Shown here piece by piece: positions 1-64,000 of a stretch of 64,000 nt of DNA; the stretch's first letter is position 1, and every line of letters starts with the position of its first letter. The position numbers were made by a program, and so were the translations under genes. The DNA comes from Geothrix paludis (GTDB taxonomy: Bacteria > Acidobacteriota > Holophagae > Holophagales > Holophagaceae): positions 62,001 through 126,000 of the forward strand of contig NZ_JAKZLC010000001.1 of the NCBI RefSeq assembly GCF_022808815.1, given 5' to 3'. The notes under the pieces were generated by a model. That model did not search any database, was not told the origin of the DNA, and saw nothing but the letters and a program-made list of their open reading frames with translations.

Positions 1-905
1 GCCCCGGCCCAGATCTGGCCCACGGGGTTGGCGATGCCCTTGCCGTAGATGTCCGGAGCGGAGCCGTGGACGGGCTCGAACATGGAGGGGAATTCCCGCT
101 CGGGATTGAGGTTCGCGCTGGGAGCGATGGCGATGGTGCCCGTGCAGCCGGGGCCGAGGTCCGAGAGGATGTCGCCGAAGAGGTTGGAGCCCACCACCAC
201 GTCGAACCAGTGCGGGTTGCGCACGAAGTGGGCGCAGAGGATGTCGATGTGGAACTGGTCCACCTTCACCTCGGGGTACTTCGCGCCCATGGCCTTCACT
301 CGCTCGTCCCAGTAGGGCATGGTGATGGCGATGCCGTTGGATTTCGTGGCCGAGGTGAGGTGCTTCTTCGGGCGCTTCTGGGCCAGGTCGAAGGCGTACT
401 TCAGGATGCGGTCCACGCCCTGGCGGGTGAAGACGGTCTGCTGGACGGCCATCTCCTGGTCGGTTCCTTCGTAGAGCCGGCCGCCGATGCTGGAGTACTC
501 GCCCTCGTTGTTCTCCCTGACCACGATGAAGTCGATGTCACCTTCCTTGCGGCCCGCGAGGGGGCAGGGCACGCCGGGCATGAGCTTCACGGGGCGCACG
601 TTGGCGTACTGCTTGAAGGCGCGCCGGATGGGGATGAGCAGGCCCCAGAGTGAGACGTGGTCGGGCACGCCGGGGAAGCCCACGGCGCCGAGGAAGATGG
701 CGTCGTGGTGCCGGATCTGGTCGAGCCCGTTCTCGGGCATCATGCGGCCGGTCTGGAGGAAATACTCGCAGCTCCAGGGGAACTGATCCCATTGGAAGCG
801 AAGGCCATGTTTCGCCGCGGCGGCCTCCAGCACCCGGATGCCTTCGGGCACCACTTCCTTGCCGATGCCATCACCAGGAATGACCGCGATCCTCAAGTCG
901 CGCAT
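1..905 (-). CDS. Tartrate/D-malate dehydrogenase (decarboxylating), C-terminus cut by window edge
   Basis: NAD-dependent beta-decarboxylating dehydrogenase of the isocitrate/isopropylmalate family, in the tartrate dehydrogenase/D-malate dehydrogenase branch; it would oxidise D-malate to pyruvate or act on tartrate in the cytosol. The start ATG is at 903-905. The protein opens with IAVIPGDGIGKEVVPEG, then shows VRENNEGEYS, the substrate-loop signature of this branch, and near the edge FEPVHGSAPDIYGKGIANP. About 301 residues are visible of a usual 355-360, so the last 50-60 lie outside the window. It is divergent from a DASS permease, with 147 bases between them, which suggests shared control of dicarboxylate use. 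Family assignment is firm; the exact substrate is inferred. Confidence 0.85.
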   Translation of the reverse strand, partial: MRDLRIAVIPGDGIGKEVVPEGIRVLEAAAAKHGLRFQWDQFPWSCEYFLQTGRMMPENGLDQIRHHDAIFLGAVGFPGVPDHVSLWGLLIPIRRAFKQYANVRPVKLMPGVPCPLAGRKEGDIDFIVVRENNEGEYSSIGGRLYEGTDQEMAVQQTVFTRQGVDRILKYAFDLAQKRPKKHLTSATKSNGIAITMPYWDERVKAMGAKYPEVKVDQFHIDILCAHFVRNPHWFDVVVGSNLFGDILSDLGPGCTGTIAIAPSANLNPEREFPSMFEPVHGSAPDIYGKGIANPVGQIWAG

Positions 906-1052
906 GGGGCGCTCCTGTGAAAAAGCTGCAAATGTATCTAATTGATGATGGTATGGGGCCGAAAGGCCGTGCAGATACCTCTTCACACTATGCGACTCAG
1001 GGGTAGACTACGCACCGAAATTCGACCCCCTTCCCACACATGGAGGCTCCTC

Positions 1053-2810
1053 ATGAGCCACGAACCCGTTTCAGGAACGGCCCCGGGCGGAGGCCTGTCT
1101 GGTTGGCAGGGTGCCAGGCCCATTCCGGCTTTGGCCACCCTGGCCCTCGGCCTGGTCTTGTACTTCGGGCTGCCTCAGATGGTGTCGGTGCCGGACGCCA
1201 AGCTCTTCACCGGCCAGCCCGCGGCTCCCAAGCCGGCCGCGGCGGCGCCCGCGAAACCTGCGGCCAAGCCCACAGCGCCCGTGACGGCGCCGGTCACCGC
1301 GCCGGCTCCCGCTCCGGCCAAGCCCTTGACCAAGGCCCAGCAGGAAGCCAAGGCGAAGGCGGAGGCGGAAGCCAAGGCCAAGGTCGAGGCTGAGGCCAAG
1401 GCCAAGGCGGAAGCTGAGGCGAAGGTGAAGGCCGAGGCGGATGCCAAGATCAAGGCCGACGCCGAGGCCAAGCGGAAGGCTGACTGGGTGAAGGGACTGC
1501 ACCTCTTCGCCATCTTCGTGAGCACCATCGTGGGGATCATCGTCAAGGCGCTGCCCATGGGCGCGGTGGCCATGGTCGGCATCGCGATCACGGCCCTGTC
1601 GGGCACCCTCGGCATCGCGGATTCCATCAGCGGGTTCTCCGATGTGACGATCTGGCTCATCGTCCTGGCCTTCTTCATCTCCCGGGGCTTCATCAAGACG
1701 GGGCTGGGCGCCCGCATCGCCTACAACTTCATGGCGCTGCTCGGCAAGCGCACGCTGGGCCTCAGCTACGGGCTGGCGGCCACGGACCTGGTGCTGGCCC
1801 CTGCCATCCCCAGCAACACGGCCCGCGGCGGCGGCATCGTCATGCCGGTCATGGCCTCGCTGGCCCGCGCCTATGGAAGCAACCCCGGTGATGGGAGCGC
1901 CCGCAGGATGGGCTCGTTCCTCACGCTCACGGCCTACCAGGTGAACTGCATCACCAGCGCCATGTTCCTCACGGCCATGGCGGCCAACCCCCTGGCGCAG
2001 AAGCTGGCGGGCGACCTCAAGGTGAACATCACCTGGGTCGGCTGGGCCCTGGCGGCCGTGGTCCCGGGCGTCGTCGCGCTGCTGCTGATCCCGTTCATCA
2101 TCTACCGCCTGCATCGGCCCGAGATCACCGAGACGCCGGAGGCCGTGGAGATGGCCAAGGGCCACCTGCGGGACCTCGGCCCCGTCAAGCGCCAGGAGTG
2201 GATGATGCTGGGCGTCTTCGTGCTGCTGCTGGTCCTCTGGATCTTCGCCAAGCAGCTGGGCGACCTCAATGCGACCACCTCGGCGCTCACGGGGCTGGCG
2301 GTGCTGCTGATCTCCGGCGTCCTCACCTGGGACGACATCAAGGCCGAAACCGGCGCCTGGGACACCCTGGTGTGGTTCGCCGCCCTGGTGATGATGGCCA
2401 GCTTCCTCAACAAGCTGGGCATGGTGCCCTGGTTCAGTAAGACCATGGGCGGGATGGTGGCGGGCAAGGGCTGGATCGCGGCCTTCCTGGTGCTGGCGCT
2501 GGTCTATTTCTACAGCCACTACTTCTTCGCCAGCAACACGGCCCACGTGGCCTCGATGTACGCCGCGTTCCTCGGCGTCTCCATCGTGGCCGGCGCGCCG
2601 CCCGTGCTGGCGGCCCTGGTGCTCGCCTTCTTCAGCAACCTCTTCGCGGGGATGACCCACTACGGGACGGGCCCGGCGCCGGTGCTCTTCGGCACCGGCT
2701 ATGTGGAGCTCGGCACCTGGTGGCGGACGGGGCTCATCGTGAGTGTCGTGAACATCATCATCTGGGTGGGCCTCGGTGGCCTCTGGTGGAAGGTGCTAGG
2801 GCTCTGGTAG
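1053..2810 (+). CDS. DASS-family (SLC13/CitT-like) dicarboxylate permease with TolA-like insert
   Basis: Inner-membrane divalent anion transporter, probably for C4-dicarboxylates such as malate, tartrate or succinate. I start it at ATG 1053 because GGAGG at 1042-1046 lies six bases upstream; an in-frame ATG at 942 would add 37 unlikely residues. The 585-residue product has one N-terminal membrane helix (about 26-47), then an Ala/Pro stretch and an Ala/Lys/Glu-rich charged segment at about 93-144, before the family core starting [14 protein letters not shown] at about 150. Both family signature SNT motifs are present, in [12 protein letters not shown] and FFASNTAHV. The charged segment is not usual in this family and resembles the TolA helical domain. 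A hairpin terminator follows. Substrate is inferred from the divergent malate/tartrate dehydrogenase and the neighbouring Dcu permease. Confidence 0.85.
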
Positions 2811-2825
2811 CGGTTTTTCCCCTTA

Positions 2826-2859
2826 CGCAGAAAACCCCGCTATGGCGGGGTTTTCTGCG
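2826..2859. terminator. Bidirectional rho-independent terminator
   Basis: A perfect 15-base inverted repeat (2826-2840 and 2845-2859) with a four-base loop TATG. A run of four A/T pairs inside each arm serves as the U-tract in either direction. It sits between the convergent DASS and Dcu permease genes and can end both transcripts. Confidence 0.9.
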
Positions 2860-2872
2860 CATGTAGACACGT

Positions 2873-4210
2873 TCAGGCGAAGAGCTTCGACAACCCGAAG
2901 GCGACGCAGGTGGAGACGCTGACGCCGATGAGGCCGGGGATCATGAAGCTGTGGTTGAGGAGGTACTTGCCGATCCGCGTGGTGCCGGTTCGGTCCATGT
3001 TGATGGCGGCGAGGTCGCTGGGGTAGAAGGCGAAGAAGAAGTAGGCGTAGCTGGCGGGGATGAGACCCAGCAGCAGGGGCGTGGGCAGACCCAGGGCGTA
3101 GCCGAAGGGCAGCATGATGGTGAGCGTGGCGGCCTGGCTCTTCACGAAGGCGGACACGGCGAACATGGCGATGGCGAAGGTCCAGGGGGCCATCTGCACC
3201 ATGGCCTTGATGTGGGCCACCAGGTAGCCCTCGTTGGCCTTGATGAAGGTCTCGCTCATCCAGGCGATGCCGAAGATGGAGACGACGGCGATCATGCCCG
3301 CGATGAAGACGCTGGAGCGGGCGATCTCGGGGGCCTTCACTTCCGTGGCGAACAGGATGAAGGCGCCGAAGGCCAGCATGATGACCTGCACGACCGTGGT
3401 CATGGGGATGGGCTTGCCGTTCGCCATGGGCAGCAGGCCGGGCTTGAGGGCGATGAGCACGATGGTGAGCACGCCGGCGAAGAAGAGGCCCACGGACAGC
3501 TTGGCCTTGAAGGGGATCACCTTGTCCAGGGTGGTGACGTCGCCCTCCAGGCCCTTGGCGAACTCGGGATCCTTCATGCGCTCCAGGAACTCGGGATCCT
3601 GGTCCAGCTCCTTGCCGCGGTTGAAGCTCCAGGCCGCGGCGGCCAGCACGCCGATGATGCCGGCGGGGAGGGTGATGCGCACGATGTCGAAGAGGCCCAC
3701 GGGATGCCCGTTCTTGGCGGCCATGGCCAGGAAGGTGGTGACGGCGGCCGCCACGGGGCTGGCGGTGATGCCCATCTGGGAGGCCACGCTGGAGATGGCC
3801 ATGGGGCGCTCGGGCCGGATGCGGGTCTTCAGGGCCACGTCGGAGATGACCGGCAGCAGCGCGTAGACCGCATGGCCCGTTCCCACGCAGACCGTGAGGA
3901 AGAAGGTCGAGAGGGGGGCCAGGATGGTCACGTACTTGGGGTGGGCCCGGAGCAGCCGCTCCGTCAGCTGCACCAGGTAGTCCAGGCCGCCCGCCACCTG
4001 CAGGGTCGCCGAGGCCGTCACCACCGCCAGGATGATGAGCATCACGTCGACGGGCGGGGTGCCGGGGGCCACGCGGAACAGCAGCACCAGCACGGCCACG
4101 CCCAGGCCGCCGATGAGGCCCAGGGCGACACCGCCCTTGCGGATGCCGATCAGGATGGCGCCCAGGACCAGGATGAATTGGATCCAGAACATCAACGCGG
4201 GGGACAACAT
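2873..4210 (-). CDS. Anaerobic C4-dicarboxylate transporter, Dcu family
   Basis: Polytopic inner-membrane carrier of the DcuA/DcuB family, which exchanges fumarate, malate or aspartate for succinate in anaerobic respiration. The start ATG at 4208-4210 is preceded by AAGGAGAA, giving 445 residues, close to the family length of 433-446; the longer open frame upstream to 4975 is read-through across aroDE on the other strand. The N-terminus MLSPALMFWIQFILVLGAIL is a membrane helix; later PMAISSVASQMGITASP and FYPSDLAAINMDRTGTTRIG match conserved Dcu segments. It converges on the DASS permease, so two unrelated dicarboxylate carriers lie side by side. DcuA versus DcuB cannot be settled here, so no symbol is given. 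Confidence 0.9.
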   Translation of the reverse strand: MLSPALMFWIQFILVLGAILIGIRKGGVALGLIGGLGVAVLVLLFRVAPGTPPVDVMLIILAVVTASATLQVAGGLDYLVQLTERLLRAHPKYVTILAPLSTFFLTVCVGTGHAVYALLPVISDVALKTRIRPERPMAISSVASQMGITASPVAAAVTTFLAMAAKNGHPVGLFDIVRITLPAGIIGVLAAAAWSFNRGKELDQDPEFLERMKDPEFAKGLEGDVTTLDKVIPFKAKLSVGLFFAGVLTIVLIALKPGLLPMANGKPIPMTTVVQVIMLAFGAFILFATEVKAPEIARSSVFIAGMIAVVSIFGIAWMSETFIKANEGYLVAHIKAMVQMAPWTFAIAMFAVSAFVKSQAATLTIMLPFGYALGLPTPLLLGLIPASYAYFFFAFYPSDLAAINMDRTGTTRIGKYLLNHSFMIPGLIGVSVSTCVAFGLSKLFA

Positions 4211-4226
4211 GCATTCTCCTTGAGAT

Positions 4227-4253
4227 CGAGGGGTTGGGTTTCTCAACCCCTCG
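4227..4253 (-). promoter_or_regulatory. Leader hairpin upstream of the Dcu gene
   Basis: Ten-base perfect inverted repeat CGAGGGGTTG / CAACCCCTCG with a seven-base loop, just upstream of the ribosome binding site of the Dcu gene. It has no U-run and is not a normal terminator. It could shape the 5' untranslated region or be an operator; function is inferred only from position. Confidence 0.4.
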
Positions 4254-4270
4254 CCCGGCGAGCGTAGCAG

Positions 4271-4280
4271 ACCGATCGGT
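4271..4280. promoter_or_regulatory. Palindrome ACCGATCGGT in divergent promoter region
   Basis: A perfect ten-base palindrome in the intergenic region between the Dcu gene (leftward) and aroDE (rightward). Short palindromes of this kind are typical operator half-pairs for dimeric repressors, but no regulator gene adjoins it, so the role is a guess. Confidence 0.3.
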
Positions 4281-4382
4281 AATGAATGGTCGCTGTCATC
4301 ACTTTCTTTAGTTGGTAAACCCTCCTCCGAAGTGGCAGAAGGGGGCGAGACCGGCCCCGCCTCGGCTCCGGAGCAGGCTACG

Positions 4383-5771
4383 ATGGCCTGTGAGCGCCTC
4401 CCGGTGATGCCCCTCCCCTTCCATCTGGTGACCTTGACCCACGCCACCTGGGACCAGGCCCTCGCCTGCGCCCGCAGCCTGGGTCCGGACGCGCTGCCTG
4501 AGCTGAGGCTGGACCTCTTTCCCGGGGCCGAACCCGGGGAGCTGGTCCGGGCGCTCGGGGGCCGCTGCCTCGCGACCTGCCGGCGGCGATCCGAGGGTGG
4601 CCGCTGGCCGGACGAGGACGAGGCAGGGCGGATGGCCCACCTGCTGAAGGCCGTGGCCGCCGGACCGGCCTGGGTGGACCTGGAGTGGGACCTGCGGGTT
4701 CCCGCGGCACTCCAGGCCGCGCGGCCTGGGGTGGGCCTGCTGCGCTCGGTGCATGTGGCGCCCGGCGTCTTCGACCTGGACGAGCGGCTGGCGGCCCTCC
4801 CCGAAGGCGATGCCTTCAAGTGGGTGGGCTGGGCCGGACGTCTCGGGGATGGCGGCCACCTCAGGCCTGCCCTCGCCCGGGCCCGGGACCGCGGGATCGC
4901 CTTGTCGGCCTTCCTCATGGGGCCCAAGGGCCTCGCCACCCGGGCCCTGCAGGCCGCCTGGGGCGGCGCCTTCACCTATGCGGCTCCTGACGACGGGCCC
5001 GCGGCGGCCCCGGGGCAGCTTCCGCTCGCCACGCTCCGCGCCTGGCGCTGCGCGGACCTTCCCCGGAACTGCGGCCTCTGCGGCGTCATCGGAGACCCGG
5101 TGCTGCACTCCCGGGGCCCGGCCTTCCACAATCCCCGGTTCCAGGAGGCAGGCCAGAACCTGCTGTATGTCCCGCTCCTGTGCGGGGAGGCCGCCGAGGC
5201 CACGGAGGCCCTGGAGGCCCTCGGCATCCTCGGCCTCAGCATCACCGCCCCCCTCAAGCTGTCCCTGCCCCGGGCCCTCGGCCTGGAAGGCCCGCTGAAC
5301 ACGCTGTGGCGCCAGGGACCGGACGCTCCCTGGAACGGCGCCAACACGGACGCCGAGGCGCTTGGACAGGTGCTGTCGCACCTCGCCCCTGGGCCGGTGC
5401 TGCTGCTCGGTGGGGGCGGGGTGGGGCGCACGAGCCGCCAGGTGCTGGAAGCTGCGGGCCGGCCCGTGCTGCAGGCCTCCCGCCAGGCGCCGGCCAGCCC
5501 GGCCGCTGTGGCCACCTTCGGACCCGTGGGCGTGGTGCAGGCCACCAGTCTGGGCATGAACCCCGACGACCTCGTCCCGTTCCCCGACCTCCTGGAGGCC
5601 GCGCTGCCGTCGGCACGCTGGGCGGTGGAGTGGATCTACAAGGAGGACACCGCGTTCGTGGCTTGGGCCCGGAACGCCGGCCTGGCCCTGGTGCCCGGCG
5701 CCTCCCTCTTCGAGGCCCAAGCCGAGGCGCAGAGCCGCCGGTTCATCGCGGACTGCGGCCGAGCTGGCTGA
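4383..5771 (+). CDS. aroDE: Bifunctional 3-dehydroquinate dehydratase (type I)/shikimate dehydrogenase
   Basis: Catalyses steps 3 and 4 of the shikimate pathway. I choose ATG 4383 (GGAG at 4370-4373, nine-base spacing; 462 residues) over a GTG at 4332 that lacks a ribosome site. The first ~230 residues are a type I AroD domain: ELRLDLFP, a His in LLRSVHVAP and the Schiff-base Lys in DAFKWVGWAG. The second half is AroE: CGVIGDPVLHS, catalytic Lys in SITAPLK, Asp in NTDAEALG and the NADP loop LLLGGGGVGR. Two AroE positions differ from consensus: HSRGP where HSxSP is usual, and SIT where NVT/NIT is usual. It stands alone, divergent from the Dcu gene; its stop codon lies inside a short heptamer repeat. 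Confidence 0.9.
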   Translation: MACERLPVMPLPFHLVTLTHATWDQALACARSLGPDALPELRLDLFPGAEPGELVRALGGRCLATCRRRSEGGRWPDEDEAGRMAHLLKAVAAGPAWVDLEWDLRVPAALQAARPGVGLLRSVHVAPGVFDLDERLAALPEGDAFKWVGWAGRLGDGGHLRPALARARDRGIALSAFLMGPKGLATRALQAAWGGAFTYAAPDDGPAAAPGQLPLATLRAWRCADLPRNCGLCGVIGDPVLHSRGPAFHNPRFQEAGQNLLYVPLLCGEAAEATEALEALGILGLSITAPLKLSLPRALGLEGPLNTLWRQGPDAPWNGANTDAEALGQVLSHLAPGPVLLLGGGGVGRTSRQVLEAAGRPVLQASRQAPASPAAVATFGPVGVVQATSLGMNPDDLVPFPDLLEAALPSARWAVEWIYKEDTAFVAWARNAGLALVPGASLFEAQAEAQSRRFIADCGRAG

Positions 5772-5804
5772 TAGCTGACAGCTGATCGCTGACAGCTGAT
5801 AGCT
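5767..5804. repeat. Five tandem heptamers GCTGAYM
   Basis: Five consecutive seven-base units, GCTGATA, GCTGACA, GCTGATC, GCTGACA, GCTGATA, plus a partial sixth. They run from the last codons and stop of aroDE to eight bases before the next start codon. On the reverse strand the unit reads as an alternating LSAIS/QLSA peptide, which I recall as a recurrent intergenic repeat in many genomes. I see no second copy in the window. Confidence 0.75.
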
Positions 5805-5811
5805 TCTACCC

Positions 5812-7065
5812 ATGGACCTTCTGCTGGTCGAGGACAAGGACAGCTTCCGGCGCCTGCTCATCCAGGCCCTGGAGGGTTCGGCCTGGTCGGTGCGAGCGGT
5901 GGCGGATCCCCAGGAGGCCCTGCGGGCCCTGGAGGCGGCGCCGTCCCATGTCCTGGTGACGGACCTGCGGCTGCCGGGCATGAGCGGGCTGGAGCTGATC
6001 CGACGGGCCCGGCAGCTGCATCCCGCCCTGCGGGTGGTGCTGATGTCCGCCTTCGGGGAACCCCGGGACATCGTGGAGGCCATGCGCCTGGGGGCGGAGG
6101 ACTTCCTGCCCAAGCCCTTCGACCTGGATGCCTTCCTGGCCCTCCTGGACCGCCTCCGGGCCCTGGTGGGCGCGCCCCCGCCGGACCCCGCGGAGCCCTG
6201 GGTTGCCCACAGCGCGGCCATGCAGGCCCTGGACCAGGCCCTGCGGCGGACCGCGGGCACGGCGCTGCCGGTGCTCTTCGTGGGGGAGCATGGGGCGGGG
6301 AAGGGCCGCTGCGCCCGCCGCCTGCACGCCCTCCGCCATCCCGGAGCCCCCTACCTGAGCCTGTCCGCCGCCACCCTCGGGGCAGAGGGCCCGGATCCCA
6401 GCCTTCTGGAACTGGTCCAGGGTGGGAGCCTCTACCTGGCGGGGCTGGAGCATCTGGCGCCGGAGGCCGTGGCGCCCCTGGTCCGGGCCATCGATGCCGC
6501 CGGCGGCGGGTTCCGCTGGATGGCCGGGCTGGACGAGGGCGCGGGGCTCCCGCCGGAGCTGGCCCAGCGCCTGGGCTCCCTCGAGCTCCGGGTGCCCCCG
6601 CTGCGGGAGCGCCGCGAGGACCTCCTGGCCCTGGCTCGGGCGCTGCTCGAGCGGACCGCCCGCCTGGAAGGCCGGACGGCGCCCTGGCTCGAGCGGTCGG
6701 CGGAGCGCCAGCTGCTCGGCCATGCCTGGCCGGGGAACGTGCGGGAGCTGGAAGCGCTGCTGGCCCGGGCCCTGAGCCTCTCGGACGGACCCGCCATCCG
6801 GGCCTTTCCGGATCTGGAACTGGGCTGCTCGAACATCCTCAGCCTGCCCTGGCCCGAGCCGGGTCCGCTCGAGGCCATGCTGCGGGCCGCCGCGCGCGCC
6901 GCCGAGGGCCAGCTGCTGCGGCGCGCCCTGGCCGAGGCCCATGGGGACCTGCCGCGGGCGGCGGAGGGGCTGGGGCTCACCCTGCGCAGCCTGGCTCAGC
7001 GCTTGCGGGACCATGGCATCCCTCTGGAAGATAGAGACAGCCCCGTGCCCCGGAAGGCCCCATGA
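5812..7065 (+). CDS. NtrC-architecture response regulator with degenerate AAA+ domain
   Basis: 417 residues: receiver domain (1-120), AAA+ domain (about 125-330) and a Fis-type helix-turn-helix (about 365-410). The receiver looks functional, with acidic pair VEDKD, phosphoacceptor Asp in VLVTDLRLPGMSG and KPF. The AAA+ domain keeps Walker A (GEHGAGKGR) and HAWPGNVRELEALL, but Walker B reads GGSLYLAGLEHL instead of GGTLFLDEI, and the segment that should hold the sigma54-contacting GAFTGA loop is deleted. It therefore probably does not activate sigma54 promoters and may act as a plain DNA-binding or scaffold protein. No sensor kinase adjoins it. Its last codon overlaps the MoxR gene start (ATGA), so the two are coupled. 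Confidence 0.85.
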   Translation: MDLLLVEDKDSFRRLLIQALEGSAWSVRAVADPQEALRALEAAPSHVLVTDLRLPGMSGLELIRRARQLHPALRVVLMSAFGEPRDIVEAMRLGAEDFLPKPFDLDAFLALLDRLRALVGAPPPDPAEPWVAHSAAMQALDQALRRTAGTALPVLFVGEHGAGKGRCARRLHALRHPGAPYLSLSAATLGAEGPDPSLLELVQGGSLYLAGLEHLAPEAVAPLVRAIDAAGGGFRWMAGLDEGAGLPPELAQRLGSLELRVPPLRERREDLLALARALLERTARLEGRTAPWLERSAERQLLGHAWPGNVRELEALLARALSLSDGPAIRAFPDLELGCSNILSLPWPEPGPLEAMLRAAARAAEGQLLRRALAEAHGDLPRAAEGLGLTLRSLAQRLRDHGIPLEDRDSPVPRKAP

Positions 7066-8045
7066 TCCAGGATCCAGCCCAGGCCCCTCCCGTCGTCGCC
7101 CCTCCTGCGCGATCGCCGGAAGCCGTCCGTCCCGCGGTGAGGGCCGGCCTGGCCGCGCTCCAGGCTGTGGTGGTGGGGAAGGACGCCCAGGTCCGGCGGG
7201 CCTTCGCGGCCCTGCTGGCGGGCGGCCACGTGCTGCTGGAGGACCTGCCGGGGGTGGGGAAGACCACGCTGGCCAAGGGCCTTTCGCGCATCCTGGGCGG
7301 TAGTTTCCAGCGGGTGCAGGGCACCAATGATCTGCTGCCCTCGGACCTGCTGGGCGTGCACCTGTGGGATGCCAAGGACCAGACCTTCCGGTTCCAGCCC
7401 GGCCCGATCTTCTGCCAAGTGCTGCTGCTGGACGAGCTGAACCGCATCGGCCCCAAGACCCAGAGCGCCATGCTCGAGGCCATGGTGGAAGGGCAGGTGA
7501 CGTTGGATCGCAGCACCCACCGCCTGCCGGACCCCTTCTTCGTCATCGCCACGCAGAACCCCATGGATCACGCCGGCACCTTCCCCCTGCCGGAGAGCCA
7601 GCTGGACCGCTTCTCCTGCTCCCTGCACCTGGGCTACCCCGACCGCGAGGCCGAGCGCCGGATCCTCAAGGGCGAGGCGGGCTCGGATCGCCTGGACGCC
7701 CTGCGCCCGGCCCTGGACCTGGACGGCTGGCGGCAGGCCCGCGCCGCCGTGCGGACCGTGCGGGTGTCCGACGCGGTGATGGACTACGCGGAGCGCATGG
7801 TGGACCGCATCCGGACGGGCGGCGGCTTCTGCTCGACCCGCGCGGTCAAGCACTGGCTCGGCCTCGCTCAGGCCGAAGCCTGGCTGGAGGGGCGCGATTT
7901 CATCACGCCGGACGACCTGCAGGCCACCCTGGCGGACACCATGGCCCATCGGGGCAGCCTGGACGACCGGCGCCTCAACCGCGCCGAGCGCCGGGAGCAG
8001 CTGGCCCGCCTGCTGAAGGACCTGCCCGTGGGATGGGCGGGATGA
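7062..8045 (+). CDS. MoxR-family AAA+ ATPase
   Basis: Cytosolic AAA+ ATPase of the MoxR family, usually a chaperone that activates or inserts cofactors into partner proteins, often von Willebrand A proteins. The 327-residue product has Walker A GVGKTTLAKGL near 64-74, Walker B LLLDELNRI near 121-129, then KTQSAMLEAM and ATQNPMDHAGTFPLPESQLDRF, part of a highly conserved MoxR block. Length is normal. It starts inside the stop of the regulator upstream (ATGA) and its own stop overlaps the RodZ-like start. The usual DUF58/VWA partner genes are absent from this operon, so its client is unknown. Confidence 0.9.
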   Translation: MIQDPAQAPPVVAPPARSPEAVRPAVRAGLAALQAVVVGKDAQVRRAFAALLAGGHVLLEDLPGVGKTTLAKGLSRILGGSFQRVQGTNDLLPSDLLGVHLWDAKDQTFRFQPGPIFCQVLLLDELNRIGPKTQSAMLEAMVEGQVTLDRSTHRLPDPFFVIATQNPMDHAGTFPLPESQLDRFSCSLHLGYPDREAERRILKGEAGSDRLDALRPALDLDGWRQARAAVRTVRVSDAVMDYAERMVDRIRTGGGFCSTRAVKHWLGLAQAEAWLEGRDFITPDDLQATLADTMAHRGSLDDRRLNRAERREQLARLLKDLPVGWAG

Positions 8046-8860
8046 GAGAGGACGAGACCGTAGGCCAGATCCTGCGGGACGCGCGCGTGGCGAAGGGGCT
8101 GTCCCGCGAGATCCTGGCGGTGGAGCTGAAGCTGCCGCTGCGCCACATCGAGGCCATCGAATCCGACGACTGGGCCTCCCTGCCGCCGGGACGTCCCCGA
8201 CCGCTGGCTCGCCAGCTGGCCGAGCGCCTGGGGGTGGATCTGGAGTTCCACACGAGCGCCTTCCAGATCGTGCCCGGGGCCCAGGAACTGCCGACGCCGG
8301 ACCCCCGGCAGGAGCGGCTGGAGCGCATCGTCATGGGTCTCCTCACCGTCGCCTCGGTCCTGGTGGCGGCCTGGCTGGTGGTGCCCGGTCCCAGCCTCGG
8401 TCGGAAGCTGGCCCCCAGCTATCTGACCACCCTGCCCAAGGCCACCCTGCCGCCTCCACCGCCCCCGTCCACCTCTCCCTATCCCGTGCTGGGCGAGCTC
8501 CTGCCGGAGGCCCCCCTCAACGATCAGGGGATCCTGATCAGCCTGCGCGCCATGGACACCTGCGAGGTGCGCCTGGAGCCCGCCCCGGAGTCCGGCGGGC
8601 AGGTTCAGGTCCACACGCTGCGGGTCTCCGAACCCTGGCGGCTGCGCGCGAAGGGCCCCTTCACCCTCAGCCTCGACAATGCGGGCGTGGTGAACGTGGA
8701 GGTGGCCGGCGTGCGAATCGCCCACGGCCAGAATGTGGGCGAGGCCTGGTCCGGCCGGTTTGATGCCGAAGGGCATTGGCTCCGCCCGCCCGCCGCGCCT
8801 GCCCCCCCGCCGGCGGAACCCCAGCCGCCCGATGACCAGGAAGACGGAACCGAGCCATGA
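8042..8860 (+). CDS. RodZ-like membrane protein, N-terminal HTH and C-terminal DUF4115-type domain
   Basis: 272 residues with RodZ architecture: a cytosolic XRE-type helix-turn-helix (VGQILRDARVAKGLSREILA through LPPGRPRPLARQLAERLG, residues 5-65), one membrane helix at about 97-117 (RIVMGLLTVASVLVAAWLVV), a Pro-rich periplasmic linker and a beta-rich C-terminal domain (about 160-240), ending in a Pro/Glu tail. RodZ links MreB to cell-wall synthesis, but family members without the shape role are common. Start ATG 8042 overlaps the MoxR stop; its end overlaps the next gene by ATGA. No mre genes are in the window, so a rod-shape role is not supported by context. Confidence 0.8.
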   Translation: MREDETVGQILRDARVAKGLSREILAVELKLPLRHIEAIESDDWASLPPGRPRPLARQLAERLGVDLEFHTSAFQIVPGAQELPTPDPRQERLERIVMGLLTVASVLVAAWLVVPGPSLGRKLAPSYLTTLPKATLPPPPPPSTSPYPVLGELLPEAPLNDQGILISLRAMDTCEVRLEPAPESGGQVQVHTLRVSEPWRLRAKGPFTLSLDNAGVVNVEVAGVRIAHGQNVGEAWSGRFDAEGHWLRPPAAPAPPPAEPQPPDDQEDGTEP

Positions 8861-9966
8861 GCATGAATCCCATCGTTGAACGCTTCCTCCAGGGCACCCT
8901 GCCCGAGCCCATGGCCATGACCCTGGTGGGCGGAAGCCTGCCGGTTCCCACGAAGGACCTGCTCCAGGCCCTGGCCCATGCCGCGCTGCAGGAGACCCCT
9001 TACACGGCCAAGGCTCTCGAATGCCTCGCCTCCATGCCGGAATCCATGCTCTCGGGGGTCCTGCTGGCGCCCGTGGATCCGCCCGGGCCCCTGCAGCTGG
9101 TGCTCTGCCACCGGAAAGAGCCGACCCTGCTGGAAGAGGCCCTGCTGAACCCCTCCCTGACCGCGGCGGTCGTGGAGGCTTCGGTGCCCAGCCTGCCGGG
9201 CTCGGTGCTGGAGATCGTGCTGAACAACCAGGTGCTGTGGATGGAGCGGCCGAGGATCCTCGACCTGCTGGAGGAGCACCCCGAGGGCGAGTACGTCATC
9301 AAGCGCCGAGTGAATGAGTATCGCTTCGATGTGTTGCGCCTGGTCCCGGAGGAGGTCAAGAAGGAGCGCCTGGAGATCCTGGACGAGGTGCAGGCTGGGC
9401 ACCTGGACAAGGCCTGGGCCGAGCTGCCCCTGCCGAAGGAGACCTCCAGGGAGGAGGAAGAGGCGGAGATCGAATCCGAGGAAATGGCCGCCGAGCGGCG
9501 CCTGCTGGCGCAGAAGCCCCTGGTGGATGACCAGGGCCAGGAGATCGTCCTCACCCTCTCCCAGCGGGTGGCGAGGCTCCGGACCAACCAGAAGATCATG
9601 CTGGCCATCAAGGGCGGCAAAGAGGAGCGCACCATCCTCATCCGCGAGGCCAACCGCCTCATCCAGGTGAACGTCATGCGGAACGGCCGCATCACGGAAG
9701 GGGAGGTCGCCTACATCGCCCAGATGCGCACCGTGAACGACGAGGTGCTCCGGATCATCGCGGGCAACCGCGAGTGGATGAAGAAGTACACCATCACCAA
9801 GGCCCTGGTCCTGAATCCGCGCACGCCGCTTCCCCTGGCCATGACCCACTTCAAGCGCCTGCTCGAGAGCGACATGAAGCTGCTCATGAAGGACCGCAAC
9901 GTGGCCGAGCTCCTCCGCCGCGAAGCCAAGCGGTTCCTGGAGATGAAGTCGCAGGGGAAGGGCTAG
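8857..9966 (+). CDS. Conserved protein of unknown function, acidic centre and repeat-like C-terminus
   Basis: 369-residue protein, predicted cytosolic with no signal or membrane helix. I do not recognise a named domain. The N-terminal third is a hydrophobic helical region (LLQALAHAALQETPYTAKAL, then LLEEALLNPSLTAAVVE). The middle (about 200-215) is very acidic. The C-terminal ~140 residues, around KGGKEERTILIREANRLIQ, VAYIAQMRTVNDEVLRIIAG and ALVLNPRTPLPLAM, have the short-helix repeat look of leucine-rich-repeat-variant or HEAT-like scaffolds; similar C-termini occur, as I recall, in uncharacterised Acidobacteria and Myxococcota proteins. It is the last gene of the regulator-MoxR-RodZ set (ATGA overlap), which points to a shared function. 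Its stop lies two bases from that of the convergent peroxiredoxin. Confidence 0.8.
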   Translation: MSMNPIVERFLQGTLPEPMAMTLVGGSLPVPTKDLLQALAHAALQETPYTAKALECLASMPESMLSGVLLAPVDPPGPLQLVLCHRKEPTLLEEALLNPSLTAAVVEASVPSLPGSVLEIVLNNQVLWMERPRILDLLEEHPEGEYVIKRRVNEYRFDVLRLVPEEVKKERLEILDEVQAGHLDKAWAELPLPKETSREEEEAEIESEEMAAERRLLAQKPLVDDQGQEIVLTLSQRVARLRTNQKIMLAIKGGKEERTILIREANRLIQVNVMRNGRITEGEVAYIAQMRTVNDEVLRIIAGNREWMKKYTITKALVLNPRTPLPLAMTHFKRLLESDMKLLMKDRNVAELLRREAKRFLEMKSQGKG

Positions 9967-9968
9967 GG

Positions 9969-10514
9969 CTACCTGCCGGCCTGGCCCTTCCACTGCCGTA
10001 GGGCGGCCAAGGCGTTGGCCACGTGCTGGTCGGGCTTGAGGTCCGTGAAGGTGTGGAGGATCCGGCCATCCGGGGCGATGACGTAGGACGTGCGATTGGC
10101 GAGCTGCGGCTTGGCGGCCAAAACGGCGTCGTAGGCCTTCATGATGGCCTGGTCGGAATCCGACAGCACCGCGAACTTGCCCCGACACTCGCTCACGGAG
10201 AACTTGTTGAGCTTGTCGATGTCGTCATGAGATACGCCGACGACGGTGGCGCCGAGCTGGTGGAACGTGCCCACCGCTTCGGCGAACAGGTGGGCCTCGG
10301 TGGTGCAGCCGGGGGTGAAGGCCGCCGGGTAGAAATAGAGGACCACGGGGCCCTTCTGGAGGGCCGCGGCCAGCGAGAACGAGGACACCTGGCCCCCGAG
10401 CGAGGCCTGGGCCTGGAAATCCGGGGCCTTGTCCCCGACCTTCAGGGCCGCGAAGGCCGGGAGGGTTGAGATCAGCGAGATCAGGGCCAGGGTGGACAGC
10501 TTTCTACCGGCCAT
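9969..10514 (-). CDS. Exported peroxiredoxin (AhpC/TSA, BCP/PrxQ-like)
   Basis: Thiol peroxidase that reduces hydrogen peroxide or lipid peroxides, here probably in the periplasm. The start at 10514 has GGAGG five bases upstream and gives a signal peptide (KLSTLALISLISTLPAFA); 181 residues in all. The peroxidatic site reads FYPAAFTPGCTTEAHLF, matching PxxxTxxC. The classic PrxQ second Cys five residues later is absent; the only other Cys of the mature domain is in SECRGKFAVLSD, which might be the resolving residue. Exported BCP-like enzymes are less common than cytosolic ones. It is convergent with the unknown gene 8857-9966, and tRNA-Gly lies upstream on the same strand. Confidence 0.85.
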   Translation of the reverse strand: MAGRKLSTLALISLISTLPAFAALKVGDKAPDFQAQASLGGQVSSFSLAAALQKGPVVLYFYPAAFTPGCTTEAHLFAEAVGTFHQLGATVVGVSHDDIDKLNKFSVSECRGKFAVLSDSDQAIMKAYDAVLAAKPQLANRTSYVIAPDGRILHTFTDLKPDQHVANALAALRQWKGQAGR

Positions 10515-10608
10515 CGAAACCTCCCATGTCGAAACCTGCGGTCCTTTGGATTCCCTGGTCCACATGTTGTGACAGGAAATCAATTCCCGCCTTTCTCCAT
10601 CTCAAATA

Positions 10609-10638
10609 CAGAAGGCCCGCCATCCGGCGGGCCTTCTG
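10609..10638 (-). terminator. Terminator after tRNA-Gly
   Basis: A perfect 13-base inverted repeat (CAGAAGGCCCGCC / GGCGGGCCTTCTG) with loop ATCC, three bases past the tRNA 3' end on the minus strand and upstream of the peroxiredoxin. The trailing U-run is weak (TATTTG). Confidence 0.8.
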
Positions 10639-10641
10639 GTT

Positions 10642-10716
10642 TGGAGCGGGCGATCGGGATTGAACCGACGACATTCAGCTTGGGAAGCTGACGTTCTACC
10701 ACTGAACTACGCCCGC
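10642..10716 (-). tRNA. tRNA-Gly (anticodon CCC)
   Basis: Reverse complement folds as a cloverleaf: acceptor GCGGGCG paired with CGCCCGC, D-arm GTTCAGTGGTAGAAC, anticodon loop TTCCCAA (anticodon CCC, reading GGG) and T-arm with GGTTCAATCC. CCA is encoded. Confidence 0.95.
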
Positions 10717-10763
10717 GGCAGGGATCCATCCTAGCCTAGTGACGGGCCGGAGGCCAGCCCTGC

Positions 10764-11480
10764 TCAGCCCAGGTAGGCCGCGATGACGCGTTCGTTCCGC
10801 CCCAGCTCCTCGGGCGTGCCTTCGACGGCGATGCGGCCACGCTCCATGACGTAGGCGTAGTCGGCCACCTCGAGGGCGCTCTTCGCGAACTGCTCGACGA
10901 GGAGGAGCGTGATGCCCTCCTCCTTCAGGCGGCGGATGGTGCGGAAGACCTCCTGCACGATGACCGGGGCGAGGCCCATGGAGGGCTCGTCCAGCAGCAT
11001 CACCTTGGGCCGGGCCATGAGGGCGCGGCCGATGGCGAGCATCTGCTGCTCGCCGCCCGAGAGGGTGCCAGAGGCCTGCTTCGCGCGGTCCTTCAGGCGG
11101 GGGAAGAGCCCATAGACGCGGTCCAGATCCGCCTGGGCGCCCGACTTGAACCCCAGGAACTTGGGCAGCCGGCCGTAGGCGCCCAGCAGCAGGTTGTCTT
11201 CCACCGAGAGAGGGCCGAAGACCTTGCGGCCTTCCGGGGAATGGGCGAGGCCCAGCCGCGCGATGCGGGAGGCGTCGAGTCCCTGCACATCCCTGCCGTC
11301 GAGCACGACGCGTCCGCGGGAGGGACGGACCATCCCGGAGACGGCGCGCATGGTCGTGGTCTTGCCCGCGCCGTTGGCGCCGATGAGCGCCACCACGGCG
11401 CCGGGTTTCACGGTGAGGGTGGTGCCCACGAGCACCTCGCTGGCGCCGTAGCCCGCATGAAGGTCATCCACGATGAGCAT
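10764..11480 (-). CDS. livF: Branched-chain amino-acid ABC transporter ATPase LivF
   Basis: One of the two ATP-hydrolysing subunits of a Liv/HAAT importer for branched-chain amino acids or related substrates. 238 residues: Walker A GANGAGKTTTM (about 36-46), ABC signature LSGGEQQMLAIGRAL, Walker B VMLLDEPSMGLAP and the LivF-typical tail AYLG. Length and motifs are normal. It starts 11 bases after the stop of the LivM-LivG fusion gene, so it belongs to the leftward livK-livH-livMG-livF operon and is its last member. Confidence 0.93.
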   Translation of the reverse strand: MLIVDDLHAGYGASEVLVGTTLTVKPGAVVALIGANGAGKTTTMRAVSGMVRPSRGRVVLDGRDVQGLDASRIARLGLAHSPEGRKVFGPLSVEDNLLLGAYGRLPKFLGFKSGAQADLDRVYGLFPRLKDRAKQASGTLSGGEQQMLAIGRALMARPKVMLLDEPSMGLAPVIVQEVFRTIRRLKEEGITLLLVEQFAKSALEVADYAYVMERGRIAVEGTPEELGRNERVIAAYLG

Positions 11481-11491
11481 GCCGGTCTCCT

Positions 11492-13447
11492 TCACGCGGG
11501 CAGGGGTTCGGCGCCGCTGGAAGGCGCGGAATCGCTGGCCTGGCCCAGGTAGGCCTCGATGACTTTGGGATGGCGCTTGACGTCCTCCGGGGCGCCTTCG
11601 GCGATGACCTTGCCGCCGTCCAGCACCGTCACCTGATCGCAAAGCTCGCTCACCACATCCATGTGGTGCTCGATGAGGATGATGGTGACGCCCCGGGCGT
11701 GGACCCGCTTGATGATCTCGATCTGCTGGAGGACGTCCGGATGGGAGAGTCCCGCCGCGGGCTCGTCGAGGATCAGCAGGTCGGGCTTGCGGGCCAGGGC
11801 CCGGGCGATCTCCAGGAACCGCTGGGCGCCGTAGGTGAGATCCTTCGCCCGGGTGCGCGCCTGGTCCTTGAGGCCGATGAGGTCCAGCAGGGCCAGGGCG
11901 TCGGCCTGCGCGCGCCGCTCCTGCGCGCGGGCGAAGCCCAGCAGCACGAGGGGGAGGGGCATCCTGTAGACGTCCTTCAGCGCGACCATCACGTTCTCGA
12001 TGGCCGTGAGTTCGCTGAAGAGCTGGAGGTTCTGGAAGGTGCGGGCCACGCCAGCCCGGGCCACTCCGGTGAGGCTCCCCTGGGGCAGCGGGACGCCGCG
12101 GAGGGCCACGCCGCCCGAGGAGGGCGTGTAGAGGCCGGAGATCACGTTCACGACGGTGCTCTTGCCCGAGCCGTTCGGCCCGATGAGGCCGTGGATCGTG
12201 CCGGCGCGCACCTGCATGGACAGCCCGTCCACGGCCTTCACGCCGCCGAAGTGCCGCTTGAGGTCCTCCAGGACGAGCAGGGAGCCGTCGCCCTGGGCGC
12301 GCTGCGGGAGGACCGCCTCCAGGTCCGAAGGCTCCGGCAGGGGCGAGGGGGGCACGCGGAACAGCTTGGCGAGGAAGATGGCCAGGAAGCCCATCAGGCC
12401 CTCGGGCAGGCCCACCACCACGGAGAAGAGCATCAGGGCGAAGATGCCCTTGCGCCAATCTTCCGTGTTCTCCACGAAGAAGCCGCCGATGGCCAGGATG
12501 CCCATGGCGACCACGGGCGCGAGCGCCTGGAAGGGCCGCGTTGTCTTCTTGAGCAGGCCCCGCAGGCCCGCCACCAGGGCGAGGGCGAACCCGGCTCCGC
12601 TGAAGATGTGGAACAGCAGGGCATTGGAGAGCAGGTTCGGCAGCAGGACCACCACCGTGGCCCCCACGAAGGCGCCCCAGAGGCTCTTGCGCCCGCCCAG
12701 CACCACGCCCAGGAGGAGAATGATCATCAGCTCGTAGACGAAGCTCTGGGGCTGGAGGTACTGGAAGTTGAAGGCGTACAGCCCGCCCGCGAGCCCGCCG
12801 AGGCCGGAGCCCAGCGAAAACGCGGCGACCTTGTGGTAGTAGGTGCCCACGCCCATGGCGTCCGTGGCGATGGGACTGTCGCGCAGCGCCTCGAAGGCCC
12901 GGCCCCACTGGGAGGCCAGCAGGTTCCGCATCACCATCCAGACCATGGCCAGCAGGACCAGGCACAGCCAGAAGAAGATGGGCGGGGTGAGCGTGAGCCC
13001 GAACACGGGTGGCCGCGTCAGGCTGAGGCCCTGCGCGCCTCCGGTGAGGCTCTCCAGCTCGTTGAGGGCCGTGGTGCTGAGGGCCGCGAAGCTGAGGGTG
13101 GCCAGGGCGAACTGGGGGCCTTCGAGGCGCAGGGCGGGCAGCGCGAGGAGGCCGCCCAGGGCCAGGCCCACGGCCGTGGCCGCGGCGAGGGCCGGCACCA
13201 GGCCGAGGCCCAGCTTGGTGACGACCAGGCCGGCGGTGTAGGCGCCCAGGCCCAGGAAGGCCACGTGGGCGAGGTTCACCTGGCCCAGGTAGCCGACGGT
13301 GACGTCGAGCCCGATGAGCAGGATGCCGTAGATGGCCAGCAGCGTCAGCAGGCCCAGGGCGTAGGGGTTGACCACCATCAGCGGGATGGTGGCCAGGAAA
13401 GCGAAGACGAGGAGCTCGGCGCCGCGGAGGAAGAGGATGCGCTTCAT
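11492..13447 (-). CDS. Fused Liv permease (LivM) and ATPase (LivG)
   Basis: 651 residues joining two subunits that are usually separate. Residues ~1-375 are a LivM-type permease with about nine to ten membrane helices and the motif DVTVGYLGQVNLAHVAFLGL. Residues ~395-640 are a LivG ATPase with Walker A GPNGSGKSTVVNV, signature LTYGAQRFLEIARAL and Walker B LLILDEPAAGLS. The LivG signature begins with YGAQ rather than SGGQ, as is common in LivG. The fusion lies one base after livH and 11 bases before livF. Fused LivM-LivG proteins occur in several phyla, so this is a variant rather than an error; no stop or frameshift is visible in the linker. Confidence 0.92.
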   Translation of the reverse strand: MKRILFLRGAELLVFAFLATIPLMVVNPYALGLLTLLAIYGILLIGLDVTVGYLGQVNLAHVAFLGLGAYTAGLVVTKLGLGLVPALAAATAVGLALGGLLALPALRLEGPQFALATLSFAALSTTALNELESLTGGAQGLSLTRPPVFGLTLTPPIFFWLCLVLLAMVWMVMRNLLASQWGRAFEALRDSPIATDAMGVGTYYHKVAAFSLGSGLGGLAGGLYAFNFQYLQPQSFVYELMIILLLGVVLGGRKSLWGAFVGATVVVLLPNLLSNALLFHIFSGAGFALALVAGLRGLLKKTTRPFQALAPVVAMGILAIGGFFVENTEDWRKGIFALMLFSVVVGLPEGLMGFLAIFLAKLFRVPPSPLPEPSDLEAVLPQRAQGDGSLLVLEDLKRHFGGVKAVDGLSMQVRAGTIHGLIGPNGSGKSTVVNVISGLYTPSSGGVALRGVPLPQGSLTGVARAGVARTFQNLQLFSELTAIENVMVALKDVYRMPLPLVLLGFARAQERRAQADALALLDLIGLKDQARTRAKDLTYGAQRFLEIARALARKPDLLILDEPAAGLSHPDVLQQIEIIKRVHARGVTIILIEHHMDVVSELCDQVTVLDGGKVIAEGAPEDVKRHPKVIEAYLGQASDSAPSSGAEPLPA

Positions 13448-13448
13448 C

Positions 13449-14327
13449 TCATACCTTCCGGATGACGGCCTTGCCGAAGACGCCGGTGGGGCGGACGGCC
13501 AGGGCTAGGATCAGCAGGGTGAGGCCTGGCGCCTCGCGCCAGCCGCTGCCCAGGTAGAAGCTGGCCAGGCTCTCCAGCGCGCCCAGGGCCATGCCGATGA
13601 GCACGACGCCGAAACCCGAGTCCAGGCCCGCGACCACGGCTACGGAGAAGGCCTTGAGGATGAGGGCGGAGGCCATGGTGGGGCCCACGGTGGTGATGGG
13701 GGAGACGAGGATGCCCGCCAGGGCGGCGACCACGCCGGACAGGGCGTAGGACAGCATCACCGTCCGCGTGGCGGAGATGCCCATGAGCTCGGCGGCGTCC
13801 CGGTCCGCGGACACGGCCTCGAAGGCCTTGCCCAGCAGGGTGCGGCGCTTGAACAGCTCGATGAGGCCCATGATGGCGAAGACGCCCACCGCGACCGAAA
13901 GCTCCTGGCGGGTGACATCCACCCCGAACACGCGGATCGGATCGGACTGGAAGGGCGTGGGGAAGGGACGATCATCGCGGCCCCAGATGTTCTCGGCGGC
14001 GGAGAAGAAGAAGAGGCCCAGGATGATCGAGAGCAGGATCCAGCCCTCGCTCTTCTGCTCCAGGGCCAGCCGGACGCCGGCCCGTTCCACGACCAGGCCC
14101 AGCAGGGCGCCGAAGAGCAGGCCCCCGGGCACCATCAGCCAGTAGGGCAGGCCCAGGTTGGTGAGGGTGAGGCTGAAGAAGGCGGACACCATCACCAGCT
14201 CGCCCTGGCCGAAGTTGATGCTCTTGCTGGTGGCGTAGGTGAGCTGGAAGCCGTAGGCGATGAGGGCGTAGACGAGGCCCATGAGGGCGCCGCTGACGGC
14301 CATCTGTCCAATGATCGAAGGATTCAT
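13449..14327 (-). CDS. livH: Branched-chain amino-acid ABC transporter permease LivH
   Basis: 292-residue inner-membrane permease of the Liv/HAAT family. The family signature appears as TYATSKSINFGQGELVMVSA near the N-terminus, and the EAA-like segment as GKAFEAVSADRDAAELMGI. About eight membrane helices can be read. It starts at ATG 14327, 72 bases after livK, with a hairpin between that could reduce read-through from the binding-protein gene, and abuts livMG with one base between. Confidence 0.92.
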   Translation of the reverse strand: MNPSIIGQMAVSGALMGLVYALIAYGFQLTYATSKSINFGQGELVMVSAFFSLTLTNLGLPYWLMVPGGLLFGALLGLVVERAGVRLALEQKSEGWILLSIILGLFFFSAAENIWGRDDRPFPTPFQSDPIRVFGVDVTRQELSVAVGVFAIMGLIELFKRRTLLGKAFEAVSADRDAAELMGISATRTVMLSYALSGVVAALAGILVSPITTVGPTMASALILKAFSVAVVAGLDSGFGVVLIGMALGALESLASFYLGSGWREAPGLTLLILALAVRPTGVFGKAVIRKV

Positions 14328-14358
14328 GTCGGGGGCCCTCGGGGCGGGGCGGAAAAGG

Positions 14359-14378
14359 CGGGGGGCCGAAGCCCCCCG
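14359..14378 (-). terminator. Intra-operon attenuating hairpin between livK and livH
   Basis: Perfect eight-base stem CGGGGGGC / GCCCCCCG with CGAA loop; on the minus strand it is followed within a few bases by TTTT. Such partial terminators after binding-protein genes commonly let the binding protein be made in excess over the permease. That role is inferred from position. Confidence 0.65.
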
Positions 14379-14399
14379 GGATGTGCGGTGATGATCGGT

Positions 14400-15674
14400 T
14401 TACTTGGTCTTGCCCTTGGCCTTGGGGCCCGGCTTGGCGGGGGCCTTGGCCGGGGTGCCGGCGGCCTCCTTGATGAGGCGGGCCTTGTCCGAGGCATTGC
14501 CGAAGACCACGCGACCGTCCTGCACCATGCCCATCACGACCTGCTCGCGGCGGAAGGCCTCATGGGTGGTGACGTCCGCGGGATTCCACTTGGTGTAGGG
14601 GTGGTTCCAGGTGGCGATGACACCCTTCACGGGCTCCTTCAGGTCCTCCAGGGCCTCCTTGATCTTGTGGGTGTCCGTGGTGCCAGCCTGCTTCACGGCG
14701 GCGGCGAAGATGTAGACCGCGTCGTAACCCTGGGCGGCGGCCACAGCGGAGGGGATGCGATCCACCTTGTAGGTCTTGTGGTAGCCGTCGATGAAGGCCT
14801 TCGCCTTGGGCGTGATGGGCTCTTCGATGAAGGTCTGGGGCATCAGGGTGCCGTTGCCGTTCTTGCCGGCGTTGTCGATGTAGTTGGACATGGAGAGCGT
14901 CCACCCGCCGATGAGCGGCGCCTTCATGCCGATCTTGGCCATGCCGTTGGACACGGCGGCCAGCTCGGGGCCGATGGCCCAGATGAGGACGGCCTGGGCG
15001 CCGGCGGCCTTGGCGCGGAGGAGCTGGGCGGTCATGTCCTTGTCGCCGATGTTGAACTTCTCCTGGGCCACCACCTGCAGCTTGTTCCCCTGGAGCTTGA
15101 TCTGGTTCAGCATGTCGTCCCGGCCGGACACGCCGTAGTTGGTGGAGTCGAAGATCACGGCCACCTTGGTGAAGTGGCGGTTGATGGCCTCCTCGACCAC
15201 CATGGCGGCCTGGATGCCGTCATGGGCGGCGAATCGGAAGATCGAGTTGTCCTTCACGCCGGCCTTGCTCCACTGGGTCATGGAGGCGGAACCCGCTGCG
15301 GGGCAGATGATCTTGGTGACGCCCTTCTCCTGGAGGTGCTTGTCGCCGGCCATGCAGACGCCGGTGTTCACGGTGCCGATGACGCCGGAGAGGTCGCCCA
15401 TGGCGGCCAGCTCCTGGGCGATGAGGGCGCCACGCTCGTTCTTGGCCTCGTCATCGCGCTCGATGACCTCGATCTTCATCTTCCTGCCGCCGACCTGGAT
15501 GCCGCCGGCGGCGTTGATCTCCGCGATGGCCAGCTTGGCGCCGTCGCGCGTGGAGGCGCCCATGGGGGCGGAGCCGCCGGTGAAGGGGCCCGTGATGGCG
15601 AGCTTGACAGTGTCCCCGGCGTGGAGGCCGAAGGCCGCCAAGAGAAGGGATCCATAGAGGGTCTGCCTGAGCAT
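14400..15674 (-). CDS. livK: Liv-type periplasmic substrate-binding protein
   Basis: 424-residue periplasmic binding protein (Leu/Ile/Val-binding type I fold) feeding the livHMGF importer. A short signal peptide (LYGSLLLAAFGLHAG) precedes KLAITGPFTGGSAPMGASTR, the usual ligand-side start. Further conserved blocks are VIGTVNTGVCMAG and AVIFDSTNYGVSGRDDM. The protein ends in a Lys/Pro/Ala tail (TPAKAPAKPGPKAKGKTK) that is not usual for the family. GGAGA precedes the start. Ligand specificity cannot be read from sequence; branched-chain amino acids are the default, but short-chain acids or urea are used by relatives. Confidence 0.88.
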   Translation of the reverse strand: MLRQTLYGSLLLAAFGLHAGDTVKLAITGPFTGGSAPMGASTRDGAKLAIAEINAAGGIQVGGRKMKIEVIERDDEAKNERGALIAQELAAMGDLSGVIGTVNTGVCMAGDKHLQEKGVTKIICPAAGSASMTQWSKAGVKDNSIFRFAAHDGIQAAMVVEEAINRHFTKVAVIFDSTNYGVSGRDDMLNQIKLQGNKLQVVAQEKFNIGDKDMTAQLLRAKAAGAQAVLIWAIGPELAAVSNGMAKIGMKAPLIGGWTLSMSNYIDNAGKNGNGTLMPQTFIEEPITPKAKAFIDGYHKTYKVDRIPSAVAAAQGYDAVYIFAAAVKQAGTTDTHKIKEALEDLKEPVKGVIATWNHPYTKWNPADVTTHEAFRREQVVMGMVQDGRVVFGNASDKARLIKEAAGTPAKAPAKPGPKAKGKTK

Positions 15675-16008
15675 GGGGGTCTCCTTGGAAGCAGGTTGTG
15701 GGGAATTGGGACGGATTATGGCAGGTTGCGCCAGGGGGTGGGGCCTCGGACGGCCTGCGGTTACGCCTTGATTTCCACAGGGCCGGGGGGCCGATCAGGT
15801 GGGGCTGGAGGGGGTGATCTGCCACCCATGTTCGTACGGTCCCGAGGGGGCGAGGGGCGGAAAGGTCGCCCACCGGCTCCTGGGACTTCCCGTCCGGCCG
15901 GAATCCGGCCGGGAGCGGTCGGAATGGCCTGCCGACCGTGGTCCGCGCCCGGCTCGGGGGCGGTGGGAACCCGGTATCGTAGGGGACACCCACAGGAAAG
16001 GAGGGACC
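15675..16008. promoter_or_regulatory. 334-base divergent intergenic region, livK/lytS
   Basis: Separates the leftward liv operon from the rightward lytS gene, so it must hold both promoters. I see no clear consensus -35/-10 pair. It contains a doubled palindrome CCGGCCGG-AT-CCGGCCGG (15894-15912) and an inverted repeat CGGTCGG-n9-CCGACCG near 15916-15938, either of which could be an operator, perhaps for the LytTR regulator. A strong AGGAAAGGAGG ribosome site precedes lytS. Confidence 0.45.
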
Positions 16009-17691
16009 ATGAAGCTGCTGTTCTCCCTCATCCAGGTGGCGTCTTTTTTCTTGTTCGTGGCCTACGCCTACTGCAACTCCCCCATGTTCCGGATGCGCCG
16101 CCTGGAGGCCGCCTCGCGCCGGGACCTGGCCGTCATGTACCTCTTCTTCTCGGTGATCTCCATCGGGGGGACCTACCTCGGCCTCCCGGTGCACGGGGCC
16201 CTGGCCAACACCCGCGCCATCGGGCCCGTGCTGGCCGGGCTCGTGGGGGGGCCGTACCTGGGGCTGGCGGTGGGGCTCACGGGAGGGCTGCACCGGTACT
16301 TCTATGGGGGGTTCACGGCCCTGGCCTGCGGCGTGTCCACCACGGTGGAGGGTGCCCTGGGTGGCGTCGTCCACCTCTACCTGGCGCGGCGGTACGGGGC
16401 GGAACGCCCCCTCAGTCCCCTCACGGCCCTGGTCACGATGATGGTGGCGGAGGCCCTGCAGATGATCATCATCCTGCTGGTGGCCCGGCCCTTCCCGGAC
16501 GCCCTCCAGCTCGTGGAGGCCATCGCCTTCCCGATGATCGCCGCCAATTCACTGGGGGCCGCGATCTTCATGAGCATCCTGCGGGACCGCCGCGATCTCT
16601 ACGACCAGGTGGGGGCCGCCTCGACGGCCCGGGCCCTCCGCATCGCGGGGCGGACCCTGGGGCCGCTCGCCAAGGGCTTCACGCCCGACGTGGCCCCGGA
16701 GCTCGCGAAGATCATCCTGGAGGAGACCGGGGTCGGAGCCGTGGCCATCACGGACACCCAGACCGTGCTGGCCTTCGTCGGGATTGGGTCGGACCACCAC
16801 AAACCGGGCATGACCCTCGCGCCCGAGTGCCACCGCGCCATCCTCCATCGGGATGTCCAGTTCATGGACGGCGCGCACGAGCCCTATCACTGCGGGTATT
16901 CGGACCAGTGCCCGCTGGGCTCGGTGCTGGTGATCCCGCTGCAGGTGGACGGCGAGGTGATCGGGACCATCAAGCTCTTCGAGCCCGCCAGCAAGCGCTT
17001 CCTGAGCATCAACCGCACCCTGGGCGAAGGGCTCGCGCAGCTCCTGGCCACGCAGCTGCTCCGGGCGCGCTACGAGGAGCAGAAGAACCTGCTGGTGCTG
17101 GCGGAGCTGAAGCTCGCCCACGCCCAGATCAATCCCCACTTCCTGTTCAACTCGCTCACCACCATCCAGGCCATCATGCGCCGCGACGCGAACCGGGCCC
17201 GGGAGCTGCTGAACCACCTCTCGACCTTCTTCCGGATGAACCTCAAGCGCAGTCCCGAGTTCTCCACCCTGGAGGAGGAACTCACCCACGTGAACGCCTA
17301 CCTGGAGATCGAGAAGGCCCGCTTCCAGGAGCGGCTGACCGTGGCGATCGACGTGGATCCCACCCTGCTCCAGGTGAAGCTGCCCACCTTCACCCTTCAG
17401 CCCCTCCTGGAAAACGCCATCAAGCACGGCATCGCCGACAAGCTGGAGCCCGGATCGGCGCGCATCCACGCCTTCTGGGAGGACGGCGCCGCGCGGATCG
17501 ACGTGGAGGACGACGCTGGCACCTATTTCGAGCGCAAGGAGCGCGGGAAGGATGGGCTCGGGCTCGGGATCGTGGAGAAGCGCATCCGGAACCTCCTGAA
17601 AGGGGGATCCGGCCTGACCGTGACCTGCGATCCCCATGTGCGGACCTGCGTGTCGATCCGCATCCCCGCGGAGGAGGCCCGGGCATCATGA
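16009..17691 (+). CDS. LytS-family sensor histidine kinase (5TMR-LYT, GAF, HisKA_7TM-like His_kinase)
   Basis: Membrane sensor of a two-component pair. 560 residues from ATG 16009, with AAGGAGG ahead. About six N-terminal membrane helices include the LYT block (LGLPVHGALANTRAIGPVLA, then VGLTGGLHRYFYGG); a GAF-like domain spans about 205-345; the His-kinase box is AHAQINPHFLFNSL near 367-380 with the phospho-acceptor His in NPHF; the ATPase N-box is LLENAIKHGI, and GLGLGIVEKRI is the G-box. Relatives such as LytS, BtsS and YpdA sense membrane potential or external pyruvate-like acids; the signal here is unknown. The stop overlaps its regulator gene (ATGA), so the pair is coupled. Confidence 0.9.
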   Translation: MKLLFSLIQVASFFLFVAYAYCNSPMFRMRRLEAASRRDLAVMYLFFSVISIGGTYLGLPVHGALANTRAIGPVLAGLVGGPYLGLAVGLTGGLHRYFYGGFTALACGVSTTVEGALGGVVHLYLARRYGAERPLSPLTALVTMMVAEALQMIIILLVARPFPDALQLVEAIAFPMIAANSLGAAIFMSILRDRRDLYDQVGAASTARALRIAGRTLGPLAKGFTPDVAPELAKIILEETGVGAVAITDTQTVLAFVGIGSDHHKPGMTLAPECHRAILHRDVQFMDGAHEPYHCGYSDQCPLGSVLVIPLQVDGEVIGTIKLFEPASKRFLSINRTLGEGLAQLLATQLLRARYEEQKNLLVLAELKLAHAQINPHFLFNSLTTIQAIMRRDANRARELLNHLSTFFRMNLKRSPEFSTLEEELTHVNAYLEIEKARFQERLTVAIDVDPTLLQVKLPTFTLQPLLENAIKHGIADKLEPGSARIHAFWEDGAARIDVEDDAGTYFERKERGKDGLGLGIVEKRIRNLLKGGSGLTVTCDPHVRTCVSIRIPAEEARAS

Positions 17692-18401
17692 TGCGGACCC
17701 TGATCGTCGACGACGAGATGCACGTGCGGGAGGAACTGGAGACGCTGCTCTCCGAGACCGGGGAATACCTGGTGCTGGGCACCTGCTCCAACGCGATCCA
17801 GGCCCTGCGCGCGGTGAAGGCCATGCGGCCCGAGGTGATGTTCCTGGACATCCACATGCCCAAGATCGACGGTTTCCAGTTCCTGGGGATGCTCGATCCG
17901 GACGTGATGCCCCTGGTCGTGTTCGTGACGGCCTACGACGAGTACGCCCTCAAGGCCTTCGAGGAGAGCGCCCTGGACTACCTGCTCAAGCCCGTCCAGG
18001 CGGACCGCCTCGCCCGCACCACCGAGAAGCTGAAGCGGTTCCTCCGGGAGGGGAGCAAGCCGGCCTACGACAGCCCTTCCATCGAGCGGATCCCGTGTAT
18101 CTCGGGACACGGCATCAAGCTCGTGGACGTGGCGGAGATCGAGTTCGTGCGCTCCAGCGAAAGCGGCGTCCACCTGGTGACCGAGAAGGGCGAATTCCTC
18201 ACGGAACTCACTCTGACGGTCCTGGAGGCCAAGGTGCCGTCCCTGGCCCGGTGCCACAAGCAGGTGCTGGTGAACCTCCGCCAGATCGACGAGATCCTCC
18301 GCCAGGACGCGTCATCGCTCATCCGGACCCGGTCAGGGAAGCTCGTGCCTGTCAGCCGCCGGTTCCTGCCCCAGCTCAAGGAGCGGCTGCTGATCCGCTG
18401 A
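17688..18401 (+). CDS. LytTR-family response regulator
   Basis: 237-residue partner of the LytS kinase. Receiver domain (1-120): LIVDDEMHVREEL, phosphoacceptor Asp in VMFLDIHMPKIDG, switch Thr in FVTAYDEYA and Lys in LLKPV. LytTR DNA-binding domain (about 135-237): ISGHGIKLVDVAEIEFVRS, VHLVTEKGEF and ending VPVSRRFLPQLKERLL, as in AlgR/LytR proteins that bind tandem sites. Two ATGs are adjacent; the first overlaps the kinase stop. The last 69 bases overlap the 3' end of convergent lpxK. Target genes are not identifiable here; the liv operon is divergent from lytS and is a candidate. Confidence 0.9.
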   Translation: MMRTLIVDDEMHVREELETLLSETGEYLVLGTCSNAIQALRAVKAMRPEVMFLDIHMPKIDGFQFLGMLDPDVMPLVVFVTAYDEYALKAFEESALDYLLKPVQADRLARTTEKLKRFLREGSKPAYDSPSIERIPCISGHGIKLVDVAEIEFVRSSESGVHLVTEKGEFLTELTLTVLEAKVPSLARCHKQVLVNLRQIDEILRQDASSLIRTRSGKLVPVSRRFLPQLKERLLIR

Positions 18402-19451
18402 GGTCGATCGGGCGGCCAGGCCAGTCCGGACCCAGGCCAGCAGGGGCTCTCCGCCGGCCACGTGCTGCTCTGCCACGTACAGGGGAAGCTCCAGCGCGGA
18501 ACGGTGCTCCGGACCCAGCTTGACCGCGTCCTTCTCCGTGCAGACGAGCCAGGCCGCGCCCGCCTCCCGCGCCTTGGCCTGGAGCCAGGCCAAGCCGGCA
18601 GGCGAGGGGCCCTGATGGTCCGGGTAGCTGTGGGTTCCGGCCCACGCCTGGCCGGCCACCAGCAGGTCGGCGTAGAAGGCTTCCGGGTGGCCGAGGCCGC
18701 ACCAGGCGAAGGCGGGCCCGAGACCGGGCCCCAGGCCGGGAAGGAGGAGGGGGCTGTGGTCGCCCGTGCCCCACCGGCGCAGCGCCCCCAGGGTGAAATC
18801 CACCCAGAAGAGGGGTCCGCCGCTGCCGTGGCGGTCCCACCAGGCCTCGACCATCGCGCGATCTTTCACCCGGGCGGCTCTCGTGATCACCAGCGCATGG
18901 GCCCGGCGGGCGCTGTCCACGGGTTCGCGCAGGTCGCCCAGGGGCAGCATCCGTCCGTTTCCCCAGAGCCTCACGCCATCGAGCACCAGCAGGTCCAGGT
19001 CCCGGTGGAGGGCGCGGTGCTGGAAGCCGTCGTCCAGCAGCAGGCAGCTCAAGCTCGGGCGCTGGGCCAGGGCCCGGAGGGCGGCCGCATGCCGCTTCCG
19101 CCCCACCACCATCCGTTCCGGGCCCAGGCGCCGGGCCATGAGCAGGGGCTCGTCGCCGGTCTGGCGGGGGTCGGAATCCGCCTCCACGCTCATGGGATCG
19201 ATGTCCCGCCGCCCGCCGTAGCCTCGCGACAGCACAGCGTTGGTCCATCCGGCGGCCTCCAGCCCTTCGGCCAGGAACAGGGTGAGGGGCGTCTTCCCGG
19301 TTCCCCCGGCGCTGAGGTTGCCGATGGACACCACCGGGACGGGGACGCGGGAGATCCGTTCGGGATGGGCATCGAAGCTGCGGTTCCGGGCACGCACGAC
19401 CATCCCATACAAGGGGGACAGCGGGGCGGCCAGATGGCGCAGAATGGACAT
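18333..19451 (-). CDS. lpxK: Tetraacyldisaccharide 4'-kinase
   Basis: Phosphorylates the 4' position of the lipid A disaccharide at the inner membrane, so the organism makes lipopolysaccharide. 372 residues: an N-terminal membrane-associated segment (ILRHLAAPLSPLYGMVVRAR), SIGNLSAGGTGKTPLTLFLA with Walker A GGTGKT, LSRGYGGR, and the conserved LLDDGFQHRALHRDLDLLVLD block. The start has no good Shine-Dalgarno sequence; ATG 19451 is chosen because it gives the typical LpxK N-terminus. The last ~25 residues are outside the conserved domain and come from the 69-base overlap with the LytTR gene on the other strand. No other lpx gene is adjacent. Confidence 0.9.
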   Translation of the reverse strand: MSILRHLAAPLSPLYGMVVRARNRSFDAHPERISRVPVPVVSIGNLSAGGTGKTPLTLFLAEGLEAAGWTNAVLSRGYGGRRDIDPMSVEADSDPRQTGDEPLLMARRLGPERMVVGRKRHAAALRALAQRPSLSCLLLDDGFQHRALHRDLDLLVLDGVRLWGNGRMLPLGDLREPVDSARRAHALVITRAARVKDRAMVEAWWDRHGSGGPLFWVDFTLGALRRWGTGDHSPLLLPGLGPGLGPAFAWCGLGHPEAFYADLLVAGQAWAGTHSYPDHQGPSPAGLAWLQAKAREAGAAWLVCTEKDAVKLGPEHRSALELPLYVAEQHVAGGEPLLAWVRTGLAARSTSADQQPLLELGQEPAADRHELP

Positions 19452-19514
19452 GGATCAGAGTGTCCAACAAAACCCCCACGGGGTCACGCCTGGCACCAGG
19501 GCTGCGGAGGAGAG

Positions 19515-20051
19515 ATGAGCGAGGGGATCCTGCTGGAGCCGGTGGCGCGGGGCACGTTGCTGCCTGAATCGGCGCGGGTGGAGCGGCTCCGGGTGGCCAT
19601 TCCGCAGATCCTGGCGGCCCTGGAGGGCGAGACGGACGAGGTGGCCCTCCAGGCGACCCTGGCCTGCCTCCTATGGGAGACGATGCCCCAGGCCAACTGG
19701 TGCGGGTTCTACCGTCGCGTGGCCGACCGGATGCTGGCGGTCGGTCCCTACCAGGGCGGCATGGGTTGCCTCCGCATCTCGTTCGAGCGGGGGGTGTGCG
19801 GGGCTTGCGCGCGGACCGGCGCCACCCAGCTCGTGCCCGACGTCCATGCGTTCCCGGGCCACATCGCCTGCGATGACGCGACCCGGTCCGAGCTCGTGAT
19901 ACCCATCACGGTCAGCGGCCGACTCCAGGCAGTTCTTGACCTGGATTCACCCCACATCGGGGGTTTTTCGGCCGCCGAGGCCCGGATCCTCGAAGACCTG
20001 ATGGCCCGGGTCTTCTCGGATGCGGTTCACCCATCGCCTGGGCTGGGTTAA
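19515..20051 (+). CDS. GAF-domain free methionine-(R)-sulfoxide reductase
   Basis: Reduces free Met-R-sulfoxide, an oxidative-damage repair step, in the cytosol. 178 residues from ATG 19515 (GGAGGAGAG just upstream). The GAF core carries NWCGFYRR, then RISFERGVCGACARTG, VPDVHAFPGHIACD and SELVIPI, matching the fRMsr family (E. coli YebR/MsrC type) including two of its catalytic Cys positions (in GVCG and HIACD). It sits between divergent lpxK and a cNMP-FHA gene 24 bases downstream, with which it is probably co-transcribed. Confidence 0.88.
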   Translation: MSEGILLEPVARGTLLPESARVERLRVAIPQILAALEGETDEVALQATLACLLWETMPQANWCGFYRRVADRMLAVGPYQGGMGCLRISFERGVCGACARTGATQLVPDVHAFPGHIACDDATRSELVIPITVSGRLQAVLDLDSPHIGGFSAAEARILEDLMARVFSDAVHPSPGLG

Positions 20052-20075
20052 CCTAAGACACTCCCCGGGATCTGC

Positions 20076-20798
20076 ATGGCTGAACCCAGCTTCATCGATC
20101 AAAGCAAGCTGCGCTTCCGCGAAGGCGAGGTCATCTTCCGCAAAGGAGAGATGGCCCAGCAGATGTACATCATCCTCGCGGGACGGGTCCGGCTATACGT
20201 CTCAGAGGAGCCGAAGGGCGAATGGACGGAAGAGCTGTCCAAGGGGGACTTCTTCGGAGAAGGCAGCCTGCTGGAGGCCCTGCCGCGCCAGCACACGGCC
20301 CTGGCCCTTGAGGATTCCGATCTCATCGCCATCAACCGCGGCACCTTCATGCGCATGATCCGTCAGAACCCCGAAGTGTCCGTGAAGATGATGCAGCGCC
20401 TCGCGCAGCGGCATCGCGAGCTGGGCGAACGGGTGGAGGAACTGGATGCCAGCCGCCCGGCCAAGGCTGCGGGCACTCCCGTGGCGAACCTGGTGTCCGT
20501 GCTCAGCGGCAAGCCGCATCCCATCCTGGCGCACGGCTCGCTCATCGGCCGTTTCGACCCCACCACGGGCGTGCATCCCGACATCGACCTGACCGAAGAG
20601 GACCACAACCTCAGCGTGTCGCGGCGCCATGCCCGCATCCTCTGCGAGCACGGTCGCTACTTCCTGCTGGAGGAGCCGGGCGTGGCGAACGGCACCTTCG
20701 TCCGGGGCGAGCGCATCCAGCCCGGCGAGCCCCGGGAGCTCAAGCACGGGGATCGCGTGGGCTTCGGCATGGTGGTGCTCTTCTTCGAAAAGAGCTAA
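20076..20798 (+). CDS. Cyclic-nucleotide-binding domain fused to FHA domain
   Basis: 240-residue cytosolic protein with two sensory modules and no enzyme or DNA-binding part. Residues ~10-125 are a cNMP-binding domain (EVIFRKGEMAQQMYIILAGR, then GDFFGEGSLLEALPRQHTA); the phosphate-binding Arg-Ala pair is replaced by RQHTA, so ligand may differ or be lost. Residues ~145-238 are an FHA domain with GRFD, NLSVSRRHARI and ANGTFVRGERI, the expected phosphothreonine-binding residues. It may read a small-molecule signal and a phosphorylated partner; neither is known. It probably forms an operon with the sulfoxide reductase upstream. Confidence 0.85.
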   Translation: MAEPSFIDQSKLRFREGEVIFRKGEMAQQMYIILAGRVRLYVSEEPKGEWTEELSKGDFFGEGSLLEALPRQHTALALEDSDLIAINRGTFMRMIRQNPEVSVKMMQRLAQRHRELGERVEELDASRPAKAAGTPVANLVSVLSGKPHPILAHGSLIGRFDPTTGVHPDIDLTEEDHNLSVSRRHARILCEHGRYFLLEEPGVANGTFVRGERIQPGEPRELKHGDRVGFGMVVLFFEKS

Positions 20799-20829
20799 CT
20801 TTCCACCGGACGGATCGCGGGAGGTGGCC

Positions 20830-21057
20830 ATGGGTACGGACCTGCACGTCGAATTGTGGCGGGATGAACACGGCGTCATCCGGGAACTGGTGCAGTTCGG
20901 CCTGGACGAGATCGGCGGCGCCTGCGTCATCCGGGAGCGGAACAACCTGGACGCTCTGGACGGCGACGTGAACGAAGGCGACATGGTCGTCGCCCGGTTC
21001 GGGGATCCCGAGGATGCGCGTGACTTCCTGCGCGATGAGGGATTCGAGCCCGTATAG
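20830..21057 (+). CDS. Small acidic hypothetical protein
   Basis: 75 residues, start ATG 20830 with GGGAGGTGG ahead; predicted soluble and acidic. I do not recognise a family. The text (VELWRDEHGVIRELVQFGL and GDMVVARFGDPEDARDFLRD) looks like a compact alpha/beta fold. It follows the cNMP-FHA gene by 31 bases and is closed by a strong terminator, so it is the last gene of that unit. Confidence 0.65.
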   Translation: MGTDLHVELWRDEHGVIRELVQFGLDEIGGACVIRERNNLDALDGDVNEGDMVVARFGDPEDARDFLRDEGFEPV

Positions 21058-21069
21058 CTCTTCTTATCT

Positions 21070-21106
21070 CCAGAATGCCGTCCGGCGCAGCCGGGCGGCA
21101 TTCTGG
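21070..21106 (+). terminator. Rho-independent terminator after small acidic gene
   Basis: Inverted repeat CCAGAATGCCG... / ...CGGCATTCTGG with an inner CCGGC/GCCGG stem, beginning 12 bases after the stop codon. No long U-run follows. It ends the 19515-21057 unit. Confidence 0.75.
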
Positions 21107-21141
21107 AGCCGTGAACGGCTCTCTGGTGGAGGAAAACGACG

Positions 21142-21591
21142 ATGAATTCCCTGTTCAACCCGGCCGACCGGGATGCCCTGGCCCGACGGTTCGCGGAACT
21201 GGAGCCGGGCGCCCAGCGCCAGTGGGGGAAGATGGATCCCGCCCAGATGATGAAGCACTGTGCCCTCGCCTTGGGCGATCCCCTGGGCGACCGTCCGGTG
21301 AAGCAGCTCCTCCTCGGGAAGCTGATCACGCCCTTCATCCGGAGCCAGGTCTTCGGGGAGAAGCCCTTCCGTCGCAACTCCCCCACCGATCCCATCTACG
21401 TGGTGTCCAGCCCCCAGGACTTCGAGGCCGAGCGCACCCGGCTGGCCACGCTCATCGACCGCGTCGTCCAGCGCGGCGCCGCGAAGACCGAAGGCAGGAT
21501 CCATCCCTTCTTCGGACGGCTCAGCGGCGACCAGTGGGGGTGCCTGATCTACAAGCACTTCGACCACCACCTGAGGCAGTTCGGAGTCTGA
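21142..21591 (+). CDS. DUF1569 (DinB-like superfamily) protein
   Basis: 149-residue soluble protein with the DUF1569 layout: an N-terminal block ending WGKMDPAQMMKHCALALGD and a C-terminal HPFFGRLSGDQWGCLIYKHF followed by DHHLRQFG. The spaced His residues (KHC, HPFF, KHFDHH) fit the metal-binding four-helix DinB fold. No function is established for the family. The start has GGTGGAGG upstream, and terminators flank the gene on both sides, so it is a single-gene transcript. Confidence 0.8.
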   Translation: MNSLFNPADRDALARRFAELEPGAQRQWGKMDPAQMMKHCALALGDPLGDRPVKQLLLGKLITPFIRSQVFGEKPFRRNSPTDPIYVVSSPQDFEAERTRLATLIDRVVQRGAAKTEGRIHPFFGRLSGDQWGCLIYKHFDHHLRQFGV

Positions 21592-21604
21592 ATCTTTTCT
21601 TATC

Positions 21605-21640
21605 TGCAAAATCGCCCGGCGTTCGCCGGGCGATTTTGCA
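21605..21640. terminator. Bidirectional terminator
   Basis: Perfect 16-base inverted repeat TGCAAAATCGCCCGGC / GCCGGGCGATTTTGCA, four-base loop GTTC. It separates the convergent DUF1569 and etfA genes and has A/T runs in both arms to act each way. Confidence 0.9.
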
Positions 21641-21657
21641 GGTGGGAACGGCGCTGG

Positions 21658-22629
21658 TCAGTTCTGGCCGATTCCCATGGCCTTGGCAGCCTTCGTAAGC
21701 TCAGGCACGACCTCGAACAGATCCCCGACAATGCCGTAGTTCGCCAGCTTGAAGATGGGCGCCTCGGGATCCTTGTTGATGGCGACGATGAACTTCGAGC
21801 CGCTCATGCCGGCGATGTGCTGGATGGCGCCGCTGATGCCGCAGGCGATATAGAGGGTGGGGCTCACGACCTTGCCGGTCTGGCCCACCTGCATGCTGTG
21901 GGGCAGGCCCCAGCCCGCGTCCACGGCCGCGCGGGAGGCGCCGACCACGCCCCCGAGGGCGTCCGCCAGTTCCTCAAGGATCTTGAAGTTGGCGCCGTCC
22001 TTCATGCCGCGGCCACCGCTGACGATGACATTGGCTTCGCTGAGGTCCACCTTGCCGCCGGCCTTGGCGAGGATCTCCTTCACCACGGACTTGAAGTCAC
22101 CGGCGGGGGCCGCCAGCGTTTCCGCGGCGCCGGCGCCAGCCTTCTCGGCGGCGGGGAACACGTTGGGGCGGGTGGTGGCCGTCTGCACGGCGCTGGCGAA
22201 GGTGGTGGTGGCGAAGGCCTTGCCGGCGTAGACCGGACGCACAGCCTGGAGCTTGCCGTCCGCCATGGAGAGGCCGGTGACGTCGGAGGCATAGCCGGCG
22301 CCCAGGCGTGCGGCGGCGCGGGGAAGCACGTCCTTGCCCACCGCGGTGGCGGCGGCCAGCAGCACCGTGGCGCCCTTGGCCTTCACGGCATCCGCCAGCA
22401 CCTGGGCGAAGGCGTCGCTGGAGTAGGAGGCCAGGGTGGCGCCCTCGGCGGTGAGGATCACGTCCGCGCCGAACTTGGCGGCCTCGGCGGCCCCGGCGCA
22501 GGAGGCGCCGGCGAACAGGGCGCCGACCTTCTTGCCGGAAGCGTCGGCCAGACGGCGGCCTTCGCTGAGGGCCTCGGCGCTGGGCTTGCGGATCTGGCCG
22601 TCCTTCAGTTCACAGAACACGAGAATCAT
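21658..22629 (-). CDS. etfA: Electron transfer flavoprotein alpha subunit
   Basis: 323 residues. With EtfB it forms the FAD-carrying heterodimer that takes electrons from acyl-CoA dehydrogenases. The C-terminal FAD domain holds [39 protein letters not shown] and [17 protein letters not shown], then NKDPEAPIF, all standard. Gene order is etfB-etfA, leftward, with 47 bases between. The acyl-CoA dehydrogenase at 55.2 kb is a likely electron donor, though it is 32 kb away. Confidence 0.95.
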
Positions 22630-22676
22630 GGATGTCGTCCTTTCGAATATCGGATCAGTCAGCGGAGGAGGACCGG

Positions 22677-23426
22677 CTAGAAGACCTTGGCTTCATCCTT
22701 GAGGGCCTGGAGCAGGGCCTGGGCCTGCTGGGCGGCGTCGCCCTGCAGCAGACGGCCGGCGGGGCGCTCGGGGGGAAGGGCCAGGGCGCTCACCTGCGCG
22801 CCAGCGGTGGTGGCGGCGGCATCCAGCTCCTCGATGGTCTTCTTCTTGGCCGCCATGATGCCCTTGAGGCTGGCATAGCGGGGCTCATTGAGGCCCTTCT
22901 GGGCGGTGATCACGGCGGGCAGGGCGCCCTCGACGATCTCCGAGCCGCCTTCGATCTCGCGCTCGGCCTTGAAGGTGCCTTCGCCGAGCTCGAGCTTCAC
23001 GATGACGTTGGCCTGGGCGATGCCGAGCAGCTCCGCCAGCATGGGGCCCATGGCGGCGTTGTCGCCCCCCAGGCCCTTATTGCCGCAGAGGATCAGGTCG
23101 AAGCCCTTGTCCTTGGCGTAGGCGGCGATCATCTGGGCCACGGCGAAGGCATCGCCCTGGCCGTCACCCTTCAGCAGCACGGCGCTGTCGGCGCCGAGCG
23201 CCAGGGCGTTCTTCAGCACATCCTTGGCGGTGTCGCCTCCCACGGAAAGCGCCACCACCTCAGCGCCCTTGCCCTCCTTCAGACGGATGGCCTCTTCCAG
23301 CGCGTACTCGTCGTAGGGGCTGGTGATCCACTTGACGTCCGCAGGATCGAGAGACTTGCCATCCGCGGCGACTTTGATCTTGGTCTCAGTATCGGGGACC
23401 TGTTTGAGGGCGACGAGGATCTTCAT
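22677..23426 (-). CDS. etfB: Electron transfer flavoprotein beta subunit
   Basis: 249 residues; binds AMP and pairs with EtfA. It begins MKILVALKQVPDTETKIKV, has SPYDEYALEEAIRLKEG and the AMP/recognition region CGNKGLGGDNAAMGPMLAE. I start at ATG 23426; an open frame 26 codons longer begins at 23504 but lacks conserved sequence. It resembles the ordinary non-bifurcating group by length. It is first in the etfBA unit, divergent from murG. Confidence 0.94.
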   Translation of the reverse strand: MKILVALKQVPDTETKIKVAADGKSLDPADVKWITSPYDEYALEEAIRLKEGKGAEVVALSVGGDTAKDVLKNALALGADSAVLLKGDGQGDAFAVAQMIAAYAKDKGFDLILCGNKGLGGDNAAMGPMLAELLGIAQANVIVKLELGEGTFKAEREIEGGSEIVEGALPAVITAQKGLNEPRYASLKGIMAAKKKTIEELDAAATTAGAQVSALALPPERPAGRLLQGDAAQQAQALLQALKDEAKVF

Positions 23427-23613
23427 GGGCGCTCCCTGATGCGTCATGGACAAGCCGGTGGGAACCGGCGGAAAAATGGATTCTAGCGCGGCGTGACCTT
23501 CCACTTTACCGGCCTTTGAGGATCTTTGTGCCTGGAATCACGTGTCTGTCTCCAGGTAAGTTGCACTTGCCTTTGGGTAGGAAGGGGGCGCCTTCCGGTA
23601 TGGTGGTCGGATC

Positions 23614-24741
23614 ATGAGCGATCGCACGCCGAGCTTCGATGGAGCCCTCGTCCTCACCGGCGGAGGGACGGGAGGGCATTTCTTCCCAGCCATGGCCTTG
23701 GCGGAAGGCGCGCGCCGTCGATGGCCGCAGCGGGCCATCGCCTTCGTGGGGGCCCGCCGGGGCATCGAGGCCCGGGAGCTGCCGACCAGTCCCTGGCCGC
23801 ACCTGCTGCTCGATGTGGAGGGCTTCCTGGGCCGGTCGCCTCTGCGGGCCGCGAGATCCGCCTGGAAGCTATGGCGCGCCACAGCACGCCTGAAGGCCAT
23901 GTGGCGGAAGGCCCGGCCCTGGGCGGTGATCGGCACCGGCGGCTACGGCGCGGCTCCGGCCCTGCTGGCCGCGCGGGCGCTGGGCATCCCCTACTTCCTG
24001 CATGAGAGCAACGCCGCGCCGGGCGCCCTGGTGAAGCTGCTCGCTCCGAAGGCCCGGCGGGTCTGGTGCGGCCTCGAAGGCGTGCGCTCCCTGCTTCCCG
24101 GGGCGGACTGCCTGGTGGTGGGCACGCCGGTGAGGGAGGCCTTCCTGCGGGACTTCCCGGCAGCATCGGCGCTGGAGCCGCCCTTCCGGTTGCTGGTCCT
24201 CGGGGGGAGCGGCGGGGCGCGGGCCCTCAACGAAGCGCTGCTGGAGATCGCGCCCGCGCTGCTGGAGGCGGCCCCGGAGTGGGAACTGCTCCACCAGGCC
24301 GGCCCCGCGGAGTTCGAGCGGCTGAAGGACCGGCCGCGCCACCCTCGCCATGCGCTGGTCCCCTTCATCACCCGCATGGATGAGGCCATGGAGGCGGCCA
24401 GCCTCGTCCTCAGCCGATCCGGGGCCAGCACCTGCGCGGAGCTGAAGGCCGCGGGCCGGGGGGCGATCCTGGTGCCCCTGCCGACCAGCGCCAATGACCA
24501 CCAGCGCATGAACGCCCTGGCCCTGGCCTCGGAGGGCCGCGCCGCCATGGTCGAGCAGGGCCCGGAGTTCCCGGCGCGGCTCCGCGCGTCACTCGCGCTC
24601 CGCATGACCGACGCGGATGCGCGGAGGCACCTGTCCGTCCCGCCTGAACCCAATCAGGCCGTGGGTCTCAGCCTGGACGACCTGGGGGCCTACTTCGCGC
24701 GGGGCTCCGCGGCCCAGGCCACCACCACGGAGATGAAGTAG
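23614..24741 (+). CDS. murG: UDP-GlcNAc:undecaprenyl-PP-MurNAc-pentapeptide GlcNAc transferase
   Basis: Makes lipid II from lipid I at the cytoplasmic face of the membrane. 375 residues with the N-terminal G-loop LTGGGTGGHFFPAMALAEG, GTGGYGAAPALLAAR, HESNAAPG and the second G-loop LVLGGSGGARALNEAL; LSRSGASTCAELKAAGRG is the UDP-GlcNAc site. It lies outside any division/cell-wall cluster, which is less usual. Its 3' end overlaps that of convergent tatC by 52 bases. Confidence 0.93.
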   Translation: MSDRTPSFDGALVLTGGGTGGHFFPAMALAEGARRRWPQRAIAFVGARRGIEARELPTSPWPHLLLDVEGFLGRSPLRAARSAWKLWRATARLKAMWRKARPWAVIGTGGYGAAPALLAARALGIPYFLHESNAAPGALVKLLAPKARRVWCGLEGVRSLLPGADCLVVGTPVREAFLRDFPAASALEPPFRLLVLGGSGGARALNEALLEIAPALLEAAPEWELLHQAGPAEFERLKDRPRHPRHALVPFITRMDEAMEAASLVLSRSGASTCAELKAAGRGAILVPLPTSANDHQRMNALALASEGRAAMVEQGPEFPARLRASLALRMTDADARRHLSVPPEPNQAVGLSLDDLGAYFARGSAAQATTTEMK

Positions 24742-25457
24742 AGGCCCAGCAGGACCACGCTGAAGAAGATGGTGGTCACCACCACGTCGCCCGGCGTGAA
24801 GAACGCGCTGAAGATGAGGATGGCGATGGTGGCATGACGCCAGTACTTCAGCATGAGGCGCGCCGTCACGATGCGGAACTTCGCCAGGAAGAAGAAGAGG
24901 ACCGGCAGCTCGAACATCACGCCGGTGATGAGCGTGGTGGAGATGAACAGGTCCAGGTAGTCCGAGGCGTGCAGGTTGGCGCGCAGGCCCGCCTGGGCGG
25001 CCTCCTGGAAGAGGATGTCCCCCAGGAACTTGAACGCCTGGTAGTAGGCGAAGGCGGCGCCGGCCAGGAAGCAGGCCGAGGTGACGAAGACGAAGGGGAT
25101 GACGAGGCGGCGTTCCTTGGGCAGCAGGCCCGGCCGGATGAAGGCCCAGAGCTGGTAGAAGAGGAAGGGGGCGCAGAACACGGCCGCGGCCCACAGTGAG
25201 AGCCGCATCATGCTGAAGAAGGGCTCGGTGAGGTCCGTGAAGGCGAAAGGATCCAGGCTTCCGATGGGCTTGCCCGTCTGGCGCGCCATGGCCTCGAGGA
25301 AGGGCTTCTGCGCCCAGGCCCAGAGCTTGAAGCGGTAGGCATAGGTGATGGCGAAGCCCACGGCCACGATGCCGAGGGATCGGACGATCCGCACCCGCAG
25401 TTCCTGCAGGTGCTCCCAGAAGCTCATCTTGTCGGGCGGCGTGGCCGGAAGCGCCAT
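24690..25457 (-). CDS. tatC: Sec-independent protein translocase TatC
   Basis: Core receptor of the twin-arginine translocase. 255 residues from ATG 25457; a TTG three codons earlier is possible. It opens with MSFWEHLQELRVRIVRSLG, the conserved signal-peptide-binding stretch, with six membrane helices after it and FAYYQAFKFLGD in the second half. The preceding gene on this strand is tatA, so this is a tatAC operon without tatB; the single TatA may serve both roles. The stop overlaps murG by 52 bases. Confidence 0.94.
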   Translation of the reverse strand: MALPATPPDKMSFWEHLQELRVRIVRSLGIVAVGFAITYAYRFKLWAWAQKPFLEAMARQTGKPIGSLDPFAFTDLTEPFFSMMRLSLWAAAVFCAPFLFYQLWAFIRPGLLPKERRLVIPFVFVTSACFLAGAAFAYYQAFKFLGDILFQEAAQAGLRANLHASDYLDLFISTTLITGVMFELPVLFFFLAKFRIVTARLMLKYWRHATIAILIFSAFFTPGDVVVTTIFFSVVLLGLYFISVVVAWAAEPRAK

Positions 25458-25521
25458 GGTCCTCAACGGGGAGAAAAGGCCGGCCTCCCCAGGGAGACCG
25501 GCCGGTGGAGGGCCTGGCGGC

Positions 25522-25719
25522 TTACTTCTTGTCCTTGTCGGAGGCGGGAGGCGCGGCGACGTCTTCCTTCACGGAATCCGTCAGCTCGCGGCTGGCCTTC
25601 TTGAACTCCTGGATGCCCTTGCCCAGGCTCTTGCCCAGTTCGGGCAGGCGGGAGGGGCCGAAGAAGATCAGCAGCGCGATGCCGATCAGCAGGATTTCCA
25701 TCATTCCGAGATTGCCCAT
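25522..25719 (-). CDS. tatA: Sec-independent protein translocase TatA
   Basis: 65 residues: N-terminal membrane helix MMEILLIGIALLIFFGPSRL, the FGPSRLPELGKSLGKG hinge and amphipathic helix, then a charged tail ending SDKDKK. It forms the pore with TatC 64 bases downstream. The upstream AtuA-like and ugd genes run the same way with a 32-base gap, so it may be read from their transcript. Confidence 0.94.
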   Translation of the reverse strand: MGNLGMMEILLIGIALLIFFGPSRLPELGKSLGKGIQEFKKASRELTDSVKEDVAAPPASDKDKK

Positions 25720-25751
25720 GTTGGTGCTCCTTGGCGGGGTGGGGATGCCCT

Positions 25752-26096
25752 TCAGGGTTTGAGATCCGCCAGCGTCAGGCCGGCCGGAAGGTCGAGTTCC
25801 ATTCTAAGCAGGGCCTGCCCGTGGGTCTTCCCCTGAGCATCGGTTTTCACGCTTTCGCTGCCGCCCCCGCCCAGGGAGTCGTGCAGGATGAAGTTGAGGG
25901 CCTTGAGGTTAGGAACCTCGAAACGTTCAACACTACCTTTGCATATGGTTGAAAAGTGATGTTTGACACGCTCAGATGTAAGTTCTTGTTGCAACAGGTG
26001 ATAACCGGCCTCCGTATAGGCGATGACGCCCACGTTGGAGCCGTCCCCCTTGTCGCCGCTGCGGGCGTGGGCGATGTCTTCGAGTCGGATGCGCAT
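25752..26096 (-). CDS. Stand-alone AtuA C-terminal-like domain protein
   Basis: 114 residues matching the small domain normally found at the C-terminus of AtuA-type (DUF1446) proteins: LEDIAHARSGDKGDGSNVGV at the start, VIAYTEAGYHLL and NFILHDSLGGGGSESVKTD later. AtuA belongs to acyclic terpene degradation, but the domain's chemistry is unknown and stand-alone versions exist. No DUF1446 partner is nearby; instead the start overlaps the ugd stop (TGATG). Bases 25921-25980 are 38% GC by direct count, well below the surroundings, so codon use is atypical inside a conserved gene. Confidence 0.75.
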   Translation of the reverse strand: MRIRLEDIAHARSGDKGDGSNVGVIAYTEAGYHLLQQELTSERVKHHFSTICKGSVERFEVPNLKALNFILHDSLGGGGSESVKTDAQGKTHGQALLRMELDLPAGLTLADLKP

Positions 26097-27451
26097 CAAC
26101 GGGCCTCCACGGAACGGCGTCCCAGGGAATGGTAGGTCCAGCCCTTGGCCTCCATGGCCTCCGGCCGGAAGAGGTTGCGGCCGTCGAACATGCAGCGTGA
26201 CTTGAGGGCCTTGGCGACGGCCTCGAGGTCGGCCGCCTTGTAATCCGCCCACTCGGTGGCGATGAGCAGGGCGTCCGCACCGTCGCAGGCTGCCAGTGGA
26301 GTCTCGGCGTAGCGGACCTTGTCGCCGACCTTCGCCTTCACGGCCTCCATGGCGGCGAAGTCATGCACCACCACGTCCGCGCCCAGGTTCACCAGGCCAT
26401 CGATGAGCTCCAGGGCCATGCTCTCCCGGATGTCATCGGTGTTGGCCTTGAAGGCCAGGCCCCACAGGGCGAAGCGCTTGCCCTTCAGGGGAGCGGGCAC
26501 GCCCGGCTTCACGCCGAAGTGGGCCTTCACCTTCCGGAGGAGCACCTGCTTCTGGTGGCGGTTGGCCTCCACCGTGGTGGCCAGGGTCATCATGGGATGG
26601 CCGTGCTCGCGCCCCACCTTGAGGAGCGCCTGCAGGTCCTTGGGGAAGCAGGAACCGCCGAAACCGGGCCCGGGGTTGAGGAAGGCCGGGCCGATGCGGT
26701 GGTCCGCGCCGATGGCGGTCTTCACGTGGTCGATGTCGGCGCCCACGCACTCGGCGAGATTGGCGATCTCGTTGATGAAGCTGATGCGCAGGGCCAGCAT
26801 GGCGTTGGCGGCGTACTTGGTGAGCTCCGCGCTGGGGGGGTCCATGCGGAACCACTTGCCGCCGCTGCGGTCCAGGAAGGACTGGTAGAGCCCCTTCATC
26901 ACCTTCTCGGCGTGGTCCGTGCGGCAGCCCACCACCACGCGGTCCGGCTCCAGGAAGTCACCGATGGCCGAGCCTTCGCGGAGGAACTCGGGGTTGCTCA
27001 CGACTTCGAAGGCGCGATCCGTGTGGTGTGCGATTTCCGCATGGACCCGTGCCGCCGTGCCCACCGGCACCGTGCTCTTGTCCACCACGATGAGGGGGGC
27101 GGCATCCTTGGCGCGCAGGGCCATGGCCCCACCGATCTGGCCCGCAACGGCCAGCACGTACTTCATGTCCGCGCTGCCGTCCTCGCTCTGGGGGGTGCCC
27201 ACGCAGATGAAGGCCGCGGCGGCCTCCGCGATGCCCTCCTTGAGGTCCGTGGTGAACCGCAGAACGCCCGACGCGAGATGCCTCCGGAGCAGGTCATCCA
27301 GGCCCGGCTCGAAGATGGGGGATTCCCCCCGGCTGAGGGCGGCGACCTTGGCGGCATCCACATCCACGCCAAGGACGCGGTGCCCAGCCTCGGCGAAGCA
27401 GGCGGCAGCCACCAACCCCACGTAACCCGATCCGATGACCAGCACCTGCAT
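26096..27451 (-). CDS. ugd: UDP-glucose 6-dehydrogenase
   Basis: Oxidises UDP-glucose to UDP-glucuronate for surface polysaccharide. 451 residues: N-terminal NAD fold VIGSGYVGLVAAACFAEAGH with GxGYVG, VDKSTVPVGTA, PEFLREGSAIGDFLEPDR, and the active-site Cys in GPGFGGSCFPKDLQAL. Length and motifs are normal. It is divergent from tolQ (72 bases) and translationally coupled to the AtuA-like gene. Context with a polysaccharide deacetylase across the divide fits a cell-envelope role. Confidence 0.93.
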   Translation of the reverse strand: MQVLVIGSGYVGLVAAACFAEAGHRVLGVDVDAAKVAALSRGESPIFEPGLDDLLRRHLASGVLRFTTDLKEGIAEAAAAFICVGTPQSEDGSADMKYVLAVAGQIGGAMALRAKDAAPLIVVDKSTVPVGTAARVHAEIAHHTDRAFEVVSNPEFLREGSAIGDFLEPDRVVVGCRTDHAEKVMKGLYQSFLDRSGGKWFRMDPPSAELTKYAANAMLALRISFINEIANLAECVGADIDHVKTAIGADHRIGPAFLNPGPGFGGSCFPKDLQALLKVGREHGHPMMTLATTVEANRHQKQVLLRKVKAHFGVKPGVPAPLKGKRFALWGLAFKANTDDIRESMALELIDGLVNLGADVVVHDFAAMEAVKAKVGDKVRYAETPLAACDGADALLIATEWADYKAADLEAVAKALKSRCMFDGRNLFRPEAMEAKGWTYHSLGRRSVEAR

Positions 27452-27523
27452 GGCGTCCCCGCGCAAAGCATCCAGTGTAGCCGCATCCCCGCTTGCTATC
27501 ATTTCCCGGACGGAGGCAGCAGC

Positions 27524-28219
27524 ATGGCGATCCTGGCGGCACCCACGGGCAATGAAGTCAACCTGCTGGAGGTGATGCTCCATGCGGGCCCCGTCGCCAA
27601 GTCCGTGCTGACGATCCTCTTCACCTTCTCGCTCCTGAGCTGGGTGGTGATCATCCGGAAGGCGCTGCTCTACCGCCGCAGCCGCGAGGTGTCCGAGCGC
27701 TTCCGAGGCGCCTTCAAGCGGGCCACGGACTGGCGCGACCTGAAGCAGCAGGTGGAGCGGTTCGCCATGAGCCCGCTGGTGGGCCTCTTCGTGGCGGGCT
27801 ATGGCGAAGTCACCTATCAGCTCCGCCAGGTGGGTCCGGATGGCCGCCCCCAGCTGCGCAGCATGGAAGCTGTGGAGCGCAGCCTCCAGCGGGCCAGCGT
27901 GGTGGAGATGGGGCGGCTCGAGCGGTCCCTGGGCGGCCTGGCCACCGTGGCCGCGGTGAGCCCCTTCATCGGCCTCTTCGGCACCGTGTGGGGCATCATC
28001 GATGCCTTCCGCGGCATCGGCGCCACGGGCAACGCGAACCTGGCCACCGTGGCCCCCGGAATCTCCGAGGCCCTGGTGGCCACTGCCATCGGCCTGGTGG
28101 CGGCCATTCCCGCGCTCATGGCCTACAACTTCTTCCAGGGCCAGCTGAAGCAGTTCCAGACCGAGCTCGACGACTTCTCCCTTGAGTTCATCAGCCTCTC
28201 GGAACGGAACTTCACCTGA
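27524..28219 (+). CDS. tolQ: TolQ/ExbB-type proton channel protein
   Basis: 231-residue inner-membrane subunit of a TolQR/ExbBD proton-driven motor. It has a first helix (AKSVLTILFTFSLLSWVVII), then a cytoplasmic domain and two closely spaced helices around LGGLATVAAVSPFIGLFGTV and VATAIGLVAAIPALMAYNFF, with the family GLFGTVWGI block. Start ATG 27524 follows CGGAGG. The tolR/exbD partner is not next to it; the following gene is a polysaccharide deacetylase overlapping by four bases, so tolR must be elsewhere. TolQ versus ExbB cannot be separated firmly by eye; TolQ is favoured by the RNFT-like C-terminus and length. Confidence 0.8.
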   Translation: MAILAAPTGNEVNLLEVMLHAGPVAKSVLTILFTFSLLSWVVIIRKALLYRRSREVSERFRGAFKRATDWRDLKQQVERFAMSPLVGLFVAGYGEVTYQLRQVGPDGRPQLRSMEAVERSLQRASVVEMGRLERSLGGLATVAAVSPFIGLFGTVWGIIDAFRGIGATGNANLATVAPGISEALVATAIGLVAAIPALMAYNFFQGQLKQFQTELDDFSLEFISLSERNFT

Positions 28220-29034
28220 GAAGCCCACGCCTGCCGCTCTCCCTCGACTGGGAGGACTGGTTCCAGCTCTGCTGCCCGCCCTACGACCAGCCCGAGGCCC
28301 TGGACCGCTTCGAGTGCCGCCTGCCGCAGGCCACGGAGCTGTCGCTCGCCCTCTGCGCGGACTTGGGCGCCCAGGCCACCTGGTTCTGCCTGGGTGACCA
28401 GGCCCGCCGGCACCCGGTGCTGCTGCGGCGCATCGTGGCGGAAGGTCACGCAGTTGGCCTGCATGGGCTCACGCACCGCCGGGCCTTCGAGATGGATCGG
28501 GCCGCATGGCGCGCCTCGCTGCGCGACGGCAAGGCCCTGCTGGAGGATCTCACCGGGCAGCCCGTGGTGGGCTATCGGGCCCCGGAGTGGAGCCTTCGCG
28601 GCCCTGCCGAAGGCTGGTGGCGGGACCTGCCGGAGCTGGGCTTCCGCTACGACTCCAGCCGCGCGCCCCTCGCCGTCATCGGCGATCCCCATTGGCCCCG
28701 GCGGCCCCACCTGCTGATGGAAGGCCTCTGGGAGTTGCCGCCGCCCGTCCTCTGGTCCGGTCCACCGCGCTCGCCCCTCTGGGGCTGGGGCCCCCGGGTG
28801 CTGCCCTTCAGCCTCGTCCGCCGGGAGCTTGAGGCCCTGGCCCTCAATGATGCCGGCACTCCGCTGACCGTACACCCATGGGAGCTGGACGAGGGACAGC
28901 CGGAACTGCCGGGAGCTCCCTTCGGCCACCGCTTCGCCCACAGCGCCGGCCTGAAGGGGCACGGGGCGCACCTTCGCGATCTGCTCGCGGGGTTCCGCCT
29001 GACGACCCTCGAGGCCTGGGTGGCGGAGCGATGA
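28216..29034 (+). CDS. Polysaccharide deacetylase, apparent CTG start
   Basis: NodB-fold carbohydrate esterase. The conserved N-terminal block reads LPLSLDWEDWFQLCCPP, and later ATWFCLGDQARRHPVLL, VGLHGLTHRRAFEMD (metal His pair) and VGYRAPEWSLRG. The block starts within five codons of the tolQ stop. Between an in-frame stop at 28183-28185 and the block there is no ATG, GTG or TTG; the best initiator is CTG 28216, which overlaps the tolQ stop as CTGA and mimics the ATGA overlaps of the genes that follow. The first TTG is at 28363, inside the domain, and would remove the catalytic Asp segment. The WEDW motif resembles deacetylases of exopolysaccharide clusters. Confidence 0.78.
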   Translation: MRSPRLPLSLDWEDWFQLCCPPYDQPEALDRFECRLPQATELSLALCADLGAQATWFCLGDQARRHPVLLRRIVAEGHAVGLHGLTHRRAFEMDRAAWRASLRDGKALLEDLTGQPVVGYRAPEWSLRGPAEGWWRDLPELGFRYDSSRAPLAVIGDPHWPRRPHLLMEGLWELPPPVLWSGPPRSPLWGWGPRVLPFSLVRRELEALALNDAGTPLTVHPWELDEGQPELPGAPFGHRFAHSAGLKGHGAHLRDLLAGFRLTTLEAWVAER

Positions 29035-29753
29035 CCCTGGCGCCGCTCATCCTCCTCGCGCCTTCCGAGGACAAGGCTTCCGGCGGGGTCCGCGGGAAGC
29101 TGCCGGAGACGTCCGCTCAGCACTGGGTGCGAGAGCGGTTGCTGGCCCTCGCCCGGACCGGATCGCCGGAAGCGCTCAAGAAAGCTTTCGACGTGAAGGA
29201 TCTGGCCTTGGACAAGGCCCGGACCGAAGCGCTGGCGCTGGCGCGGCCCGTGCCCCTGCTGCCCGCCCTGTCCCGGTACACCGGCGTGGCCTTCCAGGCG
29301 CTGGATGCGGCCTCGCTGCCACCGGAGGCCTGGCGGCAGGTGTTCATCCTGTCCAACCTCCGGGGCCTGGTGCGCGGCGACGAGCCCGTGCCACCCTACA
29401 AGCTCAAGCTGGCGGCCATCCCGGGATTGAAGGCCCACTGGCGGAAGGCGCTTCCGGCGCAGCTGGAGGCGCTGCCGGAAGGCTCCGTGTGGGAGCTGCT
29501 CCCGGGCGATTCTGCCGATCTGCTCAAGGGCTGGACCCGCCCCCGCCATACGGTGGAGATTCTCGATGCCCGGGGAAAGGCCGTCAGCCATTTTTCGAAG
29601 AAGTACCGGGGCCTGGTGGCTCGCTGGATCCTGGCGCACCAGCAGGGCGATCCCAGAAAGGTGTTGAAGGGGCGAATCCCAGGGTGCCAGTGGGCTGGCG
29701 TGGATGAGAACGACCGGGGCGGGCTGGCCCTCCGGCTGCTGGTGGAACCATGA
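29031..29753 (+). CDS. yaaA: YaaA family (UPF0246) peroxide-stress protein
   Basis: 240 residues of the YaaA/DUF328 family; E. coli YaaA lowers free iron and DNA damage under peroxide stress and binds DNA. Family marks are LILLAPSEDKASGG at the N-terminus, LPALSRYTGVAFQALD, ILSNLRGLVRGDEPVPPYKL, and SKKYRGLVARWILAHQ near the C-terminus. Both ends overlap neighbours by ATGA (29031 and 29750), so it is coupled within the operon. Peroxide protection fits the downstream Fe-S L-serine dehydratase but that link is inference. Confidence 0.87.
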   Translation: MTLAPLILLAPSEDKASGGVRGKLPETSAQHWVRERLLALARTGSPEALKKAFDVKDLALDKARTEALALARPVPLLPALSRYTGVAFQALDAASLPPEAWRQVFILSNLRGLVRGDEPVPPYKLKLAAIPGLKAHWRKALPAQLEALPEGSVWELLPGDSADLLKGWTRPRHTVEILDARGKAVSHFSKKYRGLVARWILAHQQGDPRKVLKGRIPGCQWAGVDENDRGGLALRLLVEP

Positions 29754-30526
29754 GCGACGATTGCAACCGCACTCCCTTCTGGCAGCGCCAGCCCCAGCTT
29801 CCCCTGGCGATCCAGCGTTTCTTCCAGGCCCGCATGGAGGCGGCCCTGGGCGATCCGGAGGCCCGCCAGGTCCTGGTCTGGCCCACGATCCTCGGCGCGC
29901 CGGGCCTGCGGAAGGTTTATCCCGACGGGCTCCCCGAGGCCGAGTTGCTGACCCATGCCGCCCGTATGCTGAGCGCCCTGGGCCACCACGATCCCGTGGC
30001 TGCCTGGCAGGCACACCGGGCGGCCTGGCCGGACACGGCGGAAGCCGGGCCCACCGGCTGGCGTCCAGCTGCCGCCTGGGGCGCCTGGGGTCCGCTGGTG
30101 AGCCTGCGCTGCGGGTGGCAGCTGGCCGCCCTCACGCCATTGCCCCTGGGCGCCCGCTACCCGCTGGCCTGCGGGGTGTCCCTCTTCAACCACGGCCTCT
30201 ACCACGAGTGCCACGACGCCCTGGAACCGCTGTGGGACGCGGCGGAGGGCGACCTGAAGGGGCAGCTCCAGGGGCTGATCCTGCTGACGGGCGGATACCA
30301 CCACCTCCAGCAGCACAACCTGCCGGGCATGGTGGCCCTGTGGGAGGAGGCCGTCGGCCGCCTGGAGACCTGCGGCGGACGCGTTCCCACGCCCTGGGGC
30401 GAGGTGCGGGCCGAGGTTGCGCTGGACCTGACGGTGCGGCGGCTGGACCATGGAAGGCGCACGAAGGATGGCGGGGACCTGTCGGCCTTGTGGGCCCTGG
30501 ATCGCCCTACCTGGGAGCTGGCATGA
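29750..30526 (+). CDS. DUF309-domain protein
   Basis: 258 residues, soluble. The C-terminal part holds SLFNHGLYHECHDALEPLWD and LQGLILLTGGYHHLQQ, the DUF309 helical signature with its His/Glu cluster, suggestive of a metal or nucleotide site; no function is established. The N-terminal ~140 residues (QLPLAIQRFFQARMEAALGD onward) are not recognised and make this longer than usual DUF309 proteins of 120-170 residues. Overlaps yaaA and nadB by four bases each. Confidence 0.75.
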   Translation: MSDDCNRTPFWQRQPQLPLAIQRFFQARMEAALGDPEARQVLVWPTILGAPGLRKVYPDGLPEAELLTHAARMLSALGHHDPVAAWQAHRAAWPDTAEAGPTGWRPAAAWGAWGPLVSLRCGWQLAALTPLPLGARYPLACGVSLFNHGLYHECHDALEPLWDAAEGDLKGQLQGLILLTGGYHHLQQHNLPGMVALWEEAVGRLETCGGRVPTPWGEVRAEVALDLTVRRLDHGRRTKDGGDLSALWALDRPTWELA

Positions 30527-32097
30527 AGGATGGGGTCGATCTGCTGGTGCTGGGCGCGGGGATCGCGGGCTGTTCCGCGGCCCTGCGCGCGGCGGATCAG
30601 GGCATCTCCGTGGTGCTGGTGGCCAAGGACGAGCTGGGCGGCAGCAACACCGCCTGGGCCCAGGGCGGCATCATCGGTCAGCCGCCGCCGGAGGAAGGCG
30701 ACTCCGCGGACCTGCTGGCCGCGGACATCGAGGCCGCAGGCGCGGGCCTCTGCCGGCCCGAGGCCGTGCGCCAGCTGGCCGAGGAGGGGCCGAAACTCTG
30801 CCGGAGCTTCCTCTGGGAGCGGCTGGGCGTGCCCTTCGACCTCGGGACCGGCGGGACCCCCGATCCCACGGCCGAGGCGGCCCACAGCGCCCGGCGCATC
30901 TACCACGCCAAGGACGCCACCGGGCTGGCCATCCAGACGGCGCTCAGCGAGGCCGTCCGGAAGCACCCGAACATCCGCCTGCGGGAGGGGCTCTGCCTGG
31001 TGGACCTCATCACCAGCCCTCACCATTGCGTCAGTCCGGTGCAGGTCTACGAGCCCATCCGCGTCCATGGCGCCTACCTCTTCGACCCCATCACGGGCGA
31101 GGTGGAAGGCCTCCTGGCCCGCCGCACGATCCTGGCCACCGGCGGCCTGGGCTACCTCTACCTGCACACCACGAACCCGCCGGGCGCCACGGGAGACGGC
31201 CTGGCGGCCGCCTACCGGGCCAGCGCGCGCATCGTGAACTGCGAGTACCTCCAGTTTCATCCCACCACCCTCTACGTCCCCGGCAAGCCGCGGACGTTGC
31301 TGACCGAGGCCCTCCGGGGCGAAGGAGCGCAGCTGCTCAACCGCAAGGGCGAGCGGTTCATGTCCAAGTACGCCCCGGATCAGATGGAACTGGCGCCTCG
31401 CGATGTGGTGAGCCGGGCAATCTTCCAGGAGATGGCGGTCAGTGGGGAACCCTGCGCCTACCTCGATCTGGCCCCGGTGGCGGCGAAGCTGGATCTGGAC
31501 GAGCACTTCCCCACGATCATGGCGGCCTGCCGGGCCGAGGACATCGATCCGCACCGCCATCCCATCCCCGTGGTGCCCGCCGCCCACTATTTCTGCGGCG
31601 GCGTGCTGGTGGATCTGGAGGGCCGCACCAGCCTGTCGGGCCTCTTCGCCGCCGGAGAGGTGGCCTGCACGGGGCTCCATGGCGCCAACCGCCTGGCCTC
31701 CACCAGCCTGCTGGAGGGCCTGGTGTGGGGCTTCCACAGCGCCGACACCGCCGTGCGGGAACTGCGGGAGACCGTGGATCCGGATCCCGGCGAACTGGCC
31801 GCCTGGCGCATGCCGGAGGAACCTGAGGAGACTGACCCCCTCCTCATCGACCAGGACTGGCGCCTCATCCGCAGCACTCTCTGGAACTATGCGGGCATCG
31901 TCCGCAGCAGCGCCCGCCTGGAGCGGGCACGGTCGGACCTGCACTACCTGGCCCACCGCATCGAGCGCTTCTACCACCAGACGCTCCTCAGCCGGGAGCT
32001 GCTGGAGCTGCGCAGCGGCATCCTCTGCGCCCGCCTGATCCTCAACGCTGCCCTCCAGAACCCCGAAAGCCGCGGCTGCCATTACCGCATCGATTGA
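30523..32097 (+). CDS. nadB: L-aspartate oxidase
   Basis: First enzyme of de novo NAD synthesis, giving iminoaspartate; FAD-dependent. 524 residues from ATG 30523 with the FAD fold LLVLGAGIAGCSAALRAAD, ELGGSNTAWAQGGI, catalytic HPTTLYVPG, EALRGEGAQLLNRKGERF and CTGLHGANRLASTSLLEGLVW. The last ~110 residues are the helical C-domain. No nadA or nadC is adjacent. Start overlaps the DUF309 stop (ATGA). Succinate dehydrogenase flavoprotein was considered, but the NTAWAQGG block and C-terminal domain favour NadB. Confidence 0.92.
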   Translation: MKDGVDLLVLGAGIAGCSAALRAADQGISVVLVAKDELGGSNTAWAQGGIIGQPPPEEGDSADLLAADIEAAGAGLCRPEAVRQLAEEGPKLCRSFLWERLGVPFDLGTGGTPDPTAEAAHSARRIYHAKDATGLAIQTALSEAVRKHPNIRLREGLCLVDLITSPHHCVSPVQVYEPIRVHGAYLFDPITGEVEGLLARRTILATGGLGYLYLHTTNPPGATGDGLAAAYRASARIVNCEYLQFHPTTLYVPGKPRTLLTEALRGEGAQLLNRKGERFMSKYAPDQMELAPRDVVSRAIFQEMAVSGEPCAYLDLAPVAAKLDLDEHFPTIMAACRAEDIDPHRHPIPVVPAAHYFCGGVLVDLEGRTSLSGLFAAGEVACTGLHGANRLASTSLLEGLVWGFHSADTAVRELRETVDPDPGELAAWRMPEEPEETDPLLIDQDWRLIRSTLWNYAGIVRSSARLERARSDLHYLAHRIERFYHQTLLSRELLELRSGILCARLILNAALQNPESRGCHYRID

Positions 32098-32121
32098 TTG
32101 CCGGTCGCGGGACAATGGGGC

Positions 32122-33522
32122 ATGGTGTTGTCCGTCTTCGACCTCTTCCGCATCGGCATCGGGCCGAGCTCCTCGCACACCGTGGGGCCCATGCGGGCCG
32201 CCCGCGGATTCGCCCTCGGGCTGGAGGCCTCGGACCTGCTCGAGGCCACAGGGGAGGTGCGAGTGGAGCTGTTCGGCAGCCTGGGTGCCACGGGGAGGGG
32301 CCACGGCAGCGACAAGGCGGTGATCCTCGGCCTGCTGGGGGAGACCCCGGAAGAGGTTGATGTGGAGGCCGTGGAGGGCCTGGTGGCGCGGGTCCGCGAC
32401 TCGGGGCGGCTGGCCCTCCTCGGGAGGCGCGAAGTCCCGTTCCGCGAGGCGGACCATCTGCATCTGCTCCACAAGAGCCTGCCCTTCCATCCGAACGGCA
32501 TGCGCTTCACGGCCCTGGACGCAGGCGGCGGGGTGCTCCGCGCCCAGGTCTACTACTCCGTGGGTGGCGGGTTCGTGGTGGAGGAGGGCGCCCTGGTTCC
32601 GACAGCCGCCGGCCTGGAGCCGCCTTTCCCCTTCCACACGGCCAAGGGCCTACTGGATCACTGCCGGGCGCAGGGGCTGCCCGTCAGCCAGGTCATGCTG
32701 GCGAACGAGCGGACCTGGCGCTCCGAGGCGGCCATCCGGTCGGGCCTCCAGGAGCTCTGGTCGGTCATGCAGGCCTGCGTGCGGCGCGGCTGCGCCACCG
32801 AGGGATTGCTGCCCGGCGGCCTGAAGGTGCCGCGCCGCGCGCCCGCGCTCTACCGGCGTCTGACCGAATCCCCGGAGGCGGGCCTCAAGGATCCCCTCAC
32901 GGCCCTGGACTTCGTGAGCCTCTACGCCCTGGCGGTGAACGAGGAGAACGCGGCCGGGGGCCGCGTGGTGACGGCTCCGACCAACGGCGCCGCGGGCATC
33001 ATTCCCGCCGTCCTGCACTACTACCGGCGCTTCGTGCCCGGGGCCACGGACGAGGGGGTGGCGCGGTTCCTCCTGACGGCCGGGGCCATCGGCGCCCTCT
33101 ACAAGGAGAACGCCTCCATCAGCGGCGCCGAGGTGGGCTGCCAGGGCGAAGTGGGCGTGGCCTGCTCCATGGCCGCCGGGGCCCTGGCCGAGGTGATGGG
33201 CGGCACGCCGGACCAGGTGGAGAACGCCGCGGAGATCGGCATGGAGCACAACCTGGGCCTCACCTGCGATCCCATCGGCGGCCTGGTGCAGGTGCCGTGC
33301 ATCGAACGCAACGCCATGGCCAGCGTGAAGGCCATCAACGCCGCCCGCATGTCCCTGCACGGCGACGGCCACCACTTCGTGAGCCTGGACAAGGTCATCA
33401 AGACCATGCGCGACACCGGCGCCGACATGAAGAGCAAGTACAAGGAGACGGCCCGGGGCGGCCTCGCCGTGAACGTGCTCGAAATGCCGCTAGACTTCAC
33501 GGTGAACCTGCCGGAGTGCTGA
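32122..33522 (+). CDS. sdaA: L-serine dehydratase, iron-sulfur, single chain
   Basis: Converts L-serine to pyruvate and ammonia using a [4Fe-4S] cluster. 466 residues from ATG 32122; a TTG at 32098 is the alternative. The beta domain opens [20 protein letters not shown]; the alpha domain has [19 protein letters not shown] and three cluster Cys in [17 protein letters not shown] and VPCIERNAM. Alpha and beta are fused as in E. coli SdaA. It follows nadB by 24 bases and its stop overlaps the next start (TGATG). Confidence 0.93.
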
Positions 33523-34301
33523 TGCGACCGTCCGCCGCCCTGCTGTTGCTGGTCCCCGCCCTTCTCTCGGCCCAGGCCGGAGGTCTGGACGGAGGGCGGC
33601 TCGATCCCGCCTGGTTCGGCCCTGGAGCCGCGTTCCAGCCGTCGAAGGCCCTGGGCTTCCAGTGGCTGAAGCCCGGCCTGGACCTGCGGGGCAGGGCGGT
33701 CCAGCTGGGATCCTGGGAGGCGCCCGCGTGGGTCCTGGGCAAGCGGGACCTCAAGGACCAGACCTTCCTGACCCGGGTCGAAGGGGCCCTTCCCGCAGCC
33801 CTGGAGCGGGGCCTCCGCCGGGGCCTGAAGGGAAGCGTGCCCGTCTCGACCGCCACCGGCGACGTCCACCTGGTGGGGCGGATCGTGGACGCCATCGGCC
33901 AGGCGGACGACTACATGGCCGCGGGCCGGGTCGCCCTGTCCTTCGACCTCAAGCTCGTGGACGGAAAGACGGGCGAGCTGCTGGGCGCCTTCCACGACAC
34001 GCTCGAAAGCGGGGCTCCCGATTACATCCCGGGCCGCTTCGAGCGCTGGAGCGAGGATCTGGGGCGGCTGCTCGCCGTCCCCGCGGCACCGAAGGAAGCT
34101 GCCAAACCCGTTCAGGCACCCACTCCCGCACCCGCCCCTCCCGCCCTGCCGGCACCCGCCGTCGCCAAGCCGGCCCCCGCCTTCGACCTGCAGGGCGCCC
34201 TCAGCCGCATCGAGGGCCTCTGGCGCGACGGCCTCCTCAGCGACGAGGAATATCAGGCCCTGCGCAAGAAGGCGGAGGAGAAGGCCGGATCGCCTAGATA
34301 G
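33522..34301 (+). CDS. Exported protein with C-terminal SHOCT-like motif
   Basis: 259 residues with signal peptide (SAALLLLVPALLSAQA). The mature part (about 40-180) is a globular domain of unknown type with VHLVGRIVDAIGQADDYM and LSFDLKLVDGKTGELLGAFH, reminiscent of DUF3313-like envelope proteins. A Pro/Ala linker leads to IEGLWRDGLLSDEEYQALRK, a SHOCT (short C-terminal) oligomerisation motif. Last gene of the tolQ operon; its 3' end overlaps the convergent threonylcarbamoyl-AMP synthase by eight bases. Function unknown. Confidence 0.75.
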   Translation: MRPSAALLLLVPALLSAQAGGLDGGRLDPAWFGPGAAFQPSKALGFQWLKPGLDLRGRAVQLGSWEAPAWVLGKRDLKDQTFLTRVEGALPAALERGLRRGLKGSVPVSTATGDVHLVGRIVDAIGQADDYMAAGRVALSFDLKLVDGKTGELLGAFHDTLESGAPDYIPGRFERWSEDLGRLLAVPAAPKEAAKPVQAPTPAPAPPALPAPAVAKPAPAFDLQGALSRIEGLWRDGLLSDEEYQALRKKAEEKAGSPR

Positions 34302-34896
34302 GCCAGGCCCCCGCGCCTTCGCGCAGGAGGACGGGCTCCTCGCCGCTCAGATCCAGGATGGTGCTGGGGATGCCCAGGGGCTGGCCGCAGTCCACCACCA
34401 TGTCCAGGGCGTGGCCCAGCTCTTCCTCGATCTCCCAGGCCGTGTTCAGGATGGGCTGGTCCGGCAGCGCGACGCTGGTGGTGATGATGGGCTCGCCAAG
34501 CATCGCCACCAGTGCGTGGCAGAACGGCTGGTCCGGGATGCGGAGACCCACCACCTGCTTGTTCTGGAGGTAGCGCGGCACTTCGCGGCTGGCGGGCAGG
34601 AGCACGGTGTAGGGCCCGGGCAGCAGCTGCTTGAGGATGCGGAAGGTGGGCGTGTCCAGGTGGCGGGCGTAGCGGCAGAGCATCTCCATGTCCGAGCACA
34701 TGATCGACATGGGCTTCTTCGGATCGCGGCCCTTGAGCTGGTGGATGCGGTCCACCGCCTTCTTGTGGGACACCAGACAGCCCAGCCCGAACAGCGTGTC
34801 CGTGGGGTAGGCGATGACGCCGTCCTTCCGCAGCAGCTCCGCGAGGCGCTCGAGATGGCGCACCTGGGGCGTCTCGGGGTGCAGGGTGAGGATCAT
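34294..34896 (-). CDS. L-threonylcarbamoyladenylate synthase (TsaC/YrdC-YciO type)
   Basis: Makes threonylcarbamoyl-AMP for t6A37 tRNA modification, or belongs to the YciO subgroup. 200 residues: VIAYPTDTLFGLGCLVSHKK, ARHLDTPTFRILKQLLPGPY, VGLRIPDQPFCHALV and ITTSVALPDQP. The KxR and SxN signature positions of true TsaC are only partly met (GRDPKKPMSIMC; SVAL where SAN is usual), which leans to YciO. It is coupled to the Nudix gene upstream (ATGA). No other t6A gene is near, so no symbol is assigned. Confidence 0.82.
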   Translation of the reverse strand: MILTLHPETPQVRHLERLAELLRKDGVIAYPTDTLFGLGCLVSHKKAVDRIHQLKGRDPKKPMSIMCSDMEMLCRYARHLDTPTFRILKQLLPGPYTVLLPASREVPRYLQNKQVVGLRIPDQPFCHALVAMLGEPIITTSVALPDQPILNTAWEIEEELGHALDMVVDCGQPLGIPSTILDLSGEEPVLLREGAGAWPI

Positions 34897-35567
34897 GGCG
34901 TGTCCAGCTCCCGCCAGCGCGCGCGGCCGGCGGAGGGATGCTCCTGGGGCCGCTGGAAGAAGCGCTCCGCCAGTGCGGGGTCCAGGGCCGCGGCCACGCC
35001 GGTTCGCCGTCCCTGGAGGGCCAGCAGCGCCACCACCGTGAGGCTGTCCGTGATCTCGCCGGCCAGCACGCGTCGGAGGCAGTCCTGGAAGGGCTCGCGA
35101 TGGAGCATCAGCTCCTCGTCGTCCTCGGGATGGTGGCCCTCCGCGGGACTGAGGTCTGTGGCCAGGAAGAGGAAGGCCTCCTCCTCCGTGGAGGAGTTGC
35201 TGGTGTGGAAGAAGGCCAGTGGTTCCCACACCTGGGCCGCGAGGCCGGCCTCCTCCGCCAGCTCCCGGCGCATGGCCTCGAAGGGACTCTCCGAGATGTC
35301 GCCGCCGCCCTCGGGAATCTCCCAGGAATAGGCCTCCAGCGGATAGCGCCACTGGCCCACGAGCACCACGCGGTCCTGGTCATCCAGCGCCAGGACCCCG
35401 CAGGCGGTGCGGTGGAACCCGCAGACGGCGTAGCGCCCCTCGGCGCCCCGGCGGTGGCGGAAGCGGTCCTCGCGGATGCGGATCCAGGGCGAGTCGTAGA
35501 TGAACCGGCGGCCCGTGACCGTGTAGGGGTCCGGATGCTCGGGCCGGGGCAGGGGCTTCAGATCCAT
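34893..35567 (-). CDS. Nudix hydrolase, ADP-ribose pyrophosphatase-like
   Basis: 224-residue pyrophosphohydrolase. The Nudix box is intact: GGGDISESPFEAMRRELAEE followed by AGL, matching GX5EX7REUXEEXGU. Upstream VVLVGQWRYPLEAYSWEIPE is typical of ADP-sugar (NudF-like) enzymes. It is 57 bases past the rpsO stop with a terminator between, and overlaps the threonylcarbamoyl-AMP synthase gene by four bases. Substrate is inferred from subfamily resemblance. Confidence 0.87.
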   Translation of the reverse strand: MDLKPLPRPEHPDPYTVTGRRFIYDSPWIRIREDRFRHRRGAEGRYAVCGFHRTACGVLALDDQDRVVLVGQWRYPLEAYSWEIPEGGGDISESPFEAMRRELAEEAGLAAQVWEPLAFFHTSNSSTEEEAFLFLATDLSPAEGHHPEDDEELMLHREPFQDCLRRVLAGEITDSLTVVALLALQGRRTGVAAALDPALAERFFQRPQEHPSAGRARWRELDTP

Positions 35568-35580
35568 CTTCTGAACATAG

Positions 35581-35608
35581 CAAAACGCCCGCTTGCGCGG
35601 GCGTTTTG
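35581..35608 (-). terminator. rpsO terminator
   Basis: Perfect 12-base stem CAAAACGCCCGC / GCGGGCGTTTTG with a TTGC loop, 17 bases after the rpsO stop on the minus strand. Confidence 0.88.
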
Positions 35609-35624
35609 GGAGAAGAAGCCTTCC

Positions 35625-35894
35625 TTACCGACGGAGGCCGAGGCGGTCGATCAGCGTGGCGTAGCGCTCCTTGCTCTTCTTCTTGAGGTAGTCGAGCAGG
35701 CGGCGGCGCTGGCCGACCATGATCATGAGGCCGCGGCGGCTGTGGTAGTCCTTGGTGTGGGTCTTGAAGTGCTCGGTCAGGTCGTTGATCCGCTTGGTCA
35801 GGATCGCGACCTGCACCTCGGGCGAACCCGTGTCCGACTCGTGCTGCTTGTAGTCGTCGATGATGATCTTCTTCTGTTCCACGTTCAGGGCCAT
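35625..35894 (-). CDS. rpsO: 30S ribosomal protein S15
   Basis: 89 residues, the exact family length, binding 16S rRNA in the 30S platform. Contains [39 protein letters not shown] and [23 protein letters not shown], all standard. A strong AAAAGGAG site precedes ATG 35894. The usual downstream pnp gene is not here; the gene ends with its own terminator. Confidence 0.97.
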
Positions 35895-35958
35895 GTCGGC
35901 TCCTTTTCGGGGGATCGCCCGTCACCCGTTCCTCAGTCCCGTACCGAGGATGGGTCGA

Positions 35959-35975
35959 ACCTGGAGAGGCCAGGT
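35959..35975 (-). promoter_or_regulatory. Hairpin in rpsO leader
   Basis: Six-base stem ACCTGG / CCAGGT, five-base loop, about 65 bases upstream of the rpsO start. S15 commonly represses its own translation through leader structures, so this may be part of one; no specific S15-binding motif was confirmed. Confidence 0.35.
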
Positions 35976-35995
35976 GCCTGTTTGTTTTCAACGAC

Positions 35996-36028
35996 CATTT
36001 TCTTGCCGGCGACGCCGGCGAGAAAATG
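35996..36028 (-). terminator. Terminator of tRNA-Leu
   Basis: Inverted repeat CATTTTCTTGCCGGC / GCCGGCGAGAAAATG (15 pairs, one G-U on one strand) with GAC loop; on the minus strand the right arm gives a run ending TTTT-like AAAATG complement. It overlaps the last two bases of tRNA-Leu and lies upstream of rpsO. Confidence 0.8.
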
Positions 36029-36112
36029 GTGCGGATAGAGGGACTCGAACCCCCACGTCTTGTGAACACTAGTACCTGAAACTAGCGCGTCTACCAATTC
36101 CGCCATATCCGC
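36027..36112 (-). tRNA. tRNA-Leu (anticodon CAG)
   Basis: Reverse complement begins GCGGATATGGCGGAATTGG, has anticodon loop TTCAGGT (anticodon CAG, reading CUG), a long variable arm as expected for tRNA-Leu, T-loop GGGTTCGAGTCCC and an encoded CCA end. 86 bases. Confidence 0.95.
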
Positions 36113-36210
36113 TTGAAAGAACGATCCGGGGCCCGCGGGTTCCGGATGTGCCGAACACCAAGCCTAGCGTGGTCCACGCTTCGAGGCAACAGTGATTCTC
36201 GGCAGAGCCC

Positions 36211-36669
36211 CTACCACTCACGATAGGGGATGCCGTTCATGCCGGTCCCCGGGGCGAGGCTGTAGACGTCGTAGACGTGGCCGCCGCCCCAACTGGAGCT
36301 GTTGGCGTCGTCGTTGGTGTTCCGGAGACCCCATTCCGCCTTCCCCGTGAAGGGATCCACAGGGACGCGGCGGAGGAAGCGCACCTTGCGGCTGAGGGAA
36401 CCGGCCGCGGGAACGCCTTCCACCAGGACCTCCAGGCTCTCGGGATAGCCGTTGGCCTCCGCCGGTGGGGCCTTGATCTTCTGCTGGTCCGCCTGCTTCT
36501 TGTATTCGTCGATGGCCAGCCGCATCTCGCGCAGGTCCCGACGCAGCTCCAGCTCCTTCTCGCGCTTGAGGCCGTTGCGGGCCAGCGGCACGGTCACGGA
36601 GGCGAGGATCAGCAGCACGGTGGCCGTGACCACCAGCTCCAGCAGGGTGAATCCCCTCTGGCGGCTCAC
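36211..36669 (-). CDS. GspG-like pseudopilin
   Basis: 152-residue type II secretion/type IV pilus subunit. The prepilin signal is short and clear: MSRQRGFTLLELVVTATVLL, cleavage after Gly with Glu at +5, then an amphipathic helix (REKELELRRDLREMRLAIDE). The C-terminus has the major-pseudopilin layout (YPESLEVLVEG, VPVDPFTGKAEWG, YDVYSLAPGTGMNG) with Asp residues that in GspG bind calcium. It is coupled to the secretin gene (ATGA) and ends the operon. Being the only pilin-like gene here, it may build a short pseudopilus. Confidence 0.88.
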   Translation of the reverse strand: MSRQRGFTLLELVVTATVLLILASVTVPLARNGLKREKELELRRDLREMRLAIDEYKKQADQQKIKAPPAEANGYPESLEVLVEGVPAAGSLSRKVRFLRRVPVDPFTGKAEWGLRNTNDDANSSSWGGGHVYDVYSLAPGTGMNGIPYREW

Positions 36670-38969
36670 TGCACCGTCACAAGGGCGTTGGACCAGCGCC
36701 CGGAGATGGGGCTGGTGCCCGCCAGGAACTGGCCGCTCTGGATGAGCACGGGCGCGTTGCCGGGGGTTAGGCCCGTCAGCTCAAGGGTGGCCAGCTGCCC
36801 GCTGTCCACCTCGGGGCTGTTGCGCTTGAAGACGAGCTTCAGCGTGCCGTCCTTCCCGGGGACCTGTTCCAGGCTGCCGCCCTCGGTGGTGATGAAATCG
36901 CCAGGCGACACAGCGCCAAGCTTCAGGCCCGCGGGCAGGCGGAGCTCCACCGTGCCCGAGCTGAGGCCCTTGCCGCCGCTGACCGTGAGGCCGATCTGGA
37001 CGCGCTCCCCGACCTTGATCTCGGAGGCCACCGGCGTCATGAAGATCACCAGATCGGAGGCGGCGGGGGCCGCCTGGTCGACGGGAGGCGTGTCGGGTTT
37101 CTTTTCCTGGATCGCGGTGGAAGGCGCGGGCGGCACCGGCACAGGCGCGGCGGGAGCGGCGGCGGAGCCGGGTAGCGCGGGGGCGGCCTGGGCGGGCGCA
37201 GGCTGGGCGGCCGCAGGAGCAGCGGCTCCTGCCGGGGCGGGCTTGGTGGGCTTGGGGGCGAACATCCCCGTCTGGGACGCGGCGTCATCGGGGTTGAACG
37301 CGGCGAGATCCTGTTCCGTGAGCACCGGCTTCCGCACCAGCACGGCGCGGATGGTGAGGATCACGTCGGTCTTCGCCTTGCTGTTGCGGGTGTTCCCGGT
37401 CAGGCGGCCGATGAGGGGGATGTCGGCGAGGCCCCAGATGCCCTGGAGGCTCTTCTGCTCCTCGTCCTTCAGCAGGCCGCCGAAGATCGCGGTCTCGCCA
37501 TCACGCAGGCGGGCGGAGGTGATGATCTCCCGCTTGCCGAGGTCCGGCCGGCCCGGCGTGGAGCCGCTTTTCAGCGTGGTGACGAGGCTGTTGATCTTGA
37601 GGGTGATCTCACCGTTGTGGTGGACGCGGGGCTCCACCTTGATCTTCACGCCCACGTCCTCGTAGGAGAAGGAGGTCTGGCCCACCCCGCCCAGGAGGGA
37701 CGAGGCGGAGGTGGTGCTGGTGGTGCCCGTGGTGGGCAGGGAGAGCTGGCTCTGCGTGGTGGAGATCTTCTCGCCGATGTTCACCTCGCCGGTCTCGCCC
37801 GAGAGCACCCGGACATTCGGGCTCGCCACCAGGCGGGCGTCGCCGTTGCCCTTCAGGAAGTCCAGGGCCAGGTTCGGGAAGAGCACGCGGATGTCGGCGG
37901 TGTGGATCTTGGTGAATCCGGAGTTGGTGTTCATGCCCGAGGTGTTGTTCACGGTGGTGGCACCCATCCGGAAGGTGCCAGAAGTGTCGGAGGCGTTGAT
38001 CACCGGGAGCAGGCCCACCTGCTCCAGGCTGTTCTCCGTGACTTCCATCAGCTCCATGTAGACCATGACCTCGGCCTTGGCCTTGTCGAGGCTGCGGATC
38101 ACCTGGTCCACGACGGCCAGCTCCAGGGGCTTGGCCTTCACGATGATGGCGTTGATGCGCTTGTCGGTGAACACCCGGAGCTGGGGGTTGAGCGTGGTGA
38201 GGGTCGAGCGCAGTTCCGTGGGATCGGCGTTGGACAGGTAGTAGGTCTTGAGGAGCTGGTTCTCGTACTGGTCGCGGTTTTGCGGGGTGGCCTTGAAGAC
38301 CATGATGGTGTTCTTGTCGATCACCTTGTAGAACAGGTCGTTCTGCAGCATCAGGGTGTCCAGGATCCGCTGGAAGGGCAGGCCCCGCAGGTCGATGGAG
38401 ATGTTCTGATCCTGGAAGGACGAGTGGGCGATGATGTTCACCCCCGAGGCGCGGCTGAGGGTGGCGAAGATCTCGCGCAGGCTGGTCCGGCGGCTGAAGT
38501 TCAGATCGAGGCCCTCCAGGGACCGCGGGTTCAGCTGCACGGCGTTCACGGTGTCGGCCTTGGCCTTCAGGAGCTCGAGGTCATCGGCGGCGTCCGCCGC
38601 GGCCTTGTCCTGGGCGACTTTCTGCTCCAGCCGGATCAGCCAGTCCTGGGCGATCTGGTTGTCGGGGTCCAGCACCAGCGCCTTCTTGACCTCCATCAGC
38701 ACGGTGTCGGTCAGGCCCCGCTGCTCCGCCTGGCGCGCGAGCGCGATGTGCCCTTCGGCCGCCCGCTGGGAGGCCCGCTTGATGCCGATGCGGGCCTTGG
38801 TGTTCGAGGGGTCGCGGCGCAGCACCTCGCGGTAGGAGGCCACGGCATCGTCGTAGCGGCCTTCGTCATAGGCCTGGTTGGCCTTGTGGAGGCTGCAGCC
38901 GAGGACCAGGAGCAGCATCGCGACGGCGGCGATGATCTTGCGGGCGGGTGCGAAGGAGGAGAGCGGCAT
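36666..38969 (-). CDS. Outer-membrane secretin with TPR lipoprotein N-terminus and cohesin-like C-terminus
   Basis: 767 residues from ATG 38969, chosen over ATG 38978 because AAGGA lies eight bases ahead. A lipoprotein signal ends AMLLLVLGCS. Residues ~30-150 are TPR-like (YDEGRYDDAVASYREVLRRD). Next are secretin N-domains (LREIFATLSRASGVNIIAH) and N1 (LLKTYYLSNADPTELRSTL), then the secretin barrel at ~310-555 (RLVASPNVRVLSGETGEV and GETAIFGGLLKDEEQKS). A Pro/Ala linker precedes a beta domain at ~640-767 (MTPVASEIKVGERVQIGLTV, ELRLPAGLKLGAVSPGDFIT) with the look of a cohesin module. It forms the exit channel for the adjoining PilMNOP-like proteins; the cohesin part faces the periplasm or outside. 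Confidence 0.87.
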   Translation of the reverse strand: MPLSSFAPARKIIAAVAMLLLVLGCSLHKANQAYDEGRYDDAVASYREVLRRDPSNTKARIGIKRASQRAAEGHIALARQAEQRGLTDTVLMEVKKALVLDPDNQIAQDWLIRLEQKVAQDKAAADAADDLELLKAKADTVNAVQLNPRSLEGLDLNFSRRTSLREIFATLSRASGVNIIAHSSFQDQNISIDLRGLPFQRILDTLMLQNDLFYKVIDKNTIMVFKATPQNRDQYENQLLKTYYLSNADPTELRSTLTTLNPQLRVFTDKRINAIIVKAKPLELAVVDQVIRSLDKAKAEVMVYMELMEVTENSLEQVGLLPVINASDTSGTFRMGATTVNNTSGMNTNSGFTKIHTADIRVLFPNLALDFLKGNGDARLVASPNVRVLSGETGEVNIGEKISTTQSQLSLPTTGTTSTTSASSLLGGVGQTSFSYEDVGVKIKVEPRVHHNGEITLKINSLVTTLKSGSTPGRPDLGKREIITSARLRDGETAIFGGLLKDEEQKSLQGIWGLADIPLIGRLTGNTRNSKAKTDVILTIRAVLVRKPVLTEQDLAAFNPDDAASQTGMFAPKPTKPAPAGAAAPAAAQPAPAQAAPALPGSAAAPAAPVPVPPAPSTAIQEKKPDTPPVDQAAPAASDLVIFMTPVASEIKVGERVQIGLTVSGGKGLSSGTVELRLPAGLKLGAVSPGDFITTEGGSLEQVPGKDGTLKLVFKRNSPEVDSGQLATLELTGLTPGNAPVLIQSGQFLAGTSPISGRWSNALVTVQ

Positions 38970-38986
38970 CGGTGGCATCCTTCGGA

Positions 38987-39634
38987 TCAGAATTGATTGA
39001 CGGGTGCGCCGCCGGAGGCGTCGCGGGCCTCCAGGACCATCCGCAGGTCTGGATACTTGGTGTTCTGGAATTCAGCCCGGTTCTCGAGGATGGACACGAG
39101 CTTCCAGCGGTCCCCGACGAGGGTGCCCTGGACCAGGGTCACGGGTTCCTCGCCCTTCATGAAGGCGCCCACCAGGCCGGCGGGGTTGCCTTTGAAGAAG
39201 CCGAGGTAGCGGAGGTTCTGAGGCCTGCCGGCGAACTCCGCGGCCTTCTCCTGGGCCAGCCGCTGACGCTCCAGCTCCTCGGGCGTGGGAGGCGGCGGGG
39301 GCGGGGGCGGCTTGACGAGCTTGGGCGGTGGCGGAGGGGCCTCGAAAAGGAAGAGGTCCCGTTGCACCTTGGCTCCCGGAGGAAGTTCTCCTGCCCGGTC
39401 AAGGGCGGCCAGGTCCGGGAGTTTCTTCAGCCCCGCCAGTTGGCGCGGGTCCAGGTTCGGCCCCGTTCCCGCAGGTGTCGCACGCCGGGTCCGGGGGGCC
39501 TCGGGGGCCAGGACGGTGTAGAGGGCGAAGGCGAGGACCAGGGCGAAGGCCACGAGGGCGGCCTGAGTCCGGCGGTTGGCCCGGAGTTCCTGGATCATGG
39601 CCTGGAAGTCGAAGGCGCGGGCCGGCGTGGTCAT
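38987..39634 (-). CDS. PilP/GspC-like inner-membrane linker protein
   Basis: 215 residues: a short cytoplasmic start, one membrane helix (TQAALVAFALVLAFALYTVL, about 23-42), a periplasmic region with a long Pro run (about 105-120, LVKPPPPPPPPTPEELERQR), and a C-terminal domain (NLRYLGFFKGNPAGLVGAFM, VTLVQGTLVGDRWKLVSI) resembling the GspC/PilP homology region that docks on the secretin. It lies between the PilO-like gene (ATGA overlap) and the secretin (17 bases). Assignment rests on position and architecture more than on identity. Confidence 0.72.
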   Translation of the reverse strand: MTTPARAFDFQAMIQELRANRRTQAALVAFALVLAFALYTVLAPEAPRTRRATPAGTGPNLDPRQLAGLKKLPDLAALDRAGELPPGAKVQRDLFLFEAPPPPPKLVKPPPPPPPPTPEELERQRLAQEKAAEFAGRPQNLRYLGFFKGNPAGLVGAFMKGEEPVTLVQGTLVGDRWKLVSILENRAEFQNTKYPDLRMVLEARDASGGAPVNQF

Positions 39635-40209
39635 GCCTCCTCCTCGCGGTCCGGGGCGCCGGCCTTGCGGAACGCGCGCAGCACGATGTCGATGCGGGCG
39701 CCTTCGGGGCTTTCCTCCAGGCGGCCGTCCCTCACGGCGAAGGGAAGCCCGGATCCCTCGAGGTCGAGCATGAAGGCCTTGTGGTTGGCGTAGATGCCGA
39801 CGGCGACGAATTCCACGTCCACGGCTTCCAGGTCCGATCCGCGGGCCCCCTCCCGGCTGGGCAGGCCGTACTTCACCATCTGGAGTCGCAGGTCATGCTT
39901 CTTGGCCAGCTCGTGCAGAGTCTTGCTGAGGTTCCACTGGAGCTCGCCGGCGGAGCCGCGCGGCAGGCGGGCCTCCAGGTTCTCGAGGGTCTCCTGTCCC
40001 CGGCGGATCCGGTCGGCCAGCTGCTGGAGTTCCTGGAGCTGCTGCACCTGCTGGTTCCGGTTGCGCTCGGCCTCCTGCTTGGCCTTGACCTTCTGGGACC
40101 GCTGCTGGGAAGCGTCCGGGAGCAGGAAGATCGCCACGCCGAGGCCCAGGGCCAGTCCCAGGATGCCCAGCCCCAGGCGAAGTCGGCTTGCGCGGAGGGG
40201 GCTGTTCAT
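39631..40209 (-). CDS. PilO/GspM-like assembly protein
   Basis: 192 residues: N-terminal membrane helix (LGLGILGLALGLGVAIFLL), a coiled coil (QQVQQLQELQQLADRIRRGQ) and a periplasmic ferredoxin-like domain (LEAVDVEFVAVGIYANHKAF onward). This is the bitopic PilO/GspM layout, which pairs with PilN/GspL in the inner-membrane platform. Start ATG 40209 overlaps the PilN-like stop by four bases. Sequence conservation is low in this family, so the call leans on order and topology. Confidence 0.75.
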   Translation of the reverse strand: MNSPLRASRLRLGLGILGLALGLGVAIFLLPDASQQRSQKVKAKQEAERNRNQQVQQLQELQQLADRIRRGQETLENLEARLPRGSAGELQWNLSKTLHELAKKHDLRLQMVKYGLPSREGARGSDLEAVDVEFVAVGIYANHKAFMLDLEGSGLPFAVRDGRLEESPEGARIDIVLRAFRKAGAPDREEEA

Positions 40210-41060
40210 CGGGGGGGCCTCCTCGACAGGCGCGAGCCTCTGGGCGGACGCGCTTCCTCGTCGTCGTTCGGCACCGGCATGGGGCGGGTCTGGGCTCCGG
40301 CCTTGTCGCCCGGCGCCAGGGGGCCGGCCGGCGCGGCTGGCGGGGGCGTGAGGCGCGCAGCCCCCGGAGCCGCAGGCGCGGGTGCCGGGCGTGGCGCGAT
40401 GGCTGTCGGCTTGGGTGGGGCTGCCGGTTTGGGCGGGGTCGCCGGGGCGGTGGACGCGGGGCCGGTCTTCACGGGGCGCAGTTCGAAGGGCGGGGGCACG
40501 GCCGCGGCGGGCACGCTCAGCTCGAAGTCCCAGCCCCCGCCCTGGCGCTCGGATTCGCGCTCCAGGATCACTTCGGAGAAGACGGGAGCCGTCCGGAGCG
40601 CATCCACGAACGCGGCCTCCGCCACGCGGGTCTGGGCCTCGGCCTTGAGCTTCATCACCACCTGCTGGCCGTTGCCGCGGGTCCGCTGGAGGCTCTTCAG
40701 CCGCATGCCAGGGGCCATGCACTGCTCCAGTTCCGCGGTGACGCGGGACCAGGGCAGGCTCCGCTCCTGGAGGATGCGCTCGGCCAGCTTCCACCGGGCC
40801 TGCTCGCGAGTGGCGTCCATGCTCTGGAGGGCGGCCTGGATCTGGGCTTCAGAACGCGCCGCCCGCCGGGTCTCCTCGGTCAGGCTCACGGCGTCTCGGC
40901 CCGCGCGGCTGGCCTGGTGGTAGACCCGCCAGGTGAGCCCCAGGGAGCCGAGGAAGAACGCGCCGCCGAGGCCGAGGGCGGCCCAGCCGAGGACGCGGTG
41001 GTGCTGCCGCCACAGGGTCGGCCGGGGCGCCAGGTTGAGGTGGAGGACGGGAACGGCCAT
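40206..41060 (-). CDS. PilN-like inner-membrane assembly protein with Pro/Ala-rich tail
   Basis: 284 residues. The N-terminus VPVLHLNLAPRPTLWRQHHR is the PilN type, with LNLAP corresponding to the INLLP motif that binds PilM; a membrane helix follows (VLGWAALGLGGAFFLGSLGL), then a coiled coil and a small domain. From about residue 190 to the end the protein is Pro/Ala-rich and low complexity (TPPKPAAPPKPTAIAPRPAP), longer than usual for PilN. Neighbours overlap on both sides (1 and 4 bases). Confidence 0.78.
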   Translation of the reverse strand: MAVPVLHLNLAPRPTLWRQHHRVLGWAALGLGGAFFLGSLGLTWRVYHQASRAGRDAVSLTEETRRAARSEAQIQAALQSMDATREQARWKLAERILQERSLPWSRVTAELEQCMAPGMRLKSLQRTRGNGQQVVMKLKAEAQTRVAEAAFVDALRTAPVFSEVILERESERQGGGWDFELSVPAAAVPPPFELRPVKTGPASTAPATPPKPAAPPKPTAIAPRPAPAPAAPGAARLTPPPAAPAGPLAPGDKAGAQTRPMPVPNDDEEARPPRGSRLSRRPPR

Positions 41061-41791
41061 CAGGGCGTCTCCACCAAGGCGAACCGGTCATCCAGGATGC
41101 GCGTGGGGAGGCCCGTGTCAGGCCACGCCGGAGCGCCCCAGATCGCCAGGCTCTGCGGGGTCCGGGATTCCCGCTGGAGGAAGGCGGCGCTGGGCGTGAT
41201 GCGCTCTTCGTTCCAGGCCTGGGGATCCAGGGGTTCCGTCCACTGGCGGAGCAGGCAGAGGGTGCGTCCCCAGGCCACCAGGGTGCCGGCGTAGCGGCCC
41301 TGTCCGGCGGGGCTCAGGGAGAGGAGCATGCCCGGGAGCTCCAGCGACGGGGCCAGCAGGTTGTAGAGGTGCAGCCAGCGGGGCATGAGCCCATGCAGGT
41401 TCCGGTCGAGGCGGAGGCCCAGCTGGAGGAGGGTCTCCCGGAATTCCTCGCGGATCCCCGAGGCCAGCCAGATGCCGGGCTCGATCTCCAGGGCCTGGAC
41501 GAAGTGGGGCTCTTCCAGGGCGAGGGTCTGGTTGAACCGCCACCGGAAGAAGGCCTCCTGGGCCTCGGCGCCCTTGGGCAGCTCGGCCAGGTCCCTCATC
41601 AGGACCGATGGGGTCCAGAGGTCGTCCAGCACCCAGCGGGTGGGGCCCTGGGGCAGGGAGGACAGGGCCTGGGCCAGCTGATCCTCCGTGGGGGCGCCTG
41701 AAAGGGTGCGACGGTGGAGGCCGGCGTGGATGCGGTGCGCTTCCAGCCACACCAGGGACGCCGCAGGAGCCTGGAGGAAGGGCAATCTCAT
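41060..41791 (-). CDS. PilM/GspL-cytoplasmic-like protein
   Basis: 243 residues, first gene of the pilus/secretion operon. The fold appears to be a reduced actin-like PilM or GspL cytoplasmic domain: LVWLEAHRIHAGLHRRTL at the start, WVLDDLWTPSVLMRDLAELP and a phosphatase-like tail. It is shorter than PilM (about 350) and no clear nucleotide-binding phosphate loops are visible, so it may not bind ATP. Identification rests on its place directly before the PilN-like gene (TGATG overlap). Confidence 0.6.
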   Translation of the reverse strand: MRLPFLQAPAASLVWLEAHRIHAGLHRRTLSGAPTEDQLAQALSSLPQGPTRWVLDDLWTPSVLMRDLAELPKGAEAQEAFFRWRFNQTLALEEPHFVQALEIEPGIWLASGIREEFRETLLQLGLRLDRNLHGLMPRWLHLYNLLAPSLELPGMLLSLSPAGQGRYAGTLVAWGRTLCLLRQWTEPLDPQAWNEERITPSAAFLQRESRTPQSLAIWGAPAWPDTGLPTRILDDRFALVETP

Positions 41792-42025
41792 GGCCTTGCT
41801 CCCGCGTTTCCGGGCCTGTGTTTCGGGTACAGCGCTCCCGACCGGGCGTCCGTGGCCGGGTCGCACAGGAGAAAACGGAGGGGATGCACAGACGGCTCCT
41901 GACAGGACAGGGGAAGGAATCGAGTCTAACGGGCCTGCTCCGGATTCCCAAGGGACGGACAGCACGTCTGATATGGAATGATGGAGGCAGATGTTCCCCA
42001 CCCTTTCTCCTGGAGCGCTGATCGC

Positions 42026-45000
42026 GTGCGCCTGATCTCCCTTGAACTCCATGGCTTCAAGTCCTTCGCAGACGCCCAGAAGCTCAGTTTCCCAGGAGGC
42101 ATGACCGCGGTCGTGGGGCCCAACGGCTGCGGCAAATCGAACATCTCCGACAGCCTGGCCTGGGTGCTGGGCGAACAGCGGGCCTCGATGCTGCGCGGCG
42201 CGGAGATGGCCGACGTGATCTTCGCGGGCACGGCCCAGCGCCGGCCCACGGGCCTGGCGGAGGTGAAGCTGGCCCTGGAGATGCCGGACCCGGCCTTGCC
42301 GGGCTCCACGCGGGAGGTGACGATCTCGCGCCGCCTCTACCGGGATACCGGCAGCGAGTACCGCATCAACGGCCGGGAGGCGCGGCTCAAGGACGTGCAG
42401 GACCTGCTGCTGGACACGGGCATGGGCACTCGGGCCTACAGCTTCATCCAGCAGGGGCAGATCGACCTGATCCTCAGCAGCAAGCCCAAGGACCGGCGCC
42501 TGCTGCTGGAGGAGGCCGCCGGCATCACCCGCTACAAGCTGCGCCGGGCCGACGCGGAAAAGCGGCTGGACGAGACCCGCGGCAACCTCCAGCGGCTGGA
42601 TGACATCCTCTACGAGCTGACCAAGCAGATGGATTCGCTCCGCCGCCAGGCGGCCCGCGCCCGGAAGGCGAAGGAACTGGACGCGGAGATCAAGGCCACG
42701 CAGCGGGTGCTGCTGGCGGGGAAGGCGGTGGAACTGGAGGAGGCCAAGCAGCGGATCCTGGACCACCTGGACGAGGTCGAGCGGCGGGTGGCCGAGCTCA
42801 CGGCGCAGGTCTCCGAGAAGGCCTCCGAAGTGGAGGCTCTGCGCCTGTCCGTGGACGAGCGGCAGCAGGCCCAGGCGAAGCGGGCGAGCGCCATTCTCGG
42901 CCTGGATCAGCGCCTCCAGCTGGCCGACCAGGAGCGCAGCTTCCAGGAGGACCGGAGGGTCGAGGCGCGGGACCAGCGGGCCCGCCTGGAAGAGCACATC
43001 CAGATGCTGGTGGCGCGGCTGGCCGAATCCGGCGATTCCTTCACGGCGCTGGAAGCCCAGCTGAAGGAGGCCGGAGAGCGCCTCGCCCTTCAGGAGGCAG
43101 AGCTGGCCAAGGCCGAGGAGGCCGTGGCCCTCGCCCAGGGCGCCCTCCGCCACGCGGAGGCGGAGCTTCATGCCCATCGCGAGCGGAAGGCCGACTCCCA
43201 GAAGGAGGCCCTGGCCCGCCAGAAGGAGCGGCTGGGGCTCCAGACTCAGGTCGCCCAGCTGGAGGGCCGCCTGGACACCCTCAACCACGAGGAATCTGTC
43301 CGCGCGCCACGTCTGGAAAGCCTCGAGGCCGAGTCGGGCCAGGTGGAGCGGGCGCTGGAGGGGCTGCTGTCCCAGCTCGAGCAGGCCGAGGAGGCCTCGC
43401 TGGACCAGCGCCGCCGGGCCGAGCAGCTGGAGGAGGCCCAGCGCGTCCTGGCCCAGGATCACCATCGGGCCGAGGCGGAGCTGGACGCCGCCGAGCGGCG
43501 CCTGCGGCAGATCTCCGACTTGCTGGCCAAGAGCTTCGGCGAGGCGGAATTGCAGAAGGGGCTCGCCTGGCTGCGGGAACAGGGTGTCCGCCCCCAGACG
43601 CTGGTGGATCTGCTCACGGTGGACGAGGCCCTGCGGCCGGATCTGGAGCGGCTGCTGGGCAACTGGCTCCAGGTCCTGGCCGTCGAGGCGTCCCTGGCGG
43701 GCCGCGCCGCCGAGGCTCCGGGTCATCTGCTGCTGGCCCTGGAGGACAAGGGGGACCTGCCGCCCGTCCCGGAGGGTTGTGAGGCTCTGCGGGACCACCT
43801 CAGGTGGACGGGGTCGAACCGTCCGCTCGGCGCCCTGCTGGGCCGGGCCTTCCGATGCGCCGACGCGGCCCTGCCCACGCTGGCGGCGGCCCATCCGGAC
43901 CTGGCGTTCGTCTCGCCCGCCTTCGTGCGTCTGCCCTTCGGTCCCGTGCAGCTCGGCGTGTCCGCCCCCGCCGCCTCTCCCCTGAAGCTGCGGGCGGAGC
44001 AGGAGGAGGCCAAGGCCACCCGCGAGGCCCTGCTGGACCGCATCGAGGACCTGGAGACCCGGCGCGGCAGGGGCGGCGACGACAGCCGCGCCGCCCGGGA
44101 GCGATCCGTCGAGATCGACGAGGACCTGCGGGCCCTCCGGCGGCGGGCGGACACCCTGAAGGCGCAGCGGACCTCGCTGCTGACCCAGCTGTCGGAGATC
44201 CGGGCGGCCAGCGAGCGGGCGGACGCCCTGTGGGAGCAGATCGAGGCCGAGATCAAAGGCCTTCAGGGCCAGCTCCGGGACCTGGAAGCCCACCCGGAAG
44301 AGGCCAACGACACCGCCCTGGAAGAGGCCATCCGCCAGGCCGAGGATCTGGTCCGCGAGGCGCGGCATCGGTTGGACGAGCGCCGGGACCAGCGCGGCGA
44401 GGTCGCGCGCGCCCGTGACGCGGCCTGGGCGGAGCGGGACGGCCACGAGCGGCATCTTCAGCTGGCCCAGCGGGGCCGCTTCGACCTGGAAGCCGAACGG
44501 CAGCGCCTGGAAGTGGAGGCCTCCGAGCAGGGCAGCCGCATGGAGACCTGCGCCCAGCGCCTCGCCGAGCTGGAAGCGGAATCCCAGGGCCTGCTGAGGG
44601 ACCGGGAGGAGGTGCAGGCCCTGGCCCAGGAGGCGCAGCCCCACCTCGAGCTGGACCAGGAGACCCTCCGGGTGCAGGAGCGGGCGGCCCGCGAGCTTCA
44701 GGAGGCCCTGGAGAACGCCCGGGCCCAGCACCAGGAGGTGCTCATCCATGGCGCGCAGGTCCAGGGCAGCCAGGAGGCCCTGGCCAAGGAGGTCGAGCTG
44801 GCCCTGGGGCTGGAGATCCCCGCCTTCCTGGCCGGCATCACCGAGGTCGAGCGGGAGGCCTGGGCCGAGGGCGGACTGGTCCACCAGACCCGGCTCAACG
44901 AGCTCCAGGGGCGGCGCATGGACCTGGGCGGCGTGAATCCCCTGGCCATCCAGGAACTGGAGGAGGCGGAGACCCGCCTGGCCTTCATGAACGAGCAGCG

Positions 45001-45535
45001 GGCCGACGTCACCGCGGCCATCGGCAACCTGGAGTCCACCATCCAGGAGATCAACGCCACCAGCGAGGAGCGCTTCCGGGAAGCCTTCGACTTCGTGAAC
45101 ACGCGGTTCCAGGAGGTGTTCCGGGAGGCCTTCGGCGGCGGCCAGGCCCAGCTGAGCCTGGAGGACCCCAAGAACCTGCTGGAGTGCGGCATCGAGATCA
45201 CCGCCCAGCCCCCGGGCAAGAGCGCCAAGGCCCTCACGCTGCTGAGTGGCGGCGAGAAGGCGCTGACGGCCATCTCGCTCCTCTTCGCCATCTTCCACTT
45301 CAAGCCCAGCCCCTTCTGCGTGCTGGACGAGGTGGACGCTCCGCTGGATGAGGCGAACGTGGGCCGCTTCGCCGCCATGGTCCAGAAGATGAAGGTCGAC
45401 ACCCAGTTCATCGTCATCACCCACCAGAAGCCCACCATGGTGGCCGCGGACACGCTCTATGGAGTCACCATGGAAGAGGCGGGCTGCTCGCGGCTGGTGA
45501 GCGTCCAGCTCCGGGAGGCCGAGGCCCTGGTCTGA
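42026..45535 (+). CDS. smc: Chromosome segregation ATPase SMC
   Basis: Condensin core ATPase that organises chromosomal DNA with ScpAB. I start at GTG 42026 (1169 residues) since it gives the canonical VRLISLELHGFKSFAD opening and has GGAG ten bases upstream; ATG 41978 would add 16 residues. Walker A is VVGPNGCGKSNISDSLAWVL, two long coiled coils flank a hinge at about 510-660, the ABC signature is LLSGGEKALTAISLLF and Walker B is FCVLDEVDAPLDEANVGRF. Length and layout are normal. It is divergent from the pilus operon and ends before an AT-rich region. Confidence 0.96.
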   Translation: MRLISLELHGFKSFADAQKLSFPGGMTAVVGPNGCGKSNISDSLAWVLGEQRASMLRGAEMADVIFAGTAQRRPTGLAEVKLALEMPDPALPGSTREVTISRRLYRDTGSEYRINGREARLKDVQDLLLDTGMGTRAYSFIQQGQIDLILSSKPKDRRLLLEEAAGITRYKLRRADAEKRLDETRGNLQRLDDILYELTKQMDSLRRQAARARKAKELDAEIKATQRVLLAGKAVELEEAKQRILDHLDEVERRVAELTAQVSEKASEVEALRLSVDERQQAQAKRASAILGLDQRLQLADQERSFQEDRRVEARDQRARLEEHIQMLVARLAESGDSFTALEAQLKEAGERLALQEAELAKAEEAVALAQGALRHAEAELHAHRERKADSQKEALARQKERLGLQTQVAQLEGRLDTLNHEESVRAPRLESLEAESGQVERALEGLLSQLEQAEEASLDQRRRAEQLEEAQRVLAQDHHRAEAELDAAERRLRQISDLLAKSFGEAELQKGLAWLREQGVRPQTLVDLLTVDEALRPDLERLLGNWLQVLAVEASLAGRAAEAPGHLLLALEDKGDLPPVPEGCEALRDHLRWTGSNRPLGALLGRAFRCADAALPTLAAAHPDLAFVSPAFVRLPFGPVQLGVSAPAASPLKLRAEQEEAKATREALLDRIEDLETRRGRGGDDSRAARERSVEIDEDLRALRRRADTLKAQRTSLLTQLSEIRAASERADALWEQIEAEIKGLQGQLRDLEAHPEEANDTALEEAIRQAEDLVREARHRLDERRDQRGEVARARDAAWAERDGHERHLQLAQRGRFDLEAERQRLEVEASEQGSRMETCAQRLAELEAESQGLLRDREEVQALAQEAQPHLELDQETLRVQERAARELQEALENARAQHQEVLIHGAQVQGSQEALAKEVELALGLEIPAFLAGITEVEREAWAEGGLVHQTRLNELQGRRMDLGGVNPLAIQELEEAETRLAFMNEQRADVTAAIGNLESTIQEINATSEERFREAFDFVNTRFQEVFREAFGGGQAQLSLEDPKNLLECGIEITAQPPGKSAKALTLLSGGEKALTAISLLFAIFHFKPSPFCVLDEVDAPLDEANVGRFAAMVQKMKVDTQFIVITHQKPTMVAADTLYGVTMEEAGCSRLVSVQLREAEALV

Positions 45536-45861
45536 GCTTTCGGGTGTGACGGAATGGGTGGTGAACACCCTTTTCGCCCTCCGGTCCATGCCCTGCAAGG
45601 GCGATCGGCCTGTCAATGCGAAAGAAAGCGTAAATTGTGGAAAACCCCGGATCGGAATTGTCCGGCAGATCCGTCAGACGTATTTAATTTAAAAATTGAT
45701 TTGATTCAGTTTGTATAGACACAAATCGACGTTAAAACACCCTCGAAGTCCATCCAGGAACAGGGTTTAGCCCTCCCGGGAAGGATCAATCCACAGGCTT
45801 TTCCACAGACGTGCGCCGTCGGTTTGTAACTACCTGGTAATGCTGGGGTGACTTCGGTGTG
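45536..45861. other. AT-rich convergent intergenic region with DnaA-box-like motifs
   Basis: 326 bases between the convergent 3' ends of smc and a TPR gene, with no ORF of note. Bases 45681-45720 have only seven G/C of forty. Near it are TGTGGAAAA (45636-45644) and TTTTCCACA (45799-45807), each one mismatch from the DnaA box TTATCCACA or its complement, and CAATCCACA (45787-45795), two mismatches. A small stem-loop GCCCT-GCA-AGGGC lies at 45590-45602. It could be an origin-like or DnaA-titrating site, or simply unselected spacer. Confidence 0.45.
45556..45574 (+). terminator. Weak terminator after smc
   Basis: Five-base stem GGGTG / CACCC, loop GTGAA, directly followed by TTTT, 20 bases after the smc stop codon. 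Short but in the right place. Confidence 0.55.
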
Positions 45862-47403
45862 TCAGCTTTCCAGCTCGGCCGCGAGGAACTCGGGCCGCAG
45901 CCATTCGCGGAGGGTCTCCTCCCCCACGCCCAGCTTGGTGAGATGCTCGGTGGCCATCTTCATGCTCTGGCCCGCGTCCCGGCAGATGAGCAGCCGCTGC
46001 TTCCAGGCTTCGAGGGCGCGATGCCGCAGCTCGGGCTCGCCCTGGTCCATGCGCTTCTCCAGCACGAAGCCGAGGTTGTTGGCCGCTTTGCGATGGCTGG
46101 GCTCCAGGGTCAGGGCCTTCTCGTAGGCCTCCGTGGCCTCCGTCAGGCGTCCCGCGACTTCCAGGGCCACGCCCCGGGCGTTCCACACATCCGAGTCGTC
46201 GGGGGCCAGGGCCATGGCCTGGTCCACCATGCCCATCTGGTCCTCGGGGCGGTTGGCGAAACGGTAGACCTCGGACAGGCCGAGGTAGGCGCTGTACTCG
46301 CCAGGATCCGTCTCCAGCGCCTTCAGGAACGCCTGCTCGGCGGCTGGTCCCTGACGGGTCTCGATGAGGGCATAGCCCAGCTGGACCTGGAGGTCCGCCG
46401 CATCGGGCTCCCGCATCATGGCCTCGCGGTAGCAACGGAGCGCGTCCTCCCAGCGGGATTCCTCGCGGGCCATGTCGCCCAGGGCGGCCCAGGGGTTCGC
46501 GGCTTCCGGATCGGTCTCTGTGGCGAGGCTGAAGTAGGAAACGGCGCCTTCGCGGTCACCCATGTCGCGCTTCAGCTCGCCCAGCAGGGCCTGGGCCTCC
46601 GCCAGCACCGGCGCGGGGGGGGCGAGGAGCATCAGCGTGTGGAGCTGGCCCTGGGCGAGCTCCAGATGCCCCTGCTCGCTGAAGATCTCCGCGAGGATGA
46701 AGTAGCTGGCCGGATCACACACGTGCAGGCTGCGGGCCCGCTGGATGCAGCGCAGGCCTTCCGCGAGCTCGCCGCGCTTCAGCAGCATCTCGCCGAGGGC
46801 GTGCCAGCCCCAGTAGTAGGACCCGTCCGTCTGGAGCGCGGCCACCAGCTGCGCCTCGGCGCCGCTCCAGTCGGAGAGCTGGTCCATGGCGATGGCGAGC
46901 AGACGGAGGGTGCGGGGATCCGTGGGCCGCAGGCTGAGGGACTTCAGCAGCCAGGCCTTGGCCTCCGCGGCCTGGCCGCGATGCAGGTGCACGAGGCCCG
47001 TGAGCTCGAGGGCCTTGGGATCCTGGCCGTCGAGGGCGAGGGCCTGGTGGAGGGCGAGTTCCGCTCCGTCGATGTCCTGGAGGAGAAGGCGCAGGTAGCC
47101 CAGGTTGCGCAGGTGCCCGCCGCACCCGGGGTGCTCATCCCGGAGGGATTCGAGCTGCGTCAGGAGCTCCTGGCCCTCTTCCTCCTCGGCGTTGTCGCTG
47201 AAGCAGAGCAGGCGTTCGAACCAGGCCTCCGCGTGGGAGCGGTCCTCGACCAGGAGCTGGTCCAGGACCTCCTGGGCCTCCGTGTGCCGGGCGCGGCCAT
47301 TGAGGGCGCGAGCCAGCTTGAGGCGGTCAGCAAACGACGTTCCGGCCGCGGCCTTGAGGGCCGTCAGGTCTGGGTCGAGCAGCTTGATCCAGGGGCGTGC
47401 CAT
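45862..47403 (-). CDS. Tetratricopeptide repeat protein
   Basis: 513 residues, no signal peptide, made almost wholly of TPR units, for example ALELTGLVHLHRGQAAEAKA, GWHALGEMLLKRGELAEGLR, WAALGDMAREESRWEDALR and AANNLGFVLEKRMDQGEPEL; I count about ten to twelve. TPR stacks scaffold protein complexes; no partner is indicated. I start at ATG 47403 (GAGG seven bases upstream), which avoids overlap with the dehydrogenase gene upstream; an open frame runs 30 codons further to 47493. Confidence 0.85.
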   Translation of the reverse strand: MARPWIKLLDPDLTALKAAAGTSFADRLKLARALNGRARHTEAQEVLDQLLVEDRSHAEAWFERLLCFSDNAEEEEGQELLTQLESLRDEHPGCGGHLRNLGYLRLLLQDIDGAELALHQALALDGQDPKALELTGLVHLHRGQAAEAKAWLLKSLSLRPTDPRTLRLLAIAMDQLSDWSGAEAQLVAALQTDGSYYWGWHALGEMLLKRGELAEGLRCIQRARSLHVCDPASYFILAEIFSEQGHLELAQGQLHTLMLLAPPAPVLAEAQALLGELKRDMGDREGAVSYFSLATETDPEAANPWAALGDMAREESRWEDALRCYREAMMREPDAADLQVQLGYALIETRQGPAAEQAFLKALETDPGEYSAYLGLSEVYRFANRPEDQMGMVDQAMALAPDDSDVWNARGVALEVAGRLTEATEAYEKALTLEPSHRKAANNLGFVLEKRMDQGEPELRHRALEAWKQRLLICRDAGQSMKMATEHLTKLGVGEETLREWLRPEFLAAELES

Positions 47404-47431
47404 GGGATGCCTCGTGAGGGAGTCCAGGGTA

Positions 47432-48367
47432 TCACCGCGATGGAGCCAGCGCCGCCGCGAGTCCGTCGCAAAGAAGCTGTGCCATGGCGCCACGGGTCTC
47501 GACGGTGGCCGAACCGAGGTGGGGCAGCAGCACGGCGCGGGGCGCCTTCAGCCAACGCGGATTGAGGCGCGGTTCACCTTCGTAGACGTCCAGGCCCGCC
47601 CCGCCGAGGCGGCCCGATTCCAGCAGATCGATGGCGGCATTCTCATCCATGATGCCGCCGCGCGCGGTGTTGATGATCACCGCGCCCTGGGGCAGCTTCT
47701 CCAGCGCGGCGCGGTCCAGCATGCCGCGGGTCTGGTCCGTCAGCGGGCAGTGGAGGGACAGCACGAGACTCCTCGGGAGCAGGTCCGCCAGGGGGAGGCG
47801 CGCGGCCTTGCCGGCGCCGAAATCCACCTCGCCGCCCCGTCCCTCGCGATCCCAGAACAAGGGCGTCATGCCCAGGGCCTGGGCACGACGGGCGAAGGCC
47901 TGGCCGATGGGGCCGCTACCGAGGATGCCGCAGCCCTTGCCCGAGAGACCCAGGCCCAGCAGCTGGTCAGGCGCCCAGCCCTTCCACGCGCCGGAACGCA
48001 CCAGCGCCTCGCCTTCCGCCACGCGGCGAGTCACGGCCATGAGCAGGGCCAGGGCGATGTCGGCGGTGGCGTCCGTCAGCACGCCGGGCGTGTTCACCAC
48101 GGCGATGCCGCGGGCCTGGCAGGCCTTCACGGGCAGGTGGTTCACGCCCACGGAGTAGGTGCCGATGGCCTTCAGCTTCGGCGCGGCGTCGAGATCCGCC
48201 TCGGTGACGGGCTCGGAGAGCATCACCACCAGAGCCTCGGCCTCGGGCAGGGCGGCGTTCCATTCCGGCGAGCGGAAGGCCGCCAGCCGGAGATCGGGGA
48301 AGCGGGCGCCGAGTTCGGCCAAGGCGGGGCCGACGAGAGGAGAGGTGGAGAGGATTCGCGTGCTCAT
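47432..48367 (-). CDS. D-isomer-specific 2-hydroxyacid dehydrogenase
   Basis: 311-residue NAD(P)-dependent dehydrogenase, probably acting on glyoxylate/hydroxypyruvate or a related 2-keto acid. Motifs: GTYSVGVNHL, NTPGVLTDATADIALALLMA, cofactor loop LGSGPIGQAFARRAQALGM, catalytic Arg in INTARGGIMDE, Glu in VYEGEPRLNP and His in LLPHLGSATVETR. The VNTPGVLTDATAD stretch is typical of glyoxylate/hydroxypyruvate reductases. Its start overlaps the ruvA stop by four bases. Confidence 0.88.
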   Translation of the reverse strand: MSTRILSTSPLVGPALAELGARFPDLRLAAFRSPEWNAALPEAEALVVMLSEPVTEADLDAAPKLKAIGTYSVGVNHLPVKACQARGIAVVNTPGVLTDATADIALALLMAVTRRVAEGEALVRSGAWKGWAPDQLLGLGLSGKGCGILGSGPIGQAFARRAQALGMTPLFWDREGRGGEVDFGAGKAARLPLADLLPRSLVLSLHCPLTDQTRGMLDRAALEKLPQGAVIINTARGGIMDENAAIDLLESGRLGGAGLDVYEGEPRLNPRWLKAPRAVLLPHLGSATVETRGAMAQLLCDGLAAALAPSR

Positions 48368-48951
48368 CGCTGCAGGGCCTTCAAAGCGAGACGGATGGCC
48401 TCCGCCAGGGGCGGCTTCGAGGTGCGAAGGTCCGCCACCACCGGCAGCACTACGTCCTCCTTGAAGCCAAGATTCGTCAGGGCGGAGCGCAGGTTCTCCT
48501 CCCAGGGGTCGCCCACGGGCCCTCCCGCCAGGCCGTCCAGGCCCGACAGGCCGCCGAGCTTCTCCGACAGCTCGAAGCACATCTTCTCGGCGGTCTTCTT
48601 CCCCACGCCGGGGATGCGCGTGAGGGCCTTCACGTCCCGGCCCCGGATGGCGCGCACCAGGTCCTCGGGGCTGAGGGCGCCCAGGGCCGCCAGGGCCATC
48701 TTTGGCCCCACGCCGTCCACCTTCACCAGCAGTCGGTAGAGCTCCCGTTCCTGGGTGGAGGAGAAGCCCAGGAGGGCGATCTCGTTCTCGCGCACCAGCA
48801 GCTCCGTGTGCAGCACCACCTGGGTGCCCGCCTCCGGCAGCAGGCCATAGGTCGAGAGGCTGATGGCCGCGGCGTAGCCCACGCCCCCGCACTCGACGAG
48901 GGCCAGGTTCGGCAGCTTCTGGATGAGTTCCCCGCGCAGGCGTCCGATCAT
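48364..48951 (-). CDS. ruvA: Holliday junction branch migration protein RuvA
   Basis: 195 residues; with RuvB it moves Holliday junctions during recombination repair. Begins MIGRLRGELIQKLPNLALVE, has the two helix-hairpin-helix motifs LLVKVDGVGPKMALAALGAL and LTRIPGVGKKTAEKMCFEL, and a C-terminal domain III that contacts RuvB. ruvB and ruvC are not adjacent. Confidence 0.95.
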   Translation of the reverse strand: MIGRLRGELIQKLPNLALVECGGVGYAAAISLSTYGLLPEAGTQVVLHTELLVRENEIALLGFSSTQERELYRLLVKVDGVGPKMALAALGALSPEDLVRAIRGRDVKALTRIPGVGKKTAEKMCFELSEKLGGLSGLDGLAGGPVGDPWEENLRSALTNLGFKEDVVLPVVADLRTSKPPLAEAIRLALKALQR

Positions 48952-49002
48952 CCTTCGAGGATACCGGAAGGAAAACCCCCGGGCCTGCGGCGTTTCCTGC
49001 CG

Positions 49003-50136
49003 CTACATCCAGTAGCGGAAGAGCGAGTCCATCAGCCGCGCGACCACGTCGCCGTTGCGCCGGTTGCGCTCCTCGCGGCCGGGGAGCTCCGGATAGGCCG
49101 GCACGGGATCGTGCAGGGTCCGTCCGACTTCCGGCCCCAGCAGCTCGCGCCAGCGGTCCAGCCAGGCATCGGGAAGCTGTTCCGGGATGGGAAGGTCCAT
49201 CAGCGTGAGGTAGAGGATCGTCCAGACGCGGGCCACGACCTGGGCCTCGTAGCCGCCGCCCAGGGTGAAGAGCGCCCGTCCCTGGGTGCGCTCAGCGGCC
49301 AGGTCGAGAATCCGGCGATAGAGGGCCTGGAAGGCCTGGGTGGTCAGGGCCAGGTCCCCGAGGGGGTCTGCGAAATGCGCGTCCGCGCCGGCCTGCACCA
49401 CCAGGACGTGGGGCGAGAACCACTCCAGGGCCCTCGGCACCACGGCGTCGAAGGCCTCGAGGTAGCTCTCGGATTCCGTGAAGGGCTCCAGGGGGATGTT
49501 GACGCTGAGCCCCCGCGCGGTGCCGGCGCCCAGCTCCTGGATGTGGCCGGTGCCGGGATAGAGGTAGTGCCCCGTCTCGTGCAGGCTGATGGTCAGCACC
49601 TGGTCGCTGTCGTAGAAGAGGCTCTGGACCCCGTCGCCGTGGTGGAGGTCGATGTCGAGGTAGGCCACGCGCCAGCCGTGGCGCACCATGGCCCGGATGG
49701 CCACGGCTAGGTCGTTGTACATGCAGAAGCCCGCCGCCCGGTTCCTCTGGGCGTGGTGGAGTCCTCCGCCCAGCTGGAGCACCCGGGTCTCGGCTCCCTC
49801 CATCAGGAGCCGTGCCCCATGGAGGGTTCCGCCCACCAGCCAGCGGGCCGCGAGGTCCATGCCCGGGAAGATGGGGTTGTCCGGCGTCCCCAGTCCGAAC
49901 TGCTCCGCCTCGGGCCTGGACTCGCCGCGATCCAGGGCCTCGACCATGGCCACGTACGCCTCGTCGTGGACCGTGAGGATCTCCTCCCGGGTGGCCGCGG
50001 GCGCCGCGATGGGCGAGGTGGCGTGGCCCAGGGTGTGGATCAGGTCCAGGAGCATGGCGAGCCGCGCCGGCGTGAAGGGATGCTCCGGCCCGAAGTCGTA
50101 CCCGGCGTACTCCGGGCGGTAGATCAGTGCTGCCAT
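49003..50136 (-). CDS. acuC: AcuC-type protein deacetylase (class I HDAC fold)
   Basis: Zinc-dependent deacetylase; in Bacillus, AcuC reactivates acetylated acetyl-CoA synthetase. 377 residues from ATG 50136 (13-base overlap with the acuB stop); an ATG six codons earlier is possible. The N-terminus IYRPEYAGYDFGPEHPFTP is typical AcuC. The catalytic His pair is in GGGLHHAQRNRAAGFCMYND, zinc ligands in LDIDLHHGDGVQSLFY and AGADAHFADPLGDLALT. It is third in an operon with a GNAT acetyltransferase-like gene and acuB, opposite an acyl-CoA synthetase, which strongly supports a role in reversible acetylation. Confidence 0.88.
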   Translation of the reverse strand: MAALIYRPEYAGYDFGPEHPFTPARLAMLLDLIHTLGHATSPIAAPAATREEILTVHDEAYVAMVEALDRGESRPEAEQFGLGTPDNPIFPGMDLAARWLVGGTLHGARLLMEGAETRVLQLGGGLHHAQRNRAAGFCMYNDLAVAIRAMVRHGWRVAYLDIDLHHGDGVQSLFYDSDQVLTISLHETGHYLYPGTGHIQELGAGTARGLSVNIPLEPFTESESYLEAFDAVVPRALEWFSPHVLVVQAGADAHFADPLGDLALTTQAFQALYRRILDLAAERTQGRALFTLGGGYEAQVVARVWTILYLTLMDLPIPEQLPDAWLDRWRELLGPEVGRTLHDPVPAYPELPGREERNRRNGDVVARLMDSLFRYWM

Positions 50137-50750
50137 GGCTTCTGGATGGGCCACAGGACCTCAAACTCCGCCCGCCGGAGCTCGTCCGCGAGGGGGCGGA
50201 TCTGGTTGGAATCCACCCGGAGCACCGTGCGGACAGCCTCGGGCGAGGGGTAGGTGAGGATGGAGTGGATGTTGACGTGGCGCTCCGCGAGGAAGGCCGT
50301 GAGGCGGGCCAGCTCGCCAGGCCGGTCCGCGAGGGCCACCTCGAGCCGGGAGGAGGGCTTGGTCACTCCGGTGAGGATCATCAGGGCGTCCAGCAGATCC
50401 ATGCCCGTGAGGATCCCCACCAGCTCGCCGCCGTCCACCACGGGCAGGCAGCCGATCTTGTGCTCCCGCATGATCCGCGCGGCGTCCTCCACGGGATCCA
50501 GGGGATCCGCCGTCAGGGGCGGGCTGCTCATGACGGCGGAGACGGGATCCCCGGCGGGGCGGGGATTCTGGCAGAGGCTGCTGGTGGCCAGGCGGAGGTC
50601 GCGGTCCGTGAGGACGCCCACCAGGCGTCCCCGGTCCACCACCGGCAGGTGGCGGAAGCCGCGGTCCTGGAGCATCTGGTAGGCCTCTCCGATGGTGGCC
50701 TCCGCGGAGACCACCGTCACCGGCCGGCGCATCATCTCCTTCACGAGCAT
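50124..50750 (-). CDS. acuB: AcuB-like protein, two CBS domains plus ACT domain
   Basis: 208 residues. CBS pair at ~1-140 (MLVKEMMRRPVTVVSAEATI, FRHLPVVDRGRLVGVLTDRD, then MREHKIGCLPVVDGGELVGI); ACT domain at ~145-205 (LEVALADRPGELARLTAFLA, HVNIHSILTY). CBS domains usually sense adenine nucleotides and ACT domains amino acids. This is the AcuB layout of the Bacillus acuABC operon, where its exact role is unsettled. It lies between the acetyltransferase-like gene (31 bases) and acuC. Confidence 0.85.
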   Translation of the reverse strand: MLVKEMMRRPVTVVSAEATIGEAYQMLQDRGFRHLPVVDRGRLVGVLTDRDLRLATSSLCQNPRPAGDPVSAVMSSPPLTADPLDPVEDAARIMREHKIGCLPVVDGGELVGILTGMDLLDALMILTGVTKPSSRLEVALADRPGELARLTAFLAERHVNIHSILTYPSPEAVRTVLRVDSNQIRPLADELRRAEFEVLWPIQKPWQH

Positions 50751-50781
50751 GGCGGTTCTCCTCGGGGTTCAGGCTCGGGGT

Positions 50782-53220
50782 TCAGGGCTTGCGGAAGCCG
50801 ACCTGGGTGAAGGTCAGGCGCAGGTCCGGCTGCAGGGGCAGGGGGCTGAGGGCGCCGGTCTCGCCGTGGACGGCGACCTGGGCCTCCAGGGTGTGGAGCC
50901 AGGGCAGCTCCTCCACGAGCTGGGTCAGGCGGCCCAGAGTCTCGCCCAGGCCGTTGCCGGGCGGCAGGTGCATCCGCTCGAGGACGTCGGCGATGTCCAG
51001 ATCCGTGAGCGGGGTGATGCGCAGGATGGAGCCCACGCCCTGGCGGTGGAAGCGCCAGATGGGTCCGAAGTCGGGATCCGTGGAGAGGTTGAGCCCCACC
51101 CTGGGGCCCCGCCGGTCGGCGGGTTCCGGGAGGTTCGTGACGGGGACGCCGAAGAGCCCCATGAGCTCCCGGGCCTGGGTCACGGAGAGGATCGCGTGGG
51201 CGGAATCGGGCAGCTTCTCCACCAGCTGCTCCACGCGCCGCCGGGCCTCGCCGGCGTTGATGTCCGCGTAGCCCTGGAACCGGCCCGGGGGCTGCCGGCG
51301 GAAGTGGGCGTACTGGACCACCTTGGACAGGGCCAGGGCCGCCGACTCCGGGAAGCGGTAGGAGGGGAAGGTGCGGTGCATGGCGCCCCCCTCGCCCAGG
51401 GCGGCTGATCCCACGGGGATGGCCCCGCTCACGCCCATGAGGGAGAGCAGGGTCGGCTTGGCGATGCCCGTGGTCTGCTCGGCCCGCACGGCGGCCCGCC
51501 GGATGGCCCGGGCCACCAGGGCCGGGTCGCAGTCCCCCAGGCAGGCGAAGGAGGCGATGAGGGCGTCCACCTCGGGATGCTCCAGAGCCTCCCGGCAGGC
51601 CCGCTCGTAGTGCTCCGCCGTGGCCATGGCATGGAGGTCCACCACGCCGGGACCCGCGATCCGCATGCCGTGGGATTCGCAGGCATCCGCGCAGATGGTG
51701 GCCACGCCGCCGGAGTTGCTGACGATGGCCACCCGGTCGCCCCGGGGCAGGGGCTGGTGCGACAGCAGCAGCGCGATGTCGAACAGGTCCTCCAGGGTGT
51801 CCGCCCGGATCACGCCGGCCTGGTGGAAGAGGGCCTCCACCTCCGCGTCGTTCTGCGGGCTCGCCGCGATGTGGGCCTGGGCCACGCGCCGCCCGGCATG
51901 GCTCCGGGCGCTCTTCACGCAGAGCACCGGCTTGCGGTGGGAGATCCGGCGGGCCAGCCGGGCAAAGCGGCGGGGATTCCCAAAGGTCTCCAGGTAGAGC
52001 AGGGCCAGGTCCGTGTCCGGGTCCTCCTCCCAGTACTGGAGCAGGTCGTTGCCCGAGACGTCGGCCCGGTTTCCGGCGGAAACGAAGGAGGAGAACCCCA
52101 GCCCGCGCTCCGCGGCGTACTGCAGGATCACCACGCCCAGGGCTGCGGAGTGGCTGAAGAAGCCCACCCTTCCGCGGGGGGGCATCACGGTGGCCAGGCT
52201 GGCGTTCAGCTGGACCGCCGCATGGGTGTTCAGCAGCCCCAGGCAGTTGGGGCCCACCAGGCGCGCGCCCCGGCTGCGGGCGAGGCGCACCAGCCGCTCC
52301 TGGCGGCGGGCTCCCTCCGGACCGGTCTCGGCGAACCCGGCCGTGAGGACCAGGAGGCCGCGCGCGCCCTTGTCCAGGGCCCGCCGGGCGAGGGCCGACA
52401 CCTTGGCCGCCGGCACCGCCAGGACCACCAGATCCGGAGGCTCCGGCAGGGAGGCCAGGGAGGGATAGGCCTGGACGCCTTCGATGGCCTTGGCCCTGGG
52501 ATTGACCGGATAGACCGCGCCCTGGAATCCGCCCCGGAGGATGTTGCGGAAGATGGTGCTCCCCACGGAGCCGGGATCCCGGGAGGCGCCCACCACGGCC
52601 ACGCTGCCCGGCCGCAGGAGCGGCACCAGAGAGTTGGCGGTGGCCACCCGCTCGCGGATCTCGGCCCGCTCCCGCTGGGCCTCGGGGGCGCTCAGGGGGA
52701 AACGCACATGGATGATGCCGCCCTCCATGGCCCGGGTGGTCTCGAACCCGGAATCGCGGAAGACATTGACCATCTTCTGGTTCTCATGGAGCACCTCGGC
52801 TTCGAAGCCGACGTAGCCCGCGCCCGCCGCCAGACCTGCGAGCCGCTCGAGGATCAGCGTGCCGATGCCCCGGCCCTGGTGGGCGTCCGCGATCATGAAC
52901 GCGACCTCGGCGACGGCCCCGCCATCGCCCACGTAGTTCCCCAGGCCCAGCACCTGCTGCTCCGCCCCCTCGCCCTCGATGGCCAGGAGGCAGGCCCGCT
53001 GGCGGGGGTTCTCGTCGCAGAGATCCTCCACGAACTTGCGGGAGACGCTCGACACGCCGCCCATGAAGCGCATGGCCATGCTCTCCCGGGAGAGGCCGCT
53101 GATGAATGCCTCCACGCGGTCCGCATCCTCCGGGGAGGCGATCCGCAGGAGGACGCCCTGGCCGTCCTTCAGCAGGACGAATTCCCGGTAGCCTGCGCCG
53201 TCAGGGATGATGCTGAACAC
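50782..53220 (-). CDS. GNAT acetyltransferase fused to clipped NDP-forming acyl-CoA synthetase-like domain (Pat-like)
   Basis: 812 residues. A GNAT domain lies at ~18-175 (MIADAHQGRGIGTLILERLA holds the acetyl-CoA loop). Then come a CoA-binding domain (PGSVAVVGASRDPGSVGSTI, ~205), a succinyl-CoA-ligase-like region (GFFSHSAALGVVILQYAAER, VSAGNRADVSGNDLLQYW), and a short C-terminal remnant of an ATP-grasp domain. The phosphohistidine region reads QAHIAASP where active ligases have SHTG, and the ATP-binding first part of the ATP-grasp is missing, so ligase activity is unlikely. Salmonella Pat has a related but opposite domain order; N-terminal GNAT forms are known in actinobacteria. Likely acetylates the divergent acyl-CoA synthetase; the ligase-like part may sense acyl-CoA. 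Confidence 0.85.
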   Translation of the reverse strand: MFSIIPDGAGYREFVLLKDGQGVLLRIASPEDADRVEAFISGLSRESMAMRFMGGVSSVSRKFVEDLCDENPRQRACLLAIEGEGAEQQVLGLGNYVGDGGAVAEVAFMIADAHQGRGIGTLILERLAGLAAGAGYVGFEAEVLHENQKMVNVFRDSGFETTRAMEGGIIHVRFPLSAPEAQRERAEIRERVATANSLVPLLRPGSVAVVGASRDPGSVGSTIFRNILRGGFQGAVYPVNPRAKAIEGVQAYPSLASLPEPPDLVVLAVPAAKVSALARRALDKGARGLLVLTAGFAETGPEGARRQERLVRLARSRGARLVGPNCLGLLNTHAAVQLNASLATVMPPRGRVGFFSHSAALGVVILQYAAERGLGFSSFVSAGNRADVSGNDLLQYWEEDPDTDLALLYLETFGNPRRFARLARRISHRKPVLCVKSARSHAGRRVAQAHIAASPQNDAEVEALFHQAGVIRADTLEDLFDIALLLSHQPLPRGDRVAIVSNSGGVATICADACESHGMRIAGPGVVDLHAMATAEHYERACREALEHPEVDALIASFACLGDCDPALVARAIRRAAVRAEQTTGIAKPTLLSLMGVSGAIPVGSAALGEGGAMHRTFPSYRFPESAALALSKVVQYAHFRRQPPGRFQGYADINAGEARRRVEQLVEKLPDSAHAILSVTQARELMGLFGVPVTNLPEPADRRGPRVGLNLSTDPDFGPIWRFHRQGVGSILRITPLTDLDIADVLERMHLPPGNGLGETLGRLTQLVEELPWLHTLEAQVAVHGETGALSPLPLQPDLRLTFTQVGFRKP

Positions 53221-53326
53221 AGGGTGCCTCGCGGATCGGGGTGCAATGCGACCACCCTATCATGCGCTCCCCGGGGCCGGGCCCTACTTGAGATCCTTTC
53301 TCCCCCTGCATGTCGTTTTTCGTTCT

Positions 53327-53348
53327 GGACGGCCGGTCAGGGCCGTCC
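53327..53348. promoter_or_regulatory. Inverted repeat in Pat-like/acyl-CoA synthetase divergent promoter
   Basis: Perfect eight-base inverted repeat GGACGGCC-GGTCAG-GGCCGTCC, about 40 bases before the acyl-CoA synthetase start. Its position between divergent genes suggests an operator shared by both; no regulator is identified. Confidence 0.4.
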
Positions 53349-53388
53349 TAGATTGCTCTATACCCCCCCAGCGAATCAGGAGGACCAG

Positions 53389-55065
<1,677 letters not shown>

Positions 55066-55196
55066 CCACCGCCCTGGGAAGCCCGCTGCAACTTACCTGA
55101 GGACAGGTATTGGAAGGGCGGGCTCCCCATCGAAGAATGGAGATCCGTCCCCGTTCCCGCCATCCATCCCCTGAGCCACGCTTTCCGGAGGTTCCC

Positions 55197-57032
55197 ATGA
55201 AGTACCTGGACGACGCCCGCGACATCAAGTTCAACCTCCTCGAGTGGCTGGATCTGGATGCGGTCCTGAAGACCGAGCCCTACCAGGAGGTCGACCGCGA
55301 CCAGCTGGCCATGGTTCTCGACGAGGCGCTCAAGGTGGCCAAGGGCAGCGTGGCCGCCTGCAACGAAGTCGGCGACCGGGTCGGCGCCCAGTGGGAGAAC
55401 GGGAAGGTGCGGCTGCCGGACGGGTTCGCCGAAGCCTTCGAGGACCTCGCCTCCGGCGGATGGATCAGCGCCACCATGAACCCCGAGTTCGGCGGCATGG
55501 GCCTGCCGGAGGCCGTGGGCACCGGCATCAGCGAGTACCTCATGGGGGCGAATACGGCCCTGGGCCTCAAGGTGCTGCTCACCCGCGGCGCCGCCCACCT
55601 CATCGAGACCTTCGGGAGCGACGAGCTGAAGGCGGCCTACTGCGAAAAGATGTACACCGGGGAGTGGACCGGCACCATGTGCCTCACCGAGGCCGGCGCC
55701 GGCAGCGACCTGGGCGCGCTCACCACCAAGGCCGTGAAGCAGGCGGACGGATCCTACCTCATCACTGGCGAGAAGATCTTCATCACCAGCGGCGACCACG
55801 AGCTGGTGCCGAACATCATCCACGCCGTGCTGGCCCGGACGCCGGACGCTCCCGCGGGCCCCAAGGGCATCAGCCTCTTCGTGGTGCCCAAGGTCCGGGT
55901 CAACGCCGACGGCAGCCTCGGCGCCCCCAACGACGTGGCCTGCGCCGGCATCGAGCACAAGCTGGGCATCCACGGGTCGCCCACCTGCAGCCTGGTGTTC
56001 GGCACCAACGGCGGCACCCAGGGCTTCCTGCTGGGTCAGGAAGGGCAGGGCCTCGCCCACATGTTCGTGATGATGAATGCCGCCCGGTACGAGGTGGGCG
56101 TCCAGGGCCTGGGCAATGCCTCCGCCGCTCACCAGGCGGCCCTGGCCTACGCCAAGGAGCGTCTGCAGGGCCGCGCTCCCGGGGCCGCCAAGGGCGTCGG
56201 GCAGTCGCTCATCGTCGAGCACCCGGACGTGCGCCGGATGCTCCTCATGCAGTCCGCCTACGTCCAGGCCATGCGCGCCCTCGTGACCTACACGGCCTGG
56301 TGCATGGACATGGCCCACGTCTCCGTCGGCGAGGAGAAGGACCGCTGGCAGGGGCTGGTGGAGCTGTTCACCCCCGTCTGCAAGGCCTGGTGCTCCGACT
56401 GGGGCTTCCGCGTGACCGAATGGGCCCTCCAGACCTTCGGCGGCTACGGCTACACCATGGAATACCCCGCCGAGCAGTACCTCCGCGACTGCAAGATCGC
56501 CTCGATCTACGAAGGCACCAACGGCATCCAGGCCCTCGACCTGGTGGGCCGCAAGTTCCGGATGCAGGAGGGCAAGCCCGTGAAGGCCCTGATGGGCCAG
56601 GTGGGGGCTGCGGTCCAGTCCCTGGCCGCGGATCCCGTCCTTGGTCCCTCCGCCCGGCAGCTGGGCGAGGCCGCCAAGGCGCTGGGGACGGTGCTGCAGG
56701 AGATCCCCGCCCACGAGAACGCCGCCCTGCTGACGGGCCTGAATGCCGTCCCCATCCTGGACATGGTCGGCCATGTGGTGGCGGGCCACCTGCTGCTCCA
56801 GCAGGCCGTCCTGGCCAAGGGGAAGCTCGCCGCGCTGCTGCAGGAGCGGGGCGTGGACGCCGGCGATGCCAAGGCTTTCCGGGCCCTCCTGGCCGGCAGC
56901 TCCGAGGCCGCCTTCTACCAGAACAAGGTCCAGGCGGCGATCCACTTCGCCCACCGGGGCCTGCCCCTGGTGGCCGCCCAGGCCGTGGCCCTGCGCGCCG
57001 GCGAGACTGCCCCCATGGAGGCGGTGTTCTAG
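55197..57032 (+). CDS. Acyl-CoA dehydrogenase with C-terminal extension (DMSP/AidB-like large type)
   Basis: 611-residue FAD enzyme oxidising an acyl-CoA to enoyl-CoA and passing electrons to ETF. The start at ATG 55197 has CGGAGG ahead. Motifs: TMCLTEAGAGSDLGALTTKA (FAD/substrate), HKLGIHGSPTCSLVFG, FGGYGYTMEYPAEQYLRD and the catalytic Glu in ASIYEGTNGIQALDL. A C-terminal ~130-residue helical extension is typical of the long group that includes DMSP-CoA and 3-methylmercaptopropionyl-CoA dehydrogenases. It ends at a terminator. Likely works with the acyl-CoA synthetase just upstream and with EtfAB elsewhere in the window. Confidence 0.9.
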   Translation: MKYLDDARDIKFNLLEWLDLDAVLKTEPYQEVDRDQLAMVLDEALKVAKGSVAACNEVGDRVGAQWENGKVRLPDGFAEAFEDLASGGWISATMNPEFGGMGLPEAVGTGISEYLMGANTALGLKVLLTRGAAHLIETFGSDELKAAYCEKMYTGEWTGTMCLTEAGAGSDLGALTTKAVKQADGSYLITGEKIFITSGDHELVPNIIHAVLARTPDAPAGPKGISLFVVPKVRVNADGSLGAPNDVACAGIEHKLGIHGSPTCSLVFGTNGGTQGFLLGQEGQGLAHMFVMMNAARYEVGVQGLGNASAAHQAALAYAKERLQGRAPGAAKGVGQSLIVEHPDVRRMLLMQSAYVQAMRALVTYTAWCMDMAHVSVGEEKDRWQGLVELFTPVCKAWCSDWGFRVTEWALQTFGGYGYTMEYPAEQYLRDCKIASIYEGTNGIQALDLVGRKFRMQEGKPVKALMGQVGAAVQSLAADPVLGPSARQLGEAAKALGTVLQEIPAHENAALLTGLNAVPILDMVGHVVAGHLLLQQAVLAKGKLAALLQERGVDAGDAKAFRALLAGSSEAAFYQNKVQAAIHFAHRGLPLVAAQAVALRAGETAPMEAVF

Positions 57033-57060
57033 GCCCCTTCCGTCTTCGATCGTCCATGAG

Positions 57061-57086
57061 AAAGCCCCCTGGCGACAGGGGGCTTT
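57061..57086 (+). terminator. Terminator after acyl-CoA dehydrogenase
   Basis: Perfect ten-base stem AAAGCCCCCT / AGGGGGCTTT, six-base loop, followed by TCCTTT, 28 bases past the stop codon. In the other direction it can end the tRNA-Ala transcript. Confidence 0.88.
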
Positions 57087-57091
57087 TCCTT

Positions 57092-57167
57092 TGGTGGACC
57101 TGATCAGGATCGAACTGACGACCTCTGCATTGCGAACGCAGCGCTCTCCCAGCTGAGCTACAGGCCC
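57092..57167 (-). tRNA. tRNA-Ala (anticodon CGC)
   Basis: Reverse complement begins GGGCCTGTAGCTCAGCTGGG, anticodon loop TTCGCAA (anticodon CGC, reading GCG), T-arm AGTTCGATCCTGAT and encoded CCA. The acceptor stem has one G-U pair. 76 bases. Confidence 0.95.
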
Positions 57168-57201
57168 TGGATCCTCCAGTTTAGCGGGCTCTCGCTTCGC
57201 G

Positions 57202-57756
57202 TCAATGCAATGGATGAGGGGCCAGGAGATCCTCCAGGAAGAAGGCAGCGAGCTCTGCTCGGCCCTCCAGCCCAGCCTTGCGGTAGATGGCCTGGGCCTG
57301 CTGGCGGACCGTGGGCTCCCGGGTGTCGCGAAGGGCGGCGATGTCCCGGGTGCTCAATCCCTTGAGCAGGAGCAGGGCCACCTCCCGCTCCGCGTCGGTC
57401 AGGTGCCATCGGTCGAACTGCTGGTCGATGGCCTCCGAGAGCCCTCGGAGCAGATCGGCGGCCTCCGCGCGCCAGTGGTTGGCCTCGGCCTGCACCTTGG
57501 CCAGGTCGCGACGCAGCCGATGGACATCCTGGCTACGCGCCTGGAGTGCGCGGAACATCCAGAGCGACATGGTGAGTGCCAGGACCGCCGCCAATCCTTC
57601 GACGATGAGATGGCCCCAGCCGGCGGAACGGAGCAGGCGGTCGGTGGCCAGATCCAAGATGAGCAGGGCACTTACCGCCAGCAGCGCCAAGGCGAAGGCG
57701 CGGGTCGGGTGCCATCGGCCTTCTGTCGGATCCGCCAGTCCTATGCCTTGCCCCAT
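57202..57756 (-). CDS. Membrane-anchored LuxR-type transcriptional regulator
   Basis: 184 residues from ATG 57756. Two N-terminal membrane helices (AFALALLAVSALLILDLATD at ~18-37; LIVEGLAAVLALTMSLWMF at ~46-64), a coiled-coil helix (VHRLRRDLAKVQAEANHWRA), then a LuxR helix-turn-helix at ~120-180 (LTDAEREVALLLLKGLSTRD, EPTVRQQAQAIYRKAGL). A regulator held at the membrane could sense redox or respiratory state. It is divergent, with 79 bases between, from a cytochrome b561-like gene that it may control. Confidence 0.85.
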   Translation of the reverse strand: MGQGIGLADPTEGRWHPTRAFALALLAVSALLILDLATDRLLRSAGWGHLIVEGLAAVLALTMSLWMFRALQARSQDVHRLRRDLAKVQAEANHWRAEAADLLRGLSEAIDQQFDRWHLTDAEREVALLLLKGLSTRDIAALRDTREPTVRQQAQAIYRKAGLEGRAELAAFFLEDLLAPHPLH

Positions 57757-57835
57757 GAGGCCCTCTCTGCATCGGCCATGCGTTGGATGGCCCGTCTTTT
57801 CACTGTGGCTGATGCTGCTCAGGCGGGAGGCTACC

Positions 57836-58609
57836 ATGACCGGGAATGGTTCGACTTCAACGGAATCCAAGGATGATCCAGCATCCCACGTGACGATCCG
57901 GGTCTGGGACCTGCCCACTCGCCTGCTGCATTGGGCCTTGGCAGGCCTCTTTGCGGCCGCGATGGTCCTGGCCGCGCTGACGTCGGAGCACAGCCCTGCC
58001 TTCCGGTGGCACATGCTCGCAGGCCTGATGATGGTCGCGGTTGTGGCGCTAAGAGTGGTGTGGGGGCTCTTCGGATCGAAACATGCCAGGTTCGGTTCCT
58101 TTTTGTGTGGCCCGGGGGCGCTGTTGCGTTATCTGGGAGACAGCCTGAAGGGGAGAGATGCCCGCCAAGCCGGCCACAACCCAGGGGCTGCCTATGGAGC
58201 CATCGCCATGCTGGTTCTGCCACTGGCGATTGTTGCGACAGGTCTGATGGTGCAAGGGCGGAAGGAGATCTTTGAGGAGCTGCACAAGGCCCTGGCTTAC
58301 GGGATGGTGGCGGTCGTGGCGGGCCATCTCCTGGGCTTGGGACTCCATGCTTTCCGCCACCGGGACCGGACGATCGGGAGCATGGTGACTGGCTTGAAAC
58401 GGGGCATGGGAAAGGAGGGAATCTCCTCGTTCCACCCCATTCCGGCACTGGTTGCGCTCCTGCTCTTGGGCGGATGGGGCGCTGCCCTGGCGACGTCCTT
58501 CGATGCCCGAACCGGATCCCTGGTCCTACCCGGAACGCAGGTGAAACTGCAGCTCGGGGAGGGAGCCGAGCGGGGTGATGTCCACCCGTCGGAGGATGAT
58601 GACGACTGA
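57836..58609 (+). CDS. Cytochrome b561-type membrane protein
   Basis: 257 residues with four to five membrane helices and the Ni/Fe-hydrogenase b-type/b561 layout: TIRVWDLPTRLLHWALAGLF with a haem His in RLLHW, FRWHMLAGLMMVAVVALRVV with WH, then YGMVAVVAGHLLGLGLHAFRHR with further haem His residues. A final helix is followed by a periplasmic domain ending in an acidic tail (VHPSEDDDD). It would pass electrons between quinone and a soluble carrier such as cytochrome c. GGGAGG lies ahead of ATG 57836. No partner cytochrome c is adjacent. Confidence 0.85.
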   Translation: MTGNGSTSTESKDDPASHVTIRVWDLPTRLLHWALAGLFAAAMVLAALTSEHSPAFRWHMLAGLMMVAVVALRVVWGLFGSKHARFGSFLCGPGALLRYLGDSLKGRDARQAGHNPGAAYGAIAMLVLPLAIVATGLMVQGRKEIFEELHKALAYGMVAVVAGHLLGLGLHAFRHRDRTIGSMVTGLKRGMGKEGISSFHPIPALVALLLLGGWGAALATSFDARTGSLVLPGTQVKLQLGEGAERGDVHPSEDDDD

Positions 58610-58626
58610 AGCCCACTCTAGATAGC

Positions 58627-58656
58627 GCAGGAGGCCGCCCTTCGGCGGCCTCCTGC
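58627..58656. terminator. Bidirectional terminator
   Basis: Perfect 13-base stem GCAGGAGGCCGCC / GGCGGCCTCCTGC with CTTC loop between the convergent cytochrome b and korB genes. It has no U-run, so efficiency is uncertain. Confidence 0.75.
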
Positions 58657-58679
58657 ATTGTTGGCTTGACCTGGGTTGC

Positions 58680-59732
58680 CTACATCAAGGCCTGCATGAT
58701 CTTGTCGAGCTCGGCGGGGCTGGGCTTGAGCAGGTCCTCGCCGAGGGTGGCCAGGGGCTCGTCCACCAGGTTCAGCACCTCGGGGAGGGGCGGCTGGGTG
58801 GGGTTGATGTAGAGCAGGCCCGTGAGGAACTCGCCCTTGGCCATGGACTCGTGGATGGCCTTCATGGCGCCGAAGCGGTCCGTGGGCTCGTAGCCCTCAT
58901 GGATGGCCTTGATGGAGACCTTGGAGCCGTCCGGGAAGGTGACGATCTCGGTCTCGCCGGCGGGGATGTCCACTTCTTCCACCTCGGAGTACTGGATGAA
59001 GCCCAGGTCATGGAGGGGGAAGTCGTGATCCTTCACGTGCTTGTACGAGCGGGTCGAGGCGTCGTGGTTGTTGAAGGTGACGCAGGGGCTGATGACGTCG
59101 AGGACCACCGTGCCCTGGTAGGCGAACGCCGCCTTCAGGAGGGCGTTCAGCTGCTTGGGGTTGCCCGAGAAGCTGCGGGCCACGAAGCCGCAGCCCAGCT
59201 CGATGGCCAGGGTGCAGGGATCGATGGAGGGGAAGTCGTTCACCGCGCCGGTCTTCAGGTGGGAACCCTTGTCGGCGGTGGCGGAGAACTGGCCCTTGGT
59301 GAGGCCGTAGACGCCGTTGTCCTCGATGATGTAGATCATCGGGATGTTGCGCCGCACGGCGTGGACGAACTGCCCCATGCCGATGGACATGGAATCGCCG
59401 TCGCCGGAGACGCCGATGTTGATCAGCGTCCGGTTGGCGAGGGAGGCGCCGGTGGCGATGGAGGGCATGCGGCCGTGGACGCTGTTGAAGCCCCAGCCCT
59501 GGTTGATGAAGTAGGCGGGCGTCTTGGACGAGCAGCCGATGCCGGAGTACTTCGTGACCCGGTGGCCCTCGATGCTGGACTCGAAGGCGGCGTTGATGAT
59601 CTGGGCAGTAATGGAATCGTGGCCGCAGCCGGCGCACAGGGTGGACTTGGAGCCTACGTAGTCCTGCTTGGTGAAGCCGAGCTTGTTGGTGGGAGCGGCG
59701 GGCGTGGGGGTGGCAGAAGTCGTGGTGGTCAT
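58680..59732 (-). CDS. korB: 2-oxoacid:ferredoxin oxidoreductase beta subunit
   Basis: 350-residue TPP-binding subunit; with KorA it makes acyl-CoA and CO2 from a 2-oxoacid (probably 2-oxoglutarate) while reducing ferredoxin. Cluster Cys occur in STLCAGCGHDSITAQ, IGCSSKTPAYFINQ and ISPCVTFNNHDAST; the TPP-Mg motif is GVSGDGDSMSIGMGQ. It lies 14 bases after korA. Substrate choice between oxoglutarate and pyruvate is not certain from sequence, but the fused alpha and lack of delta subunit match the Kor group. Confidence 0.9.
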   Translation of the reverse strand: MTTTTSATPTPAAPTNKLGFTKQDYVGSKSTLCAGCGHDSITAQIINAAFESSIEGHRVTKYSGIGCSSKTPAYFINQGWGFNSVHGRMPSIATGASLANRTLINIGVSGDGDSMSIGMGQFVHAVRRNIPMIYIIEDNGVYGLTKGQFSATADKGSHLKTGAVNDFPSIDPCTLAIELGCGFVARSFSGNPKQLNALLKAAFAYQGTVVLDVISPCVTFNNHDASTRSYKHVKDHDFPLHDLGFIQYSEVEEVDIPAGETEIVTFPDGSKVSIKAIHEGYEPTDRFGAMKAIHESMAKGEFLTGLLYINPTQPPLPEVLNLVDEPLATLGEDLLKPSPAELDKIMQALM

Positions 59733-59746
59733 GGTCGGCTCCTCAG

Positions 59747-61570
59747 TTACTTCTGCTCGAAGGCGGTGATCTGGTCCACGATGCTCTTGGCATCGATGGC
59801 GTGGCCGTCGTAGTGCAGGACGCTCTTGAACTTGGTGGCGTGCTCCGGATAGGTCTCGCGGAAGAGGTTCGCCATCTGGCCGTCGCGGTTCTGCTCGACC
59901 ACGTAGACCACCTTCTTCTCCTTCACGAAGGCGTCCACCTCCGCGGTGAAGGGCAGGGCGCGCAGGCGCAGGTAGTCGGTCTTGAGCCCGCCCTCGGCGA
60001 GGATGTCCTGGGCCTCGATGACGGCGGGGTCGCTGGAACCGAAGGCCAGCACGCCCTTGTCCGAGCCCTGGTTGCGGAACACGGGGCCCGGCACGTGGGA
60101 CTTGGCGGTCTCGTACTTCCGCTTCAGGCGGTCCACCACTTCAAGGTAGTCCTCAGGCTTCTCGGAGTACTGGGCGTAGGCGTTGTGGCCGGAACCGCGG
60201 GTGGTGTAGGCGCCCTTGCCGCCGGGCGTGCCGGGGAGGCTGCGGAAGGGGATGCCGTCCCCGTCCACGTCCTTGTAGCGGCCCCAGTCCTTCACTTCCG
60301 CCAGCTGCTGCTGGTTGAGCACCTTGCCGCGATCGTAGGGCTTGGCTGGATAGGCGAAGGGCTTGGAGGCCCAGTTCTGCATGCCCAGGTCGAGGTCGGT
60401 GACGACGAAGATCGGCGTCTGGAAGCGCTCGGCCAGGTCGAAGGCGTCGTAGGCGAACTGGAAGCACTCCTCCATGGTCCCGGGGTAGAGGTTCACGTGC
60501 AGCGTGTCGCCGTGGCTGCACTTGGCGCAGAGCTCCACGTCGGACTGCTGGGTGCGGGTGGGGAGGCCCGTGCTGGGGCCCGTGCGGGCGACATTGAAGA
60601 ACACGCCGGGGGCTTCAACGTAATAGCCCAGGCCGATGAACTCGCTCATGAGCGAGACGCCGGGCCCCGCGGTGGAGGTCATGGAGCGCGCACCGGCCCA
60701 GCCGGCTGACAGCACCACGCCCGCGGAGGCCAGCTCGTCCTCCATCTGCACGATGGCGACGGTGGATTTCCCGGTCTTGGGATCCTTGCGGTACTCCTCG
60801 GCGTACTCGATGAACGTCTCGACCAGGCTTGAGGCCGGGGTGATGGGATACCAGCCCACCACGGTCACGCCGGCGAAGAGGGCGCCCAGGGCGCAGGCCT
60901 CGTTGCCGTCGATGATGATGAGGCCCTGGGTCTTGTTGTCGCGCACGACCTTGATGTGATCCTGGTCTTCCAGGTTCTCCATGGCCCAGTCGTAGCCGGC
61001 CACACAGGCGTTCTGGTTGAGCTCGATGGCCTTGGTCTTGCCCTTGAGCTGCTTGGCGATGGCCTTCTTGACCTCCTCCATGTCGATGCCGAGCAGGCGG
61101 GCGGCCACGCCCACGTAGATCATGTTCTTCACGAGCTTGTGCAGTTTGGGCTCGGGGCAGGAGGCCGTCACCAGCTTCTGGAAGGGCACGGGCGTGTAGG
61201 CCAGATCGCTGCGCAGCTTGTCGAGCTGCAGGGGCTCGTCGTAGATCACGAGGGCGCCCGGGTCGGCCTTGGCGATGTCCTCCTTGGCCGTCTCAGGGTT
61301 CATGAGGATCAGCATCTCGTTGCTGGCCTTGCGGGCCACGTAGCCCTTGGCGCTGGCGCGGATGGTGAACCAGGTGGGCAGCCCCGCGATGTTCGAGGGG
61401 AAGAGGTTCTTGCCGCTGACGAGCACGCCCATCTGGAAGATGGCGCGCAGGAGGACCGTGTTGGCCGTCTGGGAACCCGATCCGTTGACCGTGGCCACCT
61501 GGATGGAAAAATCATTGATCCGGGTTTTCGCTCCACCGACGGGCGAGGGGGCGGCAAGGGCGGCAGTCAT
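59747..61570 (-). CDS. korA: 2-oxoacid:ferredoxin oxidoreductase, fused gamma-alpha subunit
   Basis: 607 residues. The gamma domain (~1-185) has IQVATVNGSGSQTANTVLLR and NLFPSNIAGLPTWFTIRASA; the alpha domain (~210-607) starts DGNEACALGALFAGVTVVGW, with PITPASSLVETF, the conserved TSTAGPGVSLMSEFIGLGYY and THD-type VVEQNRDGQMANLF. Gamma-alpha fusion is typical of aerobic and tetrahydrofolate-independent Kor enzymes in many phyla. AAGGAG precedes the start; it is divergent from lexA. The first gene of korAB. Confidence 0.92.
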   Translation of the reverse strand: MTAALAAPSPVGGAKTRINDFSIQVATVNGSGSQTANTVLLRAIFQMGVLVSGKNLFPSNIAGLPTWFTIRASAKGYVARKASNEMLILMNPETAKEDIAKADPGALVIYDEPLQLDKLRSDLAYTPVPFQKLVTASCPEPKLHKLVKNMIYVGVAARLLGIDMEEVKKAIAKQLKGKTKAIELNQNACVAGYDWAMENLEDQDHIKVVRDNKTQGLIIIDGNEACALGALFAGVTVVGWYPITPASSLVETFIEYAEEYRKDPKTGKSTVAIVQMEDELASAGVVLSAGWAGARSMTSTAGPGVSLMSEFIGLGYYVEAPGVFFNVARTGPSTGLPTRTQQSDVELCAKCSHGDTLHVNLYPGTMEECFQFAYDAFDLAERFQTPIFVVTDLDLGMQNWASKPFAYPAKPYDRGKVLNQQQLAEVKDWGRYKDVDGDGIPFRSLPGTPGGKGAYTTRGSGHNAYAQYSEKPEDYLEVVDRLKRKYETAKSHVPGPVFRNQGSDKGVLAFGSSDPAVIEAQDILAEGGLKTDYLRLRALPFTAEVDAFVKEKKVVYVVEQNRDGQMANLFRETYPEHATKFKSVLHYDGHAIDAKSIVDQITAFEQK

Positions 61571-61726
61571 AGGACTCCTTTCTCAGCGGGGCAATGGCGA
61601 CGAAGAGGGCGTAAATACTAGGTTCACCAAAGCATCCTCGAGTATGGCAGAGGCCACCGAGGGCATCCAGGCAAGGTGTCGGAACGGCCTCCGGGAGGGA
61701 TCTGAAATAAAGCGAAAAAAAAGGGA

Positions 61727-61755
61727 TTGACGACCCAGGGATCGACTCTTACTTT
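61727..61755 (+). promoter_or_regulatory. Sigma70-type promoter of lexA
   Basis: TTGACG (61727-61732), 17-base spacer, TACTTT (61750-61755). The expected transcription start falls at about 61762-61763, at or next to the lexA ATG (61763), so the mRNA may be leaderless. The region between -35 and start would also be the natural place for a LexA operator. Confidence 0.65.
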
Positions 61756-61762
61756 GAAGAGC

Positions 61763-62416
61763 ATGAAAGCCAGCGATCTCACCAAACGCCAGCAGGCCGT
61801 CCTGATGTTCATCCGCACCTTCGTGCAGGAGGAAGGGCGAAGCCCGACCCTGGCGGAAATCGCGAAGGGGGTGGGGTCGAGCGCCGTGTCCACCATCCAC
61901 AAACACGTCCAGCACCTGATGGACAAGGGCTTCCTCGTCCGCAGCCACGGCAAGGGGAACAACCTGGTGGTGGCCGCGGGGCCGGTGATGGATGAGGTGT
62001 CCCCGCGGACGGAGCGCGCCGAGCCCCCGAGTCCCGTGCGGATCTTCCCGTTCTGTGGGGATGTGGCGGCCGGTTCCCCCATCCTGCCCGAGAGCCGGGC
62101 CCTGCCCATCGAAGTGCCGAACAGCATCCACCGGCAGAAGGAGGAGCTCTTCGTGCTGCGGGTGCGGGGCGACTCCATGGTGGACGACGCCATCCTCGAC
62201 GGGGATCTGGTGGTGCTGCAGCGCAAGGGCGAGTACCGCAACGGTGACCGGGTGGTGGCTCTCATCGACCAGGAAGAGGTCACCCTCAAGGAGTTCCGCA
62301 GGGACAACCGGGGCGTGTGGCTCATCCCCCACAACCCCGAGCTCCAGCCCCGCTGCTACGCCCCCGAGAACATCGACATCCAGGGTGTGCTCGTCGGCGT
62401 CATGCGCAGCTGCTGA
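61763..62416 (+). CDS. lexA: LexA repressor
   Basis: 217-residue SOS repressor and self-cleaving serine protease. N-terminal winged helix: LTKRQQAVLMFIRTFVQEEG, then SPTLAEIAKGVGSSAVSTIHKH. Cleavage site Ala103-Gly104 in GDVAAGSP; catalytic Ser138 in VRGDSMVDDA and Lys176 in VTLKEFRR, 38 apart as expected. I start at ATG 61763, only seven bases past a good promoter -10; a TTG at 61727 overlaps the -35 element and is unlikely. The ribosome site is poor (GAAGAG). It is divergent from korA. Confidence 0.94.
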   Translation: MKASDLTKRQQAVLMFIRTFVQEEGRSPTLAEIAKGVGSSAVSTIHKHVQHLMDKGFLVRSHGKGNNLVVAAGPVMDEVSPRTERAEPPSPVRIFPFCGDVAAGSPILPESRALPIEVPNSIHRQKEELFVLRVRGDSMVDDAILDGDLVVLQRKGEYRNGDRVVALIDQEEVTLKEFRRDNRGVWLIPHNPELQPRCYAPENIDIQGVLVGVMRSC

Positions 62417-62424
62417 AAGCCGGG

Positions 62425-62455
62425 CTGACACCATCAACAGGCTGTGGAGTGTCAG
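62425..62455 (+). promoter_or_regulatory. Inverted repeat CTGACAC-n17-GTGTCAG
   Basis: Seven-base perfect inverted repeat between lexA and the cupin gene. It may be an operator or part of a terminator-like fold for lexA; no U-run is present. Confidence 0.35.
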
Positions 62456-62486
62456 GATGCAGGTTCAGGGGCTCCCAAGGAGGCCA

Positions 62487-62780
62487 ATGAGTCACTACAA
62501 ACTGAAGTCCTTCGCTGACACAAAGCCTGCCTGGAGGTCCACGGTACTTACAACGGTCGGTGGAGCAAACGTCAAGGTCATGCACATGGACGGTGCTTCC
62601 TATCCAGATGAGTCACACGGTTATCCGGAGTGTTTGCTGGTGACGGATGGCCAGCTCAATCTTTTGATTCATGAAGCATTAGTCATCGTTCGAGCGGGCG
62701 AGATGTACGTCATTCCCCCTGGAGTCCCCCATGCGGTAGCGCCAGGTAGCTCGGGCACCTGCCTCATCATTGACCAGTGA
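62487..62780 (+). CDS. Small cupin-domain protein
   Basis: 97-residue single-domain cupin. Motif 1 is partly kept (YPDESHGYPECLLVTDGQLN: H, E, G), motif 2 is GEMYVIPPGVPHAVAPG with its His. Only some of the metal ligands are present, so it may bind a small molecule without catalysis. AAGGAGG lies ahead of the ATG. Two 60-base lines inside it count 55% and 48% GC, clearly lower than its neighbours, suggesting recent gain. Substrate unknown. Confidence 0.8.
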   Translation: MSHYKLKSFADTKPAWRSTVLTTVGGANVKVMHMDGASYPDESHGYPECLLVTDGQLNLLIHEALVIVRAGEMYVIPPGVPHAVAPGSSGTCLIIDQ

Positions 62781-62903
62781 TCGCCCGAACCCTCAGCTCG
62801 GCTGGGACTCCACCTGCATTGCCTTCCGCTCTCTCTCTCCAGTCCCCGCTTCTTCGGCTCCGTTCATCGCCTCGGCGCGGCCGGGTCCGGTCCGCTTCCT
62901 TCT

Positions 62904-63932
62904 TCAGGGCAACTGATCGCGGATGATCGTTCCCATCTCCGCGGTGCCCAGGTTGCCGCCCAGGTCGCGGGTCCGCGCCCCGTGGAGCAGGGCCTCCGTC
63001 ACGGCCTGTTCCACTACCTGCGCCTCGGGCTCCCAGCCCAGGTGTCGGAAGAGCAGGGCGGTGCTGAGGATCATGCCCACGGGATTGGCCAGGTTCTTTC
63101 CCGCGATGTCCGGTGCTGAGCCATGCACCGGTTCCGCCAGGACCGCGCAGCGGAAGGGCTGGTGCGGTGCCCAGCTCAGGGAGGGAGCCGTGCCCATGCC
63201 GCCGGCGAAGGCCGCGGTAAGGTCGCTGATGAGGTCCCCCAGGTAGTTGTCGGCGGCGATGACGCCGAAGGAGCGGGGATCCTGCACTAGGGCGCAGAGC
63301 AGGGCATCCGCGTGCATGGCGCGGGCGGACACCTCGGGATGTCGCGCCTGGAGCTCCTGGAACAGCCGCACCCAGAGGCCGTGGCCGTGCTTGAGCACAT
63401 TGGCCTTGTGGGCCAGGGTGAGAACGCAGCCCCGTTGCGCGGCCCTGACGAAGGCCGCCTCCAGCAGGCGGCGCACGGCAGGCTCCGTGTGGACGGCCAA
63501 ATCCACGGCCCGCCCGGGTTCCGTGGATCCCTGGAGACAGTAGGCTCCCTCCGTGTTCTCCCGGAAGACCTCGAGGTGGAGCCCTTCAGGCCCAGTACCG
63601 GGAAGGGGCCGGCAGGGGCGGAAGTTGACGGTGAGCTCCAGCCCCTGCCGGAGGCGCAGGAGGATCGCCTCGGCATGGCGCCCGTCCGGCACCCGCGGAT
63701 CGCCCACGGCCCCGAACAGGATGGCGTCGAATCCATCGCGGAGATCCGCGTAGGCGGCCTCGGGCAGGGTCTCGCCCGTGGCGAGGAAGTGCTCCGCCCC
63801 GTAGGGCATGGGGACGGCCTCCAGATGGCGTCCCCGTACCCTGGCCCAGTCCAGCAAAGGCCTGGCCTCGGCCATGACCTCTGGACCGGCCCCGTCGCCG
63901 GGGATGAGGGCAATGCGTGTCGCGACATCCAA
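62904..63932 (-). CDS. Isocitrate/homoisocitrate/isopropylmalate-type beta-decarboxylating dehydrogenase
   Basis: 342 residues from TTG 63932 (GGAG eight bases upstream); GTG codons at 63980 and 63986 are alternatives. Family marks: IALIPGDGAGPEVMAEARPL, FRENTEGAYCLQGS, LAHKANVLKHGHGLW with the catalytic Lys, ADNYLGDLISDLTAAFAGGM and AEPVHGSAPDIAGKNLANPV. The FRENTEGAY and HKANVL forms point to an isocitrate or homoisocitrate-like enzyme, not LeuB. It ends the window next to nothing informative, so the substrate stays open. A second family member, of the tartrate/malate type, sits at the other end of the window. Confidence 0.82.
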   Translation of the reverse strand: MDVATRIALIPGDGAGPEVMAEARPLLDWARVRGRHLEAVPMPYGAEHFLATGETLPEAAYADLRDGFDAILFGAVGDPRVPDGRHAEAILLRLRQGLELTVNFRPCRPLPGTGPEGLHLEVFRENTEGAYCLQGSTEPGRAVDLAVHTEPAVRRLLEAAFVRAAQRGCVLTLAHKANVLKHGHGLWVRLFQELQARHPEVSARAMHADALLCALVQDPRSFGVIAADNYLGDLISDLTAAFAGGMGTAPSLSWAPHQPFRCAVLAEPVHGSAPDIAGKNLANPVGMILSTALLFRHLGWEPEAQVVEQAVTEALLHGARTRDLGGNLGTAEMGTIIRDQLP

Positions 63933-64000
63933 GGTGACTGCTCCGTTTTCTGTTTCTGTGCCAAGCCGATGGTGCCACACTCCCACCCCTCGGGAGGCGG

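Follow-up and report, generated by a model that had tools for sequence, protein, structure and literature searches.

A predicted type II protein acetyltransferase without the ATP-grasp lid heads an acu-type operon in Geothrix paludis

Introduction

What can a protein acetyltransferase do with a fused acyl-CoA ligase module from which half of the ATP-grasp domain is missing? The question is raised by a gene for a protein of 812 aa in the window analyzed here, i.e. a stretch of 64,000 nucleotides from Geothrix paludis to which all coordinates refer. In a review of the type I and type II GNATs, the ligase module of these proteins is stated to be inactive, in type II for want of a catalytic histidine, and the control of Pat-type acetyltransferases by the dead module is described as not completely understood (PMC8556138). 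In the Bacillus system, as reported, AcuA acetylates AcsA and AcuC reverses this modification; AcuC is in turn inhibited by AcuB, which binds AMP or Ap4A (PMC13121692, PMC13039410, PMC11910552). In the open-licence literature (titles and beginnings of abstracts), neither shortened type II Pats nor acetylation in Geothrix or Holophaga were found.

Results and Discussion

Domain layout

The 812-aa protein (Table 1) has the layout of a type II GNAT, i.e. an N-terminal GNAT domain and, C-terminal to it, an acyl-CoA synthetase module that comprises a CoA-binding and a Succ_CoA_lig domain (Pfam: Acetyltransf_3 (GNAT), residues 24-160; CoA_binding_2, 206-331; Succ_CoA_lig, 349-485). The closest named relative comes from Geothrix sp. 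SG200 (99%), and among solved structures the nearest belong to ADP-forming ligases, to E. coli PatZ and to the S. lividans Pat GNAT (4u5y), the last of which superposes on the GNAT domain of the model with Z 25.2 and rmsd 1.5 over 164 aligned residues. The type II protein of S. lividans, SlPatA, is likewise described as having the GNAT at its N-terminus and, after it, an NDP-forming acyl-CoA synthetase module (PMC8556138); unlike SlPatA, which was aligned over the GNAT only, the Geothrix protein lacks the ATP-grasp lid and heads an acuB-acuC pair. Because the ATP-grasp half, complete in full-length relatives, is incomplete here, we file the protein as a shortened variant of the type II GNATs and not as a typical member.

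Table 1 Features of the locus in window coordinates.
Feature	Coordinates	Strand	Remarks
Short type II GNAT protein	50782..53220	(-)	GTG start, 812 aa
GNAT acetyltransferase domain	52681..53220	(-)	residues ~1-180; AEVAFMI (Glu105), QGRGIG acetyl-CoA loop
CoA-binding domain	52201..52623	(-)	residues ~200-340; GASRDP kept
Succ_CoA_lig flavodoxin-like domain	51766..52176	(-)	residues 349-485; conserved more strongly than any other part
His450 of QAHIAASP	51871..51873	(-)	aligns with the SHTG phosphohistidine of ADP-forming ligases
Swivel (ligase-CoA) domain	51286..51738	(-)	residues ~495-645
Junction where the ATP-grasp lid is missing	51097..51144	(-)	residues ~693-708
ATP-grasp C-terminal lobe remnant	50851..51096	(-)	residues ~709-790, DPDFGP...RITPLTD
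AcuB-type protein, 208 aa	50124..50750	(-)	two CBS and one ACT domain; matches the solved AcuB of G. stearothermophilus, 1.1e-45
AcuC-type Zn-dependent deacetylase, HDAC family, 383 aa	49003..50154	(-)	PF00850, 1.3e-85
AMP-forming acyl-CoA synthetase, divergent, 558 aa	53389..55065	(+)	ends with DLPKTISGKIRR...; presumed target
Acyl-CoA dehydrogenase	55110-57032	(+)	3' of the synthetase

The missing ATP-grasp lid

A preliminary description of the interval 50782-51220 (residues ~667-812 of the 812-aa ORF) had claimed that the ATP-binding half of the ATP-grasp domain was lost, and alignment columns, Pfam matches and an AlphaFold2 model compared with a full-length control all confirm this. In the 812-aa protein, 18 residues separate ARELMGLFGVPV from STDPDFGPIWRFHRQGVGSI. 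Among 112 non-redundant proteins, comprising 42 full-length (879-945 aa) and 70 short (737-818 aa) ones, the lid columns of the alignment hold 76-85 residues in the full-length relatives and 5-22 in the short ones; the missing part is the N-terminal half of the ATP-grasp (the lid), which carries the beta-histidine 'HK' motif. The Pfam family ATP-grasp_5 (221 positions) is matched from 2-5 to 220-221 by all five full-length relatives scanned, whereas the 812-aa protein is not matched at E up to 1. Short forms that do match begin at about position 99-109 of the family: three of the five short relatives scanned (L070, L072 and L101) match from position 100-109 onward only, and the other two (L056 and L106) have no match at E up to 0.1.

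The gap is common to all 44 non-redundant proteins of the Holophaga/Ignavibacteria clade, i.e. the 812-aa protein itself and 43 others that are 47-99% identical to it, and is therefore neither an assembly or frameshift artefact nor recent decay. In the AlphaFold2 model (mean pLDDT 87.9), helix 680-689 leads straight into strand 707-715, and the C-terminal lobe is still folded (strands 707-715, 719-726 and 729-735; helices 740-749 and 758-771; strand 775-783). The full-length control, L109, modelled by the same folding method (mean pLDDT 87.6), has a lid at ~711-785 (E711-713, H716-726, E730-734, E748-752, H755-771, E781-785). Alignment and model had been named as checks in the preliminary description, and both leave a stub of the C-terminal lobe in place of a complete ATP-grasp fold.

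An ADP-forming acyl-CoA ligase is the likely ancestor of the module. The alpha-type domains and the ATP-grasp end of ADP-forming acyl-CoA synthetases (8wzu, 4-hydroxybutyryl-CoA synthetase; 4ybz, ACD1) superpose on the model; for 8wzu, chain residues 1-698 correspond to model residues 196-804 (Z 40.1, rmsd 2.6, 577 aligned). The Geothrix protein differs from these enzymes in the absence of the lid, the beta-histidine and the DxN pair and in the added GNAT. E. coli PatZ (type I Pat; 9it0, 9isq) has an inactive ligase module fused to a GNAT, as predicted for the Geothrix protein, and its module superposes with Z 33.0 and rmsd 4.1 over 573 aligned residues, but its GNAT is C-terminal, and 703 of its chain residues span what takes 618 in the Geothrix model.

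Catalytic residues of the ligase module

With the lid, the beta-histidine (HK) has been deleted. For the phosphohistidine motif, the preliminary description had proposed an alteration, QAHIAASP for SHTG, and this stands for the surrounding residues but not for the histidine: His450 aligns with the catalytic histidine of SHTG, and its retention was left unsaid in that description. At this position, the 44 clade proteins have H in 38 cases, R in 3, K in 2 and V in 1, and the Thermaceae short forms have a gap at the alpha-phosphohistidine in 23 of 23. The Thermaceae short genes (L072 and other Meiothermus/Thermus-group loci) also lack the phosphohistidine loop. The swivel domain has SNSGGV where full-length relatives have TNAGGP or SNAGGP. 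The DxN pair of the remaining ATP-grasp lobe is present in 33 of the 42 full-length proteins but in 0 of 44 from the Holophaga clade, 0 of 3 from Thermomonosporaceae and 1 of the 23 short Thermaceae proteins. The genome itself (96.65% complete), searched for ATP-grasp_5 at E up to 0.001, has only two matches, one in a frame of 715 aa (C4:97441) and the other in a frame of 413 aa (C1:532568), both outside the locus.

Given the loss of the lid and the beta-histidine, the absence of DxN in 44/44 clade proteins, and only two ATP-grasp_5 frames elsewhere in the genome, a dead ligase module, as the preliminary description had supposed, is well supported by sequence. Could the ligase nevertheless be active with a separate ATP-grasp subunit acting in trans, as in the two-subunit archaeal enzymes? 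The kept His450 and the two ATP-grasp_5 frames of the genome would fit such an arrangement, but both frames lie away from the locus and, by size alone, a succinyl-CoA ligase beta chain would account for the 413-aa frame and a complete fused ligase for the 715-aa one; with SHTG and TNAGGP altered and DxN lost, we consider this exceedingly improbable.

Among the full-length relatives, both phosphohistidines are retained in 31 of 42, and these proteins may be working ligase-acetyltransferase fusions. Those with both phosphohistidine motifs include L107-L124, L126, L140, L150-L152 and others. The retention of both histidines in 31/42 proteins does not fit the inactive type II module of the review (PMC8556138). 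One or both histidines are missing from the other 11, of which 9 are actinobacterial (L068, L071, L074, L079, L080, L082, L083, L084 and L086; the other two are L125 and L161), and the review's statement on inactivity may, for this reason, rest on actinobacterial members (PMC8556138).

Separate losses of the lid

To place these losses, we used a maximum-likelihood tree (86 rows) from a quick method with SH-aLRT support only; the lid, the remnant and the His loop were left out of it. The lid was lost in at least three lineages on this tree, i.e. the Holophaga/Ignavibacteria clade (30 rows on a stem of 0.79, with support 100), the Thermaceae (13 rows) and the Thermomonosporaceae (3 rows with support 86); the short label needs 3 changes, every one of them forced by starred branches. 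In AU tests, for which the groups were named after this quick tree was seen, a single origin of the short form, with all short proteins joined, was rejected (p-AU 3.5e-60), as was a union of the Holophaga clade with Thermaceae (p-AU 0.002). One acidobacterial genome (G330) has a full-length (L122) and a short (L130) type II GNAT together.

The full-length sister of the Thermaceae clade, L161, and the full-length neighbours of Thermomonosporaceae, L068 and L074, already lack the histidines, which suggests that in these two lineages catalysis was lost first and the lid later. For the Holophaga/Ignavibacteria clade, no full-length intermediate without histidines was found.

Conceivably, the lid was trimmed neutrally, the ligase module of a Pat being inactive anyway, and the protein is an ordinary type II Pat that works exactly like S. 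lividans PatA. Consistent with such trimming are the inactivity that the review ascribes to the module of type I and II GNATs (PMC8556138) and the earlier loss of the histidines in two of the three lineages. By sequence, however, inactivity is not the rule of the family, because 31/42 full-length relatives keep both histidines and 33/42 keep DxN, and a long stem (0.79) leads to the Holophaga/Ignavibacteria clade, whose genes are tied to acuBC; this explanation is therefore unlikely. A natural Pat without the lid, arisen three times, would indicate that control can dispense with ATP binding, the parts kept for control being the CoA-binding, flavodoxin and swivel domains.

The acu-type operon and a proposed switch

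The short type II GNAT gene is the first of an operon, with the adjacent AcuB (CBS-ACT) and AcuC (HDAC) genes downstream, and is separated by 168 bases from the divergent synthetase gene. This context was absent from the preliminary description and is the larger finding of the analysis. Bacillus acuABC is likewise described with the acetyltransferase first, followed by AcuB and AcuC, and an oppositely transcribed AMP-forming synthetase adjoining (PMC13121692). Bacillus AcuA, however, is almost a GNAT alone, without a ligase module (PMC8556138). Where a stand-alone GNAT would be the first gene, the fusion protein sits instead, and it is better described as a shortened type II Pat in AcuA's place in an acu-type operon. 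The synthetase and the acyl-CoA dehydrogenase that follows it (53389-57032) hint that the regulated unit may be a pathway of acyl-CoA degradation.

In a survey of loci with identity of at least 46.5% (58 distinct sequences, some of which are halves of one gene on two contigs), acuB and acuC were both present within 3.5 kb in 42 of 43 loci with at least 2.2 kb downstream; the lone exception, L081, is a 528-aa actinobacterial frame admitted by the identity cut. On an Ignavibacteriales contig (L063:5443-6533), acuC matches as two separate pieces, possibly through a frameshift or sequencing error. An AMP-forming synthetase was found within 4.2 kb in 43 of 48 loci with at least 1 kb upstream, the five without one being L137, L133, L063, L056 and the misfiled L081. 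Several relatives (e.g. L127, L131 and L134) have a 672-679-aa AcsA just upstream on the same strand; of four such neighbours scanned, these three pass the NCBI AcsA equivalog cut-off and the fourth falls just under it (721.9 vs 724.95 bits). In Geothrix, the substrate is uncertain because the neighbouring synthetase is MbcS-like but scores under the cut-off of that model (417 vs 850 bits) and, within the genome, the nearest AcsA relative is encoded away from the locus (C3, 47%).

We consider it likely that the 812-aa protein serves as acetyltransferase in an acu-type switch that acts on the neighbouring synthetase, with the dead ligase module serving as scaffold and acyl-CoA-sensing body. The GNAT domain would acetylate the catalytic lysine (..PKTISGK..) of the AMP-forming acyl-CoA synthetase and turn it off, AcuC would remove the acetyl group again, and AcuB, as a CBS-ACT adenylate sensor, would restrain AcuC. 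The acetylated lysine presumably sits in the PxxxxGK-type end of the synthetase. Its position fits K549 of B. subtilis AcsA as described (PMC13121692, PMC13039410, PMC11910552). With the lid and the beta-histidine deleted, the phosphohistidine loop altered and DxN gone, the module is predicted to be unable to work as a ligase, and the remaining CoA-binding, flavodoxin and swivel domains together with the folded ATP-grasp stub, all under strong selection, would most likely form an oligomer scaffold and an acyl-CoA-sensing regulatory body for the GNAT. A role as CoA/acyl-CoA sensor is plausible since it is in line with the review's account of type I/II GNATs (PMC8556138) and GASRDP is kept. Against the proposed switch stand the retention of His450 in most clade members, for which a purely structural role gives no obvious reason, the 5/48 loci without a nearby synthetase, the Thermaceae loci read, where acuB-acuC is not beside the short gene, and a strong AcuB in 3 of 5 Deinococcota genomes without a Pat match.

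In a 2026 paper, the acu operon is described as distributed in Firmicutes (PMC13121692). In the loci analyzed here, from Acidobacteriota and Ignavibacteriota, AcuB and AcuC are paired with an acetyltransferase other than AcuA. The presence of AcuB beyond Firmicutes is not in itself new, because the Thermus protein TTHA0829 has been suggested to be an AcuB (PMC13039410).

AcuB across genomes

In Acidobacteriota, every one of the 16 genomes with the clade gene has AcuB at E up to 1e-25 (in G251, the contig ends before the gene tail), compared with 4 of 29 genomes with only a full-length gene, 8 of these 29 being judged full by frame length alone. In Deinococcota, strong AcuB matches (2.1e-64 or better) occur in 29/29 short-gene genomes; the six full-length genomes have weaker matches in 4 (best 7e-44) and none in 2, and the five without a Pat match have AcuB strong in 3, weaker in 1 and absent in 1. 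The two short-gene genomes of Thermomonosporaceae that were searched contained no AcuB of strong grade (best 8e-11). A link between AcuB and lid loss, strong by count, is not demonstrated by the contrast test: only three independent contrasts are available, and about two of them are in agreement, none is opposed and one shows no difference (sign test median p = 0.5), and so no significance is possible. In this test, 30/30 Holophaga-clade rows were scored AcuB-present, including L100, whose contig ends before acuB and whose genome is outside the search, and Deinococcota matches of 1e-30 to 1e-44 were scored AcuB-absent.

One may speculate, with considerable doubt, that the three lid losses gave up exactly the ATP-gripping lobe as nucleotide sensing moved to a separate AcuB, which is in the same genome in two of the lineages, and that full-length relatives with the catalytic residues would represent ancestral two-headed enzymes, making acyl-CoA and acylating proteins, from which the short regulators arose.

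Conservation and selection

Across 21 Geothrix pairs from 7 species, pN/pS was 0.011 for the flavodoxin domain, 0.126 for the GNAT, 0.142 for the ATP-grasp remnant, 0.194 for the junction and 0.319 for the helices before the gap. The value for the GNAT, along with the Glu105 region and the Q-G-x-G loop, catalytic motifs that are kept in its sequence, argues against a GNAT that is dead too, in a protein that would be wholly a binding scaffold or synthetase inhibitor, as AcuA partly is; B. subtilis AcuA is reported to lower AcsA activity by complex formation besides acetylation (PMC11910552), which lends this reading some support, but we regard it as very unlikely.

Conservation was compared in hand-picked groups that left out actinobacterial proteins (12 of the 44 clade proteins, 8 of the 23 from Thermaceae, and 21 of the 42 full-length ones in three groups of 8, 9 and 4). 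In both short groups, conservation is lower in the remnant than in the GNAT (0.41 vs 0.58 in the clade and 0.58 vs 0.73 in Thermaceae), whereas in all three full-length groups it is higher in the ATP-grasp remainder than in the GNAT (0.63 vs 0.47, 0.53 vs 0.38 and 0.65 vs 0.51). A shift from ligase-led to acetyltransferase-led constraint would look like this reversed order. The flavodoxin-like domain of the supposedly dead ligase ranks first in conservation among the five domains in 5/5 groups, short and full-length.
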